Notes under the pieces: model-generated
Seen by the model: only the letters and a program-made list of their open reading frames with translations
Database searches by the model: none
Told to the model about the DNA's origin: nothing
From: a virus
Virus record (IMG/VR): IMGVR_UViG_3300008050_000025
Coordinates: 1 to 64,000 of that record
Reading direction: 5' to 3' (one strand)
Length of the DNA stretch: 64,000 nt
Part shown: positions 1 through 64,000 of the stretch, piece by piece
Numbering within the stretch: the first letter of the stretch is position 1
Layout of the letters: every line of letters begins with the position of its first letter
Program-made: the position numbers and the translations under genes

Positions 1-40
1 ATTTAAGACAAGATTCTCGTTAATCGTCAATTATGACACA

Positions 41-76
41 AAAATAAGCTCCTGTAGTGATACAGGAGCTTATTTT
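41..76 (-). terminator. rho-independent terminator
   Basis: A 16-bp perfect stem (41-56 with 61-76) closes a GTGA tetraloop. On the minus strand the stem ends in a T-rich stretch. It closes the leftward transcript that ends with the gene at 98-298. The T/A-rich flanks on both sides mean it could work in both directions. Confidence 0.85.
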
Positions 77-97
77 TATTTGATAGTTAAGATGTTT

Positions 98-298
98 TCA
101 CACAGCTTGATAACGTGTACGAGACAATGGTGGAGTAGATTTGACTTTTCGCAGAAGCGTATTAGCTGACACACCTTTAGGAAGGTAGAAGAACGCTTGG
201 CAAGCCTCTAGTACATCTTCTGATTTAACAGGATGAGCTAAACTCTTGTGCCATACGTTGTTACGGTCTTTGTGAAAGTAGATTGTAATGCGTTTCAT
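98..298 (-). CDS. hypothetical protein, 66 aa
   Basis: Not recognised. A small basic protein starting MKRITIYFHKDRNNVWHKSL. It is the last gene of a leftward run and ends 22 bp before a strong terminator stem, which supports it being real. No Shine-Dalgarno sequence is evident before the ATG. The 138 bp upstream hold no long reading frame but carry a 16-bp perfect palindrome, so the gene may have its own regulated promoter. Confidence 0.6.
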   Translation of the reverse strand: MKRITIYFHKDRNNVWHKSLAHPVKSEDVLEACQAFFYLPKGVSANTLLRKVKSTPPLSRTRYQAV

Positions 299-362
299 TT
301 GTGTGATTAGGTCTTATGGGTTTAATGGTTTCGTTAATTTTGGCATTGAAGAAACTGCTATC

Positions 363-378
363 AATGTGATATCACATT
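363..378. promoter_or_regulatory. 16-bp perfect palindrome, possible operator
   Basis: AATGTGATATCACATT is fully self-complementary and lies in the 138-bp gap between the genes at 98-298 and 437-718. It contains TGTGA and TCACA half-sites with no CRP-like 6-bp spacer, so it is not a standard CRP site. Binding by a repressor or activator is an inference. Confidence 0.4.
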
Positions 379-436
379 TAATCTTTCTAATTCCTTCAAC
401 TTTTCCTACCCCCTCACAGGGTATTCTATCATCTTT

Positions 437-718
437 CTATTCTTTGATATCAGTTAGCATTTGCCATTCCATATCATTTTCTTCTACTTCTTTCCTCTTT
501 TGAGTCCAAACCCTCTGGGTATTGTCCTCATATGTTACTGTGACAAACTTAGGACTAAGTGTAACTTGTGATTGTACTGGACAGTGTTTTGTATGTTCTT
601 CTAGCTCTGCTTTACATAACGTGTACTTATTGTTTGATACTAGGAACATGGTGAAGAAGAGTATTGCACCTATTAGGGATAGCACTAATGCTGGTAAGTA
701 TGATGGCTCTCTGCTCAT
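437..718 (-). CDS. small membrane protein, 93 aa
   Basis: Not recognised. Residues about 7-27 form one hydrophobic membrane segment (LVLSLIGAILFFTMFLV) after a short N-terminus. The remainder is polar and charged. The start ATG has GGGAG about 7 nt upstream and overlaps the stop of the neighbouring 715-1053 gene as ATGA, so the two are probably translationally coupled. Confidence 0.65.
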   Translation of the reverse strand: MSREPSYLPALVLSLIGAILFFTMFLVSNNKYTLCKAELEEHTKHCPVQSQVTLSPKFVTVTYEDNTQRVWTQKRKEVEENDMEWQMLTDIKE

Positions 719-1053
719 TGCTGTACTCCCAAACTATTATTTTGTGGTTCGTAGGTATACAGGCAGTAGACCTTATCTCCACTTAGTTTGATTTCAAATA
801 CGAAGCCGTCAATGCTCTCAATCTCTCTTTCGCCGCTCCTAAACAGTTTCAGAGCTTTGCGCATGATGTCCTTATCTTTTTGGATGTCTGAGTTTGGTTG
901 GGCGTAATAACCACCACATCCGCAGCGGCAACACTTCCCTTTTCCGTAATAAATCTGTTCGATTTCGCTTTCGTCAAACTCTACGTATTTTTTCTCAAGA
1001 GTATTATGCGGGGTATGTTTAAGTGCTAACTTCATTAGTTTTACTTGGCCCAT
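715..1053 (-). CDS. hypothetical protein, 112 aa, Cys-rich patch
   Basis: Not recognised. The middle has a cysteine cluster (KCCRCGCGGYY, residues about 41-51) that could bind metal. It overlaps its upstream neighbour by 13 bp and the downstream one by 4 bp, as expected in a compact phage operon. A second in-frame ATG at codon 7, just after the upstream stop, is an alternative start. Confidence 0.6.
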   Translation of the reverse strand: MGQVKLMKLALKHTPHNTLEKKYVEFDESEIEQIYYGKGKCCRCGCGGYYAQPNSDIQKDKDIMRKALKLFRSGEREIESIDGFVFEIKLSGDKVYCLYTYEPQNNSLGVQQ

Positions 1054-1289
1054 GGGCCTTTTTCGGTTGGTTTGTGTTGTGCGTTATACTTTTCTACAAG
1101 CTCCAATGCTTCTTCCATGGCTGCATTAAAATGTGCAGTGCGGTATTCTTGTGGAGTATCCTCATCTGCCTGATACATCACTTCCTTTAGTGCAGCGATT
1201 AGTTTATCTTTCTGAGCAGAGATATCGAGTTTCTCCTCAATCCTTGCCAGTGATTGTGATACAGACGTTTCAAATGCTAAGTTTTTCAT
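1041..1289 (-). CDS. hypothetical protein, 82 aa
   Basis: Not recognised. A helical charged protein starting MKNLAFETSVSQSLARIEEK, with no membrane segment. It has a good ribosome-binding site (AAGGAG, 8 nt before ATG), which lies just after the stop of the 56-codon gene at 1302-1472. It belongs to the same leftward operon. Confidence 0.65.
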   Translation of the reverse strand: MKNLAFETSVSQSLARIEEKLDISAQKDKLIAALKEVMYQADEDTPQEYRTAHFNAAMEEALELVEKYNAQHKPTEKGPWAK

Positions 1290-1301
1290 TAAGTTATCTC
1301 C

Positions 1302-1472
1302 TTAAAACAGGTCTAAGACTTCGTTTTGGGTTTCCAACTGCTTAACATATCCTTCTAGGATATTCCAAGCCTGTTTTCGTGTCCATTGATTGGGGTTATC
1401 TGTTTTGATTGTATGGGGTTGTTGTAGCAGGTACAGAGCATCCTCGTAGTCTTGTTTGGTGAATCTAGCCAT
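1302..1472 (-). CDS. small hypothetical protein, 56 aa
   Basis: A complete short frame beginning MARFTKQDYEDALYLLQQ and ending EVLDLF. The ATG overlaps the upstream stop as TAATG, and the stop sits just before the next gene's AAGGAG site, so it fills the gap between two genes exactly. Its first 10 codons recur at 1756-1797 as an abortive copy. The family is not recognised. Confidence 0.65.
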   Translation of the reverse strand: MARFTKQDYEDALYLLQQPHTIKTDNPNQWTRKQAWNILEGYVKQLETQNEVLDLF

Positions 1473-1759
1473 TAGTTCTCAATCTCCTTAAACTTCTGTT
1501 TCACGTCATGGATTGTTACATCCATCACAGTATAAAACAAGATATTACATTCGTCTTCCCTGTAATCTTTAGTACAAGCTACCCATTCTTTCTTGGTTAA
1601 ATAATTCTTATCATCCATGTGAAAGCAACTATTCCAACCTTCCCTAGTGGTAACAGATACGATAGATTTAGAACGTGAACAAAGGATTTTCCTAAGATGC
1701 ACTGCATTTGGATGGTCTTTGATTAGCTCAAGGGCTTCATTTATTTGTTGTGGTGTCAC
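1472..1759 (-). CDS. hypothetical protein, 95 aa, GTG start
   Basis: Not recognised. The start is GTG, preceded by GAGGAAGGAAA. The N-terminus MTPQQINEA is nearly the same as that of the next upstream gene at 1790-2014 (MTPQQTNET), and the leader sequence is shared too. The two gene starts are therefore duplicates, with the downstream parts diverged or replaced. Confidence 0.6.
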   Translation of the reverse strand: MTPQQINEALELIKDHPNAVHLRKILCSRSKSIVSVTTREGWNSCFHMDDKNYLTKKEWVACTKDYREDECNILFYTVMDVTIHDVKQKFKEIEN

Positions 1760-1797
1760 TTTCCTTCCTCATAATCTTGTTTGGTGAATCTAGCCAT
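1756..1797 (-). pseudogene. 13-codon remnant of the MARFTKQDYE gene
   Basis: ATG GCT AGA TTC ACC AAA CAA GAT TAT GAG followed by three codons and TGA. It matches the first 10 codons of the 56-aa gene at 1302-1472 and then runs into the leader of the 95-aa gene. It is best explained as a truncated tandem copy. Whether it is translated is unknown. Confidence 0.55.
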
Positions 1798-2014
1798 TGT
1801 ATTTGGCCGTTTTCTCAAAATCAGAAATATATGCAACACCTACTCCTTCAATTTGTTCAAGTTTACTACCGAAACCAAGATTATGTTGTAGGTCTGTACA
1901 GTTTTTCTGGTCTGGGTCATCGGATTCTACTAAGTAGAATACCTTAAAGATGTGAACATATTTCTTCTTATCGGATTCCCCATCGGGTGTTTCATTTGTT
2001 TGTTGTGGTGTCAT
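1790..2014 (-). CDS. hypothetical protein, 74 aa
   Basis: Not recognised. Starts MTPQQTNETPDGESDKKKYV after GGAGGAAGGAAA, a strong ribosome-binding site. Its stop overlaps the start of the 13-codon remnant (ATGGCTAG). It shares its leader and first codons with the 95-aa gene downstream, but the rest differs. Confidence 0.6.
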   Translation of the reverse strand: MTPQQTNETPDGESDKKKYVHIFKVFYLVESDDPDQKNCTDLQHNLGFGSKLEQIEGVGVAYISDFEKTAKYNG

Positions 2015-2198
2015 TTTCCTTCCTCCAAGTACAAGTATTGATGATAACCTCTTCCATTGTCTCTTCCTCCAGAGTTGAAATGTCCTTTAAGTTTTTGTGG
2101 TTCCTATTACTTTGGCAATAGGAACAGCTACCATGGTTTCTACAGCTTTTATCATATGCTCTAGATTGACGGTACTTTTGTTTACGGGTACGGCTCAT
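1992..2198 (-). CDS. small basic Cys/His protein, 68 aa
   Basis: Not recognised. The N-terminal half is strongly basic and has closely spaced cysteines and histidines (SCRNHGSCSYCQSNRNH, residues about 18-34), which could form a small zinc site. It overlaps the 1790-2014 gene by 23 bp and starts right after the stop of the 2199-2696 gene. Confidence 0.6.
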   Translation of the reverse strand: MSRTRKQKYRQSRAYDKSCRNHGSCSYCQSNRNHKNLKDISTLEEETMEEVIINTCTWRKENDTTTNK

Positions 2199-2696
2199 TT
2201 AATCAAGGGGGTGGACAGTTTCACATAGGGTACAGAAAGTGCCGCTAGGCATATCATAGCCAGAAATATTGTCTAAACATTCCACCCATTGTTGTAGCTC
2301 CTTATCGGATATGTCCATTTGCTCCGCGATTTCATCGCCAATCATTGCGAGTCCTAACCGCGCCACTTCAAGTAGGTCTGATAGTTGTAAAAGTTTGGGA
2401 GTCTCAGCTATCACTAGTTCAGCTTTGTACTTTGTTAGTAGCTCGCCAAGCTCTTTCTTAAACTCTTCCAGGGGAAGGTTAATCCCTACTAACTTTAAGC
2501 CTTGTTTAATAGCTACGGGGATATGCTCAGAGTACTTATATGCCTCAAAGTTATTATCTTCTGCTACTTTCTTTCCGTCCTTAAAAACTATAAGGATGCA
2601 GATAGAACCGTTAGGATTATCAGGAACTAGCCTAATATCGTAACCATGAGCGTGAAACCCTTTAAGGGAATAGATATCGTGGTCGTACTGTTTCAT
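2199..2696 (-). CDS. hypothetical protein, 165 aa
   Basis: Not recognised. A soluble acidic protein with a C-terminal CTLCETVH motif that resembles half of a zinc site. I chose the ATG at 2696, which overlaps the previous stop as TGATG, over an in-frame TTG one codon earlier. Confidence 0.65.
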   Translation of the reverse strand: MKQYDHDIYSLKGFHAHGYDIRLVPDNPNGSICILIVFKDGKKVAEDNNFEAYKYSEHIPVAIKQGLKLVGINLPLEEFKKELGELLTKYKAELVIAETPKLLQLSDLLEVARLGLAMIGDEIAEQMDISDKELQQWVECLDNISGYDMPSGTFCTLCETVHPLD

Positions 2697-3148
2697 CAAT
2701 CTTCCCTCTCAATTTTAATTTGTGCACCTGCTGGAATATGGGAATACTCTAAGTATTCGCAATCAGAGTGCATAGCCTTATCAATGGCCTCTTCCTCATT
2801 CTCAGCGGTAACGGTGCGGTGAGAATAGTGTAACTCAGGAACTAATACTTTGTACGTGTATTCCTTTACAGGCTCATCCTTTTCACCGCTCATAGCTTTT
2901 GCCAAGTGCTTGAGATTATTGGCAGCTACATTTTCTGCAAACCGCTTCGCATCAAGCAATGCCCTAAACTTTTCTTCGGGAATCAAATTGTAACCTTCCC
3001 TAGAGAAAACTATGTGGCCAACATGGTTATGCACTTGTAGAGTATGCTGATTATTCGCAGCATGATATACCAAATAGGCGCGATAAGGTGGAATAGAGTA
3101 ACCTTCGCTTGTGTAAAGGTCGGCGGCTTCTTGTTTTTTGCTGTTCAT
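2696..3148 (-). CDS. hypothetical protein, 150 aa
   Basis: Not recognised. Starts MNSKKQEAADLYTSEGYSIP. The second half carries a stretch (VTAENEEEAIDKAMHSDCEY) typical of small alpha/beta phage proteins. The ATG at 3148 has GAGG about 10 nt upstream and lies just after the Gp88 gene's stop. An upstream TTG is less likely. Confidence 0.6.
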   Translation of the reverse strand: MNSKKQEAADLYTSEGYSIPPYRAYLVYHAANNQHTLQVHNHVGHIVFSREGYNLIPEEKFRALLDAKRFAENVAANNLKHLAKAMSGEKDEPVKEYTYKVLVPELHYSHRTVTAENEEEAIDKAMHSDCEYLEYSHIPAGAQIKIERED

Positions 3149-3152
3149 TATT

Positions 3153-3911
3153 TTAAACCTCAAAGTTTTTCTTGATTTTGCTTTTCATCACTACGCCATG
3201 CGCAGGGTACAAAACATTTTCTACCTTACGATTCCAGCAAGCGCGGCATTGACCACACTTACCAGCCCTATTGTAAGAACGACAAACTACAATACCCTTT
3301 TGGGCTTTCACAGTATCAACATTCTCTACAACAAAAGAGTATTGTCCCCAGCCTAAAGTATCAACATCATCAGCACTATCAGCAGTGATAACTTGCCCAG
3401 TAGACCGACGAACAACTACGTTATCCAAATTCTCTAAACTCTCTAGAGCTTCTGCAATCTCAGCAACTTTCCAAGCGAGAGTTGGAATCCAGAATTTAGT
3501 ATCAGGACAACGCTTGCATACTTCCAAGATTTTCTCTGCCAACTCTACACAATAAACATCACCACTATCGAAAAAGCGGAAATACCTTTCGTGCTTAAGA
3601 GTTGCTACCATCTTGGATACCCAATCAGGCTTTTGCCAATCCTGCATATTGTGTTCCCTAACTGCTTTCACATTCTTGTAAAGATAGTTTCCAGTAGTGG
3701 CGTAACATCCTTGGCAGGAAGGGACAAGTTTAGCGTCAGAATCAAAGGCGTTTTGCCAATCTTGCAACTTCCCGCTATAGTTTTCGTAAGACTCGGAAGA
3801 GCCTGGACAAGTAAGCAAAGCGGGAAGCGACCAAGATAAACAAGGCATTTTAGAAGCCTTACTAAACTTAGGACTTGCGTTTTCTAGTTGTGTGGGTGAC
3901 GGCATGGACAC
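3153..3911 (-). CDS. Gp88-like protein (mycobacteriophage gene-88 family)
   Basis: Layout and motifs match the Gp88 family: an early cysteine pair (SCQGCYATTGNYLY), a central RFFDSGDVYCVELAEKIL segment, an FWIPTLAWK strand, and a C-terminal cluster CRSYNRAGKCGQCRACW. The cysteine clusters suggest metal or iron-sulphur binding, but the biochemical role of the family is not known to me. The start is a GTG with AAAGG 8 nt upstream; an ATG two codons later is possible. It is the promoter-proximal gene of the leftward run that ends at the 41-76 terminator. Confidence 0.7.
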   Translation of the reverse strand: MSMPSPTQLENASPKFSKASKMPCLSWSLPALLTCPGSSESYENYSGKLQDWQNAFDSDAKLVPSCQGCYATTGNYLYKNVKAVREHNMQDWQKPDWVSKMVATLKHERYFRFFDSGDVYCVELAEKILEVCKRCPDTKFWIPTLAWKVAEIAEALESLENLDNVVVRRSTGQVITADSADDVDTLGWGQYSFVVENVDTVKAQKGIVVCRSYNRAGKCGQCRACWNRKVENVLYPAHGVVMKSKIKKNFEV

Positions 3912-4041
3912 ATTCTAAACCTTTTCCTAGATAACGCAAGAAAATTCCAAGAAATCCGAGCGGTTAAAAACTCCCCACGGTGCGCCTCTGAATCACGACA
4001 AATCACTCGTTAATTCCACTATACGATTTTTGGGATTTCTC

Positions 4042-4069
4042 TTGCTTTCCTTTCAGGATATGCTAGAAT
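4042..4069 (+). promoter_or_regulatory. sigma70-like promoter with extended -10
   Basis: TTGCTT (4042-4047), a 16-bp spacer, then TGC directly before TAGAAT (4064-4069), which is an extended -10 element. It points to the small rightward gene at 4164. A terminator-like hairpin begins only 10 nt after the -10 box. Confidence 0.65.
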
Positions 4070-4078
4070 ATTATCTGT

Positions 4079-4112
4079 CCTAGAATCATCTCAGAGATTT
4101 TAGGGCTTTTTT
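4079..4112 (+). terminator. hairpin terminator or attenuator directly after the promoter
   Basis: CCTAGAATC (4079-4087) pairs with GATTTTAGG (4096-4104) around an 8-nt loop, followed by GC and six T. It is oriented for rightward transcripts only. It sits where the transcript from the 4042 promoter would start, so it may attenuate expression of the 4164 gene or define a very short RNA. Confidence 0.6.
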
Positions 4113-4163
4113 GTGTTTATCCATAAGAAAAAGACCTTAAAGTCTCTATATTATTATGAAAAC

Positions 4164-4367
4164 ATGGTAAAACAGAAAACAAAAGAAGAAACAGTAAAAG
4201 CCGTATTGCGAGTGCTATCTCAACAATATCCTGAACTGTTTAGGGCTGATGCTATCACACAGCATAGTAATGCTTTAGTAGGCTTCCTGTTGGATGCCAT
4301 TGGTACTTGGGAGAAAGAGCAAGAGGAAATGCCAACATTGGGTGGGCCTGAACTGCTGGAAGGCTGA
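4164..4367 (+). CDS. small hypothetical protein, 67 aa
   Basis: Not recognised. Starts MVKQKTKEETVKAVLRVLSQ, a helical and acidic protein. It is the only rightward gene in the first 16 kb. The frame is open back to a GTG at 4113, but that lies against the T-tract of a terminator, so the ATG at 4164 is preferred. It is followed by a convincing terminator at 4418. Confidence 0.55.
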   Translation: MVKQKTKEETVKAVLRVLSQQYPELFRADAITQHSNALVGFLLDAIGTWEKEQEEMPTLGGPELLEG

Positions 4368-4534
4368 TTTGACTTTTCGCGTATAGGCATCCCAATTTGA
4401 CTCTTGGGATAACGACCAAGACCCGTTAGACATCTTAATTGATATCTAACGGGTCTTTTTATTTGTCTACATGGTATTATCGGATTTGACTTTCTTACGG
4501 TGGCGTTTTTTGTTTGGCCGCTTCAATTTGACTT
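4367..4534 (+). repeat. four short ATTTGACT repeats
   Basis: The octamer ATTTGACT occurs at about 4367, 4395, 4484 and 4527, all on the + strand in the noncoding stretch after the 67-aa gene. TTGACT is a good -35 hexamer, yet no matching -10 is seen 15-18 bp downstream of any copy. The function is unknown. Confidence 0.45.
4418..4460 (+). terminator. rho-independent terminator
   Basis: AAGACCCGTTAGA (4418-4430) pairs perfectly with TCTAACGGGTCTT (4445-4457) and is followed by more T. It ends the rightward 67-aa gene. The A-rich left flank could also stop leftward transcripts from the membrane-protein gene at 4591. Confidence 0.85.
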
Positions 4535-4590
4535 ATAGCATTTAAACAACTGACCAACCCTTAGTAGATTTCCACCTACCAGAAATAACG

Positions 4591-4941
4591 CTACTCGCCG
4601 TAAAACATAAAGCACACCACAATGCCAGTCCCAACCCAAAAAGGCATCCACAAGTACCAAGCTATTAACGCCCCGATAATCAAGGAAAAAGATACAATGA
4701 GACATACGATAGTCCAAAAAGTGTTAAACCCCTTTTCAACATAAAACATCTCCCCCAAGAACGTACCTATAAGCATTGGTACAATGGACATGCATAATCC
4801 TTGTACGAAATGGAAAAAGCCTAGCCATGAAGTAGTTATCGTATACAGGAGAAGCAAACATACCCAAGGTATAAAAACAAAAAATGCCCCTATACATTGT
4901 CCCCTAGAAATCCTATCAATTTCAATTTTATCATTCGACAT
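4591..4941 (-). CDS. multi-pass membrane protein, 116 aa
   Basis: Not recognised. From MSNDKIEIDRISRG onward it has about four hydrophobic segments (IGAFFVFIPWVCLLLLYTI, LCMSIVPMLIGTFLG, FWTIVCLIVSFSLIIGALIAW, WVGTGIVVCFMFY), so it lies in the inner membrane. The frame also opens at a GTG at 4998, 12 nt after an AGGAGG inside the end of the nadV gene, which would add 19 residues. The start is unresolved. It is downstream of nadV in the same operon. Confidence 0.6.
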   Translation of the reverse strand: MSNDKIEIDRISRGQCIGAFFVFIPWVCLLLLYTITTSWLGFFHFVQGLCMSIVPMLIGTFLGEMFYVEKGFNTFWTIVCLIVSFSLIIGALIAWYLWMPFWVGTGIVVCFMFYGE

Positions 4942-5001
4942 CAAAACACTTCTGTTTGGTTTCAGCCATTTTTGCCAATATCTTGTACAAAGTTGCACAA
5001 T

Positions 5002-6438
5002 CTAAGACATCCTCCTGTCCCATTCTCGGTGGCTCTCAAGCCTCGCACGGATAGCCCCAAAGGTTTGTGGGGGTTCATAAGTTAGCTCCTTACCGCTGTC
5101 GTAGACAGTTACCAGAACATCCTCTTCGTAATCAGCTAATGTGATAACGTCGGAGTAAGTTCGGTAATTATACATTCCCAAGTCTCGCACCAAGCTCAAC
5201 TTTCCTTTGAGGGAAGCCTTCATGCTTGAAGTGATTGGTTCTTTGTATACACCACGCCATACACCATTGATGCAAGCAGCGTTACATTTAACTGCAAACT
5301 TGTGTGTGTCTCGGTCAAACTTGCGAAGCAAGCCACCACCACTGCCAAAGATAATGTTATCTCCTGACCACCCATCGCTCTTCATGGCTGAGATAATATC
5401 AGACAACATATCGTAGTCAATACCATCACCTTGAAGAATCTTAATTCGGTCATTGAGAACCTTATATCCTTTTCTGTTCTCAGTAGTTCCAAACGCTTCA
5501 CCAAGGATGCGTAGACACTTGATTACAACTTCAACAGGGTCTCCTGAGTCAGGACGAATAACCAACGGGTTCTTAGCAGCCAAGACATCGGCCTTTAGCT
5601 CCTCACCCCACAAGGTTGAACATGCCTTGAAGATATCATATGAGTCACTTACACATGAATATGCAGCAATGCCTTCCATGTCCCCGAACTTATCAATCAT
5701 GTTGCGGAAAGATTCAACCTCGTTCACTCTACCCCAAGAAGTAACAGTACTGTGCTGCGATGCAGGTACAGAGAAACCAGCCATAAACTCATTGTAGAAG
5801 TAATCACCATACTGTAAAGCTTCTGAGTTATCAGTTCCCTTGAAGCTTGTTAGGTGTGCCAATCCAGCGACACCAGCTTCCTCTCGACAAGACACGCCAC
5901 GATATCCAAAGTCATGCAACATGAAGTCAATATTCTCTGGTGAGCCAGTCTTCTCTAGGAACTCTAACAACATATTCTTGCAGTAGTAAGAGTTAGTTGC
6001 TACAGTAGTTCCACACCATTGATGGCTCAAAAGAGTCTCTACCCAATCTACAACCCATGCGTGTGCTGGGTCAGTATTGGTAATAGTCATCAAGACATTT
6101 CGTTTAGGGACAAGTGAGCCTTCACGAACAGCTTTGATTCGAAGTGGAAGATTTCCACCTAAACGGTCTACGATATCTCGGAACCCAGCTTCGTTGAAGA
6201 TTTGGTCAGTGCCAAAGTGCGCAGCCCAATAGGGAATCGCACTATCAATGTCTGCGTGAGTTACCTTGGTATTCAGCAGTTCCATTACTTGAATCTGCAT
6301 AGAAAACCATACGGTGGCAGGGAATCGTCCTCCCCGTGCCACAATATGAGACTCCATATACTCTGTTCCAGGTGGCAGTTGCAGCCATTGAGATACTTTG
6401 TGTGAGTCAGTTGCTTTACACCAATTTAAAGGAATCAT
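5002..6438 (-). CDS. nadV: nicotinamide phosphoribosyltransferase
   Basis: Makes nicotinamide mononucleotide from nicotinamide and PRPP, the first step of NAD+ salvage. At 478 aa it is close to the family length of about 490. Family motifs are in order: HDFGYRG (175-181), a GTDN loop (201-204), VPASQHS with the catalytic histidine at about 229, and RPDSGDP (295-301) for the phosphoribosyl group. No NMN adenylyltransferase is visible in this window, so the host enzyme or a gene elsewhere must finish NAD+ synthesis. In phages this enzyme can restore NAD+ drained by host defence, which is the likely role beside RtcB. Assignment is confident. Confidence 0.95.
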   Translation of the reverse strand: MIPLNWCKATDSHKVSQWLQLPPGTEYMESHIVARGGRFPATVWFSMQIQVMELLNTKVTHADIDSAIPYWAAHFGTDQIFNEAGFRDIVDRLGGNLPLRIKAVREGSLVPKRNVLMTITNTDPAHAWVVDWVETLLSHQWCGTTVATNSYYCKNMLLEFLEKTGSPENIDFMLHDFGYRGVSCREEAGVAGLAHLTSFKGTDNSEALQYGDYFYNEFMAGFSVPASQHSTVTSWGRVNEVESFRNMIDKFGDMEGIAAYSCVSDSYDIFKACSTLWGEELKADVLAAKNPLVIRPDSGDPVEVVIKCLRILGEAFGTTENRKGYKVLNDRIKILQGDGIDYDMLSDIISAMKSDGWSGDNIIFGSGGGLLRKFDRDTHKFAVKCNAACINGVWRGVYKEPITSSMKASLKGKLSLVRDLGMYNYRTYSDVITLADYEEDVLVTVYDSGKELTYEPPQTFGAIRARLESHREWDRRMS

Positions 6439-6477
6439 TAATCTATTACTCCAAAGTGTTCCAAGTATTTCTCAAAA

Positions 6478-6780
6478 TTAGTCAGCGTAATTTGGAGGTA
6501 CAAGAATTCGTACATCTTCCTCTTCATCAAGAAGAGCATCAAGACGCATTTGCATCCAAGCAATTTCGTCACGTAGCCAGTACGGGTTGTTATATTTTGC
6601 AACCATATCACGACCACAGTAAAAGCAGTGGATATCATCTTGGCCTTCCAAGATATGAATCTTGTGAGCCTGTTGCTCCCATCGGTAGTACAGCGCAACC
6701 TTTGCTTCCTCATCATTAGACGGAGAAGAAGAGCATGACGCAAACAGACAGAGAGCGAAAAGTGTTAGAAGGTATTTCAT
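6478..6780 (-). CDS. predicted lipoprotein, 100 aa
   Basis: MKYLLTLFALCLFASC is a lipoprotein signal peptide with an FASC lipobox (Cys16), so the mature protein would be lipid-anchored in the cell envelope. The mature part is short, with an HCFYCGRDM patch. No family is recognised. Candidates are a superinfection-exclusion lipoprotein or an outer-membrane spanin; no partner inner-membrane spanin is evident next to it. It overlaps the 110-aa gene upstream by 4 bp. Confidence 0.7.
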   Translation of the reverse strand: MKYLLTLFALCLFASCSSSPSNDEEAKVALYYRWEQQAHKIHILEGQDDIHCFYCGRDMVAKYNNPYWLRDEIAWMQMRLDALLDEEEDVRILVPPNYAD

Positions 6781-7109
6781 TCAGAACTCCCATTAGCAAT
6801 GCGCAGAGCATTGGCAATATCTTTCACAGAGTTTTTGTTATCATTCCAAATCCTTTGAGTAACATCCCCACTAGGAGTCATCAAAGTAAAGAAGTCTGTT
6901 GCAATGTGATACGTTTGCCAACGTTTGTAAGAAGAAGATTCAGAGTTCAACTCAAACAACAGGCGCTGATGCAAAGGGGTTGTCCTTTCTTGCTCGTTCT
7001 CCAAAAAGTCTTTTGCTTCCTGTTTAGCTGCAATCATTCCTTGGAAGTCAGTGGAGTCTGCGAGTCGTTCAAAGAGTTCGCGTGGTACTTTAATGTTCGT
7101 TGATTTCAT
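6777..7109 (-). CDS. hypothetical protein, 110 aa
   Basis: Not recognised. Starts MKSTNIKVPRELFERLADST, which resembles the ribbon-helix start of small phage DNA-binding proteins (a beta strand, then PRELFERLA), but the rest shows no clear domain. Overlaps as ATGA link it to rtcB upstream and to the lipoprotein gene downstream. Confidence 0.6.
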   Translation of the reverse strand: MKSTNIKVPRELFERLADSTDFQGMIAAKQEAKDFLENEQERTTPLHQRLLFELNSESSSYKRWQTYHIATDFFTLMTPSGDVTQRIWNDNKNSVKDIANALRIANGSSE

Positions 7110-8233
7110 CCTTTAATGTTGATGATTGGGTGTACGTGGTGAAGTGTTTTAACAAGGTCTTCTTGCAAGTGCATCACTTCATTAATGTCTTTGTATGCGA
7201 AGGGAGACTCATCTAACGTATCTTTAACGACACGGGCTTGAGTGCCTTGCATAGTAGCTTTAAAGTCCTCCATTGAAAGCTCACGCTTAGCTTGCTTTCT
7301 ACCAAGAACTCTTCCTGCTCCATGAGAGCTAGAATATAGTGATTCAGGATTTCCTTTGCCTTCAACAATGAAAGAGCCGTCACGCATGTTGCCTGGAATT
7401 ACACCTGACATACCTTTCTCTGCGTGAGTTGCACCTTTCCTGTGAACAATAGTTCCACCTGTAATCTCTGCGTGGTTGTGGTTTCGGTTAATCAGATGGT
7501 TCCAATCTCCCTCACCAACAATAATCTTGGCCATCACTTTCTCAACAGCTTTAGCAATTCTAGTACGGTTTAACAAAGCAAACTTCAAAGCCCAAGACAT
7601 GTCTTGGTAATAATCAGAGCCTTCTTTGCTCATAATATTAAAACCAAAGTGGTCTTCACGGGGCTTTCCATCAGGAGAAGCTAAACGCATATACTCAGTT
7701 GCAATACCATGACCTACGCCACGACTACCTGAGTGAACAATAATCCAAGTTCTTTCATCGGTTCCAACACCGATTTCAATGAAGTGGTTGCCACCTCCTA
7801 GAGTTCCTAAATTACGGAACCCTTTCCTCTTATCAAATGCCCCCTGCCCCAATGGGGTTAGGTCACTGGCGAATAAGTTTGGAGAATCCTGGAATTCCTC
7901 ATGCGCGTTGAATCCAACGGGCACTTTGCTATAAATCTCATCGAAGATGGCTTTAGAGTTTTCTCTCACTTCATATGCATCAAAAGAAGTCGGAAGAGCT
8001 AACATGCCACATCCAATATCATAACCTACCCAAGCAGGAATGATTACATCTTTCGTTGCCACAACAGCACCAATAGGTAATGCGTAGCCTGGGTGTGCAT
8101 CGGGCATCATAGCTCCTTGCACTGTAAAATCCATATGCATAGCAGATACGAATTGGTCAATGGCTCCTTGCTCTAAGACCTCTGCGTAAATCTTGTATGG
8201 TTTTCCTAAGTCGTCTAGTTCTTTAACTTTCAT
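7106..8233 (-). CDS. rtcB: RtcB-type 3'-phosphate RNA ligase
   Basis: Joins RNA ends carrying 2',3'-cyclic phosphate or 3'-phosphate to 5'-OH ends, using GTP and Mn2+. Length is 375 aa against about 400 for bacterial RtcB. Motifs: DAHPG (45-49), GYDIGCGM with metal-binding Asp72 and Cys75, GGGNHF (His150), HSGSRG (His167), HNHAE (252-256), RKGAT (265-269) and SHGAGR (303-308), where His304 is the expected guanylylated residue. All catalytic residues are present. In a phage that carries tRNAs it probably repairs tRNAs cut by host anticodon nucleases. Confidence 0.96.
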   Translation of the reverse strand: MKVKELDDLGKPYKIYAEVLEQGAIDQFVSAMHMDFTVQGAMMPDAHPGYALPIGAVVATKDVIIPAWVGYDIGCGMLALPTSFDAYEVRENSKAIFDEIYSKVPVGFNAHEEFQDSPNLFASDLTPLGQGAFDKRKGFRNLGTLGGGNHFIEIGVGTDERTWIIVHSGSRGVGHGIATEYMRLASPDGKPREDHFGFNIMSKEGSDYYQDMSWALKFALLNRTRIAKAVEKVMAKIIVGEGDWNHLINRNHNHAEITGGTIVHRKGATHAEKGMSGVIPGNMRDGSFIVEGKGNPESLYSSSHGAGRVLGRKQAKRELSMEDFKATMQGTQARVVKDTLDESPFAYKDINEVMHLQEDLVKTLHHVHPIINIKG

Positions 8234-8259
8234 TTAATCAACGCCTGGAAAGCTACACA

Positions 8260-8391
8260 TTATTTTTTAGGTTTGTGGGTTTCCTGTAAACATTTTGGGC
8301 ACTGCCAGAGAATCCCATTTGGACCCTCTGACATCACTTTCATATCTGATTTGCACTGCGTACAACGTTTTGTCTTGCATTTTGGAAACAT
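8260..8391 (-). CDS. zinc-ribbon mini-protein, 43 aa
   Basis: A short complete frame between rtcB and the 8397 gene, starting MFPKCKTKRCTQCKSDM. It has two CxxC knuckles (Cys10/Cys13 and Cys31/Cys34, CTQC and CPKC) spaced as in zinc ribbons. The stop falls just upstream of the rtcB start. No Shine-Dalgarno is visible, but translation could be coupled to the upstream gene, which ends 6 bp before. Confidence 0.65.
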   Translation of the reverse strand: MFPKCKTKRCTQCKSDMKVMSEGPNGILWQCPKCLQETHKPKK

Positions 8392-8396
8392 ATGTG

Positions 8397-8891
8397 TTAC
8401 AGTGTGAAATCGTCAGGCGTATGCTCGTAGAGCTTCTTCGCCTCAGATGCCCGATAATAACAGAACCCCCATAGTCGGTCAAGGGATTTTCTGCTAAAGG
8501 CCTTATTAATATACTCACGCTTAAAGGACCATTCCTCTAACTGAGAATTAGTAAGTCCCATATTATCAGCAGTATAGGCTCTCATGCGGTCGTCAAGCTT
8601 CCTAAGGAAGATGGCCACTGCACGTTTCTCTCTCAAGGTTAAAGTATCATGAATGCCAAGGCTTTCAAGGTCGTTATGAATAGCAAACCTAATCAGAGAA
8701 CTGTACTTAGCTTTGTACACAGAAGTTCCTGGGATAGTATCATACTCTCTCCCAGATAACCACTCCTTTATGAAGGGGGCTACATTGTGAGCAGGTACAA
8801 AGCCATCGTGCATAGCTTCTCGGTACTTACGTGCAACAGAGAAACATACATGCTTCACTTTGCGTTTACGAATCTTATCTTTATTAAACAT
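8397..8891 (-). CDS. hypothetical protein, 164 aa
   Basis: Not recognised. A basic, mostly helical protein beginning MFNKDKIRKRKVKHVCFSVA. No signal peptide, membrane segment or catalytic motif is visible. It stands in the leftward operon between a PD-(D/E)XK nuclease and the zinc-ribbon mini-protein. Confidence 0.6.
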   Translation of the reverse strand: MFNKDKIRKRKVKHVCFSVARKYREAMHDGFVPAHNVAPFIKEWLSGREYDTIPGTSVYKAKYSSLIRFAIHNDLESLGIHDTLTLREKRAVAIFLRKLDDRMRAYTADNMGLTNSQLEEWSFKREYINKAFSRKSLDRLWGFCYYRASEAKKLYEHTPDDFTL

Positions 8892-8931
8892 CTTTGTTAA
8901 TGGTTAGGGTAGTTTTTCATCCAAGGAAGGG

Positions 8932-9507
8932 CTAAATAAGCCTATTAATCTGTGCGTCTCTTGTCCCGACTGCAACCTTAACAAAGGGGTTCAATTTCCT
9001 AAGGACTTTCTTAAATCTATTAAGTAAAGATAGTTTCGCTTTACAGCTTCTGGGAAAGCCCCTTTCTGCGTATTCTACGAACTCCTTCAAGCTGAATACT
9101 TGAACTTTTGTCCCTGCGCACTGTCTCCTAACCCAATCCTTCACTCCTTCCCTAAACCCATTTCCTGATAAAACAATAATAGCTTCGTCCTCTGGAATAG
9201 CGGATAGGAAGCTAAGGACAAGGTATGGACCCTTTTCGTCCACACTTCCTGAGCGTTGTTGACGCTTACATTCAATGCGAATCTTCCTACCATTCAAGCA
9301 GAGGACGAACTCTGAGCGGCAGGTGGCTCCGTAGATTCCTTTGTAAGGTACATTAGTGAGAAGGATATTATCCCTCACGCCTGTCTTACTGTGCAAACTC
9401 TTCCTGAGAATCCTATCCCCAGGCAAGGCATGAGCACGAATAGCTGCTTCTACCAAGCCTTCCAATTCCTTTCCACTTACGTTAGCGTATGTTCCTTGAA
9501 GTGACAT
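8932..9507 (-). CDS. PD-(D/E)XK-family nuclease
   Basis: The central segment has the nuclease signature: an upstream acidic strand (GATCRSEFVLCLNGRKIRI), then ECKRQQRSGSVDEKGPYL, where E-x-K is the catalytic half of the motif. The RQQ-SGSVDEK pattern is typical of phage PD-(D/E)XK enzymes that degrade DNA. The substrate is not readable from sequence. It overlaps the membrane-protein gene upstream by one base. Confidence 0.75.
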   Translation of the reverse strand: MSLQGTYANVSGKELEGLVEAAIRAHALPGDRILRKSLHSKTGVRDNILLTNVPYKGIYGATCRSEFVLCLNGRKIRIECKRQQRSGSVDEKGPYLVLSFLSAIPEDEAIIVLSGNGFREGVKDWVRRQCAGTKVQVFSLKEFVEYAERGFPRSCKAKLSLLNRFKKVLRKLNPFVKVAVGTRDAQINRLI

Positions 9508-9791
9508 TACTTAGGTGGAAGGTATGTCCAGGTTGCACCTTCCTTTAGTTGAATCCAAAGGTATGATGGAGTTTTAAAAGTATTCTGATTACCTTCATCA
9601 GCTTCTACGATGATGTAATACATTTCATCGTATCCAACAAAGTACGCGCCTTTATAGATAATCTCTCCAGTAAACTCAGCATAAGTCTCTGGCTCTTCGG
9701 GATGCGTAATCGTATACACTAACACCGACATAATCGCTATTATCATAGCACCTAAAAGGAACTGTAATACTTTATCACCAAAATCGCTCAT
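9507..9791 (-). CDS. single-pass membrane protein, 94 aa
   Basis: Not recognised. Residues about 8-28 (LQFLLGAMIIAIMSVLVYTI) form one transmembrane helix. The remaining 65 residues look like a small beta domain. The start overlaps the stop of the sigma-like gene as ATGA. Confidence 0.65.
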   Translation of the reverse strand: MSDFGDKVLQFLLGAMIIAIMSVLVYTITHPEEPETYAEFTGEIIYKGAYFVGYDEMYYIIVEADEGNQNTFKTPSYLWIQLKEGATWTYLPPK

Positions 9792-10360
9792 TCTTCCATG
9801 TCCATTTGTTGTGCTAGACTCGTCTTCAAACGTTTAATCATTTTCACCACCTTAGAGGTTGGCATGTTTGTGTTTCTAGCAATCTTTGAAATGTTGAACT
9901 TACCGTTCAACTTGAAATAACTGACATCAGATAAAATCTCTGACACCAACTCTGAAATGTCGTCGTCGAACTCAATCTCAAACAACTTACTGTCGAAGTC
10001 ATGGTTAGGGTCTGGAAGGTTATCTTCTACAAACTCTCCGCCTATTGCACTCAAGCTAATCACGTCACCATCGACAGCGCGTTTACGATATGCTTCTTTC
10101 GTTAGGTGGGAACGTTTATACCATAGACAAGCCTTGATGTAAGCATTGAACTTCTTAGTTTCAAAGTACTCATCAAAAGGCCCGTCTTCTTTATTGGTCT
10201 TCTCAAACCCTTCTACAGCCAGTAGCATTACAATCTTTAACTCAGAGAGTTTGTCTGCAATCTCAAGGCTTGTAAATGATGGTGTGCGGTTAGCAGCGAA
10301 CATAGCAAGCTTACCATACTTCTTCCATAGCTTTTCCCACTGAGGGTTGGTTAAACTCAT
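9788..10360 (-). CDS. sigma-70-like factor, 190 aa
   Basis: Resembles small phage or ECF sigma factors in layout. An N-terminal helical part (residues about 28-105, ending KACLWYKRSHLTKEAYRKR and VISLSAI) resembles sigma region 2. A C-terminal helix-turn-helix (FNISKIARNTNMPTSKVVKMIKRLK) resembles region 4. An acidic linker joins them. If correct, it redirects host RNA polymerase to a class of phage promoters. It could instead be a plain HTH regulator. It is coupled to the phosphoesterase gene by a 4-bp overlap. Confidence 0.55.
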   Translation of the reverse strand: MSLTNPQWEKLWKKYGKLAMFAANRTPSFTSLEIADKLSELKIVMLLAVEGFEKTNKEDGPFDEYFETKKFNAYIKACLWYKRSHLTKEAYRKRAVDGDVISLSAIGGEFVEDNLPDPNHDFDSKLFEIEFDDDISELVSEILSDVSYFKLNGKFNISKIARNTNMPTSKVVKMIKRLKTSLAQQMDMEE

Positions 10361-11280
10361 TTAATAAGTTCTCCTTCCTGCGTAAGGATGGTTTTGTGAA
10401 AATCAATCACAGTTCGGTCTTGCACTTCCTTGTTAAGGGTTTGAACATGTCGCATAGCGGATGCACTTGTCTCAAAGTCACCGTAAAAGTGACTACCTTC
10501 TTCCTTTAGATGAAATCTATTCTCGATGGTAAAACTGCGTGGGCGAAAACCATCACACTCATGTTGATACCCATAAGGGTTACAAAGAACTAATACACTA
10601 AAACATGTGTAGTGTTCCATTACTTTATGAGTATGCCCATGAATCCATAGGTCAAACTTCCCAACCAGATGGTCAGAAACTCCTGCTTGGAATGCTGCAT
10701 TCAGCAAACTGTGCTCATACTCTGGGTCAATGGAGTCTTCATTTGGCAAGTGGTGTGTTACGCATATTTTTAGCTTCCCTTCATACCCATGCTGGTCGAA
10801 TGCTTCTAATGCGGCAATAAACGTATCATGCTCATCACACAGGTCACCAGCGTAGAGATAGTTTAGCTCAGGCATGTACATTTTGGCCAAACCCATGTTC
10901 CCTTTATCCCTTCCACCGTAATCTGTCCACATAGTTCCGCCAAAGAACACTGCCTCATCGTTCTCAAACACGTTACCAGGAGTTAGGATATGTACATTAG
11001 AGAAGTCCATATCTTTCATGTGCCTACGTAAAAGCCCATCAGCGCCAACTCCTTCTAAAATGTAGTCATGATTGCCGAGAGCAACAATAACATCTTTGAA
11101 CCAAGCGGAACATTCACTAATGAATAGTTTCTGTTGGGTCATGCGAGGACTGATGTCCCCTGCGATAATTAACGTATTGCTTTCAGGCTCCCACTCTTCA
11201 CTTGTTAGCTCAGGGATAAACTTTTGAATCCTTGCTGAGCGATGGTCAATATGTATGTCTGATAAGTAATAGTACTTCAT
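10357..11280 (-). CDS. calcineurin-like metallophosphoesterase
   Basis: Metal-dependent phosphoesterase of the calcineurin fold. All five motifs appear in order: SDIHIDH, AGDIS, LGNHDY, THHLP and HGHTH. Length is 307 aa. The family includes nucleotidases, RNA phosphatases and cyclic-nucleotide phosphodiesterases; the substrate cannot be read from sequence. It is distinct from the gp47/Mre11-like nuclease at 43773. Overlapping starts and stops place it in the operon with the sigma-like gene. Confidence 0.88.
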   Translation of the reverse strand: MKYYYLSDIHIDHRSARIQKFIPELTSEEWEPESNTLIIAGDISPRMTQQKLFISECSAWFKDVIVALGNHDYILEGVGADGLLRRHMKDMDFSNVHILTPGNVFENDEAVFFGGTMWTDYGGRDKGNMGLAKMYMPELNYLYAGDLCDEHDTFIAALEAFDQHGYEGKLKICVTHHLPNEDSIDPEYEHSLLNAAFQAGVSDHLVGKFDLWIHGHTHKVMEHYTCFSVLVLCNPYGYQHECDGFRPRSFTIENRFHLKEEGSHFYGDFETSASAMRHVQTLNKEVQDRTVIDFHKTILTQEGELIK

Positions 11281-11525
11281 CGGTCAATGATGGCCAAAAA
11301 GATAGCTGCAATAACCATAAATGCTAGCACAAAAATGCCAAACCCAAATGCGGCAGCCCACGGAATCCACAGTGGGGAAGTTACCCACCACCAACTCCAA
11401 GTAATAACTCCCACAAGCTTTAAGGTAAGAAATACTAAAAACAGAGCCAACATAAGGCTTATACCTTCTGCATTAGGTTTACTAATCTCATTCGCTTTCT
11501 TCAACTTCATCTTTATCTTCTCCAT
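11277..11525 (-). CDS. two-pass membrane protein, 82 aa (Fragile-X-F-like segment)
   Basis: Two hydrophobic helices flank a Trp-rich turn: LMLALFLVFLTLKLVGVITWSWWW and a C-terminal AFGFGIFVLAFMVIAAIFLAII. The LKLxGxIxWSWWWVxxPLWIP pattern is shared with the small transmembrane Fragile-X-F type proteins often seen in phages. A role in membrane remodelling or holin-like lysis is conceivable but unproven. Confidence 0.65.
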   Translation of the reverse strand: MEKIKMKLKKANEISKPNAEGISLMLALFLVFLTLKLVGVITWSWWWVTSPLWIPWAAAFGFGIFVLAFMVIAAIFLAIIDR

Positions 11526-11691
11526 CTCTTAATTGCATTTTATCCAGAATATGGAATTGGGCAACAAACCCAAGTGTAACTAGAAGCCCTGTCGGAACCC
11601 ATCCTATATGTAAGGCGAGGGAAACAAGGGCAAGTGCAGATAATAACAATGCCGTTGAAACGACAAGACCTGCTAAGAAATTAACTATCAT
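11488..11691 (-). CDS. small membrane protein, 67 aa
   Basis: Not recognised. Two hydrophobic stretches (VNFLAGLVVSTALLLSALALVSLAL and a second around VPTGLLVTLGFVAQF) are followed by an acidic C-terminal tail (DGEDKDEVEESE). It overlaps the start of the neighbouring membrane protein by 38 bp. Confidence 0.6.
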   Translation of the reverse strand: MIVNFLAGLVVSTALLLSALALVSLALHIGWVPTGLLVTLGFVAQFHILDKMQLRDGEDKDEVEESE

Positions 11692-11700
11692 TTATGTTAT

Positions 11701-11784
11701 TGGTCTTGGAAACGAAGGGAAATCGAATCCCACCATTCGCATTGCAAGTGCAAATCGCCTCCTTGGAACATGCGCCCCCAAGAC
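11701..11784 (-). tRNA. tRNA-like element, possibly decayed tRNA-Ala(UGC)
   Basis: The ends pair as an acceptor stem (CTTGGGG with TTCCAAG), followed by A and an encoded CCA. A good anticodon arm is present (stem TTGCA/TGCGA, loop CTTGCAA, anticodon UGC). The T-loop TTCGATT is present, but extra bases lie between T-stem and acceptor and the D-arm is poor. It may be a decayed or unusually folded tRNA. Confidence 0.35.
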
Positions 11785-11846
11785 AGTTCAAATTAATGAG
11801 CACAGAGCTTCAAAGAATACCTGTGCATTATTGTAGAGTGTGAAAA

Positions 11847-12068
11847 TCATCCTTCCCATCCAATATCCTTAGACATGGAAACAGTCATAAGGCTTTCGCT
11901 TCGAACTCTCTCTACGATTCGATTCATAATCTTAGCCTCCTCTTCCATGCAAAGTTCGAACTCTTTCGTACCAATAAAATTCTCCCCAGGAGAGGGAAGA
12001 AACCTATACCAGTAACAAACTTGAAAAGGTGAAGCTTCGTTTACTTGTTCAATTGATGGGTAGTTCAT
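11847..12068 (-). CDS. conserved phage hypothetical protein, 73 aa
   Basis: Starts MNYPSIEQVNEASPFQVCYWYRFLPSPG. This opening (MNYP...EQV..AS..Q.CYWYRFLPSPG) is common to a family of small phage proteins of unknown function. It sits within the first tRNA cluster. No membrane segment or catalytic motif is visible. Confidence 0.7.
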   Translation of the reverse strand: MNYPSIEQVNEASPFQVCYWYRFLPSPGENFIGTKEFELCMEEEAKIMNRIVERVRSESLMTVSMSKDIGWEG

Positions 12069-12130
12069 TTTAAAATCTCCAAAGCTTTTGCTACGTCCTC
12101 TAAAAGATTACTTTCATCTGTTTATGTGTT

Positions 12131-12208
12131 TGGAGCCAGCGGTGAGATTCGAACTCACGATTAGCTTGTTTACAAAACAAGTCCTTTAGGCCACTTAGGT
12201 ACGCTGGC
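12131..12208 (-). tRNA. tRNA-Thr(UGU)
   Basis: Acceptor GCCAGCG/CGCTGGC is perfect, with T73 and an encoded CCA. The anticodon stem CTTGT/ACAAG closes the loop TTTGTAA with anticodon UGU. The T-arm GTGAG/CTCAC encloses TTCGAAT. Total length is 78 nt. Confidence 0.93.
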
Positions 12209-12214
12209 GTTGAG

Positions 12215-12301
12215 TGGTAGGAGTGGAGAGAATTGAACTCTCATGCGACCGTTACCCTAGTTTAAATTGCACGGCATATAAGACCGCTGGGATACACTCC
12301 C
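12215..12301 (-). tRNA. tRNA of unresolved isotype, 87 nt
   Basis: Acceptor GGGAGTG/CACTCCT (one G-U), A73, encoded CCA and a perfect T-arm (GAGAG, TTCAATT, CTCTC) show a tRNA. The 50 nt between the acceptor and T-arm do not fold clearly. One 5-bp arm with loop CTTATAT would give anticodon UAU (Ile) but leaves no normal D-arm and a very long variable region. A class II tRNA or a disrupted gene is possible. Confidence 0.6.
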
Positions 12302-12320
12302 ATTTCCACTGCTGACCACT

Positions 12321-12348
12321 ATTATAGGGACTCCTCCGTCAAAGTCAA
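12321..12348 (-). promoter_or_regulatory. sigma70-like promoter for tRNA cluster 1
   Basis: On the minus strand TTGACT and TATAAT are separated by a 16-bp spacer (TTGACGGAGGAGTCCC). The -10 box lies about 20 nt before the 5' end of the 87-nt tRNA. The spacer closely resembles that of the promoter at 22158. Confidence 0.8.
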
Positions 12349-12382
12349 GCTTTATTCAGTGGAATCCCTAAAGTTTTTAGAA

Positions 12383-12456
12383 TGGCAAAGCGAAGAAGAA
12401 TCGAACTCCTATCTAAGGATTTGGAATCCCCAATGTTGCCATTACACCCTCGCCCT
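12383..12456 (-). tRNA. tRNA-Trp(CCA)
   Basis: Acceptor AGGGCGA/TCGCTTT has G-U pairs, then G73 and an encoded CCA. D-arm GTGT/ACAT closes loop AATGGCA. The anticodon stem GGGGA/TCCTT closes TTCCAAA with anticodon CCA. The T-loop is TTCGATT. The 5' end abuts the 12461-12859 gene. Confidence 0.88.
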
Positions 12457-12460
12457 ACTC

Positions 12461-12859
12461 TTAAATCCCGTTAGGGAAGTTCTCTTCCATAAGGCGGTTC
12501 CAGGTGGCTTCATCCAATACTGGTTCGGATGGTTCGTTCTGAATCCCCACAATAGTCTTGCGAACAAGCTTTAGTCTGTAGATTCGAAACGCCAAAACTC
12601 GTCGGCATTCTTTGCCTTCATGGAATGCTTGTGCCCATCTCCCTGTTGGAGATTGCTCATTTCTGTACTTAGCTTCCACTGCCTCGGCTGCTGCCAAGGA
12701 ACGTTTGTTGGAACTGATGTCCAACGAAACTTGTGAAAGGGCACGATATGTACTGCCATACTCCTTAATCAAATCGGAAGCATGGAATCTTACGTTAATG
12801 TCAAAGAGCCGCTTTTCCCGTGAGGATAGGCGTGTTTCGTAGTAGTGTTTACTATTCAT
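12461..12859 (-). CDS. hypothetical protein, 132 aa
   Basis: Not recognised. A basic helical protein starting MNSKHYYETRLSSREKRLFD. Its start overlaps the stop of the vWA gene, and its stop lies 4 bp from the tRNA-Trp, so it is the last gene of the AAA+/vWA operon. It may be an accessory part of that system. Confidence 0.6.
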   Translation of the reverse strand: MNSKHYYETRLSSREKRLFDINVRFHASDLIKEYGSTYRALSQVSLDISSNKRSLAAAEAVEAKYRNEQSPTGRWAQAFHEGKECRRVLAFRIYRLKLVRKTIVGIQNEPSEPVLDEATWNRLMEENFPNGI

Positions 12860-13788
12860 CAGATTGAAGCTGAGATATAGTTAGAGAGGCTATTTAGCAA
12901 TTGGTGAGGAAATTCTGAGAAGTCTACATTTAGTACATCGTCACCGTACATTTTTTGCATTGTCTCGTCGTTTACTCTGTTAAATGATTGGCCTTGCATG
13001 AAGATTGTGATAATGTTCATCCACTTGCCATACTTTTTGTACATGGCAGCATTTGTGCCCACAGAGGCACTCAAGCTGTATTCAGGCCCATGTACCGAGC
13101 CGAGGGGTTGACCGTCCGTAAGGTTGACAACCATGATATTTTTGGACATGATGTTTTCACTAATCCAACGCTGCAACCCAGGAAGAACAATAAGCTCAGG
13201 AGTTGAGCTAGATTGCCCTTGTGCATTTTTAGGTAGAACCTTCAAAATCCCATCAACCCCTGAATGTTTAGCAGATTTAGGGGAAGTAGAACTGTATGTT
13301 CTGGAAAGACTGACTCCCGAACATCCCCTGCCGTCCTTTACTACATCATCAAAATCATTCTTACTCATGATTTCAATCCTAATGTTATCTCCCAACACCT
13401 CGCGCACTGCTTTGGTGAAAGCTGACACAATAATGTTGCAGTAATCAAAACGTCGTAGATGATAACGTGCCCTTTCATCTTGCCCAGGCAAGGGAGGAAC
13501 GCTGATGTACCCCTTCATTGAACTTGAAGCATCCATAAGGAAGATAATTGTTGAATCCCCTTTCTGTGCCTCAATTTTAGTTGTGAAGATATTATCATCA
13601 TGTGTGTGACGATACAGACGAGCCATGTCAAGGCATCCACCTCTAGTATGTTCAATATCTGCATATTTTCGCTCAGTCAGCATAACCATATGCCGCTTAA
13701 ACTTGTTACACATTTGGTCCCTTCGCTCAAGAAACATAGAAGGGATTTCATCTGGTGAAATCAGATTATCTCTGTGGTATTCTCTCAT
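12859..13788 (-). CDS. von Willebrand factor A protein, CobT-like
   Basis: The vWA fold is indicated by a MIDAS metal site, DASSSM (D-x-S-x-S, residues 86-90), and a later TDG (NLTDGQP, about 220). A preceding segment GGCLDMARLYRHTHDDNIF matches the region before the vWA domain in cobaltochelatase CobT-type proteins. It would work with the AAA+ partner at 15309, as CobS/CobT or MoxR/vWA pairs do, by coupling ATP hydrolysis to remodelling of a metal- or substrate-binding partner. It starts as a TAATG overlap with the 501-aa gene. The client is unknown. Confidence 0.8.
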   Translation of the reverse strand: MREYHRDNLISPDEIPSMFLERRDQMCNKFKRHMVMLTERKYADIEHTRGGCLDMARLYRHTHDDNIFTTKIEAQKGDSTIIFLMDASSSMKGYISVPPLPGQDERARYHLRRFDYCNIIVSAFTKAVREVLGDNIRIEIMSKNDFDDVVKDGRGCSGVSLSRTYSSTSPKSAKHSGVDGILKVLPKNAQGQSSSTPELIVLPGLQRWISENIMSKNIMVVNLTDGQPLGSVHGPEYSLSASVGTNAAMYKKYGKWMNIITIFMQGQSFNRVNDETMQKMYGDDVLNVDFSEFPHQLLNSLSNYISASI

Positions 13789-15293
13789 TACAATACATCC
13801 ACTACGGTTACGTGGTAATCAATAGGGTGAGGTTGTCCCCCAATTGAAATTGAATCATTGCACCAAAAGCGTTTGTACCCTCGGTGAATAGTGTAGGTTT
13901 CAACCTTTGCTTTAAGGTCTTCTGGAATCTCTGCTTTCCCGTGAATACAATCTGGGGAAACCTGGGAAGTTACAGTGTCGCTAAACGAGGCTCCTTCACC
14001 TTTCAGGAAGTTATCGTTGTAGTAAGGGTCAATTCCTGCGTTGAACACCCCGTATGTGTCGGGGTCACTAGACTCGTTAACATAGCTTTTGCCTTTGGAA
14101 ATATAAACACTCCCTAGGTCTTCCCCCCGAAGAGGGTCTTTTGTAGTAGTAATCTTAGCGTTGTCCAGGCGAGTCTTTTTAGTAAAAGCTTCACTCTTTC
14201 GCAAGGTATTTCCTACATCATGTAGAGCACTCTTATCATCATTCCAAACAGAGGAATCAGTTAGGTCTAACTGTAGACAGTTAAGTGCTTTCTCGCTATA
14301 ATCAGTCACTAGGCTGAAAATCTCAGGCATAAAGGACATCGCAGCAAGCTTAGCAAGCTGCCTTTCAGAAGCTTTCTGAATCTTACCCAAAGTTACTCCA
14401 CGCGAAGCCTTAACATTGTCATGCATCCCGTAAAAGTAAAACCTAAACTCCAACAACTTGTAGGCTACGGAGCCATCCTTAAACAAGTCACCTCGGACTT
14501 TTTGGTATGCCTCCCAACCTTTGTTAACTAGCTTTTGGTAGTACTTCTTAATACTAGGGTTTGCCGTAGTGTCCAACTTGATATCTTCAAATGTAGAGAT
14601 AAACTGATGGATATCTTTCACACTTTGGTAGATGAAGTCTGCAACTACGCGACTAGCTCCTTTAAACCCACGATGGTAAGTGCCACTAAAGAACTGCTGA
14701 GCGTTATCCCTATCTCTAAGCATCATGCTCAATCGAGGATTTACTTTGATGGCTTCACTGATTACCCTGAACATACTGACACTCTTACCATTCACATCCA
14801 TCTTGATTGATTTCAGTACAGTAGTGAAAATGTCCCATGAGCTTGAGTAGTAAGTGTTTCCAGGGGAAACGTGTTCATTCTTTCGGAATGCCCTCATGGT
14901 ATAGCCGATGGCAATATCAATATTACCATCGGCAACTACCCCATAAGGAATAATTACGTCAGCCGCTGCAACAACCCGTGGAAGTTGTTCAATGTCAGAC
15001 TCAGAAGAGAATTTAACATTGAATTTTCTGCCAGGAGAGAGGATAGGTCCGTAATACTCCAAAACATTCTTAATAAGGAACAAATTACGAGCGCCTAAGT
15101 CAAGAACTTCATCCTCTTCCGGTAGCCAATTATTCAAATATTCAGCATCAATTTTTGGACCGTTGTAGGGGGGCTTTTCGTAACCAAAGAATACACCATC
15201 ATCACATTCTTCATCGGAACCTTCGTCTTCATCCCAATATTCTGCGGCATCGTCATCGTACTCGTCATCGTAATCGTCGCAATAGTCACTCAT
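13788..15293 (-). CDS. acidic protein of the AAA+/vWA operon, 501 aa
   Basis: Not recognised as a whole. The first 32 residues are extremely acidic (runs of D and E). The rest is a mixed helical/beta protein without an obvious catalytic motif. It lies between the AAA+ and vWA genes and overlaps the latter as TAATG. CobT-type proteins carry an acidic stretch and then a C-terminal vWA domain, so this gene plus the vWA gene may be a split CobT-like protein. Otherwise it is the client or adaptor of the pair. Confidence 0.65.
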   Translation of the reverse strand: MSDYCDDYDDEYDDDAAEYWDEDEGSDEECDDGVFFGYEKPPYNGPKIDAEYLNNWLPEEDEVLDLGARNLFLIKNVLEYYGPILSPGRKFNVKFSSESDIEQLPRVVAAADVIIPYGVVADGNIDIAIGYTMRAFRKNEHVSPGNTYYSSSWDIFTTVLKSIKMDVNGKSVSMFRVISEAIKVNPRLSMMLRDRDNAQQFFSGTYHRGFKGASRVVADFIYQSVKDIHQFISTFEDIKLDTTANPSIKKYYQKLVNKGWEAYQKVRGDLFKDGSVAYKLLEFRFYFYGMHDNVKASRGVTLGKIQKASERQLAKLAAMSFMPEIFSLVTDYSEKALNCLQLDLTDSSVWNDDKSALHDVGNTLRKSEAFTKKTRLDNAKITTTKDPLRGEDLGSVYISKGKSYVNESSDPDTYGVFNAGIDPYYNDNFLKGEGASFSDTVTSQVSPDCIHGKAEIPEDLKAKVETYTIHRGYKRFWCNDSISIGGQPHPIDYHVTVVDVL

Positions 15294-15308
15294 AATTTGT
15301 TCCTAATT

Positions 15309-16157
15309 TTAGAACGTTTGCTTAATGTCCGAAGTGTTCGGACTTTCGAAAAGGTCTTCCTCATCAGCGTACTGACGAATTCGACGCACATCTTCTCCAG
15401 TAGAGGAGTCCATTTCAAACACAGACAAGACTACAAAGTTAAAGATGTCAGCGGAAGAGAATCCCGCCTCTGCCAAAGGAAGGCAGTTAAGAATGGTTCG
15501 TGGCGACACCGAAGCCAACAGGTTTCCTTCTTTTCGCTGTGCAACGATAAAGTCGAAAGCGTGAAGGATAGGCTCCATCAAAGCTAGGGCTTCTGGAGAA
15601 GTCCCACCATCTGACATGTACTTGCCCAACTCCCCACCAGTAAGGTATTTGAAGTGGAACACAGTGCAACGGTCACGCAAAGCTCGGTCGATTGAACGAG
15701 CAGCAGAATATTCGTTACCTACGTTAGCAGTCAGAATAAAGCGAACACCTTTGGCTACCTTGATTTCACGACCAAGCTCTTCAACGAAAACGCTGCGTCG
15801 ATGGTCAAGAAGTGGCAGCAAGATATTCATCGCTGCACTAGAGGCACGGGACACTTCATCCAATGCAATCAAAGTGTTTGGAATCTGGATTTTAGTAGCC
15901 AGTTCCGCCAGTTGAAAGTTAGTGTTACCATCTTTCAATGCAAAGTGACCCAGAAGGGCCATACGAGCATCAGTGGTAGAGCCACAGTTAATAATGGTAA
16001 GTTCCATTCCTAGCTGATTGGCAACTTCCTGACAATAGGAAGTTTTTCCACTTCCTGTCTCGCCAGTAATTAGTACATTGTTGTCTTCGTCTTTAACCAA
16101 GACCTTGATGACCTCTTTTTGGCGGTCGTCAATTACAAAATCGGATTTCAAACTCAT
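15309..16157 (-). CDS. MoxR/CobS-type AAA+ ATPase
   Basis: A single AAA+ module of 282 aa. It contains Walker A GETGSGKT, Walker B TLIALDEVSRAS, a sensor region (FILTANVGNEYSA) and the arginine-finger area DRALRDRC. The VSRAS and ILLPLLDHRRSVFVEE segments are typical of the MoxR/CobS group. It is the first gene of the operon and is followed by the acidic and vWA proteins, the usual partners. The start is ATG at 16157 (MSLKSDFVIDDRQK); the open frame upstream covers the promoter region and is not coding. Confidence 0.88.
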   Translation of the reverse strand: MSLKSDFVIDDRQKEVIKVLVKDEDNNVLITGETGSGKTSYCQEVANQLGMELTIINCGSTTDARMALLGHFALKDGNTNFQLAELATKIQIPNTLIALDEVSRASSAAMNILLPLLDHRRSVFVEELGREIKVAKGVRFILTANVGNEYSAARSIDRALRDRCTVFHFKYLTGGELGKYMSDGGTSPEALALMEPILHAFDFIVAQRKEGNLLASVSPRTILNCLPLAEAGFSSADIFNFVVLSVFEMDSSTGEDVRRIRQYADEEDLFESPNTSDIKQTF

Positions 16158-16207
16158 AGTTTTTATCGGGTAGTTGGGGTAGTGCAGCAGTGCTGCGGTA
16201 GAGGCCC

Positions 16208-16235
16208 ATCTTACACGCGCCTCCTGTGGTGTCAA
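16208..16235 (-). promoter_or_regulatory. sigma70-like promoter of the AAA+/vWA operon
   Basis: On the minus strand TTGACA and TAAGAT are separated by a 16-bp spacer (CCACAGGAGGCGCGTG). It leaves a leader of about 40 nt before the ATG at 16157. The spacer length and its GGAGG core are shared with the tRNA-cluster promoter at 12321. Confidence 0.75.
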
Positions 16236-16299
16236 GAAGTAATTTGGATTAGAGATAAGTTTAAAAACGCCTTTGCCAGCCCAAGAATCCCTAATATGG

Positions 16300-16307
16300 C
16301 TATATAA
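16300..16307 (+). promoter_or_regulatory. late-type promoter box CTATATAA
   Basis: CTATATAA ends 7 nt before the tailspike ATG at 16315. The same motif precedes the genes at 19779, 24734 (minus), 24856 and 57383 (minus). No Shine-Dalgarno lies between box and ATG, so the transcript may be leaderless. Confidence 0.55.
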
Positions 16308-16314
16308 TTTGATT

Positions 16315-19300
16315 ATGACTGCTCCAATCAGAACCACGACTATCAGAATAAAGCCTGGGGAATTTACAGGTACGGATTATATTGTTTCCTTAGAACAAGA
16401 CCTCGTAGAGGATTACTATGTAGAAATTCTCCACAATGCCACCCAAGGGAACGTTACGGCGCTAAACAATGTAAACCATGCGAGGGTTACTATGGACCCT
16501 TTTGGGAACTACGGGGCATCTTCTAAATCGGCTGAGATTCAAATCTCTAGAGAAGCTTCCAATTCTAACACGGAACACACTATAATCATTCACGAATGCA
16601 CGGACAATACACATAATAGTGGATTTATAACTAGGGGGGTTTTCTCTCTTAGTGCCGCAGACCAAGTTCCTACAGTTTCCGCTACACACTCAGGAGTTGT
16701 CGATTCCGACCAATGCCAAGCTGTACTGGCAGGTATTACCTATGCAGATGCAACCAACTGGAAGCAGAACTCTGGTTACGCTAGGCTAAATCATGATTCT
16801 GTCAACGTAGCTTTGGAGCGAGTTGTGCAGTACGACCATGGGGTAATTGATGCCTCTGTGTACTTGATTGAGTGGGGAAGCAACGTTTCTGTCCAATTAG
16901 TAGAGTTTGACGCGACCTTCGGGGCCACGAGTACTTTGTCTGCTACAGAGGATTGGTCTAATGTTTCCATCTCTTCTGTAACTGCGGCTGAAACTTACCT
17001 ACAAGGAACGTTCACGATGAACAGTACTTCCAATAATGGAATTACTTCGGAGAACATTGCATACGTTCTTGGGGATGGAGTTACCTTTAATGATACGGAA
17101 ACAGAAATCTCTGTAGGACTTATGAACGGAAGCCCAGCCACGAAAGGATGGATTTATGTAATATCCTCTCCTGATTGGTACGTAACTAGAACTAAGTCAG
17201 GTTATGACGAAATTATCCAAGAAGATACTGAAAGTGCTACGTTCTCTATCGCAGGTGCAGCAGGGACAGAAACATACGAAGACAACATAGAGGAAGAAAG
17301 AGTTTATAGTAGCAGGTGTTTGAGGTATACGACCAGTGTAAACTCTAATAAAGTTGGATACACTAGAGATGCTGTAATCATTACAGCGGATACCACAGCT
17401 AGCTACCACAGAAGGACAGTTCCCTCAGGTGGAGGGCAAGCAGAGGGCGCAGCATTTATCTCTGTCACTGATTACGCAGGAAATCCCGTAGGAGACATTA
17501 ATGACATTTCAGCCAGCAACTCCACCGCTTCCATTTCGGTGAGTGCAGGAATTGTTGTAGATGTAGAGAATACAGATGTTGTCGTAAGCGTTAGAGACTC
17601 TGACTCAAGATTGGTAGCGAGTGCAACCGTTACCATTTCAATCGGGGGTATAGAAGTCGCTACAGGAATATCTAACGACCAAGGCGAAGTTACTTTAACT
17701 GTGGCAAACTCTACGTCGGGAACACAAAGCCTTTCAATTGCTATGGGGCCTTCTGAGGTAGTAATGTCCCCCGCGCCAGAGATAGTGTTCGCTACGGCCC
17801 CATTAAATTATGGCAAGCGTGTTGGTATGAACGGTGCAGTCGTGACCGACTGGTCTAATCAAGACCCGTTTATTGACCTAATGCTTGGAGGAAGAGGTCC
17901 TAACATTCGTGATACTAACGACAGTGGTTTCCACGATGATGCATTAATTGATATTGACGCTTCTGGTTGGCAGAAAACATGTGTTTCAGGGCATGAGCTT
18001 AATTACGTAATAGTTAGCACCAAAACATCAAGGCCTGCTGGAAACTACGTACTGACTTACAACGGTGGTGTTGCTGGTTGGACTTCCAGTGAGCTAAGGA
18101 TGACTGGAAACGTTACGGAGACATCCAAGTCAGCAGGAGAAATTGCTTTCTACTACGAAGGTTCAGGAAATATGTTCCTAACATTTGCCCCTGGAGCTAC
18201 GAGTGGCAACATGAACTCGACAAACTATATGAAGGATATTCAAGTTCTTCATGAAGATGATGTAGCCACGTATGACCGAAGTGTTCAGATGTGGAGGCCT
18301 GAGTTCCTAGCATCTCTTGAAGATATTGAAATCTTCCGTGCGATGGACTTTACAGTTACCAATCATTCTCAAATAACTGATTGGGCTGATAGAGTTGTTG
18401 AAGGGGCATCCAACTGCATGATTCGTGTAGAACGTGCAGCTTATCCAGGAGTGTATACGTTCAAAGGGATGGCGTTGGAATGGGTCGCTGATTTGTGCAA
18501 CAAGACCAACATGGATTTGTGGTACAACCTTCCCCACATGGCTACGAATGATTACGTCACTCAAGCAGCCACACTAATAAAAGCGAACTTAAACTCTAAC
18601 CTTAGATGTTTCTTTGAATACACTAACGAAGCGTGGAACTCTCAGTTTGAACAACAAGCTTACCGTGAAACTACTTTGATTCCTTACTATGGACTTACAG
18701 CAACAGGAAATGCTTGGAACCAAGCATATGCAACAAGAGCGTGTGAAATGTTCTCGTTGATTGACGATGTTTATGGAGCAGATTTACATCTTAGAGAAAG
18801 AGTTTTGGCAGGTCAAGGAGGAAATCCCAACATGGCTGCTGACCTTACTGAATCAGATGTATCAATCGCTGTTAGTCCTACACTAACAGGTATTGCTGCT
18901 GACCATGCAGATTATTATGCATTTGGCGCATATATGGGAGACTCAGTAGATGAATCTTCTGCCGCTGCCGCCTTTGACGCTATGGTAGCTGACAGCGAAG
19001 ATAAGATGACCTTGGTTACAGGGGAAATCGCACTCAACGTTGCAGGACTAGCGGGGGAAGGTAAGCTTCTTCCTATATGTTATGAAGGTGGCCAGCACTT
19101 AGTCGAAGGTTCAAACCTTACAGCAGCCTTGATTTCCGACACAAACAGACTTCCTGGAATGAGGGAAGCAATGTACAACCACATTGTAGGGTGGGATGCC
19201 AATACAGCTAGTGGCCCTTTCTGTGCGTACAACCATACGTTGGCTTCTGGGACAGGAGGACAATGGGGCTTTGCTTGGGATTTAGAAGCGTGGGTAGAAG

Positions 19301-19764
19301 ACCCAGGCCCAGAAAACTATAAAGCCTGGGGATTTAAGGATTGGATTGCTACCATGCCGCTAGAGGACTCTTCCTCAGATGCCACTGTACCTAGAAACGA
19401 TGCTTTCACGGGAGGAAAGGCTTGGTCAAACTTACGTGGAATGCCAAGAAACATCTTAGCCCGTGGGGATATGGAAACCTCGTCGGTATCAGTTACAGCC
19501 GTGGATACTGATTTCACAGTTATCGGAGCACCAGGAGAGGGTTTCAGGATTGTAGTATTTGCAGCCGTTCAGGACGGAGCAGATATGGCAGGTAAGCTTT
19601 ACAAGGTCTCATCTTCCGGTGAGGTCGTTGGGCCAATCTTTAACTCTACGTTAGGAGGGATGCCTATTTTCCTAGGGGATAACGAAGCTCTCATCTATCG
19701 TGCTACGGATTTCACGTCTTCTAGAACCATCGGAGTTTACTTCTCTACTGAGCACATAAGGTAG
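16315..19764 (+). CDS. tailspike with glycoside-hydrolase-like domain, 1149 aa
   Basis: Likely receptor-binding tailspike that cleaves host surface polysaccharide. The N-terminal about 380 residues are beta-rich and Thr/Ser-rich. An Ig-like (Big-type) domain follows near residues 430-485. From about 665 a TIM-barrel-like region carries FFEYTNEAWN with Glu772 as candidate acid/base, and CYEGGQHL with Glu924 as candidate nucleophile. An Asn-Glu pair followed about 150 residues later by a second Glu fits clan GH-A glycosidases. The last about 115 residues form a separate domain repeated in the next gene. ATG at 16315 is chosen because the late-type box is directly upstream. The exact sugar is unknown. 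Confidence 0.78.
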   Translation: MTAPIRTTTIRIKPGEFTGTDYIVSLEQDLVEDYYVEILHNATQGNVTALNNVNHARVTMDPFGNYGASSKSAEIQISREASNSNTEHTIIIHECTDNTHNSGFITRGVFSLSAADQVPTVSATHSGVVDSDQCQAVLAGITYADATNWKQNSGYARLNHDSVNVALERVVQYDHGVIDASVYLIEWGSNVSVQLVEFDATFGATSTLSATEDWSNVSISSVTAAETYLQGTFTMNSTSNNGITSENIAYVLGDGVTFNDTETEISVGLMNGSPATKGWIYVISSPDWYVTRTKSGYDEIIQEDTESATFSIAGAAGTETYEDNIEEERVYSSRCLRYTTSVNSNKVGYTRDAVIITADTTASYHRRTVPSGGGQAEGAAFISVTDYAGNPVGDINDISASNSTASISVSAGIVVDVENTDVVVSVRDSDSRLVASATVTISIGGIEVATGISNDQGEVTLTVANSTSGTQSLSIAMGPSEVVMSPAPEIVFATAPLNYGKRVGMNGAVVTDWSNQDPFIDLMLGGRGPNIRDTNDSGFHDDALIDIDASGWQKTCVSGHELNYVIVSTKTSRPAGNYVLTYNGGVAGWTSSELRMTGNVTETSKSAGEIAFYYEGSGNMFLTFAPGATSGNMNSTNYMKDIQVLHEDDVATYDRSVQMWRPEFLASLEDIEIFRAMDFTVTNHSQITDWADRVVEGASNCMIRVERAAYPGVYTFKGMALEWVADLCNKTNMDLWYNLPHMATNDYVTQAATLIKANLNSNLRCFFEYTNEAWNSQFEQQAYRETTLIPYYGLTATGNAWNQAYATRACEMFSLIDDVYGADLHLRERVLAGQGGNPNMAADLTESDVSIAVSPTLTGIAADHADYYAFGAYMGDSVDESSAAAAFDAMVADSEDKMTLVTGEIALNVAGLAGEGKLLPICYEGGQHLVEGSNLTAALISDTNRLPGMREAMYNHIVGWDANTASGPFCAYNHTLASGTGGQWGFAWDLEAWVEDPGPENYKAWGFKDWIATMPLEDSSSDATVPRNDAFTGGKAWSNLRGMPRNILARGDMETSSVSVTAVDTDFTVIGAPGEGFRIVVFAAVQDGADMAGKLYKVSSSGEVVGPIFNSTLGGMPIFLGDNEALIYRATDFTSSRTIGVYFSTEHIR

Positions 19765-19766
19765 GG

Positions 19767-19773
19767 CTATATA
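19767..19773 (+). promoter_or_regulatory. late-type promoter box CTATATA
   Basis: CTATATACCAGT immediately precedes the ATG at 19779, and the box itself starts 3 bp after the tailspike stop. Only 5 nt separate box and start codon. Confidence 0.55.
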
Positions 19774-19778
19774 CCAGT

Positions 19779-20192
19779 ATGACTAGGAACGACGCATTTT
19801 CGCAAAAGCCTATTGGCGCACCTTATAAGAACTCTCCTGAGATGCAAAAAGCATGGGCAGAGGTTAGCGTTATTTCTGTTGAAGTATCGACGGCAGGAGC
19901 CATTGACATTATCGCTGCACCAGGAGAAGGGAAAGAGATTAATGTTTGGGCTTATGGCGCAGACAACAGCCACACAGGAACATATCTTGCGGGTGGCTTC
20001 TTTAAAGGCACTGTAGGCGGGGCTGTCCAGGCAGGATATATTTCCACTGGGGAAGATAGCAATACTTACTTACCTTTCGAACTTCCCATATTAATTGGAG
20101 AGAACACCAAACTTTCATTTGGTGCTCTTCAATCTTCGGGTGTCTCAAGTAAGTCCTACATCACGGTTTATTACACCGTTGTAACTTACTAA
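19779..20192 (+). CDS. stand-alone copy of the tailspike C-terminal domain, 137 aa
   Basis: Aligns with the last part of the preceding tailspike. Both have RNDAF near the start, an IAAPGEG or IGAPGEG turn, a PILIGEN or PIFLGDN turn, and an SS-x-x-I-x-VY beta strand near the end. It is probably a receptor-binding or cap domain made separately, either as a chaperone-like partner or as an extra fibre tip. It arose by duplication. Its stop overlaps the stop of a tiny leftward frame. Confidence 0.8.
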   Translation: MTRNDAFSQKPIGAPYKNSPEMQKAWAEVSVISVEVSTAGAIDIIAAPGEGKEINVWAYGADNSHTGTYLAGGFFKGTVGGAVQAGYISTGEDSNTYLPFELPILIGENTKLSFGALQSSGVSSKSYITVYYTVVTY

Positions 20193-20281
20193 AACAGTTC
20201 AGGCATAGCTTCCTTAATCCTCATATTTGTAAAGGATTGAAGTCGCTTAAAATCAATAGCTGGGTTTTTGTGTTCTTTCAC
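20189..20281 (-). CDS. possible 30-aa protein, GTG start
   Basis: A short frame starting GTG in a GTGA overlap with the stop of the 52-aa gene and ending LFstop. The translation KEHKNPAIDFKRLQSFTNM looks protein-like. It overlaps the end of the rightward 19779 gene by 4 bp. Evidence is limited to the coupling overlap. Confidence 0.35.
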   Translation of the reverse strand: MKEHKNPAIDFKRLQSFTNMRIKEAMPELF

Positions 20282-20436
20282 GAATTCCCAGCTTTCTTCT
20301 CTCTCAGATATTGTTTCAATTCTTTGATAGCTTCCACAACTTTAGGGTCGGGCATAAAACCTTCCTTGTTGTTTTTCGGAAGCCTATCATCTAGTTCTCT
20401 AAGTACAATTCTAATTTGCTTTTTCATAGTCGTCAT
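20278..20436 (-). CDS. small basic protein, 52 aa
   Basis: A short frame starting MTTMKKQIRIVLRELDDRL with GGGAGAGG about 5 nt before the ATG. It is rich in Lys and Glu and probably helical. It lies directly downstream of the alpha/beta hydrolase gene in the same direction. No family is recognised. Confidence 0.55.
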   Translation of the reverse strand: MTTMKKQIRIVLRELDDRLPKNNKEGFMPDPKVVEAIKELKQYLREKKAGNS

Positions 20437-20461
20437 ACAGCCTCTCCCCACTGCTCACTAT

Positions 20462-21475
20462 TTAACCTACTACACGGGCCAAGAAATCTCTCTCAATTTC
20501 GGCCACTTGCTGAATGATTGCAGGAGTGTTACGCAAACCATGTGCGCCTCCTGGGATAATTTCAAACTGCACATTGGCTCCGAACAAACGAAGACGACGT
20601 ACAAGCTTTCGTACACCTTCTAGAGGTGCTGTCGTATCTGCGTCACCATGGATTACAAGATACTCAGTCTGCGTTGGCATTAGGTCAGTAAACCTAGTTG
20701 CAGTTCGCATATGCAATCGGTTCTGGTCATCAATGCCAAGGTTTTCGAATACAGTCTCATCTGGTGCTTCGAAGTCTGGGATAGCGTAACGTCCTTGTTG
20801 GACAATACCCCAATCATCTAGGTCAACCAAGGCCGACTTAAAGATTGCCGCGTCGGGAGCTTTACCTTTCTTGGCAAGCACTAGAGCCATTTCCATTCCG
20901 CCACGACTCGTACCAATGTAGACTGTTTTGGTTGGGTGTGCGCTTGGGAACTCATGCCGTAGCTCTTCCGCTGCAACGTAATCCTCAAGGTCTGCTACAC
21001 CAAACTCATCTACACCATCACTAAGGCCTCCGCCTGTCCAGGTTTCACCAGGAACCAAAGAGCCTCTCCCTCTACCTTGCGGAGTGATTTGAATATATCC
21101 GTTATTCCAAAGCACTCTGCTAGAATGTCCGTATCCAATATCACCTGTTGGGGGAAGTCCTGTACTGCCTACAAGGTTTCCTTGCACATGCGCATCATTG
21201 AGTTTGGCATCCGCTCCAGACTTACCACCACTATAAAACACGATGACTGGTAATGTGTTTGGTGCTGCGTAAGCTTGCGGGTAAAATGCTAATCCACGTT
21301 GATTTAATCCATCAACTGTGAATCCGAAATCTTTCCCTACTGCTCCTTGAGCGATAACTCCCGCAGGAGGATTATAGTCGTTAATGGTAAAAGTCTGCAC
21401 ACTATAATTAGTGGGACTTGATGAAAGGCAAGCGGTTAAAAATAAAAGATTATTGGTAGGGATACCAAGACTCAA
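20462..21475 (-). CDS. alpha/beta hydrolase with lipobox-like N-terminus
   Basis: A 337-aa serine hydrolase of the prolyl-oligopeptidase/esterase type. Ser190 lies in GTSRGG, an Asp in HGDAD (278-280), and His312 in GGAHG, giving the full catalytic triad. The N-terminus SLGIPTNNLLFLTAC contains a lipobox-like LTAC (Cys16) but lacks the usual basic residues. The start appears to be a TTG at 21475 with no Shine-Dalgarno. It stands beside the tailspike and fibre genes and may deacylate host surface glycan or lipid. The substrate is not known. Confidence 0.8.
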   Translation of the reverse strand: MSLGIPTNNLLFLTACLSSSPTNYSVQTFTINDYNPPAGVIAQGAVGKDFGFTVDGLNQRGLAFYPQAYAAPNTLPVIVFYSGGKSGADAKLNDAHVQGNLVGSTGLPPTGDIGYGHSSRVLWNNGYIQITPQGRGRGSLVPGETWTGGGLSDGVDEFGVADLEDYVAAEELRHEFPSAHPTKTVYIGTSRGGMEMALVLAKKGKAPDAAIFKSALVDLDDWGIVQQGRYAIPDFEAPDETVFENLGIDDQNRLHMRTATRFTDLMPTQTEYLVIHGDADTTAPLEGVRKLVRRLRLFGANVQFEIIPGGAHGLRNTPAIIQQVAEIERDFLARVVG

Positions 21476-21535
21476 ACTCGGAACTTTTTCTTAGGAGGAA
21501 AAAATGATATTCAGTTTCACCATATCCCCATAGAT

Positions 21536-21612
21536 TGGCACGGGCGGCAGGATTCGAACCCGCATTTATTCTCATTAGAAGTGAGACACATGTCCTGTTA
21601 TGTTACACCCGC
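21536..21612 (-). tRNA. tRNA-Arg(UCU)
   Basis: Acceptor GCGGGTG/CGCCCGT with two G-U pairs, G73 and an encoded CCA. The anticodon stem TCTCA/TGAGA closes CTTCTAA with anticodon UCU. T-loop TTCGAAT is standard. It reads AGA/AGG codons. Confidence 0.93.
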
Positions 21613-21625
21613 ATTTAATTTGTTT

Positions 21626-21701
21626 TGGAACCACAGGTGAGAATCGAACTCACGAAATACTAGATTGGAAATCTAGTGCCATACCATTAGGCTACTGTGG
21701 C
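21626..21701 (-). tRNA. tRNA-Gly(UCC)
   Basis: Acceptor GCCACAG/CTGTGGT, T73 and an encoded CCA. The anticodon stem CTAGA/TCTAG closes TTTCCAA with anticodon UCC. The T-arm GTGAG/CTCAC is perfect. It lies 13 bp upstream of tRNA-Arg in the same transcript. Confidence 0.93.
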
Positions 21702-21771
21702 TTTGGTTTCTCAACTTCTCCGCGAAGGTCGTAGTAGGCAGAGCCACACACGACTTGTTCTTGTTGGCCCC

Positions 21772-21799
21772 ATTGTAGGGGCGCGTTCTTGTTTGTCAA
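21772..21799 (-). promoter_or_regulatory. sigma70-like promoter for tRNA-Gly and tRNA-Arg
   Basis: On the minus strand TTGACA and TACAAT are separated by 16 bp (AACAAGAACGCGCCCC). About 70 nt separate the -10 box from the tRNA-Gly 5' end. It has the same spacer length as the other three promoters of this type. Confidence 0.7.
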
Positions 21800-21804
21800 G
21801 GAAC

Positions 21805-22038
21805 TTATGAGATAAACCCAAAGTTTGTAACAGGAAGTTCTTTCTTCTTAAATCTAACCCCATAGGCATCTTTGCCATCGAAGTAATTTCTACTCATTAG
21901 GACGAGAGGCACACTTCCCCAAAGGCCTCCCGTCCCGTTACCGCGTTGCCGCCATTCAATACACTCAGAATACGTTCCAGTATGGATAACCTTAGCAAAT
22001 GGCGAATTCCGCCCAAACTTAATAGTCTCCCATTCCAT
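21805..22038 (-). CDS. hypothetical protein, 77 aa
   Basis: Not recognised. Starts MEWETIKFGRNSPFAKVIHT after AGGTG, and ends TNFGFIS. The frame is open further upstream, but that part is the tRNA-Pro gene and is not coding. The protein lies between tRNA-Pro and the promoter of the Gly/Arg pair. Confidence 0.6.
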   Translation of the reverse strand: MEWETIKFGRNSPFAKVIHTGTYSECIEWRQRGNGTGGLWGSVPLVLMSRNYFDGKDAYGVRFKKKELPVTNFGFIS

Positions 22039-22069
22039 ATCGACACCTGCCCTGAAAGCATTTGTGAAG

Positions 22070-22142
22070 TCAGCTGGGCTGGATTTGAACCAGCGTCGCT
22101 CCCTTCCAAGGGGAGAAGATTGCCAAACTTTCCCACCCACTG
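22070..22142 (-). tRNA. tRNA-Pro(UGG)
   Basis: The anticodon stem CTCCC/GGGAG closes CTTGGAA with anticodon UGG. The T-arm GCTGG/CCAGC encloses TTCAAAT. Acceptor CAGTGGG/CCAGCTG has one mismatch. CCA is not encoded, unlike the other tRNAs here. The promoter -10 box is only about 15 nt upstream. Confidence 0.85.
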
Positions 22143-22157
22143 ATTTCCGGTCTTTAT

Positions 22158-22185
22158 ATAATAGGGTCGCCGCCAACAAAGTCAA
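22158..22185 (-). promoter_or_regulatory. sigma70-like promoter for tRNA cluster 2
   Basis: On the minus strand TTGACT and TATTAT are separated by a 16-bp spacer (TTGTTGGCGGCGACCC). The spacer matches that of the 12321 promoter in length, the leading TTG, the GG-GG core and the final CCC, so the two probably share an origin or a regulator. Confidence 0.8.
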
Positions 22186-22229
22186 CGTTTATTTTGCATA
22201 AAACCTAAGATTCTTGCAAATTATAGTGG

Positions 22230-24734
22230 TCAAGAATTATCATACACAACCACATGCACATGTTCCGGGTTGTCAGTTAATGCCCCAGAACTGCCGTTCC
22301 TAATTCTAAAGGTCAAGCTGCTAGAAGTCTGCGTTCCCACCACAAGAACATATATCCCAGCAGCGGAGTCATGATATCCGAGAGTTACATTATAATCAGT
22401 AACCCCTATTGCGTTTGTAAAGTTAATAGTATAAATCCCTGTTGACACCTGTACAACACTAGACACATTAAAGTTGCCTGCTGACTCTGTTGGTGTTGCC
22501 CCTGGAACAAATGTGCAGATTGCCTTAGGCAACCTTTTCATCAGTTCCCCAATACTAGATGCGGTTAGCGCCCTAGTGCCATCCGTAAGCCCTTCGGCCT
22601 CCGAAGCTGTTGCAAGTTCTACTACCCCTGCCGTCGCTTCCGTAGCTGCAACTTCGTCGCCAGTGTTCGTCCCACTTTGATTGTTTAGGTTCGTGTGGTC
22701 AGCATCGGTAAACACATTGCTATCGGTGGCTGCCTCTACTGCTGTCCTGATTTCTGCATCAGTTTGGTCAGCAGTTGCCCCGTTCTCAACATTAATAAGG
22801 GAGCGCACCTCAGTAGCGGTCAAATCTTTAGGTACACCTGCTGCGGCATCGTTACCTTTAATGGTATCTTGGGCCATGTCAGCAAGCTTAGCATTTGTAA
22901 CATTTTCATCAAGAATATGTACCGTTAAAACTTTATCGTTGCCAATGGTTAGTGCTGTGTCTCCGGTAACATCCCCTGTATGTGTAGCGTTTGTAACCTT
23001 AGCTGTGTTTGAAGCAACCGCCGCTGCCTCAGTGTAGCTGATTTTGGCATTATTGGTAGCAATATCCGACTCCATCGTATCCAAGTCTACAGCTTGGGTA
23101 ACAGTGATGAAGTTTACTTTTGTTGAGTCAGTCCCAGGGTACGAAATCTTTGCGTTGTTGGTGGCAACGTCTGACTCCATTGTATCCAAGTCTACCGCTT
23201 GGGTTACGGTAAGGTAACCAACCTTCGTTAGCTGTGCAGAGGTAGCAAACTTGTGCGACGTAGATGTATCGTCAATGTCATCTGCGTCCAATACAACTGC
23301 GCCCGTCTGGGAGTTAACTGAGCTTACTGCGTATGCTGTTAAGTATCCTTCATCATTTGTAAGAACAGAGATATTGTCCCCTGACACAACGTTGTCGATA
23401 TCATCGGTGAAATCAGACAACGCAGTCTTGGCTGAGTTTGTCGCTATATCACTTTCCATCGTATCCAAGTCAACAGCCTGAGATACGGTAATATAGTTTA
23501 CCTTGTTAAGAAGAGATTGGTTTACAAACTTATGAGATGTCGAGGAATCGTCGATATCGTCTGCATCTAAAACAACTACACCTGTTTTGGAATTAACTGA
23601 GCTTACTAGACTCGCTGTTAAGAATCCCATATCATTAGAAAAGTCGGACAGTGCTGTTGGTTTATTTTGAATATAATCATCAAAGCCACTGTCAACTTGG
23701 TCCCAATCTGCCTGGACGTTTACTTCTGCCGAAGCAGCTATATCATCAAGCTTGTCTAACTGTGCTTGTGTTGCATACTTATTGGTAGAACCAGAGTCAT
23801 CAATATCGTCTGAGGTAACGGTAATGTCCCCGTCTACTCCCGTAATTTCGTTTACGGAAGAGATTCCTCCAGAGGAAATAACCTGTGAATCTACGTATGC
23901 CTTTACGCTTTGCTGTGTAGGTACGTGTACATCAGAATCAGATGTCATGGCATCCTCATCCTTAATCCACTTAAATCCGGAAGTGCCTAAAGTTCCAGAG
24001 GTAACTCCTCCAACAGATTGCAAGTTTGCCTCTGTCACGTATAGGTTGGAAGAACCCTCCGAAATGTCGTCGGTATCTATTGTTATGTCCCCGTCTACTC
24101 CCGTAATTTCGTTTACGGAAGAGATTCCTCCAGAGGAAATAACCTGTGAATCTACATATGCCTTTACGCTTTGCTGTGTTGGAACTTGAGTAGCCGAGTC
24201 AGAGGACATCGTATCCTCATCTAGGACCCAAGCGTGGGACGCAACAGAGGCAGTGCTAGTTGTAGCAGCGCCCACGGCTTTCATAGTAGGCTCCGTTACA
24301 TATAGATTAGAAGAACCTTCCGAAATATCGTCAGTGTCCAAAGTAATGTCCCCATCTACTGCGGGAACAGAGTTTACAGAAGACACACCAGCGGCCACGA
24401 CAACTTGAGAGTCTACATATGCTTTAACACTTCCCTGAGTAGGGACTTGAGTATCGGAGCTTGTCCCTAGGTCTTCCTCATGCAGCACCCACTCATAATT
24501 AGAAACATTTGGAGTGCTACCCAAAACGCCTCCAACATCTTGTACGTTTCCGGAAGTAACATACTTGTTAACAACGCCCTCGTCAACATCATCAGAAGAA
24601 TAGATAATCTCGTCAAGAGAACTGCCATCAAATAGAATCTTTACGACCGCATCAGGAACTACTGGTACGGTAGGTTCTTCTGGCTCAGGGCATTCGTAAT
24701 CCCCAACTCCTGCTATTTTAATCAGGTCTGACAT
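22230..24734 (-). CDS. repeat-containing tail fibre protein, 834 aa
   Basis: Likely long tail fibre or fibre tip. The first half has three repeats of about 87 residues built on VPTQQSVKAYVDSQV, SSVNEITGVDGDIT and DDISEGSSNLYVTE. A second family (QAVDLDTMESDIATNNAK) repeats three times in the middle. The C-terminal about 95 residues form a distinct beta-rich tip. Such repeats form trimeric shafts in phage fibres. The gene is expressed alone from a CTATATAA box just before the ATG and diverges from the PAS gene. Confidence 0.8.
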   Translation of the reverse strand: MSDLIKIAGVGDYECPEPEEPTVPVVPDAVVKILFDGSSLDEIIYSSDDVDEGVVNKYVTSGNVQDVGGVLGSTPNVSNYEWVLHEEDLGTSSDTQVPTQGSVKAYVDSQVVVAAGVSSVNSVPAVDGDITLDTDDISEGSSNLYVTEPTMKAVGAATTSTASVASHAWVLDEDTMSSDSATQVPTQQSVKAYVDSQVISSGGISSVNEITGVDGDITIDTDDISEGSSNLYVTEANLQSVGGVTSGTLGTSGFKWIKDEDAMTSDSDVHVPTQQSVKAYVDSQVISSGGISSVNEITGVDGDITVTSDDIDDSGSTNKYATQAQLDKLDDIAASAEVNVQADWDQVDSGFDDYIQNKPTALSDFSNDMGFLTASLVSSVNSKTGVVVLDADDIDDSSTSHKFVNQSLLNKVNYITVSQAVDLDTMESDIATNSAKTALSDFTDDIDNVVSGDNISVLTNDEGYLTAYAVSSVNSQTGAVVLDADDIDDTSTSHKFATSAQLTKVGYLTVTQAVDLDTMESDVATNNAKISYPGTDSTKVNFITVTQAVDLDTMESDIATNNAKISYTEAAAVASNTAKVTNATHTGDVTGDTALTIGNDKVLTVHILDENVTNAKLADMAQDTIKGNDAAAGVPKDLTATEVRSLINVENGATADQTDAEIRTAVEAATDSNVFTDADHTNLNNQSGTNTGDEVAATEATAGVVELATASEAEGLTDGTRALTASSIGELMKRLPKAICTFVPGATPTESAGNFNVSSVVQVSTGIYTINFTNAIGVTDYNVTLGYHDSAAGIYVLVVGTQTSSSLTFRIRNGSSGALTDNPEHVHVVVYDNS
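23824..24179 (-). repeat. 95-bp near-identical direct repeat in the fibre gene
   Basis: Copy one (23824-23918) and copy two (24085-24179) differ at one base (CTACGTATG against CTACATATG) and are 261 bp, or 87 codons, apart. The synonymous identity indicates recent duplication or gene conversion within the fibre shaft. Confidence 0.85.
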
Positions 24735-24739
24735 CCCAA

Positions 24740-24747
24740 TTATATAG
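24740..24747 (-). promoter_or_regulatory. late-type promoter box CTATATAA (minus strand)
   Basis: On the minus strand CTATATAA, then TTGGG, then the ATG of the fibre gene. It matches the motif at 16300 exactly. Confidence 0.5.
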
Positions 24748-24829
24748 TCTTAAATATGGTCTGTCGCCTCCTAGCTCCCAGAATTAAAAACTCCTACGTG
24801 TGCGGCGACCCTCCAGACGACACATAGGG

Positions 24830-24836
24830 CTATATA
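24830..24836 (+). promoter_or_regulatory. late-type promoter box CTATATA
   Basis: GGCTATATACCAGTG is identical over 14 bases to the sequence before the 19779 gene. It lies 19 nt upstream of the PAS-protein ATG. A second AT-rich box (CTATTATTTAAT) follows nearer the ATG. Confidence 0.5.
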
Positions 24837-24855
24837 CCAGTGACTATTATTTAAT

Positions 24856-25458
24856 ATGGATACGCATCTTAAATTCTCAGAACAAACTTCGGAGCAACTG
24901 TGGGATAACGCCATGTGGGGGCTTGCGCTATGTAACGCAGACGGAGGGTTTATTAAAGTAAATCCTACCCTGTGTAATCTGTTGGAATATACGGAGTCAG
25001 AACTACTAGCCAGAACCTTCCAAGATATCACACACCCTGACGACTTATATGATGATGTTCATATGTCTGAGGAAGTGCATAGAGGACATGTTCCATATTA
25101 CATTATGACCAAGCGGTACATCACAAAAACCGATGGTGTCCTATGGGCCAAACTAAGAGTTGACAGAGTTCAACAAGAAGATGGCTCTTTTTGCCACTTC
25201 CTGAGTCAGATTAGTCCAGCAGTAAAGCTTAGCAAACAGCAGGTACTAGAGGCACAACTTAATGGAGTTGTAAGTAAAAAGAAAAAGGACACAGGCGTTA
25301 AAGCTTATGTCCTTCGTAATTTGAAATGGATTATCCCTCTTGTACTTACCGGAGTAGGTTCAACTTATAAAGTATACCATGAGTTCCAGTCAATGAAAGA
25401 AGCTATTGCTCAGCAGATTTCGCAGGAAGAGCCTCAAGAGAAAGCTTCCCGTCCGTAA
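24856..25458 (+). CDS. PAS-domain protein with C-terminal membrane anchor, 200 aa
   Basis: Residues 15-120 fit a PAS fold: LWDNAMWGLALCNADGGFIKVN, then NLLEYTESELLARTFQDITHPDD, then a YITKTDGVLWAKLRVDRV strand and GSFCHFLSQI. A linker rich in Lys (140-145) precedes one membrane helix at about 157-174 (LKWIIPLVLTGVGSTYKVY), then a short charged tail. No kinase, cyclase or other output domain is present. A membrane-bound sensor with no effector is unusual in a phage. The late-type box upstream suggests late expression, so sensing linked to lysis or infection state is possible. Its 3' end overlaps the leftward ATPase gene. Confidence 0.8.
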   Translation: MDTHLKFSEQTSEQLWDNAMWGLALCNADGGFIKVNPTLCNLLEYTESELLARTFQDITHPDDLYDDVHMSEEVHRGHVPYYIMTKRYITKTDGVLWAKLRVDRVQQEDGSFCHFLSQISPAVKLSKQQVLEAQLNGVVSKKKKDTGVKAYVLRNLKWIIPLVLTGVGSTYKVYHEFQSMKEAIAQQISQEEPQEKASRP

Positions 25459-26680
25459 TAATAGGGGTGTACCTCTCTCCCGCCCCATTATCAAGAATCA
25501 TGTCTGCTACCTTCGTGGCTACGTCGTTCTTGATAAAGCGTTTGATGTTTCTGGCTCCATACTCTTCTGAGAAGGAATTATCAACCACGTAGTCAATGAA
25601 TTTCTTGGTGAGCTTTAGGGGAAGATGCCCCATGTGTAGCCTAGCAATCTTTGACGCATCCTTTTTAGACAACGTGTTAAAGTACACTACTTGGTCAATC
25701 CTGTTGATGAACTCAGGCTTAAACTTAGCCTTGAAAGCTTCTTCAATCCCTGCCATAGAGTCTGCATAAGACCTTACGCTTTTACCAAAGCCAATCTCCT
25801 TCTTGCCCATGTTATCCTGGAGACCAATGTTGCTGGTGAACAGGAACAGAGAGTTGCTGAAATCCAACAGTTGGCCTTGGGAATCCATAATGGTTCCATC
25901 GTCTAAGAGAGACAGTAAAAGGTCGAACAACTTGTCAGATGCCTTCTCAATCTCATCGAACAGGAAGACCCACTGACTTGTGGTTGCTGCTTTCTCGGTT
26001 AGCAATCCTGACTTATCATGTCCTACGTATCCTGGAGGGCTTCCGATTAGCTTGGAATACTCATGCTTTGCTGAGTACTCTCCACAGTTAATCTTAATTA
26101 GCTTGTCTCTCCCTAGGAAGGAGTCTGATAGAGTCTTAGCTAGCTCGGTCTTACCCACTCCTGTAGGCCCGATAAAGAAAAGGGTGGCAGAACTTTCAAT
26201 GCCAGCGCCGAGAAGTTTAAGAGGGCTGATAACAGCTTCGATAGCTTCCTCTTGGCCAATGACTTTCCTCGATAGGTCCTTCCTTAGCCTGTTAATCCCT
26301 GCTAAAGTTGTACACCCTTTCTTCTCTTCGTCTAATGAGTCTTCCCGAATCTCCAGGTCACTAAGGTCATTAGCTAAGGAGCTAATGTTGGACATGTCGA
26401 ATACAGGATAGACTTTTAAGATAGATGCGAACAGACATTCAGGGCCAAGCATGTCGCTAACCTTCCCCTCTTTCTGCATCTTTGCAATCGCAGCAAACGT
26501 TTCCTTTGAAACCAGTCTGTCTACTACGAGGTCAACGTAGTCTGTTATTTCTAATTGGCACTTCTTGAATTTTAGTGTAACCTCTTCTACAAATTCAGCA
26601 ATCTCAGCAGAGGCTAGGTGTCGGAGGGTAATAAAGGCTCCGATTTCGGGAACATAGGTAGTATACTTATTGTTTTTCAT
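25403..26680 (-). CDS. ClpA/ClpB D2-like AAA+ unfoldase with IGF loop
   Basis: Has one Clp-type AAA+ module with its C-terminal small domain. The N-terminal about 125 residues are of unknown fold. It contains GPTGVGKTEL (Walker A), a GYVG pore loop in GSPPGYVGHD, VFLFDEIEKA (Walker B), a TSN sensor 1 and EFINRID. It is shorter (425 aa) than ClpA because the first ATPase ring is missing. At I296-G297-F298 it has a KEIGFGK tripeptide where ClpA carries its ClpP-binding IGL, so it may dock on host ClpP. The start ATG at 26680 follows AGGCGG. It overlaps the 26667 gene. Confidence 0.85.
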   Translation of the reverse strand: MKNNKYTTYVPEIGAFITLRHLASAEIAEFVEEVTLKFKKCQLEITDYVDLVVDRLVSKETFAAIAKMQKEGKVSDMLGPECLFASILKVYPVFDMSNISSLANDLSDLEIREDSLDEEKKGCTTLAGINRLRKDLSRKVIGQEEAIEAVISPLKLLGAGIESSATLFFIGPTGVGKTELAKTLSDSFLGRDKLIKINCGEYSAKHEYSKLIGSPPGYVGHDKSGLLTEKAATTSQWVFLFDEIEKASDKLFDLLLSLLDDGTIMDSQGQLLDFSNSLFLFTSNIGLQDNMGKKEIGFGKSVRSYADSMAGIEEAFKAKFKPEFINRIDQVVYFNTLSKKDASKIARLHMGHLPLKLTKKFIDYVVDNSFSEEYGARNIKRFIKNDVATKVADMILDNGAGERYTPIITDGKLSLEALPAKSAEQ

Positions 26681-27014
26681 TTTCACGCCGCCTTTTGGCA
26701 GCATCTTTCAAGTCGGCAAAGGACGTTGGAGCCTCTTTGTCATCCTCAACAGCAGGAGCAGTCGTAGACTTTTGCATGATAAGCATTGCCTTTAACGTCC
26801 TGTCGGTCGCTGTTTGGCACAACTTGAGAGCATCAATCATGTACTTGGCGTAGTCAGAGGCAAGCAATCCACCGTTATCGTGGAACTCCTTGAACACGTC
26901 ATACGCAGCCAAGGCAGCTTTCCTATCATCGGTCGCTGTCTTAACTACATCTTTTACAAGCTTATCCAGCCTTGCTGCTGACATGTAGGTGTTTTTCGGT
27001 CTGTAATTAGCCAT
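26667..27014 (-). CDS. hypothetical protein, 115 aa
   Basis: Not recognised. A helical charged protein starting MANYRPKNTYMSAARLDKLV. The gene ends inside the start of the Clp-like gene and may be an adaptor for it. This is suggested only by the tight coupling. Confidence 0.6.
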   Translation of the reverse strand: MANYRPKNTYMSAARLDKLVKDVVKTATDDRKAALAAYDVFKEFHDNGGLLASDYAKYMIDALKLCQTATDRTLKAMLIMQKSTTAPAVEDDKEAPTSFADLKDAAKRRRENEKQ

Positions 27015-27015
27015 A

Positions 27016-27402
27016 CTACTTTTTCTGTACGAAGTTCTTTACTGTATCCTTCTTGTCTTTAGTTGCAAACCCGTGCTCGGATTTAGACTTCTCCTTCTTA
27101 CCTTTCTCCTTAGACAGATTCTGTGAACCATGCTTAACTTGTGTTCGCTTAGCATAGCCTTGAATCTCTGACATAGGAGTATCAGAAGGGAATCCCTTGG
27201 CAACCTTATCCCCTGACTTGGCTCCCCAAGTACCTTTAGTGGATACGTAAATTCTGTCTGAGCCAGGAGTGGTAAAAACTCCACCATACCCCAGTTTCGA
27301 AAGCCCGTCCCTTAAAGTAGGGAACAAAGGCAGTTTCGCCCTTTTTGGGTCTACCTTCGTGGTAGCATCAAAAGGGGTTGACTCGCAGATTAGACGCTTC
27401 AT
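27016..27402 (-). CDS. hypothetical basic protein, 128 aa
   Basis: Not recognised. The N-terminal part (MKRLICESTPFDATTKVDPK) is followed by a Gly-rich middle and a Lys-rich tail (KEKGKKEKSKSEH). The basic tail suggests nucleic-acid or capsid contact. It is one base away from the next gene. Confidence 0.6.
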   Translation of the reverse strand: MKRLICESTPFDATTKVDPKRAKLPLFPTLRDGLSKLGYGGVFTTPGSDRIYVSTKGTWGAKSGDKVAKGFPSDTPMSEIQGYAKRTQVKHGSQNLSKEKGKKEKSKSEHGFATKDKKDTVKNFVQKK

Positions 27403-27434
27403 AATACTTCTCAGTAGTATGTAGGTTTACCGCG

Positions 27435-27671
27435 TTATAGTGTTTCCAGGAAATCAGCCTCCTCGTCGTATGCTGTGACAGTTTCCTGTGGTTTCTTAGA
27501 CTTTTTGAGTCTTCGCGCCCTACCACGGATGCGAGACTCTTTCGTGTGATGGCCTACCATTTTAGAGATTACGTACAGTACGAGCAATCCCACCCACAGC
27601 GGCCAAAGGGTTACAATCAAAATTGACAGGATGGCAAAAATGCTCACTGTCAACAGACTTACATCTTTCAT
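27435..27671 (-). CDS. small membrane protein, 78 aa
   Basis: Not recognised. Two short hydrophobic stretches (LLTVSIFAILSILIVTLWPLW and VGLLVLYVISKM) may form a hairpin, followed by a basic and then acidic cytoplasmic tail. It shares its start base with the end of the recombinase gene. Confidence 0.6.
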   Translation of the reverse strand: MKDVSLLTVSIFAILSILIVTLWPLWVGLLVLYVISKMVGHHTKESRIRGRARRLKKSKKPQETVTAYDEEADFLETL

Positions 27672-28645
27672 TATTCCAGTTCCCCAGATTCAATCTTCTC
27701 AGCAATCATATCACTGATTACATCTTTTCGGTATTTCTTATCATCTCCAGGGAACGAGTAGTACCCATTTGACGGAGAGATAATAGTTCCGTCTTTCAAC
27801 GCAACTTCGTGAAGGCCATAATTCCTTGTCAGGCCTTTATCATATATCAACTCAAACTCACAGGACTGATACGGGATGGCGTGTTTGTTCTTTGTGTTCC
27901 TGAGCTTTCCCTGAATTCCTACAGGGTTCTTTAGCTCATCAACAAGCCTTCCTTTATTAGGCGAGGATGTTACCATGGAGATTCCACAGTAGTACTCAAG
28001 GGAACGTCCACCACCCGCCTTAGTGTTTGGGTCGCCCATTACAAACCCAACCTTACTTCTAAACTGGTTGATAATGATGAGCGTTGCTCGGTTCTTCTTC
28101 AAGAAGGAGTTAAACCTTCGAAGCGCGATACCTACTGCCTTGGCCCTAAGTGCTCCACCAATCTCAGCGTTATCCCCGTACTTACCTTCCATCTCTTTCT
28201 CAGAAGGAGGAGTTCCAATAGAATCAAATCCTAGCAGGATTGGCTTATCCTTCTCTTTCTTCCTAATGGCAAGCACGACATCTTCTAGGAACTGGAAGCA
28301 CTGCTCTACGGTCGTAGGCTCTCCATAGATTAAGTTGTCTGGGTCTACCCCTAGTACCTCTGCAAACTCCGGCGCGTATGCATGTTCGTTGTCTACCATG
28401 ACAGTAAACCAGCCATCCTTTTGTGCACCTACAAACGCATGAGTGAGGAACACCGTCTTTGCTGACGACGACTCCCCACAAATTTCGTACAAGCCACCCA
28501 AAGGATAGCCACCAGTGTACCTTCCAGACAATACTTTGTTAAGAGCATAACTGCCTGAGTCACAAAACTCTTTCTCTACAAACTCATCACGCAGCAGTAC
28601 CGCGTCGTCAAGCTCCTTGATAATGTCCTTTAGGATATTTCCCAT
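27671..28645 (-). CDS. uvsX: UvsX/RecA-like recombinase
   Basis: Strand-exchange ATPase for phage recombination and recombination-dependent replication. It contains GESSSAKT as Walker A, a DNEHAY strand, LGFDSIGT (Walker B region) and a LIIINQF segment followed by GG-S-Y, as in loop L2 of RecA/UvsX proteins. At 324 aa it is shorter than T4 UvsX (about 390). The ATG at 28645 is chosen over the GTG just before it. A CTATTATAGGGG sequence lies immediately upstream. It would act with the gp32-like SSB and possibly the 35823 protein. Confidence 0.92.
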   Translation of the reverse strand: MGNILKDIIKELDDAVLLRDEFVEKEFCDSGSYALNKVLSGRYTGGYPLGGLYEICGESSSAKTVFLTHAFVGAQKDGWFTVMVDNEHAYAPEFAEVLGVDPDNLIYGEPTTVEQCFQFLEDVVLAIRKKEKDKPILLGFDSIGTPPSEKEMEGKYGDNAEIGGALRAKAVGIALRRFNSFLKKNRATLIIINQFRSKVGFVMGDPNTKAGGGRSLEYYCGISMVTSSPNKGRLVDELKNPVGIQGKLRNTKNKHAIPYQSCEFELIYDKGLTRNYGLHEVALKDGTIISPSNGYYSFPGDDKKYRKDVISDMIAEKIESGELE

Positions 28646-28663
28646 CACCCCTATAATAGAGGA

Positions 28664-28861
28664 TTAGTCGGTCTTTTTAGTGGCTTTCTTCGCCTTAGCC
28701 TTAGTCTTTTTAGGAGGCTTCACAGGCTCTGCAACCTTAGGCTCCTCAACTTCTTCCTCAACAGCATCCACTACCGCATCAGCAGCCAACTCAGGGTTCA
28801 TAGCCAACTCATAAGCTTCAAGGCGAAGCCGTCTGCGCTCTCTCATTGATAAACGTGCCAT
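28664..28861 (-). CDS. hypothetical protein, 65 aa, Lys-rich tail
   Basis: Not recognised. Basic start (MARLSMRERRRLRLEAYELA), a central acidic stretch, then PPKKTKAKAKKATKKT, which resembles a histone-tail-like nucleic-acid-binding end. CATATATAAGGT lies just before the ATG. It is positioned between the epimerase and the recombinase genes. Confidence 0.6.
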   Translation of the reverse strand: MARLSMRERRRLRLEAYELAMNPELAADAVVDAVEEEVEEPKVAEPVKPPKKTKAKAKKATKKTD

Positions 28862-28874
28862 ACCTTATATATGC

Positions 28875-29876
28875 CTATTTGGTGTAACCCATTTCCTTCT
28901 TTATCCATTCGTAAGTAAGGCGCATACCTTGCTCCAATGAATATTTTGGTTGCCACCCTAGTTCAGAGCGAATCAAAGTATTATCAGATACTCTACCGTT
29001 TACCCCAATCGGGCCTTCGATATGTGTAAGAGTAACATCATGGTCTCCGTAGAGCACCATATTAGCTAATCCATCAATTGATATTTTTTCCTCAGAGCCG
29101 ATATTGAGCACCTCTTTACAGTCAGAGTTCATCAATTGCCTAACAGCGTCCAAACAATCCTCAATATACAAGAACGAGCGTGTCTGTTCACCTGTGCCCC
29201 AAATCTCAAAAGGCTCCCCTTCCCAACGCGCAAGCATGGCTTTCCTGCACATAGCTGCTGGAGCTTTCTCCTTACCGCCATCGTAAGTACCATGAGGGCC
29301 ATAAATGTTATGGAACCTAGCAATCCTTACATCAAGGCCATGATTCCTCTCAAACGCCTTATACATCCTTTCAGAGAACAGTTTCTCCCACCCATACTCC
29401 GAGTCTGGGTCTGCTGGGTAGGCTGTGTCTTCTTTACAGATTGGATTTTCAGGGTCTAGCTGGTTTCTCTCTGGATAAATGCAAGCGGAGGACGAGTAAA
29501 AGATTCTTGCCCCTTTCTGGTAAAGGGTAGCTGACCTCAGCACGTTTAAGTTGATGGAGGCCGAGTTACACATAACGTCGGCATCGTTTTCCCCCGTAAA
29601 AATATACCCTGCGCCTCCCATGTCGGCAGCAAGTTGGTAAATCTCATCGAAATCTCCGAAGCGACGAAACACCGCATCGACATTTAACAGATTTGACAGG
29701 TCTACCTGCCCGAAGCTAGTTGCCCGACTATCCCATTGAAACCAGTCATCCTCTTTCTTAATATCAACAGCTACAACTCTGTAGCCTTCTGAAATCAATC
29801 TCTTGACCAAGTGGCCCCCAATGAAACCTCCAGCACCTAAAACCAGTGCTTGCTTCCGTGTGTCTTCCGTAATCAT
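28875..29876 (-). CDS. GDP-mannose 3,5-epimerase-like enzyme
   Basis: Extended short-chain dehydrogenase that would convert GDP-D-mannose to GDP-L-galactose (or gulose). It has GAGGFIG for NAD binding (14-20), SSACIYPE with Cys132, YGWEK with Tyr161 and Lys165, RFHNIYGPHGTYDGG and KEKAPAA with Lys204. The Cys/Lys acid-base pair and RFHNIYGP stretch are the diagnostic features of plant and bacterial GDP-mannose 3,5-epimerase. At 333 aa it is slightly shorter than plant enzymes. It heads a glycosyltransferase island and probably supplies the donor sugar. Confidence 0.88.
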   Translation of the reverse strand: MITEDTRKQALVLGAGGFIGGHLVKRLISEGYRVVAVDIKKEDDWFQWDSRATSFGQVDLSNLLNVDAVFRRFGDFDEIYQLAADMGGAGYIFTGENDADVMCNSASINLNVLRSATLYQKGARIFYSSSACIYPERNQLDPENPICKEDTAYPADPDSEYGWEKLFSERMYKAFERNHGLDVRIARFHNIYGPHGTYDGGKEKAPAAMCRKAMLARWEGEPFEIWGTGEQTRSFLYIEDCLDAVRQLMNSDCKEVLNIGSEEKISIDGLANMVLYGDHDVTLTHIEGPIGVNGRVSDNTLIRSELGWQPKYSLEQGMRLTYEWIKKEMGYTK

Positions 29877-29947
29877 TTTACTTTTGGTGTTAGAATTAAG
29901 TATCCTTGTTTTCTGTAATCTCGTTCAAAGTCTCTTAGCGTACCCAT
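29873..29947 (-). CDS. mini-ORF, 24 aa
   Basis: MGTLRDFERDYRKQGYLILTP. The ATG overlaps the methyltransferase stop as TAATG, and the TGA overlaps the epimerase ATG as ATGA, so the frame fills the gap exactly. It may be a coupling peptide or a small protein. No homologue is recognised. Confidence 0.45.
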   Translation of the reverse strand: MGTLRDFERDYRKQGYLILTPKVK

Positions 29948-30588
29948 TATCGTTTCCTCGCAATAACTGTTAAAATGTTCTCTCTACTACAAAGAGGGTT
30001 AACACGTATCGCGTCCTCTGGATTTCCTGCGGAAATAACATCGTAGCCTAAAGACTCCAAATGTGATGTGAGGGACTTCTTACTGAAATGCCAAAGATGT
30101 TCCCCGTACCTCCTATGTTTCCATTCTCTAAACCATGATTCAGAAAGGTCTCCATCACAAAAATGACACCATGGTAACGATATGTAAAGATACTTACAGT
30201 CTAAATCTTTTATAAAATCAATACTCTGAAAATGCTCCAAACTATCAAAGAAGCAGACAACATCATATCTCCGTGAGTAATCCCCTTCTCCCACCCAGGA
30301 GGGAAAAGATACGCCCTCACACTCAATTCCTTCGGACCGTATACCATACTCATTAGCTAATTTTAAAAAATCACCAGAGCCAAACCCTACGTCTAAAACA
30401 GAGGAAATATTTTGAACATTCCCAAGAAGGTATCCGAGCCTAAGCCCTGCCATCTTACTCCTGATATCTAACGGGAGGCATGTGTATCGAGCGTCTATGT
30501 AATCATCCCCATACTCCATATCAATATCCATATGTCTCTGCTTAATGCTTCCACATTGAAGTTTCTCGTAGTGCTTATCAAATCTCAT
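29947..30588 (-). CDS. class I SAM-dependent methyltransferase
   Basis: SAM motif I is VLDVGFGSGDFLKLANEYG (about residues 64-82), with a post-I strand SEGIE and a motif IV-like YDVVCFFDSLEHF. Length is 213 aa. The closest group is the UbiE/BioC-like small-molecule methyltransferases often seen in glycan clusters, so it may methylate a sugar. It overlaps the 30578 gene by 11 bp. Confidence 0.85.
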   Translation of the reverse strand: MRFDKHYEKLQCGSIKQRHMDIDMEYGDDYIDARYTCLPLDIRSKMAGLRLGYLLGNVQNISSVLDVGFGSGDFLKLANEYGIRSEGIECEGVSFPSWVGEGDYSRRYDVVCFFDSLEHFQSIDFIKDLDCKYLYISLPWCHFCDGDLSESWFREWKHRRYGEHLWHFSKKSLTSHLESLGYDVISAGNPEDAIRVNPLCSRENILTVIARKR

Positions 30589-31276
30589 TCCAATACCTCA
30601 AATCCCAACCTTTAGAAACTGTATACTTTGGATGCCCTGGTCTGGGTAGCAGTATCGGCTTGCATTTCAATGCATGGAGAATGCCATCTACAAAACAGAA
30701 CACTGAACTCTCCACGCACATAATCTCTTTCGCGCCAAGAATAACAGAATACCAGTCAGTAATATTATAGTTCCCTATCTTAGAAATTTCTATAATTCTG
30801 TACTTACAGTCATCAGGGATGGGGGCTTTATTTCCGTCTGAACTTTCACGATGGACAAGTGTGTAGTCCCCCTCTATTCCAACTACCCTTTCAATAGCTT
30901 CTTCTGCACTAGGGTCTCTGTCGAACTCCAAAGCATTCTTATAAACAAACGGAACATCTGCTAAACGGTATTTCGTTTCCTCAAAAGTCTCTCCAGGAAG
31001 CTGCTTAGGATGACCATCCCTGTCGGATAGGTCTAAGGTTTCAAACTCATACTCCTTTGCAAAGTTTCTCGCCGTGTCGGATGCCCACTTTAACCAATCC
31101 CCCTCTCCAAAGTAATCTCCCATGTGGTAAATCTCTACATAGCTTCCAGCGACAGCTTCCAAGTGGGAGGCATACTTCTTACACACAGGCCAGATAACTC
31201 TGTACCCCCTGTCAACATAAGCCCTCGCAATCGGAGCGCAAATAAGGATGTCTCCAAAAGCTCCAGGTTGAATCAT
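30578..31276 (-). CDS. GT-B (GT9-like) glycosyltransferase, 232 aa
   Basis: Starts MIQPGAFGDILICAPIARAY, which matches the opening of heptosyltransferase (GT9)-like enzymes. The second half has an LVHRESS strand and an AKEIMCVESSVFCFVDGI segment as in the nucleotide-sugar-binding half. The ATG at 31276 follows the fucosyltransferase gene by 13 bp. Longer in-frame starts would overlap it and are less likely. Confidence 0.65.
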   Translation of the reverse strand: MIQPGAFGDILICAPIARAYVDRGYRVIWPVCKKYASHLEAVAGSYVEIYHMGDYFGEGDWLKWASDTARNFAKEYEFETLDLSDRDGHPKQLPGETFEETKYRLADVPFVYKNALEFDRDPSAEEAIERVVGIEGDYTLVHRESSDGNKAPIPDDCKYRIIEISKIGNYNITDWYSVILGAKEIMCVESSVFCFVDGILHALKCKPILLPRPGHPKYTVSKGWDLRYWNEI

Positions 31277-31289
31277 AACAATCGTTTTT

Positions 31290-32078
31290 CTACTTGAAGT
31301 AGTGTTCAAAGATGTAATCCTCAGGTATCTCGTAGTACGCAATCTTTTCGAAGTTCTCCTTTACAGCAGGAAGCTTAGAAAGGTAAAGTTCATAAGACAA
31401 GTCCTCTAGTGAGAAATTGTCATCCAGTACAATGATGCCATCCATGTTAAAGAAGTCACCAATGTTAGGGCATCCCAAGTAAATGGGAATCGTCCCTGTT
31501 GCAAAGCAATCACCAATCTTCTCAGTGAAGTAGTTTGGCTTTTGGCAATTCTCAATTGCTACCGAGAACATATATTCTTCAAGGGCGGTCTCCTTACATT
31601 CAATCTCATTAAAGCCCCTTCCGTATAAGTCAACTCCGTGTCGAAGCTTCTCAACCCAACCCAACCTTTCGTGATGGCCAGCGCACATCGTCTTACGGGA
31701 GGAAACCATTGAGACTAGTTTGGTCTTCATCTGGGGAACTCTTGGGCGCTTAATCCAGTGAGTGCCCACAGGGGCAAATATAAATCTCTCATCCATTGCA
31801 AGAAGTTCTGCACTGTGAGTAAAGATTACCTCAAAGTTATCTAACACTTTCGGAGCGTGTTTATACACCTGGGGAATGATAGCTTCGGATTCCAGTATCC
31901 ACCCGTAACTACACTCCTTTGTATGCATTGAGAGTTGCGGAGAGAAAATTGCATGGTCAACATGAAAGGTTCCAGATTGGGGAGTGCGGGTTCTATCCCA
32001 CTCAATATGCTGGGAAACCTTGCCATGGGTTGCGCACGCATCATTTCCGAAGGTACTTCCTACTAAGTTAAATTTCAC
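31290..32078 (-). CDS. GT10 (fucosyltransferase-like) glycosyltransferase
   Basis: The C-terminal half carries the GT10 signature: KLVSMVSSRKTM, VDLYGRGF, YMFSVAIENCQ and YFTEKIGDCFATGTIPIYLGCPNI. GT10 enzymes use GDP-L-fucose. The neighbouring epimerase would make GDP-L-galactose, which has the same ring shape plus a 6-OH, so that is a plausible alternative donor. 262 aa. It overlaps the GT2 gene by 11 bp. Confidence 0.85.
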   Translation of the reverse strand: MKFNLVGSTFGNDACATHGKVSQHIEWDRTRTPQSGTFHVDHAIFSPQLSMHTKECSYGWILESEAIIPQVYKHAPKVLDNFEVIFTHSAELLAMDERFIFAPVGTHWIKRPRVPQMKTKLVSMVSSRKTMCAGHHERLGWVEKLRHGVDLYGRGFNEIECKETALEEYMFSVAIENCQKPNYFTEKIGDCFATGTIPIYLGCPNIGDFFNMDGIIVLDDNFSLEDLSYELYLSKLPAVKENFEKIAYYEIPEDYIFEHYFK

Positions 32079-32820
32079 TCTTCACTCTCCTACTTGCTAC
32101 GTCTAATGCACATCGAACTTGGTCACTCAGGTTGACTTTGGCATCACTGATTTGTGTGCCTAAGTTGTACATCATTGATTCCTCTTCAATATATTGAACT
32201 CTATCTTTTCCCGCCATTTCTAGGATGGGAACAAAGATTACAACATCAGCGGCAGACGAATAAAGCTTGCCGTTTGGGTCTAAGAAATCTAAAGGACTGA
32301 GCCTATCCCACATACCCCTATAGAAAGTCCTTATCTGGGAGTAACACCATCCATGCTTAATCTGCTCTCTAAACCCAATAGGGGAGCCGAGAGGTTTACA
32401 CACAGATTTGGTAACTCCATCAGAGCACTTGTAGTTTCCGTATGTTGCAAGACAACCGCTATTCTTGTACGTATCGTAAATCCTTTGAAGGCAATTATCG
32501 TCAATCAACCAATCATCGCCATCTAAGTGAACTATGATATCATGTGGCCTTGCTTCTGATTTCTCTACCGCCAAAATATGACTATGTAAGGTTCCTCTAT
32601 TACGTGGCACTCCACCAAAGATTATCCTAGGGTCTCCGATAGACTTATTTGCAAGAACACTGAGAGTGTCATCTGTTGAGCCGTCATCAATAATTACGTG
32701 CCTGTAATTCCTATACGTTTGAGACTGCACTGACTCCATACACTTCTCAATCCACTTCTCCCCGTTGTACACAGGGCTAACAACAATCAATCTTGTATCT
32801 TCTTGAAACATTTTTCCCAC
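32068..32820 (-). CDS. GT2 family glycosyltransferase
   Basis: GT-A fold: VVSPVYNGEKWIEKCMESV, then IIDDGSTDDT, then HLDGDDWL as the DxD-type metal site. Length is 250 aa. Acceptor and donor are not known. The start overlaps the end of the neighbouring GT-B gene by 34 bp, so the ribosome must restart inside it. Confidence 0.85.
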   Translation of the reverse strand: MGKMFQEDTRLIVVSPVYNGEKWIEKCMESVQSQTYRNYRHVIIDDGSTDDTLSVLANKSIGDPRIIFGGVPRNRGTLHSHILAVEKSEARPHDIIVHLDGDDWLIDDNCLQRIYDTYKNSGCLATYGNYKCSDGVTKSVCKPLGSPIGFREQIKHGWCYSQIRTFYRGMWDRLSPLDFLDPNGKLYSSAADVVIFVPILEMAGKDRVQYIEEESMMYNLGTQISDAKVNLSDQVRCALDVASRRVKSEI

Positions 32821-33596
32821 TCCTCTAAAATATCCCTTCCCGACATATCGTAGTTTGCGTCGCTATTTGACGATGACAACCCCTCATATGGAACGCGCAA
32901 CTTTAAACATTCCGCCTTCACCAAATTAAAGGATTCACTCTTTGAGGAGTGGTAAACTTTATCGACTGAACCATACATCTCCATCCTGTCATCACAAAAC
33001 CCCTTCAAAACTGCCTGACCGCTTTTAACATACTTTTCCACGTAACGCCTGTAATAGTCATAATTTTGAATAACGCCATATAGTAAAATAGTATGGGAAC
33101 CCTGCTCTAAAGCTCTTTCAATGGATACGTGAGTTTGCTTATTAGGCTCGATTCCACCAATAACACCCACCGCATCAGTTTTTGACATAAGGTGATAATC
33201 AGTCCAATCCAAATCAGGAACAACATTCGGAATAATCTTTCCGCACACGCCTTGCCACTCTCGCTGACTTTCGGATACGTATACGATTTCGTCCCAATAC
33301 TTTTTATGGTCTTTTACGCGCCAAGACTCTTTTTCGTGGCACACCAAAATAACCTTATCAAACCACTTTGGTCTTTCAGGCAAATCAGTGAAATGGGTCA
33401 GTAGCACCTCCCCAGGCTTTCCGCCCAACATTGAGCGATGGTGCAGTGAGCCTTTACACCGACCAAGATGCCATTCATGGGGGCCATACAAAGTACACTC
33501 ATGCCCATTCTCGTTAAGAAGGTTGCATAGGTTAATAAACGAAATAGTCGAGCCACCAGGGTTCGACCATCCAGTTACTATTTTTACTCTTGTCAT
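32787..33596 (-). CDS. GT-B glycosyltransferase, 269 aa
   Basis: Starts MTRVKIVTGWSNPGGSTISF with a Gly-rich N-terminal loop. The C-terminal part has a nucleotide-sugar site around VGVIGGIEPNKQTHVSIERAL and an SKSESFNLVKAECL glutamate motif typical of GT4-like enzymes. It is shorter than most of them (about 350 aa). Confidence 0.7.
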   Translation of the reverse strand: MTRVKIVTGWSNPGGSTISFINLCNLLNENGHECTLYGPHEWHLGRCKGSLHHRSMLGGKPGEVLLTHFTDLPERPKWFDKVILVCHEKESWRVKDHKKYWDEIVYVSESQREWQGVCGKIIPNVVPDLDWTDYHLMSKTDAVGVIGGIEPNKQTHVSIERALEQGSHTILLYGVIQNYDYYRRYVEKYVKSGQAVLKGFCDDRMEMYGSVDKVYHSSKSESFNLVKAECLKLRVPYEGLSSSNSDANYDMSGRDILEEWEKCFKKIQD

Positions 33597-33656
33597 AGTT
33601 CTAGGAAGTTGCTTTTCAATTAAACGTTAAGTTTAGGCTCGGCGCGGAGCGGCCAA

Positions 33657-33803
33657 TTACACCTTAAGACCTCTCAGCCTCATCTTCTCCTTGTTGCGGT
33701 ACTTCGCGTCCTTGTACGCATCCCCGCCCTTCGCTTTCCAGCGGTTCCCGATTCCCCGCCTCTTCCTGTACTGTTTCAGTGTTTCGCTTTTCTTTCTCGA
33801 CAT
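33657..33803 (-). CDS. overlapping small basic protein, 48 aa
   Basis: MSRKKSETLKQYRKRRG in the +1 frame over the 3' end of the 33664 glycosyltransferase, ending 7 bp past its stop. It is very basic and looks more protein-like than the odd Glu/Arg/Gln-rich tail read in the other frame. GAGG lies about 9 nt before the ATG. Confidence 0.5.
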   Translation of the reverse strand: MSRKKSETLKQYRKRRGIGNRWKAKGGDAYKDAKYRNKEKMRLRGLKV

Positions 33804-34971
33804 TCTTAAGAGCCTCTAGGTATTCTTTCTTTTGTTTGATTAGTTCGTGATAGATTTTCAACCTATCTCCGATGTGAAGATTGCTATTGTATCTTTCGTC
33901 TACAACCTTCTTTAGATTCTGACCCATCTCTCTTCGATGGTCTGGGTCTTTGCACAACTTAGTCAGGCGCTGAATCCACTCCGACTTAGGGTTGTTCTTT
34001 GAGATGAGGTATCCTGTCTTTCCGTTCTCAATCACCTCACTGTACGCACCTACATCAGTGCATACTAACGGCAAGCCATACCTTCCACACTCCATGAGTT
34101 TAATCTCACTCTTGGAATCGTTGAAAGGGTTGTCTAACAGAGGAGCAATGCTAATATCCATCTGACTATAAAATACTCCGTACTTGTCAGAAGGAAGTGC
34201 GTAGCCTACGAACACGTTGCTCTTCTTTGCACCGCTCGTAAGCCATGCTTCGTAGTTCTTCCATACGTCCTGTTGCCAACCCTCTTTATCGTTGTCAGCA
34301 TTTGGTGGTGGCTTACCGTGAAGTCTCCACTCCACATTCTCAGCGCCAACTTTAGCTGCTAGAGAAAGCATAACACCATGGAAAGGTTTAACGTCCTCTT
34401 CATGGTGGATACCTCCGACCCATCCAATCCTGGTGTGTCCTTTCTTAGCCTTAACAGGGGGCATGTTCCAGCAAGGTAGGTCGAAGTCAATTGCGTTTTT
34501 GATTACAGCGAGACATCCACTCTGAACATACTGCGCTACTCTCTCCGCGAACTTCATTTGAGTAACAGATACAAGGTCGGCCATCCCATAAACAGCTTTA
34601 GTAATGTTCTCAAGGTTGTTATCCTTATACGCTTGGTAATGTCTGTGCCCTTCATAAAGCTCAGTCAGCAAGTCGTCTGTGTCGAAGTGATAAAACTTAC
34701 CAAGCTCCTTTGACACCCTTGCTAGGTTTAACGTGTACTCCCCGCCATACTTATGAATATTAGCAGTGAATACTACATCAGCCCATTTAATATTATCAAA
34801 TGTGAAAGAGTGTGGGTCTTCCGTTGACCACCCTAGCGGGTCATCATCAAACCTAATGTCAACATCGTTGGGGAACTTCTCCTCCAACTTTTGCATAGGC
34901 TGAACGACACGGTACTGCCCACACCCTCCATAGTTTGGAGGACAAACAAGAATTTTCAACTTCTTCTCCAT
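33664..34971 (-). CDS. GT4-like glycosyltransferase, 435 aa
   Basis: GT-B enzyme: an N-terminal CPPNYGGCGQYRVVQPM loop, a central RIGWVGGIHHEEDVKPF nucleotide-sugar loop and FNDSKSEIKLMECGRYGLPLVCTD, with E-x7-E-like glutamates. After residue about 385 a charged tail follows that lacks fold features and overlaps a second frame. AAGGGGG precedes the ATG. Confidence 0.8.
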   Translation of the reverse strand: MEKKLKILVCPPNYGGCGQYRVVQPMQKLEEKFPNDVDIRFDDDPLGWSTEDPHSFTFDNIKWADVVFTANIHKYGGEYTLNLARVSKELGKFYHFDTDDLLTELYEGHRHYQAYKDNNLENITKAVYGMADLVSVTQMKFAERVAQYVQSGCLAVIKNAIDFDLPCWNMPPVKAKKGHTRIGWVGGIHHEEDVKPFHGVMLSLAAKVGAENVEWRLHGKPPPNADNDKEGWQQDVWKNYEAWLTSGAKKSNVFVGYALPSDKYGVFYSQMDISIAPLLDNPFNDSKSEIKLMECGRYGLPLVCTDVGAYSEVIENGKTGYLISKNNPKSEWIQRLTKLCKDPDHRREMGQNLKKVVDERYNSNLHIGDRLKIYHELIKQKKEYLEALKNVEKEKRNTETVQEEAGNREPLESEGRGCVQGREVPQQGEDEAERS

Positions 34972-34983
34972 CCCCCTTATTAT

Positions 34984-34999
34984 AGTACCTTTAGGTACT
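34984..34999. promoter_or_regulatory. AGTACCT/AGGTACT inverted repeat before the glycan island
   Basis: AGTACCTTTAGGTACT forms a 7-bp stem with a 2-nt loop between the SSB stop and the glycosyltransferase ATG. A CTATAATA box lies between it and the ATG. It may be an operator or an mRNA processing hairpin. There is no T-tract, so it is not a typical terminator. Confidence 0.4.
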
Positions 35000-35009
35000 T
35001 AACTCTGAA

Positions 35010-35819
35010 TTACTCCAAGGATTTAATGAAGTCCTCTTCCGAACCAATCCCTTCACCATCAGTAGGCTCCATACCAGCAGTCTCTTGGGGCTGCATAATC
35101 AACCTGTGCTCTGCGCGAATACCCTCGGCAACAAGCTCAAGCTCTTCGTATGGTTTCTCAACAATCAATTCCGAAAGGTCGTGACGTTGTGACATAAGCT
35201 CTTCAACCTCGTCAGGAGTTCCCAACGAAGAAGACTTAGGCCTAAAGGTTGAAGTGTCATAGTTGTTATAACCATCTACTTTCTTCAAGGTAAGCTTGAA
35301 GTCCCAACCGTTCTCTGGGTCAGCAACACTTACTTCACCGTCGCCCCAATCTGGGTCGAACTGGCCGTCCATAATCTTAGCGTATACTTTATAGCCTTGC
35401 GCCATAATCTTAACATTGCCATCCCTGCGGTCAAGGACGTTGTAGTAGTACCTGCTGGTAGACTTAGACTTCTTAGTAAGTTCGTGCAAAGCCTTCTGCA
35501 AAGGAGTAGGACTCTTCACGTCGAACTTAGGCTCTGACTCATTAATGTCTTTCCAGATATCAAAGTATGCTTCACAGATAGGGCACTTGTCCCCGTTCAC
35601 CCGTGGGCAATTAACTTTGGTCTCTTTATCAATGTAGTGCATACCACTCTCAAGGTGGTAATCATTTACATCATCTGCGATAGGCAGAATTCGTAGCTCT
35701 GCGGTCTCATCGTAATCAAGGGATACGTATTTGTCGAGACCTCCACCGCCTTTACCTGCGGATTTAGCTTTCTCTTTCTCGTATTTCTCTCGTAGTGCGT
35801 TTAATTTGTTGTTAGTCAT
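35010..35819 (-). CDS. gp32-like single-stranded DNA-binding protein
   Basis: Coats ssDNA in replication and recombination. It has the gp32 layout: a basic, Gly-rich N-terminus (LREKYEKEKAKSAGKGGGG), a core with a zinc-type HYIDKETKVNCPRVNGDKCP and CPICEAYF cluster, an aromatic YYYNVLDRR strand, and an acidic C-terminal tail (TDGEGIGSEEDFI) that recruits partner proteins. 269 aa against 301 for T4 gp32. It is at the end of the replication operon. Confidence 0.88.
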   Translation of the reverse strand: MTNNKLNALREKYEKEKAKSAGKGGGGLDKYVSLDYDETAELRILPIADDVNDYHLESGMHYIDKETKVNCPRVNGDKCPICEAYFDIWKDINESEPKFDVKSPTPLQKALHELTKKSKSTSRYYYNVLDRRDGNVKIMAQGYKVYAKIMDGQFDPDWGDGEVSVADPENGWDFKLTLKKVDGYNNYDTSTFRPKSSSLGTPDEVEELMSQRHDLSELIVEKPYEELELVAEGIRAEHRLIMQPQETAGMEPTDGEGIGSEEDFIKSLE

Positions 35820-35822
35820 GTA

Positions 35823-36263
35823 TTAATGTGTGTGTAGTTTCATTTCGGAACGACGGTTGCTTGAGATTTGAACAAGCATGTCTTTCTGATGCTCCATGGA
35901 GCTAAGGATGTTTTTAGCAAGGTTGTACTTGTGAGCAAGCCTGATTTGCTGCTTGCGCTTTGCCAAGAGTTCAGGGTCAGACATAGTTGCAGTGTCTACT
36001 GCGTCTTTGGTTGCCCTAATACCTTTGGACACAAGCTCTTTTGATTTGGTATCTCTCAAAGAGAACTCATACTTATCAAGCTCTAGTTCGAACTCATCGC
36101 TAAGAAGCTTTGCGTGTGCAGTTACAGCACCCATAAAAGCAAAGTCAGCCGAATGCCGAATCAGTGCGGCATCAATGTTGTTCTCATCAATTGTAAGGTA
36201 GCGTTTCACGATAATCTCATAGGCTGTGTCAAGGCTATCGTATACTTTAGTAATGTCAGTCAT
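35823..36263 (-). CDS. possible UvsY-like recombination mediator, 146 aa
   Basis: Not certain. The protein is entirely helical, starts MTDITKVYDSLDTAYEIIVK and ends HQKDMLVQISSNRRSEMKL. It has the length and helix pattern of UvsY, which loads UvsX on SSB-coated DNA, and lies directly upstream of the SSB gene. The sequence similarity I can see is weak. The start at 36263 is preferred over a longer frame. Confidence 0.4.
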   Translation of the reverse strand: MTDITKVYDSLDTAYEIIVKRYLTIDENNIDAALIRHSADFAFMGAVTAHAKLLSDEFELELDKYEFSLRDTKSKELVSKGIRATKDAVDTATMSDPELLAKRKQQIRLAHKYNLAKNILSSMEHQKDMLVQISSNRRSEMKLHTH

Positions 36264-36273
36264 GTTGTAAGTG

Positions 36274-36633
36274 TTATGTACTAATGGTTGGTTGTGTTGT
36301 CTGCTTGAACAAGTCTTCAAACAGATGTGGGTTCAGATTTCTAAGAAGCCACAGACAGTTGCTTATCGCACCTGTTAAGAACTCGTTGTTCAGTTTCTCA
36401 GGAAGACAGTCATCGTCCCCAAGGTTGGCTTGGTCTAATGCTACATGGATTATCTCATGGAATAGGTTCTCTGCATAGAATGCATCATCTACTCCACTGA
36501 ACATATGAATCTCATACTTCTCAGTATCCACGTACCCCCAAGCCTCCCCGTCCATAACGGAGGCTTGGTTCTCATGCAAGATGATAGAGTAGCTTCGCCT
36601 CCCTGTCAAGAGTATTCTGTGGTCTTTAATCAT
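36274..36633 (-). CDS. HExxH metallopeptidase-like protein, 119 aa
   Basis: Contains FHEIIHVALDQA, a zincin HExxH motif (His59, Glu60, His63 counted from the ATG at 36633), in a short protein. No third zinc ligand can be assigned with confidence. Small proteins of this type include IrrE/ImmA-like and SprT-like peptidases. It sits between helicase and SSB genes, so it may process a replication or host protein. Confidence 0.6.
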   Translation of the reverse strand: MIKDHRILLTGRRSYSIILHENQASVMDGEAWGYVDTEKYEIHMFSGVDDAFYAENLFHEIIHVALDQANLGDDDCLPEKLNNEFLTGAISNCLWLLRNLNPHLFEDLFKQTTQPTIST

Positions 36634-36634
36634 T

Positions 36635-37909
36635 TTATTCAAAAAGTATTAACCTGCCTACGTCATGCCTCACAGGAATAATCATATGAGCAGGGCCATT
36701 CCTACTCTTCATTACGAAGATTCTCATAAGCCCATTGGCTTTCTCTTCCTCCGTCTGGTTCAAGGATATCGCCAAGTCAACAACACGAATCTTACCATAA
36801 CAGTCTGCTAGTTCAGCGTCAGTAATGACGTTAACCTTCTTGGCTTCCCTGTTGGTCTGGGTCGCTGTCCAAATATGAACATCCTTTTCCACGGCCAAGC
36901 CCCTTAGAAGCTCAACAATATCTTGCTGGGCATCATACTTGCTTAGCATGTCGCTACTCATAATATCTAAGTAGTCAACGATAATAACATCAGGCTTGAA
37001 CCCTTCGTAGTTCTCTACCTGGGTAATGAACGCTCTAAGTTGTGCGACTGAGCATCCCCTAGTTGGAAACTGCCTAGACTTAATCTCCCCCATGTCTGGG
37101 TAGCGTTCCTTTACTTTCTTAAGCCTATCCTCAATCTCAGGTACTCTGAACTTTAGCTCGGCCATGGGGATTCGCGTCATAATACTATCGACACGTTTCT
37201 CAACCTTCTTCCTGTCCATTTCTAGTGAGATGAACAAGACATTGTGGCCCTGCTTTGCACTACGCACTGCTTGGTTAGCGAGGTACACAGACTTTCCTAC
37301 ACCAGGAGGAGCTACCACTAAGTAAACCTCTCCAGTGCTTCCCCCTCCACCCAAAGTTTCATCTAAGGTAGGGAATACTGTGCCGAACTCGCAGTCACCT
37401 TCGTCTTCCTCATTGTATCGGGATTGCAACCCTTCGAAGTAGTTAGAGCCAAGGTCAACCTGCCTCCCTACGTTCAGTGCATCTCTTACCCTGTTAACAA
37501 CAATTTCTAGACGACCGTTATTAATGTCCTCTACAGATTCAAGTACTGCCTGGGTCATGCTCTCCTTCTTAGCAAAGTCCTCCACCTTATTGATGTAGTA
37601 CTCAGTATCGGAGAACGACTGTACATCCAATGCGTTGACGAACTTAATCTCAGAACGGAACTCACCAAGAGTCTCCTTCTCAGCCTTAACTGCCTTGAAC
37701 TCTTCTACGAGTTGAGAGTCAGTGATAAGCTCTTTGTATTCGTGCCAATGATTTCTAGTCAGTTCATATATCTTTTGGTGCGCTCCTAGTTCGAAGTACT
37801 CAGGTTTTACCATAGTAACTACTTGTACTAAGAAGTCTTCGGAAGACTTACAGAGGTACAGAATAGCTCTTTGGATATTCTCTTCGAATGTATATGTAAT
37901 CGTCGTCAT
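36635..37909 (-). CDS. DnaB/gp41-like replicative helicase
   Basis: Hexameric helicase: Walker A APPGVGKSVYLANQA, FISLEMDRK, Walker B VIIVDYLDIM, and an ATQTNREAK sensor segment. The first about 150 residues are an N-terminal helical domain as in DnaB. 424 aa against 475 for T4 gp41. It overlaps the dUTPase stop as ATGA. A primase partner is not in the window. Confidence 0.92.
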   Translation of the reverse strand: MTTITYTFEENIQRAILYLCKSSEDFLVQVVTMVKPEYFELGAHQKIYELTRNHWHEYKELITDSQLVEEFKAVKAEKETLGEFRSEIKFVNALDVQSFSDTEYYINKVEDFAKKESMTQAVLESVEDINNGRLEIVVNRVRDALNVGRQVDLGSNYFEGLQSRYNEEDEGDCEFGTVFPTLDETLGGGGSTGEVYLVVAPPGVGKSVYLANQAVRSAKQGHNVLFISLEMDRKKVEKRVDSIMTRIPMAELKFRVPEIEDRLKKVKERYPDMGEIKSRQFPTRGCSVAQLRAFITQVENYEGFKPDVIIVDYLDIMSSDMLSKYDAQQDIVELLRGLAVEKDVHIWTATQTNREAKKVNVITDAELADCYGKIRVVDLAISLNQTEEEKANGLMRIFVMKSRNGPAHMIIPVRHDVGRLILFE

Positions 37910-38376
37910 TTACCTGTTGAGCCAAAGCCGCCTGTACCACGCACGTTCTCTGCGTGAACCTCAGAATCGAATTCAGACACCTTGGCCTCATACTCATCAT
38001 AGTCTTCGTGGGTGAAATACGTGACCTCTTTTGGTAACTTGCACAAAATCATTTGCGCCACCCGCGCTCCCTTCTTGAGCTTAAGCCCAGCAATGGAAGT
38101 GTTGAAGAGCCGCAGCTTAATCTCCCCCCGGTAATCAGAATCAATGATTCCAGGAGAGTTCGGGATGAGCATGTTCTTCCCCATAGAGCTGCGGAGTGTA
38201 ATCATAAAGTAGTACCCAGGAGGGCAAGCTACTTTTACACCTGTACCAACTAGTACAGTTGTCTTGGGCATGATTTCTAGGTCTTTGGTAATCCTCAGGT
38301 CAATCCCTGCGGAGCCAGGAGTCTTAGGGAAGAGGTCGTCTTCACCAAACTCACTGTACATTAAAATATTATCCAT
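37906..38376 (-). CDS. dut: dUTPase
   Basis: Hydrolyses dUTP to dUMP and PPi. It has the five trimeric dUTPase motifs: GSAGIDLR, RSSMGK, NSPGIIDSDYRGEI, GARVAQMIL and RGTGGFGSTG, which is the C-terminal P-loop-like tail. 156 aa is the normal length. It lies with the reductase and polymerase genes, so it keeps dUTP low. Confidence 0.96.
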   Translation of the reverse strand: MDNILMYSEFGEDDLFPKTPGSAGIDLRITKDLEIMPKTTVLVGTGVKVACPPGYYFMITLRSSMGKNMLIPNSPGIIDSDYRGEIKLRLFNTSIAGLKLKKGARVAQMILCKLPKEVTYFTHEDYDEYEAKVSEFDSEVHAENVRGTGGFGSTGK

Positions 38377-38893
38377 TAGGTCTGTGCCCTATCTTGTTTT
38401 GTTTTTCTTCATCAGTAAAGTCATCTGCTACAGAAGCAGCAACTTGATTAGCTCTCTCTTTTCTATCTCTGGCTTCCTTGTCGGAAACCTTCTTAACTCT
38501 GCCTTGGTCTTCCAAGACTTTAAAATCCATCTCAAACTGAGCGTAAGGAGAGATACCTTTCTTAAACTTCAAGGCCTCCTTTGTATTCTCAATCTCTTTC
38601 TCATACCACTCACGGGCGTAACCTTCATCAGTGCATCGGTTATCAGACTCCCTAGTACCACCAATAGTTTTAGTGTACCCTTCACTTACCGTACCTATGA
38701 GTTTCGACTTTGAAGCACAGTGAGGACAGACACCTTCATCTTCTGGATAATCTTTCGGAGGGCTTCCGTTCTCGTCGGAGCAATCCATAATGTAATGCCC
38801 ATCCTTATTAGTCTCGCTGCACCCGTACCTCTTCAAAGGGTCTTCACCAAAGCAATAGAATCTAAACTTCTTGTACTTGTCTACGTTTCTCAT
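38369..38893 (-). CDS. hypothetical protein, 174 aa, with Cys pair
   Basis: Not recognised. Contains GVCPHCASKSKLIGTV, one CxxC knuckle, plus further cysteines in the first 80 residues, then a charged helical C-terminal half. It may be a zinc-ribbon protein. It overlaps the reductase stop and the dUTPase start, so it is coupled to nucleotide metabolism genes. Confidence 0.6.
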   Translation of the reverse strand: MRNVDKYKKFRFYCFGEDPLKRYGCSETNKDGHYIMDCSDENGSPPKDYPEDEGVCPHCASKSKLIGTVSEGYTKTIGGTRESDNRCTDEGYAREWYEKEIENTKEALKFKKGISPYAQFEMDFKVLEDQGRVKKVSDKEARDRKERANQVAASVADDFTDEEKQNKIGHRPNG

Positions 38894-41751
38894 ATCTCAC
38901 AAACCCCTGACTTACATGTGTCAACAGATTCTGTCAGTATCTCCAACTTGTTCTCAGCAATAAGTACATCCAGGTCTAGTGTGGAATGGTCAATGGCTTC
39001 CAGAGGTTCGTTGCCTCTACTACCAGCCTTATAAAACGTGAGGCCCTTCATCTCTCCGATTCCTCCAAGCACCATTTCAGATAGCTCCGCAGAATACTGT
39101 GCTGTGCTAGGAAGATTACAAGTCTTAGAGATTGCAGCATCAATCTTTGACTGAATGGCTACTTGCATCTTGATATGCTCCTCTGGTGTTACATCATATG
39201 CTCCTACGATATGGCTCACATCTCTCCCCTCCAAGAACATTTTCTTGAACAACGGGTCGATAACTAAAGCCTCATTATACACATCCTCAGTTCCTGTCTT
39301 CCACCTTCGCTTATACACAGGGGAGAAGATTGGTTCGATGCCTGTGGAAACTCCCACCACCATTGCCACTGTGCCTGTTGGAGCTACTGTCAACAATGAA
39401 GCATTGCGAAGACCGTTCTTCTTAATGTCTGACCTGATACGTGCAGGAAGAGTTTTCATAAACTGCTCATCCTTTAGCTTTCTCCAATCATATGCTTCGA
39501 AAGAGCCTTTCTCACGGGCAAGATACATGGAAGCCTTGTACGCTTCGTTGCGGAAGGTTTCGAATAGCCTCTCTGTAAACTCAATACATGACTCGGAACC
39601 ATACCTGTACCCTGCTTTGATTAGGAACGTGGCAAAGCCTAGAACTCCTAGACCAATGCGTCGGCTCCTATGACCTACCTCTCTGCACTCTTCGATAGGG
39701 AAGGTGTTTACCTCAAGGATGTCGTCCAGATATCTCACGCCCAACCTAATTGTACGAGCGATTCTTCTCCAATCAATCACACCCTCATCAGATACCATAT
39801 TTGCTAGGTTGACATGTCCCAAGCAACAGTTACCAAATGCTGGTAGAGGTTGCTCTCCACAATTCTTAACGCAAATCCCAGAAGACTTAACGTACTTCCC
39901 GTCACCATGAGAAGTAATAACGTGATAGTTATGGTTATCGTCTACCGTAATGTTGTACACATCCTGAGTTCCAACTTCCTCCACACTCACTACTTTATGG
40001 TTGCCAATCACCAAACTTTTGAACGCCGAGAAGGAAGTGAACCTACATTTCCGATTTACAGAAATAGGGAGACCTTTCTTTATAGCGTATCTCTGCCACA
40101 ACTTCTTAGTGAACTTTCCTTCATTGGCGAACACTTTTCTACCATGACCTACCAGCTCATCGTTAGAGACATCCTTCCAGCGACCATTATCCTCTCCTGT
40201 ATGGGTGGCAAAAGAAACCTTCCATTCGTCCGTCATCTTATGGTAGGGGTTATCCTTGCCTTTCATCTTTTCTGCATGAAGTTGTCTATGCTCACCATGA
40301 GGCATCGCTTGCAAATTATCCATACTGTCGTTCAGACTATTACAATCTATATGATGGATAGCAGTTGTCTTCGGGTCAACGTTTATCCCGTTAAACTCCG
40401 CCATAACCCTGTATTGCCTACGGTTTCTCCGAGCACCTCCGGTCATTTTTGCTCCAACATTAGAAATCTGCCGATAACCATTGCTGTTAAAACTATTCCA
40501 TGGGAAGACACTTTGCCCTTCATGCAAATCAGAAAGATTTACATATTCCAATTCCTTTGTAAGAATCTTATGGTTAGGGGTCGCAATTAGTACAGAGCCA
40601 TCATCTAAAGTTAACTTCCATACCTTACTACCCTGCCCTGTCATACGTGGGTTTCGGCCCATCTTAATCTCTACCTGACCAGTGGTTAGATTAGTAGAAT
40701 ACACGGGAACGTCCTCACCTTTATCAGCAAGCTCTTTAATACTTACACCATTCCGACCATCAGCAACAGCAATAATGCTGTCTCCTGCAACACACGGGTT
40801 AGTGCTATTGAGTGTTTCAAAGTAACTTACATTATTGAACTGGTTTGTGTAGTCTAGGTTAAAGATTCCAGGCTCACCGCACTCCACGGCGTTCCTTAGG
40901 ATTCTGTCCCACAACTCCTTGGCTTTCAGGGGAACCTTCACAGCCTCAGAGAAGGTGTCTGACGGCGTTAGAAGGTGGAAGGCACTTGCCACACCTAATG
41001 CATCCTCTTCGCTCTTAGCGATGACCTTGACGTTATCTACGCCCTGTTCTGACTCTCTTCTCACAGAGTACTGGTCATACCTTACGTGTCTACCCCCAAA
41101 AGTGAAGTACCAATCCTCGTTGTTCTCCACAGCTTCCAAGAATCTATCAGATACTCCCACTGAGATATTAAAGTTCGTAAGCTCATGCCTATCCAGCTTA
41201 GCATCTAAGAACTCCATAAAGTCTGGGTGAGATACGTTAAGGATTGCGATGAGGGCGGTTCTTCTACTCTTCCCTGCCTTTACGTGCGACCCAATCTCAT
41301 TAATCATCTTCATTGTTGAGATAGAGCCGGGAGCAGAGAACGGAATGTTCTGAATGCTATCCCCTTTGGGTCGGATGTTTGAGTAATTAAACCCAATGCC
41401 CCCACCTGAGCAAGCAATCTTGTACATGTCCTGAATCATCTTGCCAATACTGGCTACTGAATCGTCAGGCTCAAGGACATAGCAGTTAAGCATGTTGTAG
41501 TTCGGCCTTCCTGCACCAAACAAAATACGCCCCCCAGGAACTAGGTCGGCACTATTGATTGCATCGTAGAATTTCTTTTCCCACTTCGGCTGCTCTTTAA
41601 TGTCTTCTACAACGGATGCTTGCTTTGCTGCCCTACGGGAAACCTCACTCCAGGTGCTCTCCCCAGGGAAGAAGTACTTGAGCTTAGCTATGTCTTCGTG
41701 AATTGTTCCTTCGGGAATCACGTATCCCGGTACAGCAGGCCTATTCCCCAT
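38890..41751 (-). CDS. nrdJ: class II ribonucleotide reductase with intein
   Basis: Reduces ribonucleotides to deoxyribonucleotides with adenosylcobalamin. The host part is 642 aa after removal of the intein (residues 320-630). NRD motifs include LNCYVLEPDDSV (Cys90 of the disulphide pair), NISVGVSDRF, FNLDYTNQFNN, NP-CGEQPL with the radical cysteine, and LTVAPTGTVAMVVG. The C-terminal CKSGVC shuttles electrons. The NPCGEQPL motif and monomer length fit class II. No NrdB partner is seen. Activity depends on splicing and cobalamin. It overlaps the groES-like gene by 11 bp. Confidence 0.93.
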   Translation of the reverse strand: MGNRPAVPGYVIPEGTIHEDIAKLKYFFPGESTWSEVSRRAAKQASVVEDIKEQPKWEKKFYDAINSADLVPGGRILFGAGRPNYNMLNCYVLEPDDSVASIGKMIQDMYKIACSGGGIGFNYSNIRPKGDSIQNIPFSAPGSISTMKMINEIGSHVKAGKSRRTALIAILNVSHPDFMEFLDAKLDRHELTNFNISVGVSDRFLEAVENNEDWYFTFGGRHVRYDQYSVRRESEQGVDNVKVIAKSEEDALGVASAFHLLTPSDTFSEAVKVPLKAKELWDRILRNAVECGEPGIFNLDYTNQFNNVSYFETLNSTNPCVAGDSIIAVADGRNGVSIKELADKGEDVPVYSTNLTTGQVEIKMGRNPRMTGQGSKVWKLTLDDGSVLIATPNHKILTKELEYVNLSDLHEGQSVFPWNSFNSNGYRQISNVGAKMTGGARRNRRQYRVMAEFNGINVDPKTTAIHHIDCNSLNDSMDNLQAMPHGEHRQLHAEKMKGKDNPYHKMTDEWKVSFATHTGEDNGRWKDVSNDELVGHGRKVFANEGKFTKKLWQRYAIKKGLPISVNRKCRFTSFSAFKSLVIGNHKVVSVEEVGTQDVYNITVDDNHNYHVITSHGDGKYVKSSGICVKNCGEQPLPAFGNCCLGHVNLANMVSDEGVIDWRRIARTIRLGVRYLDDILEVNTFPIEECREVGHRSRRIGLGVLGFATFLIKAGYRYGSESCIEFTERLFETFRNEAYKASMYLAREKGSFEAYDWRKLKDEQFMKTLPARIRSDIKKNGLRNASLLTVAPTGTVAMVVGVSTGIEPIFSPVYKRRWKTGTEDVYNEALVIDPLFKKMFLEGRDVSHIVGAYDVTPEEHIKMQVAIQSKIDAAISKTCNLPSTAQYSAELSEMVLGGIGEMKGLTFYKAGSRGNEPLEAIDHSTLDLDVLIAENKLEILTESVDTCKSGVCEI
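39862..40794 (-). mobile_element. intein with HNH homing endonuclease in nrdJ
   Basis: 311 residues: Cys320 starts CVAGDSIIAV (block A); block B is near VLIATPNHKIL. Block F is VYNITVDDNHNYHV, and block G ends GICVKN with terminal Asn630. The next residue is the +1 cysteine of CGEQPL. The usual penultimate histidine is a lysine. Inside lies an HNH-type domain (AIHHIDCNSLNDSMDNL, then HGEHRQLH) at about 464-492. It sits directly before the catalytic radical cysteine, a frequent intein site. Confidence 0.9.
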
Positions 41752-42031
41752 CTCTAATTACAATCTGAATATCCGACTCGTACACAACAACTCTGTCATC
41801 TCCTAGCCCACTAATCTCTTGGGCGGCATGTTGCGCGTAAGCAACCATATCTCCTTCCCGAACTTCGTCAGACACCTTTTGCCCAACACTAATAATCAAA
41901 CCTCTGTTCAACTTCTTTCCTGTTAATGAATCGGGCATAACAATCCCGCTACTTGTCTCAGGGAGTTCATCCCCTACTGTGATGGGTTGGATTAAAACTC
42001 TTTCCCCTACCGCTAGTACTTCTAATGCCAT
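41741..42031 (-). CDS. GroES-like co-chaperonin
   Basis: 96 aa. VGERVLIQPITVGD, TSSGIVMPDS, then a RGLIISVG strand and VREGDMVAYAQHAAQ, follow the Cpn10 fold. The mobile loop (ELPETSSGIVMPDS) that docks on GroEL is present. T4 uses gp31 for capsid folding; this protein could do the same job for the phage capsid. An inverted repeat lies in the leader upstream. Confidence 0.85.
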   Translation of the reverse strand: MALEVLAVGERVLIQPITVGDELPETSSGIVMPDSLTGKKLNRGLIISVGQKVSDEVREGDMVAYAQHAAQEISGLGDDRVVVYESDIQIVIRDGE

Positions 42032-42055
42032 GTGTAATATTTACCTTCTATGATG

Positions 42056-42108
42056 TGTGGGAGGTGTCCGTTTTTGAACAATTTATCAAAATCCTACAAA
42101 CTCCCACA
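42056..42108 (-). promoter_or_regulatory. leader hairpin upstream of the GroES-like gene
   Basis: TGTGGGAG (42056-42063) and CTCCCACA (42101-42108) are inverted repeats 37 nt apart. An AT-rich CCTATTATAAG box precedes them on the minus strand. The hairpin would form in the leader of the groES-like mRNA, and the long loop suggests regulated folding. The 128-bp gap 42032-42159 has no other gene. Confidence 0.4.
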
Positions 42109-42159
42109 CTTATAATAGGTTGCGCCCATCGAAAGTTAGAGCGTAATGTTTGTAAACCT

Positions 42160-43776
42160 TTAGTTTGTAACGTGTAGTGAGGTTACACCGCCTTTCTTTA
42201 CCACTGTGATTTTCTCAGACGTATCTACCAGCAGTGAAGTTAGGTACTCGTTGTGCGTAATGATGAACAACTTTTTATCAGGAGACTGTGCGCGAACCAA
42301 ATCGAACAAGCACTGAACACCTTCGTCATCTAGGGAGTCTGCAATCTCATCAAAGAAGATAATGTTAGACCTTTCCTTTCCAGACAGTGCCAGCAAATCA
42401 TTCAATGCTAGCATGACAGATAAGGATACCCTCTTCTTCTCCCCTCCTGACATCGTACCATAAGAAACCTCACCTCCTTGATTAATAACAGTCTCCTCTA
42501 ACACATCATTAAACTCAAGAGTAATATTTCCATTAGACATTGTATTCAAGTAATAGTTGACACGATTGTTAAAGAACACAAGGATGTTCCTAATGACATA
42601 CTTAATCAAGCCATGCTCCGAGAAGGCATCCTCCCAGAAGCGCATAAGGCTATAATTTCTCTGAGCATTCATCACTGCGTCATTATGAATCTCCGACTGC
42701 TTCACATGAGAATTCATATCCTTTGTGTGCAATTCAATTTCCTTATCAAAGTCCTTAATAGATTGAATGCTTTGAAAGTCATCTGATGAGATTGGTATTG
42801 CAGACAGGTCAAGAGTCTCAACCATCTTGCTAACCTCTTTCCTAACATCAGGAATTGTAAGTTGCAAGAACTTAATCTCCTTCTCAAGTTTAACGTATCT
42901 CTGCTGAACGTATGAAGACCTTTCCCCACAGTTCTCACAAGCTAAACCTTTCAACTCTTCGAATTCCCCTTTGTATTTTTTCAAAGTGGCCACAGCATTC
43001 GAAAGGTTAACTTGCTTCGACCTAATCTCAAGGTCAAGTTCATGATTGTCTTTCTCCATCTGCTGAATGTCAGCGAGGGAATACTTCTCAATGAACTCCT
43101 TCTTCTCCTTAGTTAGAAGCGCATTGGCTTCCGCTTTGCTATCCCTAGCTTCACCTATTTTAAGGCTAGCACTATTAGTAGCTTCATACGAAACATCTGC
43201 TAACGTCTGAGCTACTTTAGTTTCTGCTTGAAACTGGGACTTGAGTGCCTTAATTGTGTGCCTGTTCTTAAAGATAGAAGATGCATTAAGGAAGCTCTGG
43301 AGAATCTGTCTCTTATCTTCTGGTGTGGCAGTCAGGAAACTCATCTCATTCTGTTGACCAAATACCATTGAAGCTAGGAACACCTTCTTATTGATGTTTA
43401 GATGCTTCTCCAACATGGCCTGGGTCTCAGCCATGGAGCCGCCAATGTGGTCAGCGCCATTAACGGAAACGTGCAGCTTGTTAGGGCCTTTAGACCTAGA
43501 GATTACCGTGTCTCCGTTCACCCACAGCTTAACCAAACACTTTCCTTTAGTGCGAGTGTTCTTTAAGGTTTTCTCCGAAGACTTCCGCAAGGTCTTTCCA
43601 AACAGTGCGAAGTAAATAGCCTCAATCAAAGTGCTCTTGCCAGAGCCATTGGACCCTTTCTTTAAAGTGTCCTCATTGATTCCTTTGATGGATGTAATGT
43701 TTCCAAGGGTATCAAAGTTAAGGTAAATCTTACCAGCCGACAGGAAGTTATTAATCTCAATAGAATTTAGAATCAT
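42160..43776 (-). CDS. gp46-like recombination nuclease subunit (SbcC/Rad50 type)
   Basis: ATPase subunit for end processing in recombination. N-terminal Walker A GSNGSGKSTL, a coiled coil interrupted by the zinc hook LACENCGERSS (CxxC), an ABC signature SYGTMSGGEKKRVSL and Walker B NIIFFDEIADSLDDEG. 538 aa against 560 for T4 gp46. It overlaps the gp47-like gene by 4 bp, as is usual. Confidence 0.93.
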   Translation of the reverse strand: MILNSIEINNFLSAGKIYLNFDTLGNITSIKGINEDTLKKGSNGSGKSTLIEAIYFALFGKTLRKSSEKTLKNTRTKGKCLVKLWVNGDTVISRSKGPNKLHVSVNGADHIGGSMAETQAMLEKHLNINKKVFLASMVFGQQNEMSFLTATPEDKRQILQSFLNASSIFKNRHTIKALKSQFQAETKVAQTLADVSYEATNSASLKIGEARDSKAEANALLTKEKKEFIEKYSLADIQQMEKDNHELDLEIRSKQVNLSNAVATLKKYKGEFEELKGLACENCGERSSYVQQRYVKLEKEIKFLQLTIPDVRKEVSKMVETLDLSAIPISSDDFQSIQSIKDFDKEIELHTKDMNSHVKQSEIHNDAVMNAQRNYSLMRFWEDAFSEHGLIKYVIRNILVFFNNRVNYYLNTMSNGNITLEFNDVLEETVINQGGEVSYGTMSGGEKKRVSLSVMLALNDLLALSGKERSNIIFFDEIADSLDDEGVQCLFDLVRAQSPDKKLFIITHNEYLTSLLVDTSEKITVVKKGGVTSLHVTN

Positions 43777-44789
43777 TGACCTTGGATTAGTTTAAGAGCA
43801 TCCATAAGCTCAGTCTTATTGAATATTGTATCAGTGTCAGTAATGTACTGTTCAATCATTGCATCATCAAAAGCCAAGACAGAGCCTTGCATGTTCCTAG
43901 CAACACCTGCCTTTTGAAATACATCTTCAAACACTACGTCCATGTGGGCCAAGTCGTATCGCTTAGTAATGTCTTCCTTTATCTGCTTCTCAGCAAACGT
44001 GTCCAACGTGTCCACCTTAATCCTTAGGATAGTAAAGAAGTCTTTGAACTTGTGCTTCTTGTCAAGCGCAGCAATCTCATCAAGCTTTCCAACAATATGT
44101 TTAATGCCCGTATTGATTTGAGACTTCACAACCTCTACCTTTCCATCAGAGATAAGCAGTTCATGAATGTACTTAGTGGTATTGGCTTCACCAAAACTAG
44201 TGGCGTACTGTGTGCCTAGTACATAAACGTTCTCACCATACTTGTATGGTTTGTGAATGTGCCCCAAGAGCGTAAGCCTGTCTTCAAAATGATTCTTCCT
44301 TACAACAGAGTCATAAGTATAGCCTTTCCTAACAAGGCTTCCATTGAAACCAAAGTGTCCGAAGATTGGAAGTGGTGCTGTCTTTTTGATGTCTTGAATA
44401 ATTCTATCCTCATCATCGTAATGAGGAATGATTGCAAACTCAACCCCACCAATAGCAACTACTTCTGTGTCAGATACAACCTTTACCCTATCTGCTTCAA
44501 ACAGCGACAAAGATGTGTCAGACGCGCCATTACGGACGAGAGTGTCGTGATTACCACGGTTAATAATGATTTGCTTTGCTTTGATTCCATCCAACAACTT
44601 TTGGAACGCAAGAAGCTCTCTCCCTTTCGGGTTTCTACTGTGAAAGATGTCTCCATTGATTACAACAGTGTGAGCTAGTTTCCTATTAGCATAATACAAA
44701 AGGGTTTCCACTTGCTTGTCAAGGTATCCGTAAAGATAGTTTGAACGCAGGTGGAGGTCAGTTAAAACTACTACTCTATGCTGCGACAT
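43773..44789 (-). CDS. gp47-like recombination nuclease subunit (SbcD/Mre11 type)
   Basis: Metallophosphoesterase nuclease: LTDLHLRSNYLYG, VINGDIFHSR, NRGNHDTLV, FGHFGFN and LLGHIHKPY. 338 aa. Acts with the gp46-like ATPase on DNA ends. It overlaps the polymerase gene by 14 bp. Confidence 0.92.
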   Translation of the reverse strand: MSQHRVVVLTDLHLRSNYLYGYLDKQVETLLYYANRKLAHTVVINGDIFHSRNPKGRELLAFQKLLDGIKAKQIIINRGNHDTLVRNGASDTSLSLFEADRVKVVSDTEVVAIGGVEFAIIPHYDDEDRIIQDIKKTAPLPIFGHFGFNGSLVRKGYTYDSVVRKNHFEDRLTLLGHIHKPYKYGENVYVLGTQYATSFGEANTTKYIHELLISDGKVEVVKSQINTGIKHIVGKLDEIAALDKKHKFKDFFTILRIKVDTLDTFAEKQIKEDITKRYDLAHMDVVFEDVFQKAGVARNMQGSVLAFDDAMIEQYITDTDTIFNKTELMDALKLIQGQ

Positions 44790-46407
44790 TTTTGTTATAG
44801 TATTCCATAATCTGTTCTTTATTTAGTACCTTGTAACTGGCATCTTGCTCAACTTCTACGCCACTTCCAAAGGAAACCCCAGCCTCCATGTCTACTTTGA
44901 AGGGTACATCAAATGTCCACCCGTAAAGACCTTTTAGATAACTAAGGTCTGCCATGCAGTAATGCATCAGACTGATTGCCTTATGGTAACTTTCCACAGG
45001 AGCTTGAATCTCTAAGGAGTCATGTACTGTTGCTACTAGGTCCAATTCGATACCGTGCGTTTGCGACAAAGTGTGAACTCTCCAAATTGAATGAAGCATA
45101 AGGTCAGACGCAGAACTCTGAATAACAAAGTTTACACCTTGACGTAAAGCTCTCTCTTGGAAAGCTCTCTTAGGGCTATTAACGTTAGGAAGCCTACGAC
45201 GACGACCGAAGAGACTGGTGGCGTAACCTGTTCTCTTAATCTCTGCTCTTGTAGCTTCAATCCACTTTGGAACTCCTGGGAATGCCTTGAAGTACTTACT
45301 AAAGATTTCTTTGCAGAACGTCACCGACTTCTTAATACTAGCAGCAAGCTTGGTAGGTCCACCGCCGTAAACGATAAGGAACGTCACGCTCTTAGAGATT
45401 TGTCTCTCCTGAGCAGTAATCTTATTGATTGGCTTCTTGAAAATCAGAGAAGCTGTAAACTTGTGCAAGTCTTCCCCAGACTCAAACGCAGCGATTAGGT
45501 TCTTGTCTTGAGAGCAGTGAGCTAGTACCCTAACTTCTGCTGCACTGTAGTCTCCTGAGATGAATACCTTTCCCTTATCAGCACCCATAATACTACGCAA
45601 GTTAACGTGCATAGCTTGTGGGTCTTCATCTTCATCAGGTCTTGGAAGTGTGTGAAAAGATACACCCTTGTTGTACTTCCTGTTAACCATAGAGCCAGCC
45701 TTCTTTCCAGGCTCAAGCTTCTTAACGTTATAAGACGAGTTAGAAAGTCTTCCTGTCTTGGTTACTGAAAAGTTGTATTGGGAATAAATCCTGCCGTCCT
45801 GGTTATACTTAAGAGCCTTAGCCACGCCGTAAACATAATCATTCCTCTGCTTAACCCTCTTCTTCCACTCTAAGTAAGTGTCAATGAACTCAGCACCAAG
45901 AATTTCCTTAGGCGTAGACTTCGCTTTTGAATACACATCGTCCCTAATCCTTTTCAAATTCTCTTGGTTAATCTTAGGAAGCTGTGATGCAGCGTTCCAC
46001 TCTTGAGGGGTTAGCCCAAAACCAGAATTACCTTTGTCGTCCTCTTCATCTGTAAACAGAATCTCAATAACCCCGTGAGGCTTGTACTCAACATTAGGTA
46101 AAGGGTTCTGCCTGTCTAAGATGCCGCGCAACCTATCAATCTCTTTTGTAAGCTGCTCCTCCAGAACCTTAACGTGGTCAGTGTTAGCCTTGATGCCACG
46201 TCGCTCCATATCTCCTACAATAAGGATGACTTCGCTGAGAACTTTATCATATGCCTCAGTAACGCCATCGGCTGTCATACCTAATCTAATCTTCTCCTCT
46301 AGGTGCAACGTGTAGTTGCAATCCATAGCGCAGCCCAAGGCCAGCTTCTCCATCGGGACATTGGCCCAATCAGTTTTGGAGGCATCTTCTCCTTTAATGT
46401 TTAACAT
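44776..46407 (-). CDS. family-A DNA polymerase, polymerase domain (split gene)
   Basis: Carries the full palm and fingers: motif A ISGDYSAAEVRVLA (Asp286), motif B R335-x3-K339-x7-YG, and motif C VHDS (Asp463) where VHDE is usual. Near its start GCAMDCNYTLHLEE is the third exonuclease motif. Exo I and II are in the preceding gene (46409), which ends one base before this ATG. The enzyme is thus split inside its 3'-5' exonuclease domain. Whether it works as two chains or is joined by frameshifting is not known. Confidence 0.9.
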   Translation of the reverse strand: MLNIKGEDASKTDWANVPMEKLALGCAMDCNYTLHLEEKIRLGMTADGVTEAYDKVLSEVILIVGDMERRGIKANTDHVKVLEEQLTKEIDRLRGILDRQNPLPNVEYKPHGVIEILFTDEEDDKGNSGFGLTPQEWNAASQLPKINQENLKRIRDDVYSKAKSTPKEILGAEFIDTYLEWKKRVKQRNDYVYGVAKALKYNQDGRIYSQYNFSVTKTGRLSNSSYNVKKLEPGKKAGSMVNRKYNKGVSFHTLPRPDEDEDPQAMHVNLRSIMGADKGKVFISGDYSAAEVRVLAHCSQDKNLIAAFESGEDLHKFTASLIFKKPINKITAQERQISKSVTFLIVYGGGPTKLAASIKKSVTFCKEIFSKYFKAFPGVPKWIEATRAEIKRTGYATSLFGRRRRLPNVNSPKRAFQERALRQGVNFVIQSSASDLMLHSIWRVHTLSQTHGIELDLVATVHDSLEIQAPVESYHKAISLMHYCMADLSYLKGLYGWTFDVPFKVDMEAGVSFGSGVEVEQDASYKVLNKEQIMEYYNKNVAA

Positions 46408-46408
46408 A

Positions 46409-47395
46409 TTACCAGTCTTTCAGTTGTTCAGGGAAGTATTCTTTCACTAGGCTCATTAAAGAGTGAGACCTGTTCTCATCTACCAGTGAGTGCATGAATT
46501 GAATGCAGTGTACATTTTGAAAAGGCTTTGACCCACGCTTCCTTAGAAACTTTTGGTCAAACTTAGAATTTGCATATATCTTCATTACATTTGGGTTCGC
46601 ATGTAGTTCAGAGGACAGTTCATAAATCATATCAAGCTCTTCATCTGTGAACTTGGATTCGAAGTGGTGCATGGGTATGATGAACGCGCTGTCCTCTTCG
46701 TATGAACCTCCAATACAAGTAATGACATCCTTATTGAAGTCAAGTCCTGTAGTCTCAAGGTCCATACCAATCTTCTCAGCCAAGTTAGCCTTACGGAACT
46801 CTTCTCGTACAAGTTCCATAGTATCACACAGTACTACACCAGCCTCTTTGAACTTGTCAACCTTGAGGATGTTCCTGCTATAAGAGTTAGTTAAGTCCTC
46901 TACAAAAACATTCCTAACCATAGGCTCTAGGTAAACTGTCTCTGGCGCAAAGGTTGGGAACACTACAATCTGTTTGCCAGTTGTCTCACTCTCAATAATG
47001 AACTCACAGCCACGCCTATTAAGAAGGCCTCTCTGCTTGAGCACTACCTTCAAAGCAATATCCCCCATGAGGATTACCAAGTCTGGTTGGATTTCTTCCA
47101 ACTCTTTCATGATAATCTCTCTGTGGAACTCAAACTCAGCCAACTCCAGGTCATCAAACTCTTTGTTGTAGTCTTTGATTGCTGGAATGAACTGGTAGTT
47201 GCACATAGGACTTTCCGCAATGATACCTTTCACTAAGTACTCAGCGTCTTCTTCCATGTCGGCAACGTGCCCACCGTTTTTAGTGAGGGAGGGGGTCACG
47301 AAGACAATCTTCTCCGTTCCAACATCCTCCTGATAGTTGTTGTAGGTCTTAGGGTCTTTTAACTTCCCCAAAGATTCTTCTAGTTTCTTGGACAT
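46409..47395 (-). CDS. DNA polymerase N-terminal part: UDG-like domain plus exonuclease
   Basis: Residues about 31-170 look like a family-4/5-type uracil-DNA glycosylase fold (IVFVTPSLTKNGGH, LVILMGDIALKVVLKQRG, VVFPTFAPETVYLEP). Residues 205-290 contain Exo I (MDLETTGLD, Asp212 and Glu214) and Exo II (YANSKFDQKFL, Asn276 and Asp280) of a DnaQ-like proofreading domain. Exo III is on the next gene. The first nucleotides are only 21 bp from the divergent sigma-like gene. Confidence 0.8.
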   Translation of the reverse strand: MSKKLEESLGKLKDPKTYNNYQEDVGTEKIVFVTPSLTKNGGHVADMEEDAEYLVKGIIAESPMCNYQFIPAIKDYNKEFDDLELAEFEFHREIIMKELEEIQPDLVILMGDIALKVVLKQRGLLNRRGCEFIIESETTGKQIVVFPTFAPETVYLEPMVRNVFVEDLTNSYSRNILKVDKFKEAGVVLCDTMELVREEFRKANLAEKIGMDLETTGLDFNKDVITCIGGSYEEDSAFIIPMHHFESKFTDEELDMIYELSSELHANPNVMKIYANSKFDQKFLRKRGSKPFQNVHCIQFMHSLVDENRSHSLMSLVKEYFPEQLKDW

Positions 47396-47416
47396 TCCTA
47401 ACTATTATGATAATAT

Positions 47417-47794
47417 ATGAGCACTAAAAAGAAAAAGCATTACATTGACAACAAGGAATTTGAAAAGACTATTTTCAATTACATTGAAGACAATGAGACA
47501 TATGAAAAAGAGTTAGTGTCCATGTTGGAGTTGCTTATCAACAACATCCTGATGACGTTCAAATTCAATGTCGATTATGATGATGCTAGGCAAGAGTGCT
47601 TCGTGCTATGCCTAAAAGTCCTCAAGAACTTCACTAAGGAGAAAGGTTCAGCTTTCAACTACTTCACTACTGTAATCGTTAACAACTTAAGATTGATTTA
47701 CACCAAGAACAAGAAGTATAATTTAAAGATTACGAAGTACAGGGAGTTGAAGGGAGATGTTTTCAATACTCCAGGGTCAACACCACAGAGCTAG
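47417..47794 (+). CDS. small sigma-70-like factor, gp55-like
   Basis: 125 aa. After a basic start (MSTKKKKHYIDNKEFEKTIF) the core VDYDDARQECFVLCLKVLKNF followed by GSAFNYFTTVIVNNLR matches sigma region 2, including the FNYFTTVIVN helix that melts and reads -10 sequences. It lacks region 4, as does T4 gp55, the late sigma factor. It probably directs RNA polymerase to the CTATATA-type late boxes. Its start is 21 bp from the divergent polymerase gene. Confidence 0.75.
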   Translation: MSTKKKKHYIDNKEFEKTIFNYIEDNETYEKELVSMLELLINNILMTFKFNVDYDDARQECFVLCLKVLKNFTKEKGSAFNYFTTVIVNNLRLIYTKNKKYNLKITKYRELKGDVFNTPGSTPQS

Positions 47795-48047
47795 CCTCTA
47801 CATCCACTACTATAATAGACCCTTTGCCAATACTTTTGAAGTCTTCTTTGACGGCTTCCTTATGTATTTTCTTAGCGTGTCGGGTGGCCACTTCCAAAGA
47901 GCTAGATGTAACTAACTCAGCGTAGTAAATCCTACCCTTTCCTAAGGATTCCTCATAGTCATTCTTGTCAGCGACAACGAAACCTTTCGTCTTACCGACA
48001 AGAAGAAGTCCCATACCCTTTACGGAACCTTGTTTGTGGGAAACCAT
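47763..48047 (-). CDS. hypothetical protein, 94 aa
   Basis: Not recognised. A small alpha/beta protein starting MVSHKQGSVKGMGLLLVGKT and ending VDVEASSVVLTLEY. The stop overlaps the end of the sigma gene by 32 bp. Start coupling to the 24-codon frame (TAATG) is evident. Confidence 0.55.
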   Translation of the reverse strand: MVSHKQGSVKGMGLLLVGKTKGFVVADKNDYEESLGKGRIYYAELVTSSSLEVATRHAKKIHKEAVKEDFKSIGKGSIIVVDVEASSVVLTLEY

Positions 48048-48121
48048 TATTCTTTTTCAAGCTCGGCAAGTGACTGTACCGCGCAGTTAAACACATCGCG
48101 GGAAGGGGGCGTGTTACTCAT
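48047..48121 (-). CDS. mini-ORF, 24 aa
   Basis: MSNTPPSRDVFNCAVQSLAE, starting in an ATGA overlap with the thioredoxin-like gene and ending in a TAATG overlap with the 94-aa gene. It fills a 70-bp gap exactly. The function is unknown. Confidence 0.45.
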   Translation of the reverse strand: MSNTPPSRDVFNCAVQSLAELEKE

Positions 48122-48426
48122 TTCGTAAAGTAATTGTAGAGAGAAGGGTACTCAACCACAACCCTCAAACCTTTACCTTCTGTAGTAAGTAGTGCTGGTG
48201 CAGATGTAATGTTAAACGTGCCAAATGCCTCAGGCGTATTCCAACTATCAATCTTGTACATTGGAACCTCTGGGTGATTGGTGGCCCATTGCTCGGCCAA
48301 CTTCTCCATCTTACCACTCCACTTGCACCAAGGGGACACGTACAAAATAGAGAACACGTCATTATGCCTACGCTTCAACACTTCATTAATGTCAGCGTGG
48401 GTCTTTAGGTGTGTAATATTACTCAT
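48118..48426 (-). CDS. thioredoxin-fold protein, 102 aa
   Basis: Has VSPWCKWSGKMEKLAEQW, a thioredoxin active-site helix. The second active-site residue is Ser37, not Cys, so the site is CxxS (Cys34). A cis-proline SAPALL (Pro77) follows. It is a monothiol thioredoxin- or glutaredoxin-like protein and may reduce the class II reductase or form mixed disulphides. The start at 48426 overlaps the neighbour's stop. The longer frame upstream is shadow. Confidence 0.75.
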   Translation of the reverse strand: MSNITHLKTHADINEVLKRRHNDVFSILYVSPWCKWSGKMEKLAEQWATNHPEVPMYKIDSWNTPEAFGTFNITSAPALLTTEGKGLRVVVEYPSLYNYFTK

Positions 48427-48859
48427 CGTCGTCAGACTTATTGACCCTGATAAAAGCTTCTTTCTGTTCTTCCTGGTCAAGGGCTGCTTGCTCAGCTTCT
48501 TTAGCCTCGCGCTCCTTGCCCATCTCTTCCATCTTCTCAAGCTCTTCCAAGCTAGACGCAATCTTTGAGATGTAAGTTGCCACGCCAGCCATCATAATGA
48601 CTGCGGCAATCTCATCATCAGACTGAATGCCAGCACCTTTAAATACAGATGCGACTTTTTCAAATTGCTCGGTCTGTTCCTGAGTAAGTTTAATGTATAG
48701 TTTCATACGTCTATCTTTTTTGATTTTAACTTTAGAACCATGCATAGTGAAGTCGGCATCTTCTAAGGCCTCAAGCATACCCGTCTTCTCCACAATCTGT
48801 TCTTGGACTGGGTTTAGCTCCACCTCTTCCGACTTACTTTCTTCCTGAATATTCTGCAT
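48419..48859 (-). CDS. hypothetical coiled-coil protein, 146 aa
   Basis: Not recognised. A largely helical acidic protein with a short beta-like basic stretch (VKIKKDRRMKLYIKLTQEQ) and a coiled-coil-like end. It is the first gene of the leftward thioredoxin operon. A CTATAATAGGGG sequence upstream is shared with the divergent nuclease gene. Confidence 0.55.
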   Translation of the reverse strand: MQNIQEESKSEEVELNPVQEQIVEKTGMLEALEDADFTMHGSKVKIKKDRRMKLYIKLTQEQTEQFEKVASVFKGAGIQSDDEIAAVIMMAGVATYISKIASSLEELEKMEEMGKEREAKEAEQAALDQEEQKEAFIRVNKSDDDE

Positions 48860-48889
48860 AGTATTTGCCTACGCCCCTATTATAGCATT

Positions 48890-49405
48890 ATGGGCGATAA
48901 TTTAGAAGATATTCTTACCACAGGTGAATTTGGTTTAAAGAAAAAGAAACGCAAGAACAGTAAAGCGAAAGGGAGTAGGTATGAGAACGCAGTAGCTAAG
49001 AAGCTGAACGAAAGGTTTGAGACCACAGACTTCCAACGTACTCCTGGGTCAGGAGCCTTCGCAACCACTCACAACCTGCCAGAACACCTCCAGATTGCAG
49101 GAGACCTCATCACACCTACCAACTTCAAGTTCGTTATCGAGTGCAAGGCTGGGTATGACCTCGACATTTATGACTACTTTCGCGGCTCCTCGACTATAAT
49201 AAGTTTTATAAAACAAGGTGAAGAAGAAGTAAAGAACTCTAAGGATAAGAATTATCTTATTATATACAAGAAGGATTACAAACCTGAGCTAGTAATCACG
49301 GGGCGAAGCTACGGGATTACTCCTGAGCTATCGTTCAACGGAGAATACTTTATCTATACCCTCAAGGATTTTCTCCAACTTGAGAATGATGTCTTTCTTT
49401 CTTGA
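48890..49405 (+). CDS. PD-(D/E)XK nuclease, Holliday-junction-resolvase-like
   Basis: A 171-aa nuclease. GSRYENAVAKKL (N-terminal Glu), GDLITPTNFKF and VIECKAGYD give the E...D...E-x-K pattern of the Hjc/RecB-type fold. A basic KKKKRKNSKAKGSR leads. CTATTATAGCATT lies directly before the ATG, with no Shine-Dalgarno. It may resolve branched DNA before packaging. Its end overlaps the 866-aa gene by 78 bp. Confidence 0.7.
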   Translation: MGDNLEDILTTGEFGLKKKKRKNSKAKGSRYENAVAKKLNERFETTDFQRTPGSGAFATTHNLPEHLQIAGDLITPTNFKFVIECKAGYDLDIYDYFRGSSTIISFIKQGEEEVKNSKDKNYLIIYKKDYKPELVITGRSYGITPELSFNGEYFIYTLKDFLQLENDVFLS

Positions 49406-51928
49406 CTCGGAGATAACTCCTTCATCGGAACCTGATAGAACTTTACCTACCGACTGGAACAACTTGTTGTAAGCTCTCCCATCGAAGATGGCAGCATCAT
49501 CTTGTGGACGAATCAGGGTGGCATACATCGTTCTTGGCCTGCCGTCTTTACCAGTGTATTCCCATTTGATATTCCCACTGTCTAACAGCTTAGGTTCACA
49601 CTTGTTAATCAAGAATGCAACCGCTTGATGCCTACCTGAGAACCCAACCTTACCCGCATGTGATTGGATAAGGGCTTCATCATGTGAGGTAAACATAGTA
49701 GACACAAGGTCGTTTACAGCCATACCTTTAAGCATAGACTTATCACGCCCAATAACTCTTCTGATTGCCCTGATTGCTTTAGCTGTAGTGTTTCCCTTAT
49801 CCAGCTTGGTTGAAGCTGTTGATTTAATACTACTTATAATTTTCTGCGCATCCTCTGTTGAAATTCCAGAGTCAGGGTCGTAGAGCAAGTCTTCCATGTT
49901 CCTAATGATGCCATCAGGAGTGTGTCCTTTGGCAACAGTGTTCTGTGAGAAGATGGATGCTATTCCTGTAGAGAATGTGGACATCACCTTGGCAGCATCG
50001 GAAAGCTCCTTTGTCAGTTTTGACTTTTGACCCTTAGACATATCAACCATTAGTGGTGAATCCTTAACGAAGTCGTTGAACACTTGATGAGTTTCACCTA
50101 TCTCGTCCAGCGTATCACTAGGAGAACTTCCTTTCAAGCTAGACATATAAGACTTAGCTGAAATGTTAACGTTAGTTCTACCAACTGATACCTGCCCATT
50201 GTCATTGAAGTAAGCTTTCAATGAGATTGGAAGAGACTTGTCAACCTGTAGATTGATTCCGTAAGTGTCTTGTAGGTGTGCGTTCAGCTTTGTGTAATCC
50301 TCAGGGCTAGAAAGCTCAACAGTGAAGTCTTCTCGTTTACCCATCTTGGTAACGTCCCTTACTCCGCCAACAGAAACAACCTTCACTCCTGCATCTGCAA
50401 GAACTGTGGAGATGATGTTAGCTTCCATCATTGACTGCCTGATAATCTCCTTGGCAGCTTCTCCGATATCAGTAATGCCAGCCCTCTCAATCATACTCTC
50501 TAAAGCAGATTCGGGTTCCTCACCGTTAACCAAACCTGCTCCAACAGGAACACCATTGGCCATCATGTCTGCGAACTCAGATATCTTTTGAACTGAGTCT
50601 ACGAATTCTCCAATAGAATTAATGTCTTCGCCACCCTCATCAGAGAAAGGAAGACCTACTGCGTTGGAGATAAACCCTGCGATTACCCCTTCCTTGGCAG
50701 TGCTGACCATACGTGAGGCGTGAGACCCCTCTGTGTTCCTCAGTACTGGCCGAACTAGGGGTCGTTCCGTGCCATCAGACTTGCGGAGCATAACGCCTCT
50801 CAAAGCCTTCCCAAGGCCCTCTGTACCTGCCCCTATCGTTAGGCCTAGGTTGGGGTCTGTCCCTGTAGACAAGTGAATACTATCCAACATGTCGTATGTT
50901 TGTGGAAGATTTTTCCTTCCACCTGCCGAATCGTCCCTTCCGACGTATAACTTTCTATTACTCACTGCGAATGAATCCAGAACCTCAAGAGACTTTTTAG
51001 TTACCAAGGATTCATCAATATACCTAACGCCGTCATCTTCACGAATCATGGAAGTGATTTGTATAGCATCTTTGAATGCCGAATATAGTTCTTGCTGAGA
51101 CTCTTCTGATACGGTTGGGTCATACCCTCCACGCATCTCCCTCTTGAATGAGAGCAATTCACCGACTCCGAATCCGGCAGGGTGGTCTGTGATTGTTCTG
51201 AATATACTACGAAGAGTTACACCTTCTACAAGGTCTTGTGTTCTACGTGATTCATCATAAATCTCATCCATATCCTCAGGGACCCAAGGGAACCAAGGGT
51301 TTTCAATGATATCCCCCCTCTCATTCGTCCATGTACCATCCTCATTTCTAGACAGTTTGAACGTTGACTCCCCCGCAAAAGGACTTTGCCCTTTTACATC
51401 TGCTGCCCCACCTGGAACCCCTTCTTCCTCTGCAATGTGGGATGCTAGCCATTCACGGAATGTAATATAGTTTACACCTTGGCCTAATTCTCCATCGACA
51501 GCTAGGCCTGTAGTCATAGGACCCTCTGGTGTCATCCAATGCACCTTGCCTACCTTAAGTTTCCCTGGAGGTGTGGGTGCTGCTGGCTCCCCTGCCTCTC
51601 CTGGTTTGACATCTAGCTGTGGCTGTACAACGTGTGGCACGAAATCTCCTGCCATCTGGTCTATACTGTTCACAACCTTTAGTCCACCAGGATTTGGTGG
51701 AAGGTTATTGTATAGCTGCTTCTTCAAGGCTGGGTCACTTTTCGTACCCTTTAGTACTTTGTTAAAGTTGGAGTTGTGGCCCTCCCCTACTTTTCCCTGC
51801 GCGTGAAGGGCATCAAACTTGCTACTTGCGGCCCTGAAAGCGTCGGCTTTCTGACCTACCTCTACTGGTTTGTGCGCCTCCTCAAGAGCGTATAACTGTA
51901 GGAGTTTCTTGTAATATTTGTTCGCCAT
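49328..51928 (-). CDS. large protein of unknown function, 866 aa
   Basis: Not recognised. It starts MANKYYKKLLQLYALEEAHK, a helical opening, followed by a Pro/Gly-rich stretch near 110-120 and then alternating helical and beta parts without a clear catalytic motif. It lies downstream of the tail tube gene, behind a terminator, so it is regulated apart from it. It may be a virion or internal protein, but nothing proves that. Confidence 0.55.
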   Translation of the reverse strand: MANKYYKKLLQLYALEEAHKPVEVGQKADAFRAASSKFDALHAQGKVGEGHNSNFNKVLKGTKSDPALKKQLYNNLPPNPGGLKVVNSIDQMAGDFVPHVVQPQLDVKPGEAGEPAAPTPPGKLKVGKVHWMTPEGPMTTGLAVDGELGQGVNYITFREWLASHIAEEEGVPGGAADVKGQSPFAGESTFKLSRNEDGTWTNERGDIIENPWFPWVPEDMDEIYDESRRTQDLVEGVTLRSIFRTITDHPAGFGVGELLSFKREMRGGYDPTVSEESQQELYSAFKDAIQITSMIREDDGVRYIDESLVTKKSLEVLDSFAVSNRKLYVGRDDSAGGRKNLPQTYDMLDSIHLSTGTDPNLGLTIGAGTEGLGKALRGVMLRKSDGTERPLVRPVLRNTEGSHASRMVSTAKEGVIAGFISNAVGLPFSDEGGEDINSIGEFVDSVQKISEFADMMANGVPVGAGLVNGEEPESALESMIERAGITDIGEAAKEIIRQSMMEANIISTVLADAGVKVVSVGGVRDVTKMGKREDFTVELSSPEDYTKLNAHLQDTYGINLQVDKSLPISLKAYFNDNGQVSVGRTNVNISAKSYMSSLKGSSPSDTLDEIGETHQVFNDFVKDSPLMVDMSKGQKSKLTKELSDAAKVMSTFSTGIASIFSQNTVAKGHTPDGIIRNMEDLLYDPDSGISTEDAQKIISSIKSTASTKLDKGNTTAKAIRAIRRVIGRDKSMLKGMAVNDLVSTMFTSHDEALIQSHAGKVGFSGRHQAVAFLINKCEPKLLDSGNIKWEYTGKDGRPRTMYATLIRPQDDAAIFDGRAYNKLFQSVGKVLSGSDEGVISESRKKDIILKLEKILEGIDKVFSVER

Positions 51929-51929
51929 A

Positions 51930-51968
51930 GGAAAAAGAAGTGCCCTTCTAAGTAGTTAGGCACTTCTT
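51930..51968 (-). terminator. rho-independent terminator after the tail tube gene
   Basis: On the minus strand AAGAAGTGCC pairs perfectly with GGCACTTCTT (51959-51968 and 51935-51944) and TTTTTCC follows. It separates the tail tube gene from the 866-aa gene, whose start codon is just after. Confidence 0.8.
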
Positions 51969-51988
51969 CATGTATTGATAAGCAAGTA

Positions 51989-52639
51989 TTAAGTAATAAC
52001 GTCGAATAACGTATCGAAAACATTATCCTCTACCCTGTACTGAGCGATGAAATCGTACTGTACAGCTACTTCAATAGTGTGGAACTCGTTTGTAGAGTAG
52101 TTATACTCTGCAAGCTTCCAAGATTTCGGCCATGCGCCATAGAGCTTTACTACAAGCTTAGGTTGCCTGTTGTGGTCAAGTTGGACAAGCTCAAGAGTTC
52201 TCTTAAACTGGTCCCCAGGAATCACAGGAGCCGAGTGCGTACCAAAGATTGGGTCATACGTTGTCCTCATCCAAGAGAATAGAAGCTTCGCAGCATCTCC
52301 TCTAATCATGTCGTCAAACGTTAGAATAGTTTCTTCAACGGAAACCTTACCTGGGTAGTAGAACTTATCGTTCACCCTATCCACTGTAATAGCTTCTGAT
52401 GTGTACCCAAGTTGTCCTACAGACTTAACTGCCATGGCCAAGGTGTCAGATGCATCAGTAAGGTTGAAGTAATTATCAACTGTACCAAGGATACCTGCAA
52501 TGCTTGGAATCCTCAAAATCCAACTGTATGCTCTGTACGAGTCATACTGGTGTGTGAGCCTATGGCCATCGGTAATCCCGATGTCTAGTGCCCTTCCTTG
52601 TTGGTTCAGGAATTCGTTTACGGTGTCATTTGTTGCCAA
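51989..52639 (-). CDS. tail tube protein (gp19-like)
   Basis: Builds the inner tube of the contractile tail. SYRAYSWILRIPSIAG, a DKFYYPGKVSVEETILTF segment and ELVQLDHNRQPKLVVKLYGA followed by WPKSW follow the gp19 pattern. 216 aa against 163 for T4 gp19. The start is TTG at 52639 after AGGAG. It follows the sheath gene, as in T4. Confidence 0.9.
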   Translation of the reverse strand: MATNDTVNEFLNQQGRALDIGITDGHRLTHQYDSYRAYSWILRIPSIAGILGTVDNYFNLTDASDTLAMAVKSVGQLGYTSEAITVDRVNDKFYYPGKVSVEETILTFDDMIRGDAAKLLFSWMRTTYDPIFGTHSAPVIPGDQFKRTLELVQLDHNRQPKLVVKLYGAWPKSWKLAEYNYSTNEFHTIEVAVQYDFIAQYRVEDNVFDTLFDVIT

Positions 52640-52658
52640 GTGTTATCTCCTATATTAT

Positions 52659-54926
52659 TTAGGCAGCGATAGAAATACTACCAGTTTGGTTAGTCACGTC
52701 CAGTTCGAACACAACGATTTCCCCAGCTTTGACTGGAGTGATTTGAACCCTTACCCAAATCTCGCCCCTTTCTTGACGAGCAGTAGTGTTCACTGTTGCA
52801 TCAGAAACAACCGAGAAGGATTTGATTCCTCTGTTATCTTTGATGTCTTGCAGATAAGGCGTAACCGCCCCAACTATTTGACTCCATGTGATAGGGTCAC
52901 TTGGTTCGAATGAGTATTGGCGAGTGCTTGCAAGGATATCTTTCCTGATTTGAATCAGCATATCCATCACGTTCTCTCGGTCCAATGAGGTCTCTTCCCT
53001 CTGCGAAGTGCGCTGCCCCCACATCACGATTCCCTCTTGTGGGAATTTGACAATTGGGTTAATGGCGTTTCCGCCACCGTACATCAAGTCACGTCCACCT
53101 TGTAGAACAACAGCTTCAACTTCTGACCTTCCGGTAAGTTTTCCTCGTACCAATCCAGCAGCAGCATCCCAAGGTTTGTTGGTAGACACTAGAAGTTTAA
53201 TCTTATCAATGGCTGGGTCGAACCAATCATTAGCTCCTGCGAACACATCAAATTGTTGTGTCCAAGGCCATTGAATGGATGTGTACTTATCATTGATTTC
53301 AATAGTTCGACCGTCACCAAGACCGTTGTGCCAGTTAACCGCACGTTGCTCCGAAGGCAACCCTTCTGGAGGGCTGGTAATGTATCGGAACCTTTCTTCA
53401 CCTGCTGCAAGGGCAATCGCAGCATCCTGTACTGATTGTACATGGATACCAAAGAGTCCCAAGAAGGAGATGTTTACTGACTCATCTAGGAAAGACTGCA
53501 TACCTGTTCGGGATGCTTTGCTTCCAATCAATGCTGTAGTAATGTCCGCATCAGTAAGGCTTCCACCCTCATCAGCAACGTCACCATTGACACCGTTTGC
53601 GAATTGCAGTTCAGCGTCAATAAGTTTTTGGAAAATCACAGTTGCTGTTCCCGCTGCAAAAGTACCATCCTCTTCAACATCAACACCAGCAACAGTTCCT
53701 CCATAAGTAGCTGGCGCGTCCTTAGTAACTGCTCCAACGTACCTAGATTCTGCTCCACCAACGTAACCATGCTTTGCAACGTAGAACCGAGAGGTAGGTG
53801 AGTCTGTGCCTTCTTTAATGTTCAGATTGTCTAGAATCCAGTTCGTTGAGTTATCAGCAGTGTTTACAAAGTCAACTAGATAACTTTCTTCAATTGCACC
53901 GTCCATAGCGAAGGAAACAACTGAATCCTTTCCTTGTCGGGAAGCTACGCTTGCTAGCAAGCCGTAAGTCTTGAGACCATTAACGGTGCTGCTTGTAGCG
54001 TAGTTGTACCCAGCGCCAGGGTAAAGAGATTCAAGTGCAATCGCTCCACCTGCTGCGCTAGTCTTAGCCAAAGTATTTCCAAGAGCAGTCACTGCGCTAC
54101 CTTGGTATGCAGTATATGAACCAGAACCAGCAAGCCAAGCCTCAATGCCTGTCATGCTTGTGTAATGGACCCCTGGGGTTGCGAATAGTTTATGAGCGGT
54201 ATTAACTGGCCACGTACCTGCTTCTACTGAGATGGCTGATTGTGCTGGCTGAGAAATAACCCCATCTGGGCCTTCAAGTGGAGCGCCTCCACCACCTGCT
54301 GCTCGACCTGTATCCCCAAGAGCGGAGAAAGAAGCCCCTGCTGTATCCATTAGATATGCAGTTACAGAAAGTGTTGCGCTAGCACCAGCAAAGTTGCCAA
54401 CGAAGTATCCCAGCGACGAAGACTCCATATGGAACGATAGGTCTGCGGTATCAGGCATGTACGCAGCCATTGTATCGTTGATGTCCTGAATGACATCAGT
54501 ACCAGAAGGGACACCTACAACATAGCTTTCCCCATTTGCAGCAACTCCAGCACCATCTACAACATCAATGAAGAACGCATAGCCGTAACCTTGTTCAAGA
54601 CCTGACACAGCTACGTGTGGTTGAGTACCAATTTTAATGTTGCCAACCGATGTCAGCTTAGAAGGTGCAGCGGCTCTTGTGTACCATACACTATTAGTCT
54701 TTGACAGAATATCGTATGCGCCAAGAAGACCTTGACCTCCTGATGAGCGGTTAGGTGCTCCGAATGTTTTTACCAACGATTCTTGGTTTGTAAGCAGCGT
54801 AGGGGTATCAACTGGCCCCATTGAAGCAAACCCCACAACACCTACTGCTGTAGAGTTGAGTGCTGTAATGTAATTACTGAAATCGTTAAGTAGAACGTAG
54901 TTGCCTGGGCTTGAAAAAAGTGCCAT
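52659..54926 (-). CDS. tail sheath protein (gp18-like)
   Basis: Contractile sheath subunit of 755 aa. The N-terminal VLLNDFSNYITALNSTAVGVVGFA and the C-terminal ILASTRQYSFEPSDPITWSQIV followed by WVRVQITPVKAGEIVVFEL are conserved in sheath proteins. The middle is a surface insertion region (Gly/Ala-rich). It follows the small 77-aa gene and precedes the tube gene. Confidence 0.93.
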   Translation of the reverse strand: MALFSSPGNYVLLNDFSNYITALNSTAVGVVGFASMGPVDTPTLLTNQESLVKTFGAPNRSSGGQGLLGAYDILSKTNSVWYTRAAAPSKLTSVGNIKIGTQPHVAVSGLEQGYGYAFFIDVVDGAGVAANGESYVVGVPSGTDVIQDINDTMAAYMPDTADLSFHMESSSLGYFVGNFAGASATLSVTAYLMDTAGASFSALGDTGRAAGGGGAPLEGPDGVISQPAQSAISVEAGTWPVNTAHKLFATPGVHYTSMTGIEAWLAGSGSYTAYQGSAVTALGNTLAKTSAAGGAIALESLYPGAGYNYATSSTVNGLKTYGLLASVASRQGKDSVVSFAMDGAIEESYLVDFVNTADNSTNWILDNLNIKEGTDSPTSRFYVAKHGYVGGAESRYVGAVTKDAPATYGGTVAGVDVEEDGTFAAGTATVIFQKLIDAELQFANGVNGDVADEGGSLTDADITTALIGSKASRTGMQSFLDESVNISFLGLFGIHVQSVQDAAIALAAGEERFRYITSPPEGLPSEQRAVNWHNGLGDGRTIEINDKYTSIQWPWTQQFDVFAGANDWFDPAIDKIKLLVSTNKPWDAAAGLVRGKLTGRSEVEAVVLQGGRDLMYGGGNAINPIVKFPQEGIVMWGQRTSQREETSLDRENVMDMLIQIRKDILASTRQYSFEPSDPITWSQIVGAVTPYLQDIKDNRGIKSFSVVSDATVNTTARQERGEIWVRVQITPVKAGEIVVFELDVTNQTGSISIAA

Positions 54927-54928
54927 AG

Positions 54929-55162
54929 TTATTTCTGTATCTCTTTGAAGTCGATTAGTTTCCTTCTCTTCATTTCAGCCATGCTGGAAGAGATGGTGTA
55001 CGGTTTTGGGACAGTAGCAACCTCTCGACCTTTTAGCCAAAGATGCTTCCAAGCGCCATTGCTAAAAACAATCACCTGCTTTCCTGTGTAAGTCAGGTTC
55101 GCAATCTCCAATACAGAAGTACGAACCATTCGTTGGGCGGGTTTCTTGTTCCGTTGTGCCAC
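54929..55162 (-). CDS. hypothetical protein, 77 aa
   Basis: Not recognised. Basic N-terminus MAQRNKKPAQRMVRTSVLEI, then a beta-rich core and a helical tail ending FKEIQK. Its place between terminator/neck and sheath genes suggests a small tail or neck protein. An ATAAATAC box lies 30 bp upstream. Confidence 0.6.
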   Translation of the reverse strand: MAQRNKKPAQRMVRTSVLEIANLTYTGKQVIVFSNGAWKHLWLKGREVATVPKPYTISSSMAEMKRRKLIDFKEIQK

Positions 55163-55205
55163 GCATGGATTCCTCTGTAGTATTTATCACATATAAATGG
55201 GGCGA

Positions 55206-55943
55206 CTAGGAAATAATCTCATCTGTAACGAGAGACCTAATTTTCCCTGTGCTAGTCATTAAGTACTTCTTGGTAGGCAGATAGGCTTCCATCGCAATGA
55301 TACATGACTTTTGCAGTACTCTATTCTCCTTATCCCCTGCCACAGCGATAGATTGGTCTGCCCAGTCTACGATATATCCCATGGTAGAGTTGCCGTGCTT
55401 GGTTTTAATCGTACCGTGAGGGTGGAACATCAATTCTACCTGCTCCATCATCTGATTAATGTTTTCAATGTACCTATCGTAAATGCTCACCCTGTACTGT
55501 AAGGTGACAGCTTTTGGGGCTAGAGATACGATTCTCTGTGCCCTACGCTTCTCAGGGTCGTACAGTTTTTCAACCACAATATTAAAGTCAGGTCTACGAC
55601 GTGCCATATCCAACTCCATGTCAATCACAGATATTGAAACGATTGGCAACCTCAGGTTACGCTCCTTCTTAAGCTTAGCAATGGCTCTTTCAACAGTTCC
55701 GTGCATCACTTCAATGTCATCGTGAACCTTATCATCTGCCCCCATTACTTCCAAGCCTCTCATCATTTCCATCAAGGCAGATGTGTATTCTCTTTGAAAA
55801 TCAATGGTATCATGATTAGCCTTCTCATGCTTCTCAATAAGGTTCCTCACATACACATTAAGGTAAGCGTTTGCGTGAAGGTTAGGGTCTACCGCATCCA
55901 TAGAGGAAGGGTTGCCCACTGAGTTATTGATGTAGTTTGCCAT
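55206..55943 (-). CDS. tail sheath stabiliser/terminator protein (gp15-like)
   Basis: LPIVSISVIDMELDMARRRP followed by a SLAPKAVTLQYRVSIYDRY segment and INQMMEQVELMFHPHG match the gp15 family, including the R-Y-x5-Q-x2-EQ-x5-F-x-PH pattern. It caps the tail before head joining. 245 aa. The start ATG overlaps the homing-endonuclease stop as TAATG, so that gene may affect its translation. Confidence 0.8.
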   Translation of the reverse strand: MANYINNSVGNPSSMDAVDPNLHANAYLNVYVRNLIEKHEKANHDTIDFQREYTSALMEMMRGLEVMGADDKVHDDIEVMHGTVERAIAKLKKERNLRLPIVSISVIDMELDMARRRPDFNIVVEKLYDPEKRRAQRIVSLAPKAVTLQYRVSIYDRYIENINQMMEQVELMFHPHGTIKTKHGNSTMGYIVDWADQSIAVAGDKENRVLQKSCIIAMEAYLPTKKYLMTSTGKIRSLVTDEIIS

Positions 55944-56488
55944 TATTTCTCTATTCTCCAACCATAATGTGACTTTCTTGCGCCCGTTATAACATTTGAT
56001 ATATTCTTACCAAGGCCGTACTTATTCTGCAAGTAATATTGTGTACAGAAATGAACCCTTCCATCCTTGTGAATGAAGTGGTGCATTTTGTCGCTATAGA
56101 AATGGTTGTCAGCACCCGTATTTATACTTACGCCGTACATTGGGTTTTTGCGGCCACTTTGCGCCTTTGACATTTTCTTTTTAGATTCCTCTGAATGTGT
56201 CCTTCCCCGCATTGGGGATGTTGCGTACCTAGAAAGGTTCATACACAGAGGTTCCCCATAATCTTCGTCTAGAAATTCTTGCTCTATTTCTAAAATGTTC
56301 TCACAAGAATACACCACTAAGTCCATAGAAAAATCAAGGTACTTATCATACGCCCTTTGCATGTGAATATTGGGATGCCTTCCGTTTTTAAGTTGCCAAA
56401 AATGTTCTCTTTTCCTTGACTCAAATCTAGAGGAACTCCCCCAATACCACTTAGGTCCAATCTCTATTCGATATATGCCTGAATCCAT
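55943..56488 (-). CDS. GIY-YIG homing endonuclease
   Basis: GIYRIEIGPKWYWGSSSRFE is the GIY-YIG motif, followed by an arginine/glutamate helix and a catalytic Glu in ILEIEQEFLDEDY. The C-terminal part has a NUMOD-type DNA-binding helix (SRYATSPMRGRTHSEESKKK) and a GLGKNISNVITGARK repeat. It is inserted as a free-standing gene between gp13- and gp15-like genes. The start at 56488 has AAGGG about 11 nt upstream. Confidence 0.9.
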   Translation of the reverse strand: MDSGIYRIEIGPKWYWGSSSRFESRKREHFWQLKNGRHPNIHMQRAYDKYLDFSMDLVVYSCENILEIEQEFLDEDYGEPLCMNLSRYATSPMRGRTHSEESKKKMSKAQSGRKNPMYGVSINTGADNHFYSDKMHHFIHKDGRVHFCTQYYLQNKYGLGKNISNVITGARKSHYGWRIEK

Positions 56489-56501
56489 ATATGTATATCC
56501 C

Positions 56502-57383
56502 TTAAAACAGCGTCCAGGTCGGAGGCTCTTCAATCTCGTTGAGAAGGTCTTCAACCAACATTGTCATCTCGGCAGAAGACTGCGCAATCAATGCATCCCC
56601 ATTAAGCTGTGCTCCACCATCTGGAGAGGGTAGAACTTTATACTTACCTCGTTCTTGCCCTAGAACCCCTTTAGCGATGGCCAGAGAATACTTTTGAAGC
56701 CACGACAGGTAGTAGTGATGTAAAGTCTCAGCGTTGAGACATTTATATTCTACTGCAACCTCTTCTATATCACCCTCTCTAGGGGTTGGTGAAATGTACA
56801 GATACTCTCCGTTCAATACTTGGAACGAGCCGTCACGCCCAAGAATCTTTCTAATCTGCTCCAAGTTCATCTGCATGATTAGGAAGTCACTTGCCTGAAA
56901 GTCATCGAACAGGAAGTTCTGGTTGAAGTAGTTTAGGAAGAAGTCGAACTCAAGCGTACCACTTTGCTGAGCAACAGAGAGCAATGTCTTCTTGTATGCA
57001 GCATATCGGAAGTTGTTCAGAACGAACTTGGGAAGCTTGTACATGCTGATATTGGGTTCCGTGATGAAGGTCATCATCTGGGTAGTCCAATCGGGGGCAT
57101 GATAATCCATTTTGGATATCGCCTCATCCACACATGTTCCCATTTGGAAGTCAGTTAGCTCTACCCTTACGATAGGGTATCCTAACCTTGCTTTGATGAA
57201 ATCAAAGATACTTTGGTAGAAATCATTGAAGGCAGCTTCATCGCCAAACCTTCTCCTGTTAAGGCTGTCGTAGTCAATACCACCACTTACCTCAGTCGCA
57301 CTTGCGAACATCTCAGGGTTAGTTCCTTGGGTGGACCCATGTGTGAATCCAAACGAAGTCTTAGGTACTGTCCAGTTTGCCAT
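56502..57383 (-). CDS. neck protein (gp13-like)
   Basis: Connects head and tail. It starts MANWTVPKTSFGFTHG and contains IRKILGRDGSFQVLNGEYLYISP and VLGQERGKYKVLPSPDGGAQLN, features of T4-type gp13. The start at 57383 follows a late-type box. 293 aa. It lies between the capsid gene and the homing endonuclease. Confidence 0.8.
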   Translation of the reverse strand: MANWTVPKTSFGFTHGSTQGTNPEMFASATEVSGGIDYDSLNRRRFGDEAAFNDFYQSIFDFIKARLGYPIVRVELTDFQMGTCVDEAISKMDYHAPDWTTQMMTFITEPNISMYKLPKFVLNNFRYAAYKKTLLSVAQQSGTLEFDFFLNYFNQNFLFDDFQASDFLIMQMNLEQIRKILGRDGSFQVLNGEYLYISPTPREGDIEEVAVEYKCLNAETLHHYYLSWLQKYSLAIAKGVLGQERGKYKVLPSPDGGAQLNGDALIAQSSAEMTMLVEDLLNEIEEPPTWTLF

Positions 57384-57390
57384 CTCATTG

Positions 57391-57398
57391 TATATAGC
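57391..57398 (-). promoter_or_regulatory. late-type promoter box GCTATATA (minus strand)
   Basis: On the minus strand GCTATATACAATGAG precedes the gp13-like ATG. It follows the terminator of the capsid gene directly, so a new late transcript starts here. Confidence 0.55.
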
Positions 57399-57400
57399 GA

Positions 57401-57434
57401 AAGACCCATGACACAATTAAGCATCATGGGTCTT
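57401..57434 (-). terminator. hairpin terminator after the major capsid gene
   Basis: AAGACCCATGA (57401-57411) pairs perfectly with TCATGGGTCTT (57424-57434). Only a short T run follows on the minus strand, so it may be leaky or an mRNA-end stabiliser. Confidence 0.6.
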
Positions 57435-57456
57435 GTTATTTAGCTTACGCTAATCC

Positions 57457-58971
57457 TTAGGCGCGTTCAGCTTTACCGAATGGCTGGATTAGGTAGTTAG
57501 AGTTAGCACCGATGATTCGGATAACCCTGTAGAATCGTGATTCAGGAGACACAGCAACCTTACCGTAACGGGTAATCAAACCTTTCCTTGGTTGGAAGGT
57601 TTCAGGGTCTGTGATTGTAGGCAACATTTGTAGTGGTACATATGGTGCGTAGATAAATCCTGAGTCCATTGCGCTAGAGCCTTTGTATCCCATCAGAATT
57701 TCATCTTCTGGATATAGAGGGTCTACGTATACGTCAAACTGTCCCATCCACTTGCCTTTGTAGGTAATGTTGTTACCTAGCTGGCCAGCAGCTTCCTTAG
57801 GAGCACCACCTTCAAGCTTAGCGGCAGACCACAGCATAGCTGCGATGAATGGAGAAGTAACCATGAAGTTACCTGCACCACGCCATGTAGTCTTGTAGAT
57901 GTCCTGAGAGGCGAATTGAATCACAGCAATCAGGTTAGCGTACACTTCGCCCAAGTGTCGAGGAGCAAGTCCAAGCGCACTAGTTGAGAAGTCTACCAGG
58001 AATACGTTCTCGTCAGTACGGGCAGGGTTTGTACCCAACCTAGTAGCAGACGAATCGTTAGCATCCAATTGGTAGCTGTACGAGCCAGGAACATTTCCAA
58101 ATCCGTCAGATGCGAAGTTGTTAGAGTTACCTAGGTCCATTGCTGCACGGTTAAATCCACCGCTATCGTGACGGTCGTAAGCGATGTTACGGACATCCTC
58201 GATAAGTTCACGGTCGATTTCAAGACGTACTTCGTTACCAAGCAAGCCAGTCAGTTCTTTCTCTAGAGAGATGTTGTGATAAGCCTTAAGGTCTTGAGCA
58301 GCTTCGATTGTCCATAGAGCACGGAACTTTCTTGTTCGTGCCAAGACAGCTTGTTGTTCGATGTGGAAGTTGATTTCCGGGATACCAGTACCTGCCAGGA
58401 TTTCACCAGCAGATGTACTCCAAGGAGCATTGTATCCAGCAGCAGTACCCGAAGGCCATGCAGCAATCGAACCACCAACAGTAGCTGAGCCATCAATGAA
58501 GTCGGAGCCAGAAGCTACGCTTGAAAGAGACTTAGCACCTGCACCAGCAGTATCAGTAGAAACATCCAGTGCTCCAACGTTACCGTTTCCTACGGCAACT
58601 TTGTTAGCGTAGGTCAGGTTGTACTTGCTGTATACGGTTTCAACATCACTACCGTATTGACGGTCGTGACCCAAGTAGAATACTTGAGAAACTGGGGCGC
58701 TCATTGGTTGAACACCGCAAATCTTGTTTGCAATCAGTTCAGGGAAAATCCTGCGAATTAGAGGAAATGCGAATTTCTGGAATGTGCCAAGTTGACCAAC
58801 ATTCGTGCTCTCAGAAAGCATTTGACCTGTCTCCTTCACTTGCTCGTTAACAATCATTGCTGCTTGGTTTTCCAAGAGTACAGCAGTTGTTTCACGAATA
58901 GAAGGGTCATCAATATCTTTCAGGATTTTGCCCCATTTCTCTACTAAAAGGTCGTTAGTTGTTTTAGTCAT
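57457..58971 (-). CDS. major capsid protein (gp23-like)
   Basis: 504 aa. The start MTKTTNDLLVEKWGKILKDI, a helical stretch and then FPLIRRIFPELIANKICGVQ with QPMSAPVSQVFYL match T4 gp23. Residue 54 (LSE before STN) fits the prohead-protease site L-x-E, so about 54 residues would be removed in maturation. It is followed by a hairpin terminator and preceded by the scaffold. Confidence 0.95.
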   Translation of the reverse strand: MTKTTNDLLVEKWGKILKDIDDPSIRETTAVLLENQAAMIVNEQVKETGQMLSESTNVGQLGTFQKFAFPLIRRIFPELIANKICGVQPMSAPVSQVFYLGHDRQYGSDVETVYSKYNLTYANKVAVGNGNVGALDVSTDTAGAGAKSLSSVASGSDFIDGSATVGGSIAAWPSGTAAGYNAPWSTSAGEILAGTGIPEINFHIEQQAVLARTRKFRALWTIEAAQDLKAYHNISLEKELTGLLGNEVRLEIDRELIEDVRNIAYDRHDSGGFNRAAMDLGNSNNFASDGFGNVPGSYSYQLDANDSSATRLGTNPARTDENVFLVDFSTSALGLAPRHLGEVYANLIAVIQFASQDIYKTTWRGAGNFMVTSPFIAAMLWSAAKLEGGAPKEAAGQLGNNITYKGKWMGQFDVYVDPLYPEDEILMGYKGSSAMDSGFIYAPYVPLQMLPTITDPETFQPRKGLITRYGKVAVSPESRFYRVIRIIGANSNYLIQPFGKAERA

Positions 58972-58984
58972 GTTAAATTACTTA

Positions 58985-59593
58985 TTAGCCGTTAAGAGAA
59001 TCACTGAGAGCGATTACTTCCTCGGTTAGGTGTGGATTGAAAGTGTCGTCCAAAGCATCTGCTCCATCCAACTCCCCATCCGAATTCTCGTTGATAATGT
59101 GTGCCTTGTCTGACAGTTCCATATCCCCAAAAGATTCCTCTAGCTCCTCATTCTGTTCCTTGAGGCCAGAGATAATTTCGACAGACTCACTCAGTTGAGT
59201 TTCAAGGTCTGCCTTTTCATTGTAAGAATTATCTAGAAGCTCGTTGCTTTTCGCAACTGACTCTTCAAGTTTTGAAATCTTTTCTTCGAAGTCTTCACGA
59301 AGAGATTTGATTTCTTCGTTGTCCGATACCGTTGCAACAATGTTTTTAATCTTGTTGAATGCATCTGCATCCTTAGCTTCGTTGACCTCTTGCGCAAGTT
59401 CTTCCCGCGCAACTTCTTTAAGGTCAGTCAGTTTGGTAGAAAGGAAAGAAGCTACTTTCGATTCTAACAACCTTTGGTTAGCAGTCACTTCGTCGTTAAT
59501 CACTTCCTCTACAATGCTACAAATCTCCTCGATACCTGTCTGTGACAAGCCTTCGGGAAGGAGTTTGACGATTTGTTCAAGTTGCTTTCTCAT
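58985..59593 (-). CDS. prohead scaffold protein (gp22-like)
   Basis: 202 aa, acidic, with a long coiled coil (residues about 95-155, SLREDFEEKISKLEESVAKS). Its place between prohead protease and capsid gene, plus size and helical content, identify it as the inner core scaffold that the protease later degrades. ATAAATATT lies upstream. Confidence 0.75.
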   Translation of the reverse strand: MRKQLEQIVKLLPEGLSQTGIEEICSIVEEVINDEVTANQRLLESKVASFLSTKLTDLKEVAREELAQEVNEAKDADAFNKIKNIVATVSDNEEIKSLREDFEEKISKLEESVAKSNELLDNSYNEKADLETQLSESVEIISGLKEQNEELEESFGDMELSDKAHIINENSDGELDGADALDDTFNPHLTEEVIALSDSLNG

Positions 59594-59636
59594 AAGTCTT
59601 TCTACAATATTTATTAATGTCCCACTAAAGGGCTTT

Positions 59637-60245
59637 CTATTTTTTAATTCCTTCTAGAGCTTCACGTAAGAACTGGATGTACAGCATCTCTTCGTGGTAC
59701 TTGCTGTACTTATTCCCGTACTCTACGCTCTCTAAAATACATGCGCCTTCCATCAATGTAGGGTTGGCTCCGACGCACGAAGGGTCGGCTACGATATCCC
59801 AGCACATGATTGTGAGGTTCTCGCCAACTCTAAACTTCCCTTCTTCAATCGGAATCAACGAACCTGTGGCTCTGGAAGACATTCCGATACGAACACCATC
59901 ACGTACTAAGTCTTGAGCGACCTTTCCAGCAGGAGTGTTTAGCAATTCGACATTGCCCATAACCTTGTTACCTTCCATGTATAACTCTGTAATGAGACAT
60001 GCGGCATTCTTAAGGTTGACTGTAGGTGAGGAGGGATGGTCAAGCTCCCCGACGAACTTTCTCTCTTGGATAAGGTTTTGCAGCCTACCAACTTCTCTCT
60101 CTAGGATATCCTTAGAGTACTTTCGGTTGTTCCTATTGAAGACTTCTGCTTCTGCAAGAAGACCTGTCAACACCATGTTGCCCGACTTAGAAGACTCTTC
60201 CAAGACAGACAAACCGCCAAATGAACATACATCGGTTATTAACAT
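59637..60245 (-). CDS. prohead maturation protease (gp21-like)
   Basis: 202 aa. FVGELDHPSSPTVNLKNAAC carries the catalytic His, and GVRIGMSSRATGS the catalytic Ser, as in T4 gp21. It cleaves scaffold and the N-terminus of the capsid protein. A conserved Asp further on (WDIVADPSCV) is the third member. Confidence 0.9.
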   Translation of the reverse strand: MLITDVCSFGGLSVLEESSKSGNMVLTGLLAEAEVFNRNNRKYSKDILEREVGRLQNLIQERKFVGELDHPSSPTVNLKNAACLITELYMEGNKVMGNVELLNTPAGKVAQDLVRDGVRIGMSSRATGSLIPIEEGKFRVGENLTIMCWDIVADPSCVGANPTLMEGACILESVEYGNKYSKYHEEMLYIQFLREALEGIKK

Positions 60246-60697
60246 TATCCTACTCTTTTAAGGAACTCCTCAATGCGTCCCTTTGAAATGGCCTTTTTCT
60301 TTTTCTTCTTAGGAGCGGCCTTCTTCTTTTTAGGCTCCATACTTTGTGCTGTACCAACTCCGATAGCACCACATGCAGTCATCTCTTGGAGATTCCTTAA
60401 GGTCTTGAGACCTTCTTCAAGCACCTTGATTGCAGCGTCAATGATTGGAGCAGCGTCAGCGGTATCATCGCTGGCCTTGCTTTCATTAAGCACTACTGGG
60501 TCTGGGGTGAAATGCTCATCACCTGTGGCATGAGCAATAAGCTTGTCACGGTCAGCGGAGGAAATCTCAGGAAGAGCGTCCTCTTGTATCGGCGTAAGGT
60601 TAGAAGTGTTATCCCCGACTGGCGGTATTGCTACCGTAGGCGGGGAGTTTTTCATAATCTCCAGAGCAATGTCGCCTAGAGTTTGTTCTCCTTCCAT
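60245..60697 (-). CDS. possible prohead core protein, 150 aa
   Basis: Not recognised by sequence. It ends in a Lys-rich patch (KKKKAAPKKKKKK) and has an acidic, Pro-rich start. Its place before the protease suggests a core or head-internal protein such as T4 gp67/gp68. AGGAG precedes the ATG. Confidence 0.5.
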   Translation of the reverse strand: MEGEQTLGDIALEIMKNSPPTVAIPPVGDNTSNLTPIQEDALPEISSADRDKLIAHATGDEHFTPDPVVLNESKASDDTADAAPIIDAAIKVLEEGLKTLRNLQEMTACGAIGVGTAQSMEPKKKKAAPKKKKKKAISKGRIEEFLKRVG

Positions 60698-60700
60698 GGA

Positions 60701-61225
60701 TTACTCCTCCGACAAGTATGCGATAAACTCTGCGTCCTCTTCCGAGTCTACGATTTCGTACCCATCTTCACACTCTACAAGGTATGCGTAGGATGTAGCG
60801 TCTTCTTCGTTCTCTACAATGTTGTACGTGGTCTCGTTAACAGTTAGAGTTAAGTCTTCGTCAGACTCTGCATCCACTTCTTCTGCTTCCTCTTGCAGAA
60901 CAGCCATTACCATTGCCTCACCTTCTACCTCAAAAACATCCTCAGTAACAACGTAAGTATCCTCGTCCAACTTGACCTCTACGATAGGGTCAATGCTGTC
61001 TTGGATGCTTTCAAATACGTTATCCTCAAGGTTGCTAATAGGGATATAGATGTCGCCATCATACTCTACAAACTCCTCAGAGAGTTGGAATACATTGTCG
61101 CCAATAGCGCATACGAGAACATTTGCGTCAGAAGTTTCATCGCTGAAATCAATTCCTGCATGTTCCATTAGCATACGGGCAGTATCTTTAGGAACGCCCC
61201 CTTCTTTTCTATTTAGATAATCCAT
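60701..61225 (-). CDS. acidic hypothetical protein, 174 aa
   Basis: Not recognised. Strongly acidic with many Glu/Asp (EEAEEVDAESDEDL), and four or five strand-like VxEVxL segments. The ATG at 61225 is chosen for position after the lipoprotein gene. It may be a structural or core protein. Confidence 0.5.
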   Translation of the reverse strand: MDYLNRKEGGVPKDTARMLMEHAGIDFSDETSDANVLVCAIGDNVFQLSEEFVEYDGDIYIPISNLEDNVFESIQDSIDPIVEVKLDEDTYVVTEDVFEVEGEAMVMAVLQEEAEEVDAESDEDLTLTVNETTYNIVENEEDATSYAYLVECEDGYEIVDSEEDAEFIAYLSEE

Positions 61226-61691
61226 TTTCTTTAGATTTGTTTGAATCCCTATCTTCAAGATGAAGGGCTTCCTCTATCATATTTAGTCGCTCATAGTTTT
61301 CTACTGCCCATTTTTTAGGAGCACTATTTCCTGACAATGAACGAATAAGCTTTCCTGCCTTCTTCCTACCACCTCTAAACAATAGGATAGTGATAATTGT
61401 TGCCACGATAGCACCATAAATCAAAGTCTCCCCTAGCTCTCTCAACTCATAAAGAAGCCTCGCAAGGCCTCCTTCTGGCGGTGGAGCAATTTGCGTATGC
61501 TCTTCTAAGGAATCCATATACGCCTCTGTCGAGAACGCGACTACGGCAGTGGAGGCCCCAATAACAACTGGCGTAAGTCCAAGCCCTGCGCCTAGCATAG
61601 CTGTACCGCCAGCAGCGGCTCCAACAATTAGAGCGGCGCAGCTAGTGAACATGAACATTACAAATGCTATAAACGTGTGCCTAAACTTCAC
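61209..61691 (-). CDS. predicted membrane lipoprotein, 160 aa
   Basis: Starts at GTG: KFRHTFIAFVMFMFTSC, a signal sequence ending in an FTSC lipobox. A Gly/Ala-rich hydrophobic segment (AALIVGAAAGGTAMLGAGLG) and a second helix (LIYGAIVATIITILLF) follow. A virion-cluster gene encoding a membrane lipoprotein is unexpected. It may serve in exclusion or lysis. Confidence 0.6.
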   Translation of the reverse strand: MKFRHTFIAFVMFMFTSCAALIVGAAAGGTAMLGAGLGLTPVVIGASTAVVAFSTEAYMDSLEEHTQIAPPPEGGLARLLYELRELGETLIYGAIVATIITILLFRGGRKKAGKLIRSLSGNSAPKKWAVENYERLNMIEEALHLEDRDSNKSKENGLSK

Positions 61692-61698
61692 ACAGTAT

Positions 61699-63324
61699 TT
61701 AGACCTTTCGAATATATCCGTACACATCAATACCCCAGCGGCCACCTGCCGAGGAGTTTAGACCTGATGCCACAAACGTCATAGACGTAGGACCTTCACC
61801 TGCCTCTTTGATGTAAGGAATGGTTGTACTGGCTACGTCCACATAATTATTAGGTCTGCCGTCATACAAATCGTTCCTGACTCTGCCAATAGTTAAATAC
61901 ATAGATTGCCCATCATTATCAGTGTATCTCAAAGTTGACTCAGAAGTTTGGTCCCCTCCACCGATACGGTATTTGGCCCTGACTAGAAGAGCCACAATGT
62001 CGTCACCCTCAGGAGCTACCGTGGCAGTTGGAATAACTGTATGTGTGCCGTTGCTTTGGTTAGGCATCAAAGTGACATCTGAATTAAACAAAACAAGTTC
62101 TTGTGTTCCGAGGCTCTCAAGTCTATCCTCTAGAGAGACCAACCTCCCTTCGTGGTTTCCTGGGGAGTCTGAGCCAACACCTTTAACAATGTCATCTCTT
62201 AATGTTCTGTAATCAGGGTCTCTTCTTGTCATAACCCTGTTGGTAAATGATGGTCTGAATGCTGCGACCATCCCCTGTCTTTCGTCTAAAGTAAGCTCTG
62301 CTGTCCTAAAGAAAGGCCTAATATCTACGACGTTACTGCTAGGAATAAAGGAGCCTTCTAAATGCCCAAAAGGTGTAAGGACATAGCATAAAGGCAAGCA
62401 GAAAGTTCCTCGTTCAGTTAACTGTCCATCAGCCCAATCTGACAGTGCATCTGCTGTTGGGATATCCGACCACTGTTCTCCAAACAATGGAGTGCGTACA
62501 CAGTCATCAGGCCTGAACGTAAAGTTCTTTAAGTCTTCTACCAAAGGAGTTGTTGTGTACTTGTGACCTTCAAATCCTCCGTTTGCTCCACCCTTCTTCT
62601 CATCAATAACATTGCCAAGATTAATCTCAGTCGTCTTTTGCAGAGAGGTCCTTCCTTCAAGCTCTGCGTCATCGGCAAACCTACTCCCTTCTTTCCTATT
62701 GAGGTTTACAGTTTCAGGACTTTCCATAAACCAACCGCCCTGCATAACTCCTAGCTTAGGCTTTAAGTTGTCCTGGTCTTCTGCTGGGTACGCTTCAATA
62801 AAAACAATATCCATTCGATATGCTGGAGCCGAGTTGCTTCCCTCTACAACATCTGGATAGTCATCAGTTGTGAATGCTGGGATTACTACACTGGGATTTG
62901 CACCATTAGTTTCAAGCAAGCGAACAAGAGCGGTTCTACCCATGCCCCAACCTTTAACCCCATCAATGCCATACGAGCTATCCTCTGGCTGTGCCTTGAC
63001 AATCTTGTCATTCTCGGCCAGCATCCCAGGTGCTCTCCTTTCCTGCAACCCGTCAGCCCTATCAGGAGCACTGTTCACCCGCGCAATAAAGCTTCCAGGG
63101 TTCGCAAAGATATACCCAGGCGCAGACTCATCTACGTAAGGCTTAAGGTCTCCGAAAGTTGAGCGTCCTGTTAACTGTCCAATCTCAGCACGAAGTTGGT
63201 CAACTTGTACTTGCAAGATTTCATCATTCGAAAGCAAATCTTTCAAAGGAAGGTTATCAACCTCGGACGTGTAAGGGTCATTCGGTTGATAGAATCTGAT
63301 GTTTCTCTTAATAGTGTTAGCCAT
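61699..63324 (-). CDS. virion structural protein, 541 aa
   Basis: The start FYQPNDPYTSEVDNLPLKDLL is a known opening of phage structural proteins. The rest is beta-rich and acidic with no enzymatic motif. Its place in the head/tail operon supports a baseplate, tail or head-decoration role. Confidence 0.6.
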   Translation of the reverse strand: MANTIKRNIRFYQPNDPYTSEVDNLPLKDLLSNDEILQVQVDQLRAEIGQLTGRSTFGDLKPYVDESAPGYIFANPGSFIARVNSAPDRADGLQERRAPGMLAENDKIVKAQPEDSSYGIDGVKGWGMGRTALVRLLETNGANPSVVIPAFTTDDYPDVVEGSNSAPAYRMDIVFIEAYPAEDQDNLKPKLGVMQGGWFMESPETVNLNRKEGSRFADDAELEGRTSLQKTTEINLGNVIDEKKGGANGGFEGHKYTTTPLVEDLKNFTFRPDDCVRTPLFGEQWSDIPTADALSDWADGQLTERGTFCLPLCYVLTPFGHLEGSFIPSSNVVDIRPFFRTAELTLDERQGMVAAFRPSFTNRVMTRRDPDYRTLRDDIVKGVGSDSPGNHEGRLVSLEDRLESLGTQELVLFNSDVTLMPNQSNGTHTVIPTATVAPEGDDIVALLVRAKYRIGGGDQTSESTLRYTDNDGQSMYLTIGRVRNDLYDGRPNNYVDVASTTIPYIKEAGEGPTSMTFVASGLNSSAGGRWGIDVYGYIRKV

Positions 63325-64000
63325 TATAGTAATTTATTTAGGTCAAACAAGTTGAGAGAACGAACTCCCACGCCGAAGGTATCTGTATCCGTCGCACCAT
63401 CTCGGCCTTCTCCACCAGCACCATTTGTTGAACGGTAGATTGACACACCATTAACCTTCTTGAAGGATAGGTGTTTGGCATTGTTGAACAAGTTAGAGGC
63501 AGAGTCATCAAGGAAGTTTCTCATATACCCTAATGAATCCATATGCAATGGTGACGGTAAAACAGACGGGGTAGACGACACTAGTACACTACCACTGGTA
63601 GCCATGTCCCTAGTGTATATTGACGTTTGCGATGGAGGGAGAAGAGCGGGTGTTCCAATTCCTGGTGAAGGAATACCCCAACCATGAATGTCTTCGTATC
63701 CACTCAAGGATTTACCTGTAATCTCCAAGCCCCCTTCTAGTCCAATAACTCTTCGTGGGTCTGAGCCTGGGACTGCCGAAGCATCCATAGTAATGTTCAT
63801 AAACCCTTGCGAGTTGATTTGGTCAATAGGATAGCCTCCTGTATCTCTACCGATAGTTACAATGCCCAGACCTGCTTGGTCGGCACTAGCTGCATACATG
63901 GTTTTAAGGTCGCCCCTGTGACCAAACATAAGTCTAAACACTCCATAGTTTCGGAAAGCGTTATCGCCGTTGTAGGTTGTAGCTGCTCCATACTTTCCAA
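63324..64000 (-). CDS. virion protein, 5' part outside the window
   Basis: The frame runs from the stop at 63324 to the right edge without a stop, so the start is beyond the window (at least 225 codons here). The sequence around AFRNYGVFRLMFGHRGDLK is structural in character. The GTG at 63941 is not the real start. Probably encodes a head, tail or fibre protein. Confidence 0.6.
   Translation of the reverse strand, partial: GKYGAATTYNGDNAFRNYGVFRLMFGHRGDLKTMYAASADQAGLGIVTIGRDTGGYPIDQINSQGFMNITMDASAVPGSDPRRVIGLEGGLEITGKSLSGYEDIHGWGIPSPGIGTPALLPPSQTSIYTRDMATSGSVLVSSTPSVLPSPLHMDSLGYMRNFLDDSASNLFNNAKHLSFKKVNGVSIYRSTNGAGGEGRDGATDTDTFGVGVRSLNLFDLNKLL

Follow-up and report, generated by a model that had tools for sequence, protein, structure and literature searches.

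The question raised by this locus is what a phage gains from an AAA+ ATPase of the MoxR/CobS type that is encoded together with a 501-aa protein and a vWA protein. The original prediction considered assistance to cobalt chelation, a defence role and a remodelling role. The window analysed in this study is a 64,000-nucleotide stretch, corresponding to positions 1-64,000 of a 101,825-bp IMG/VR virus record. Four minus-strand ORFs were confirmed at the place where an operon of four genes had been predicted. The features of interest are as follows.

15309-16157, minus strand: MoxR/CobS-type AAA+ ATPase, 282 aa (AAA_5, phrog_249, relatives' gene order)
13788-15293, minus strand: 501-aa protein, assigned as a CobT-like N-terminal (metallopeptidase-like) half on a gene of its own (relatives' HMM, hhalign)
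12859-13788, minus strand: vWA/MIDAS subunit, 309 aa, assigned as the corresponding CobT-like C-terminal half, likewise on its own gene (relatives' HMM, hhalign)
12461-12859, minus strand: 132-aa ORFan, coupled in translation to the vWA gene through TGATG (phmmer, small-gene profile)
16208-16235, minus strand: promoter-like sequence TTGACA-16-TAAGAT preceding the AAA+ ATG (no better than chance)
9788-10360, minus strand: 190-aa sigma-factor-like protein, the array's syntenic neighbour in relatives (with homologues in 11 of the 12 contigs compared)

The genes had been described as joined by overlaps; this holds for the 501-aa and vWA genes (TAATG) and for the vWA and 132-aa genes (TGATG), with overlaps of 1 nt each, but not for the AAA+ and 501-aa genes, which are separated by a 15-nt gap. 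Although the mechanical ORF of the AAA+ gene extends to GTG 16337, ATG 16157 is preferred as the start because relatives start at the equivalent position. A separate sigma70-like promoter was not borne out: the candidate site (16235-16208) scored 10/12, and the region held 9 promoter-like matches as compared with 8.5 ± 3.2 in shuffled sequences. The 132-aa gene is followed by tRNA genes, and a third tRNA-like gene (12218-12301, minus strand; Rfam 31.2 bits) lies between the two reported by ARAGORN.

The AAA+ protein, whose motifs are intact, matched AAA_5 (E=4.5e-18) and phrog_249, annotated 'porphyrin biosynthesis' (E=2.7e-24), and is thus of the phrog_249 type. An alignment search yielded 554 AAA+ relatives in viral contigs. 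The nearest (L010-L018), from contigs that share the gene order, were 42-47% identical to the window protein. In these nearest relatives, the genes that follow AAA+ encode, in order, a protein of ~410 aa that usually carries HExxH, a small protein (hereafter SM) and a vWA protein. When 12 related contigs were compared, AAA+ and vWA genes were present in all 12, and the 501-aa gene was found in 11 by BLAST and in the twelfth, L016, by profile. A joint system presupposes co-occurrence across related phages, and the triad indeed co-occurred in every related contig. These contigs also carry a sigma-like gene (11/12), a ClpX-like AAA+ gene (12/12) and a UvsX-like gene (12/12); the homologue of the 190-aa protein in L013 matched the phrog_351 sigma factor (E=6.5e-5). 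The array is therefore core to this phage lineage. Elsewhere in the window, a second AAA+ protein resembling ATP-dependent proteases (25403-26704, minus strand; phrog_4871) is likewise present in all 12 contigs, and a nicotinamide phosphoribosyltransferase is encoded at 5002-6438 on the minus strand (phrog_448, E=1.3e-134).

The 501-aa protein had been called acidic and of unknown fold. Its acidity is confined to the first ~40 residues (20 D/E), the pI without the first 45 residues being 6.6. Searched alone, it had no match in Pfam, PHROGs, NCBIfam or phage BLAST, and neither it nor the vWA protein matched any of 50,697 phage records by BLAST; an AlphaFold model of the 501-aa protein was poor (pLDDT 55) and gave no fold match. 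Its kinship emerged through profiles of its relatives. An HMM of the relatives' ~410-aa proteins, built with the window protein left out, matched it at E=8.6e-26, and the same-family HMM with more relatives at E=9.9e-31, the next-best ORF of the window scoring E 0.08 or worse. When both the window and L016 proteins were left out of the profile, they matched at E=5.7e-29 and 9.1e-10, respectively. Because these profiles were built without the window protein, we equate the 501-aa protein with the relatives' ~410-aa subunit. In fused phage proteins, the counterpart of this family is the N-terminal half (hhalign E~1e-8); the family's profile gave no signal directly against cellular CobT, the link running only through the fused family.

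The vWA protein carries an intact MIDAS site, as predicted, with D86, S88, S90, T196 and D225 invariant in 8 relatives, and an HMM of relatives matched it at E=3.7e-56. As a single sequence it aligned to the C-terminal half of the fused proteins (hhalign E=3.5e-9), as did the split vWA family with relatives (E=1.7e-16); the vWA family also matched cellular CobT (hhalign E=8e-6), which indicates no more than kinship. The window thus encodes, near its AAA+ protein, a CobT-like partner with GxLD and a DxSxS vWA domain. Given that both halves map onto the fused proteins, and that cellular CobT is colinear with these over 556 columns (E=5.6e-10), the set is a split CobS/CobT-like system. Sequence comparison thus identifies the 501-aa and vWA proteins as the N- and C-terminal halves, respectively, of a divided CobT-like protein, which supersedes the earlier description of an unknown fold and upholds the suggested likeness to CobS/CobT at the level of homology, but not a role in cobalt chelation (see below).

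After the set of split contigs was extended by a vWA search, the split array was found in 15 non-redundant contigs. In all 15, the AAA+ gene and both CobT-like halves are adjacent and the halves occupy two genes, unlike in the fused form; in most other phages found, a single protein of ~600-750 aa is encoded close to the same AAA+, its N-terminal half bearing HExxH and NxxED and its C-terminal half bearing GxLD and MIDAS. On the AAA+ tree, the 15 split AAA+ proteins fall on one side of a branch (support 100/99). As fusion is widespread among phages and also characterises cellular CobT, the split is probably derived, with the root of the tree not fixed. The window and L016 proteins form long branches on the AAA+ tree, which joins them (92/88); the vWA tree does not, without deciding against a sister relation (p-AU 0.28), so that HExxH may have been lost once or twice. 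In L016, the ~410-aa subunit appears to be cut again (6792-8134), its conserved C-terminal tail seemingly lying on the next ORF (7838-8134); this further cut may be real or an error. As a separate observation, the window's DNA polymerase is also split between two adjacent minus-strand genes (44776-46407 and 46409-47395, corresponding to phrog_17 positions 797-1250 and 554-785), and its halves are likewise separate genes in G013, G017 and G020.

Fused pairs in phages are already published and known, and the split clade is a variant of them. They comprise phrog_249 with phrog_459/1576, the 'CobS' and 'peptidase' of T4-like cyanophages, and the group 2.2 jumbo phages of Iyer et al. 2021. The window set shares with them the AAA+ family and an adjoining CobT-like partner with vWA/MIDAS and GxLD; it differs in that the partner lies on two genes and HExxH/NxxED is lost. 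Viral cobST was described by Liu et al. 2021 (PMC8651126), who also report a split cobT in HHTV-2 and suggest that host CobN is used. HHTV-2 is a tailed virus in which the vWA domain likewise has its own ORF, but, unlike in the window, other ORFs lie between vWA and AAA+ and the order is different. The single long ORF between them lacks HExxH, and the HHTV-2 split looks like an independent arrangement. A split clade with an extra subunit and loss of the zinc motif is not described in the accessible portions of PMC8651126 or PMC7824862.

The loss of the zinc motif was observed directly in the alignments, as were the gene order, the homologies and the split. HExxH, NxxED and MIDAS, a zincin-like combination, are kept in 35/35 non-redundant full-length fused phage proteins. 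Within the split clade, HExxH is kept in 13/15 members and lost in the window and L016. At the aligned sites of the window protein, HELHH is replaced by RAFRK and NxxED by STFED, so that the metallopeptidase motif is absent; L016 reads FSIIS at the HExxH site. HExxH was also absent from 14/14 rhizobial CobT proteins and from the N-terminal region of a solved CobT; in the alignment of cellular CobT with the fused phage proteins, RQARH of the former falls on HEGSH of the latter. The SM gene sits between the two halves in 13 split-clade members. No SM gene was detected when the full window record and the L016 contig were searched in six frames with a profile, whereas the same search recovered it in two control contigs (E=6.9e-37 and 9.4e-21) that the profile did not include. 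Loss of SM thus accompanies loss of HExxH, which is suggestive only, as the two cases may represent one event. The 132-aa protein was considered as the missing SM and rejected (small-gene profile E=3.9); phmmer found only an identical copy on one near-identical contig.

These losses, together with the long branches, could also be read as drift towards loss of function, that is, as a former AAA+ metalloprotease on its way out after losing its activity and small partner. We regard such a decaying remnant as improbable: all ORFs are intact and closely coupled, and the AAA+ and MIDAS motifs have been kept despite fast change.

The likeness to cobaltochelatase CobS/CobT (TIGR01650, TIGR01651; PDB 9uka) lies in an AAA+ protein paired with a vWA protein that has a colinear N-terminal domain, and the window, like cellular CobT, lacks HExxH; unlike in cobaltochelatase, CobT is in two pieces and neither CobN nor an equivalog match is present. 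A viral CobST might borrow CobN from the host, insert cobalt into the corrin ring and supply the phage's own B12-dependent reductase, as proposed for phage cobST clusters (PMC8651126). The colinearity of cellular CobT with the fused proteins agrees with this proposal, and so does the predicted cobalamin-dependent reductase, which proved to be real: a class II NrdJ is encoded at 38890-41751 on the minus strand, with an intein at about residues 320-631. (Relatives of NrdJ in G013, G015, G017 and G020 are open frames of 640-670 aa and so lack an intein of that size.) NrdJ was found in 5/6 split-clade records with a length of 57 kb or above, including that of the window. However, CobN (PF02514) is absent from the 101,825-bp record, although a host could supply one; the AAA+ protein scored 15.7 bits against the CobS equivalog TIGR01650 (cut-off 558.55), and neither half matched the CobT equivalog TIGR01651. 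Moreover, HExxH, conserved in the phage relatives, is not a feature of CobT. Surveying the triad with class II reductase, as had been suggested, revealed an association within the split lineage but not among phages with the fused form: in 30 records with related, mostly fused, AAA+ genes, NrdJ exceeded the cut-off in 3, class I NrdB was found in 3, and most had neither reductase. P-SSM2 and Mosig carry a class I reductase. The tie between the array and NrdJ is therefore one of lineage, not of function. With no CobN, no equivalog match and NrdJ tied to lineage, the proposed helper role in cobalt chelation loses its footing, and supply of B12 to the reductase is unlikely. With its split partner and lost zinc site, the window set represents an atypical form of an already known phage system; that it is a vitamin B12 enzyme is improbable.

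A counter-defence or conflict function was the other option raised, since conflict systems have MoxR and vWA proteins together, as in ternary systems (PMC7159879). In the window, bpMoxR (PF20030) reached 21.7 bits, below the cut-off of 27, no beta-propeller match was found, and PADLOC returned weak generic AAA+ matches only. The array is moreover part of the lineage's core gene set, not a mobile cassette. A conflict module is accordingly very unlikely.

We favour the reading, at a probability of roughly 0.55, in which the products of the three genes form a single MoxR/CobS-type remodelling (chaperone) machine driven by ATP, with a pseudo-metallopeptidase as its substrate part, and do not make up a cobaltochelatase. 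The combination of a MoxR AAA+ with a vWA adaptor recalls the NorQD, RavA-ViaA and CbbQO chaperones; none of these is known to have a CobT-like N-terminal half as a separate subunit. For a fused relative whose structure was predicted (pLDDT 75), the best PDB match was the vWA domain of NorD in NorQD (E=9.8e-9), with the MIDAS of Rea1 lower in the same list; both belong to AAA+ adaptor systems. The N-terminal half of this relative had no solved structural match, so the 'metallopeptidase' label derives solely from the conserved motif. The AAA+ protein would act as a ring motor on which the vWA/MIDAS protein may dock, as adjacency and the NorD match of the relative suggest. The 501-aa protein would contact the substrate and would stay attached to the vWA protein, much as the two halves of the fused relatives stay together. 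Its domain is retained but the zinc motif is not, so its action on a phage or host protein would be binding and remodelling, without cleavage. Complex formation is suggested by adjacency and by fusion elsewhere; ring assembly and chaperone activity are likewise predicted from sequence.

As for the substrate, the core status of the set favours a protein of virion assembly or of the replication complex over a metabolic enzyme of the host. A chaperone of virion assembly would specify the substrate of the remodelling machine rather than contradict it. Iyer et al. 2021 (PMC7824862) suggested such a role for the jumbo-phage pair in which MoxR accompanies a fused metallopeptidase-vWA protein, the precedent being p618/p892 of Acidianus two-tailed virus (cited in PMC7824862 and PMC7911831), and it fits a core gene set. 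However, the array neighbours sigma-like, ClpX-like and UvsX genes and lies outside the structural module (major head at ~57 kb, portal/terminase at ~96-99 kb), and the fused pairs of P-SSM2 and Mosig sit among replication genes. We consider virion assembly possible but tentative.

T4-like cyanophages carry the pair among their core genes, and it is also common in other phages; its two published readings conflict: a B12 enzyme (PMC8651126, in which the peptidase name is called a mistake) versus an AAA+-peptidase chaperone (PMC7824862). The invariant HExxH...NxxED of the 35 phage proteins, together with the absence of HExxH from the 14 rhizobial CobT proteins, favours the AAA+-peptidase reading. 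Phage 'CobST' may, as a tentative proposal, be at heart an ATP-driven zinc protease (motor, adaptor and zincin), which this lineage split and gave a fourth subunit; the window phage and one other would then have dropped the zinc site and the fourth subunit to leave a non-cutting remodeller, as cellular CobT may have done on its own path. The split clade amounts to a natural experiment, in which the same machine occurs with and without its zinc site and the small subunit is lost in step, so that whether the machine is a protease becomes directly testable.
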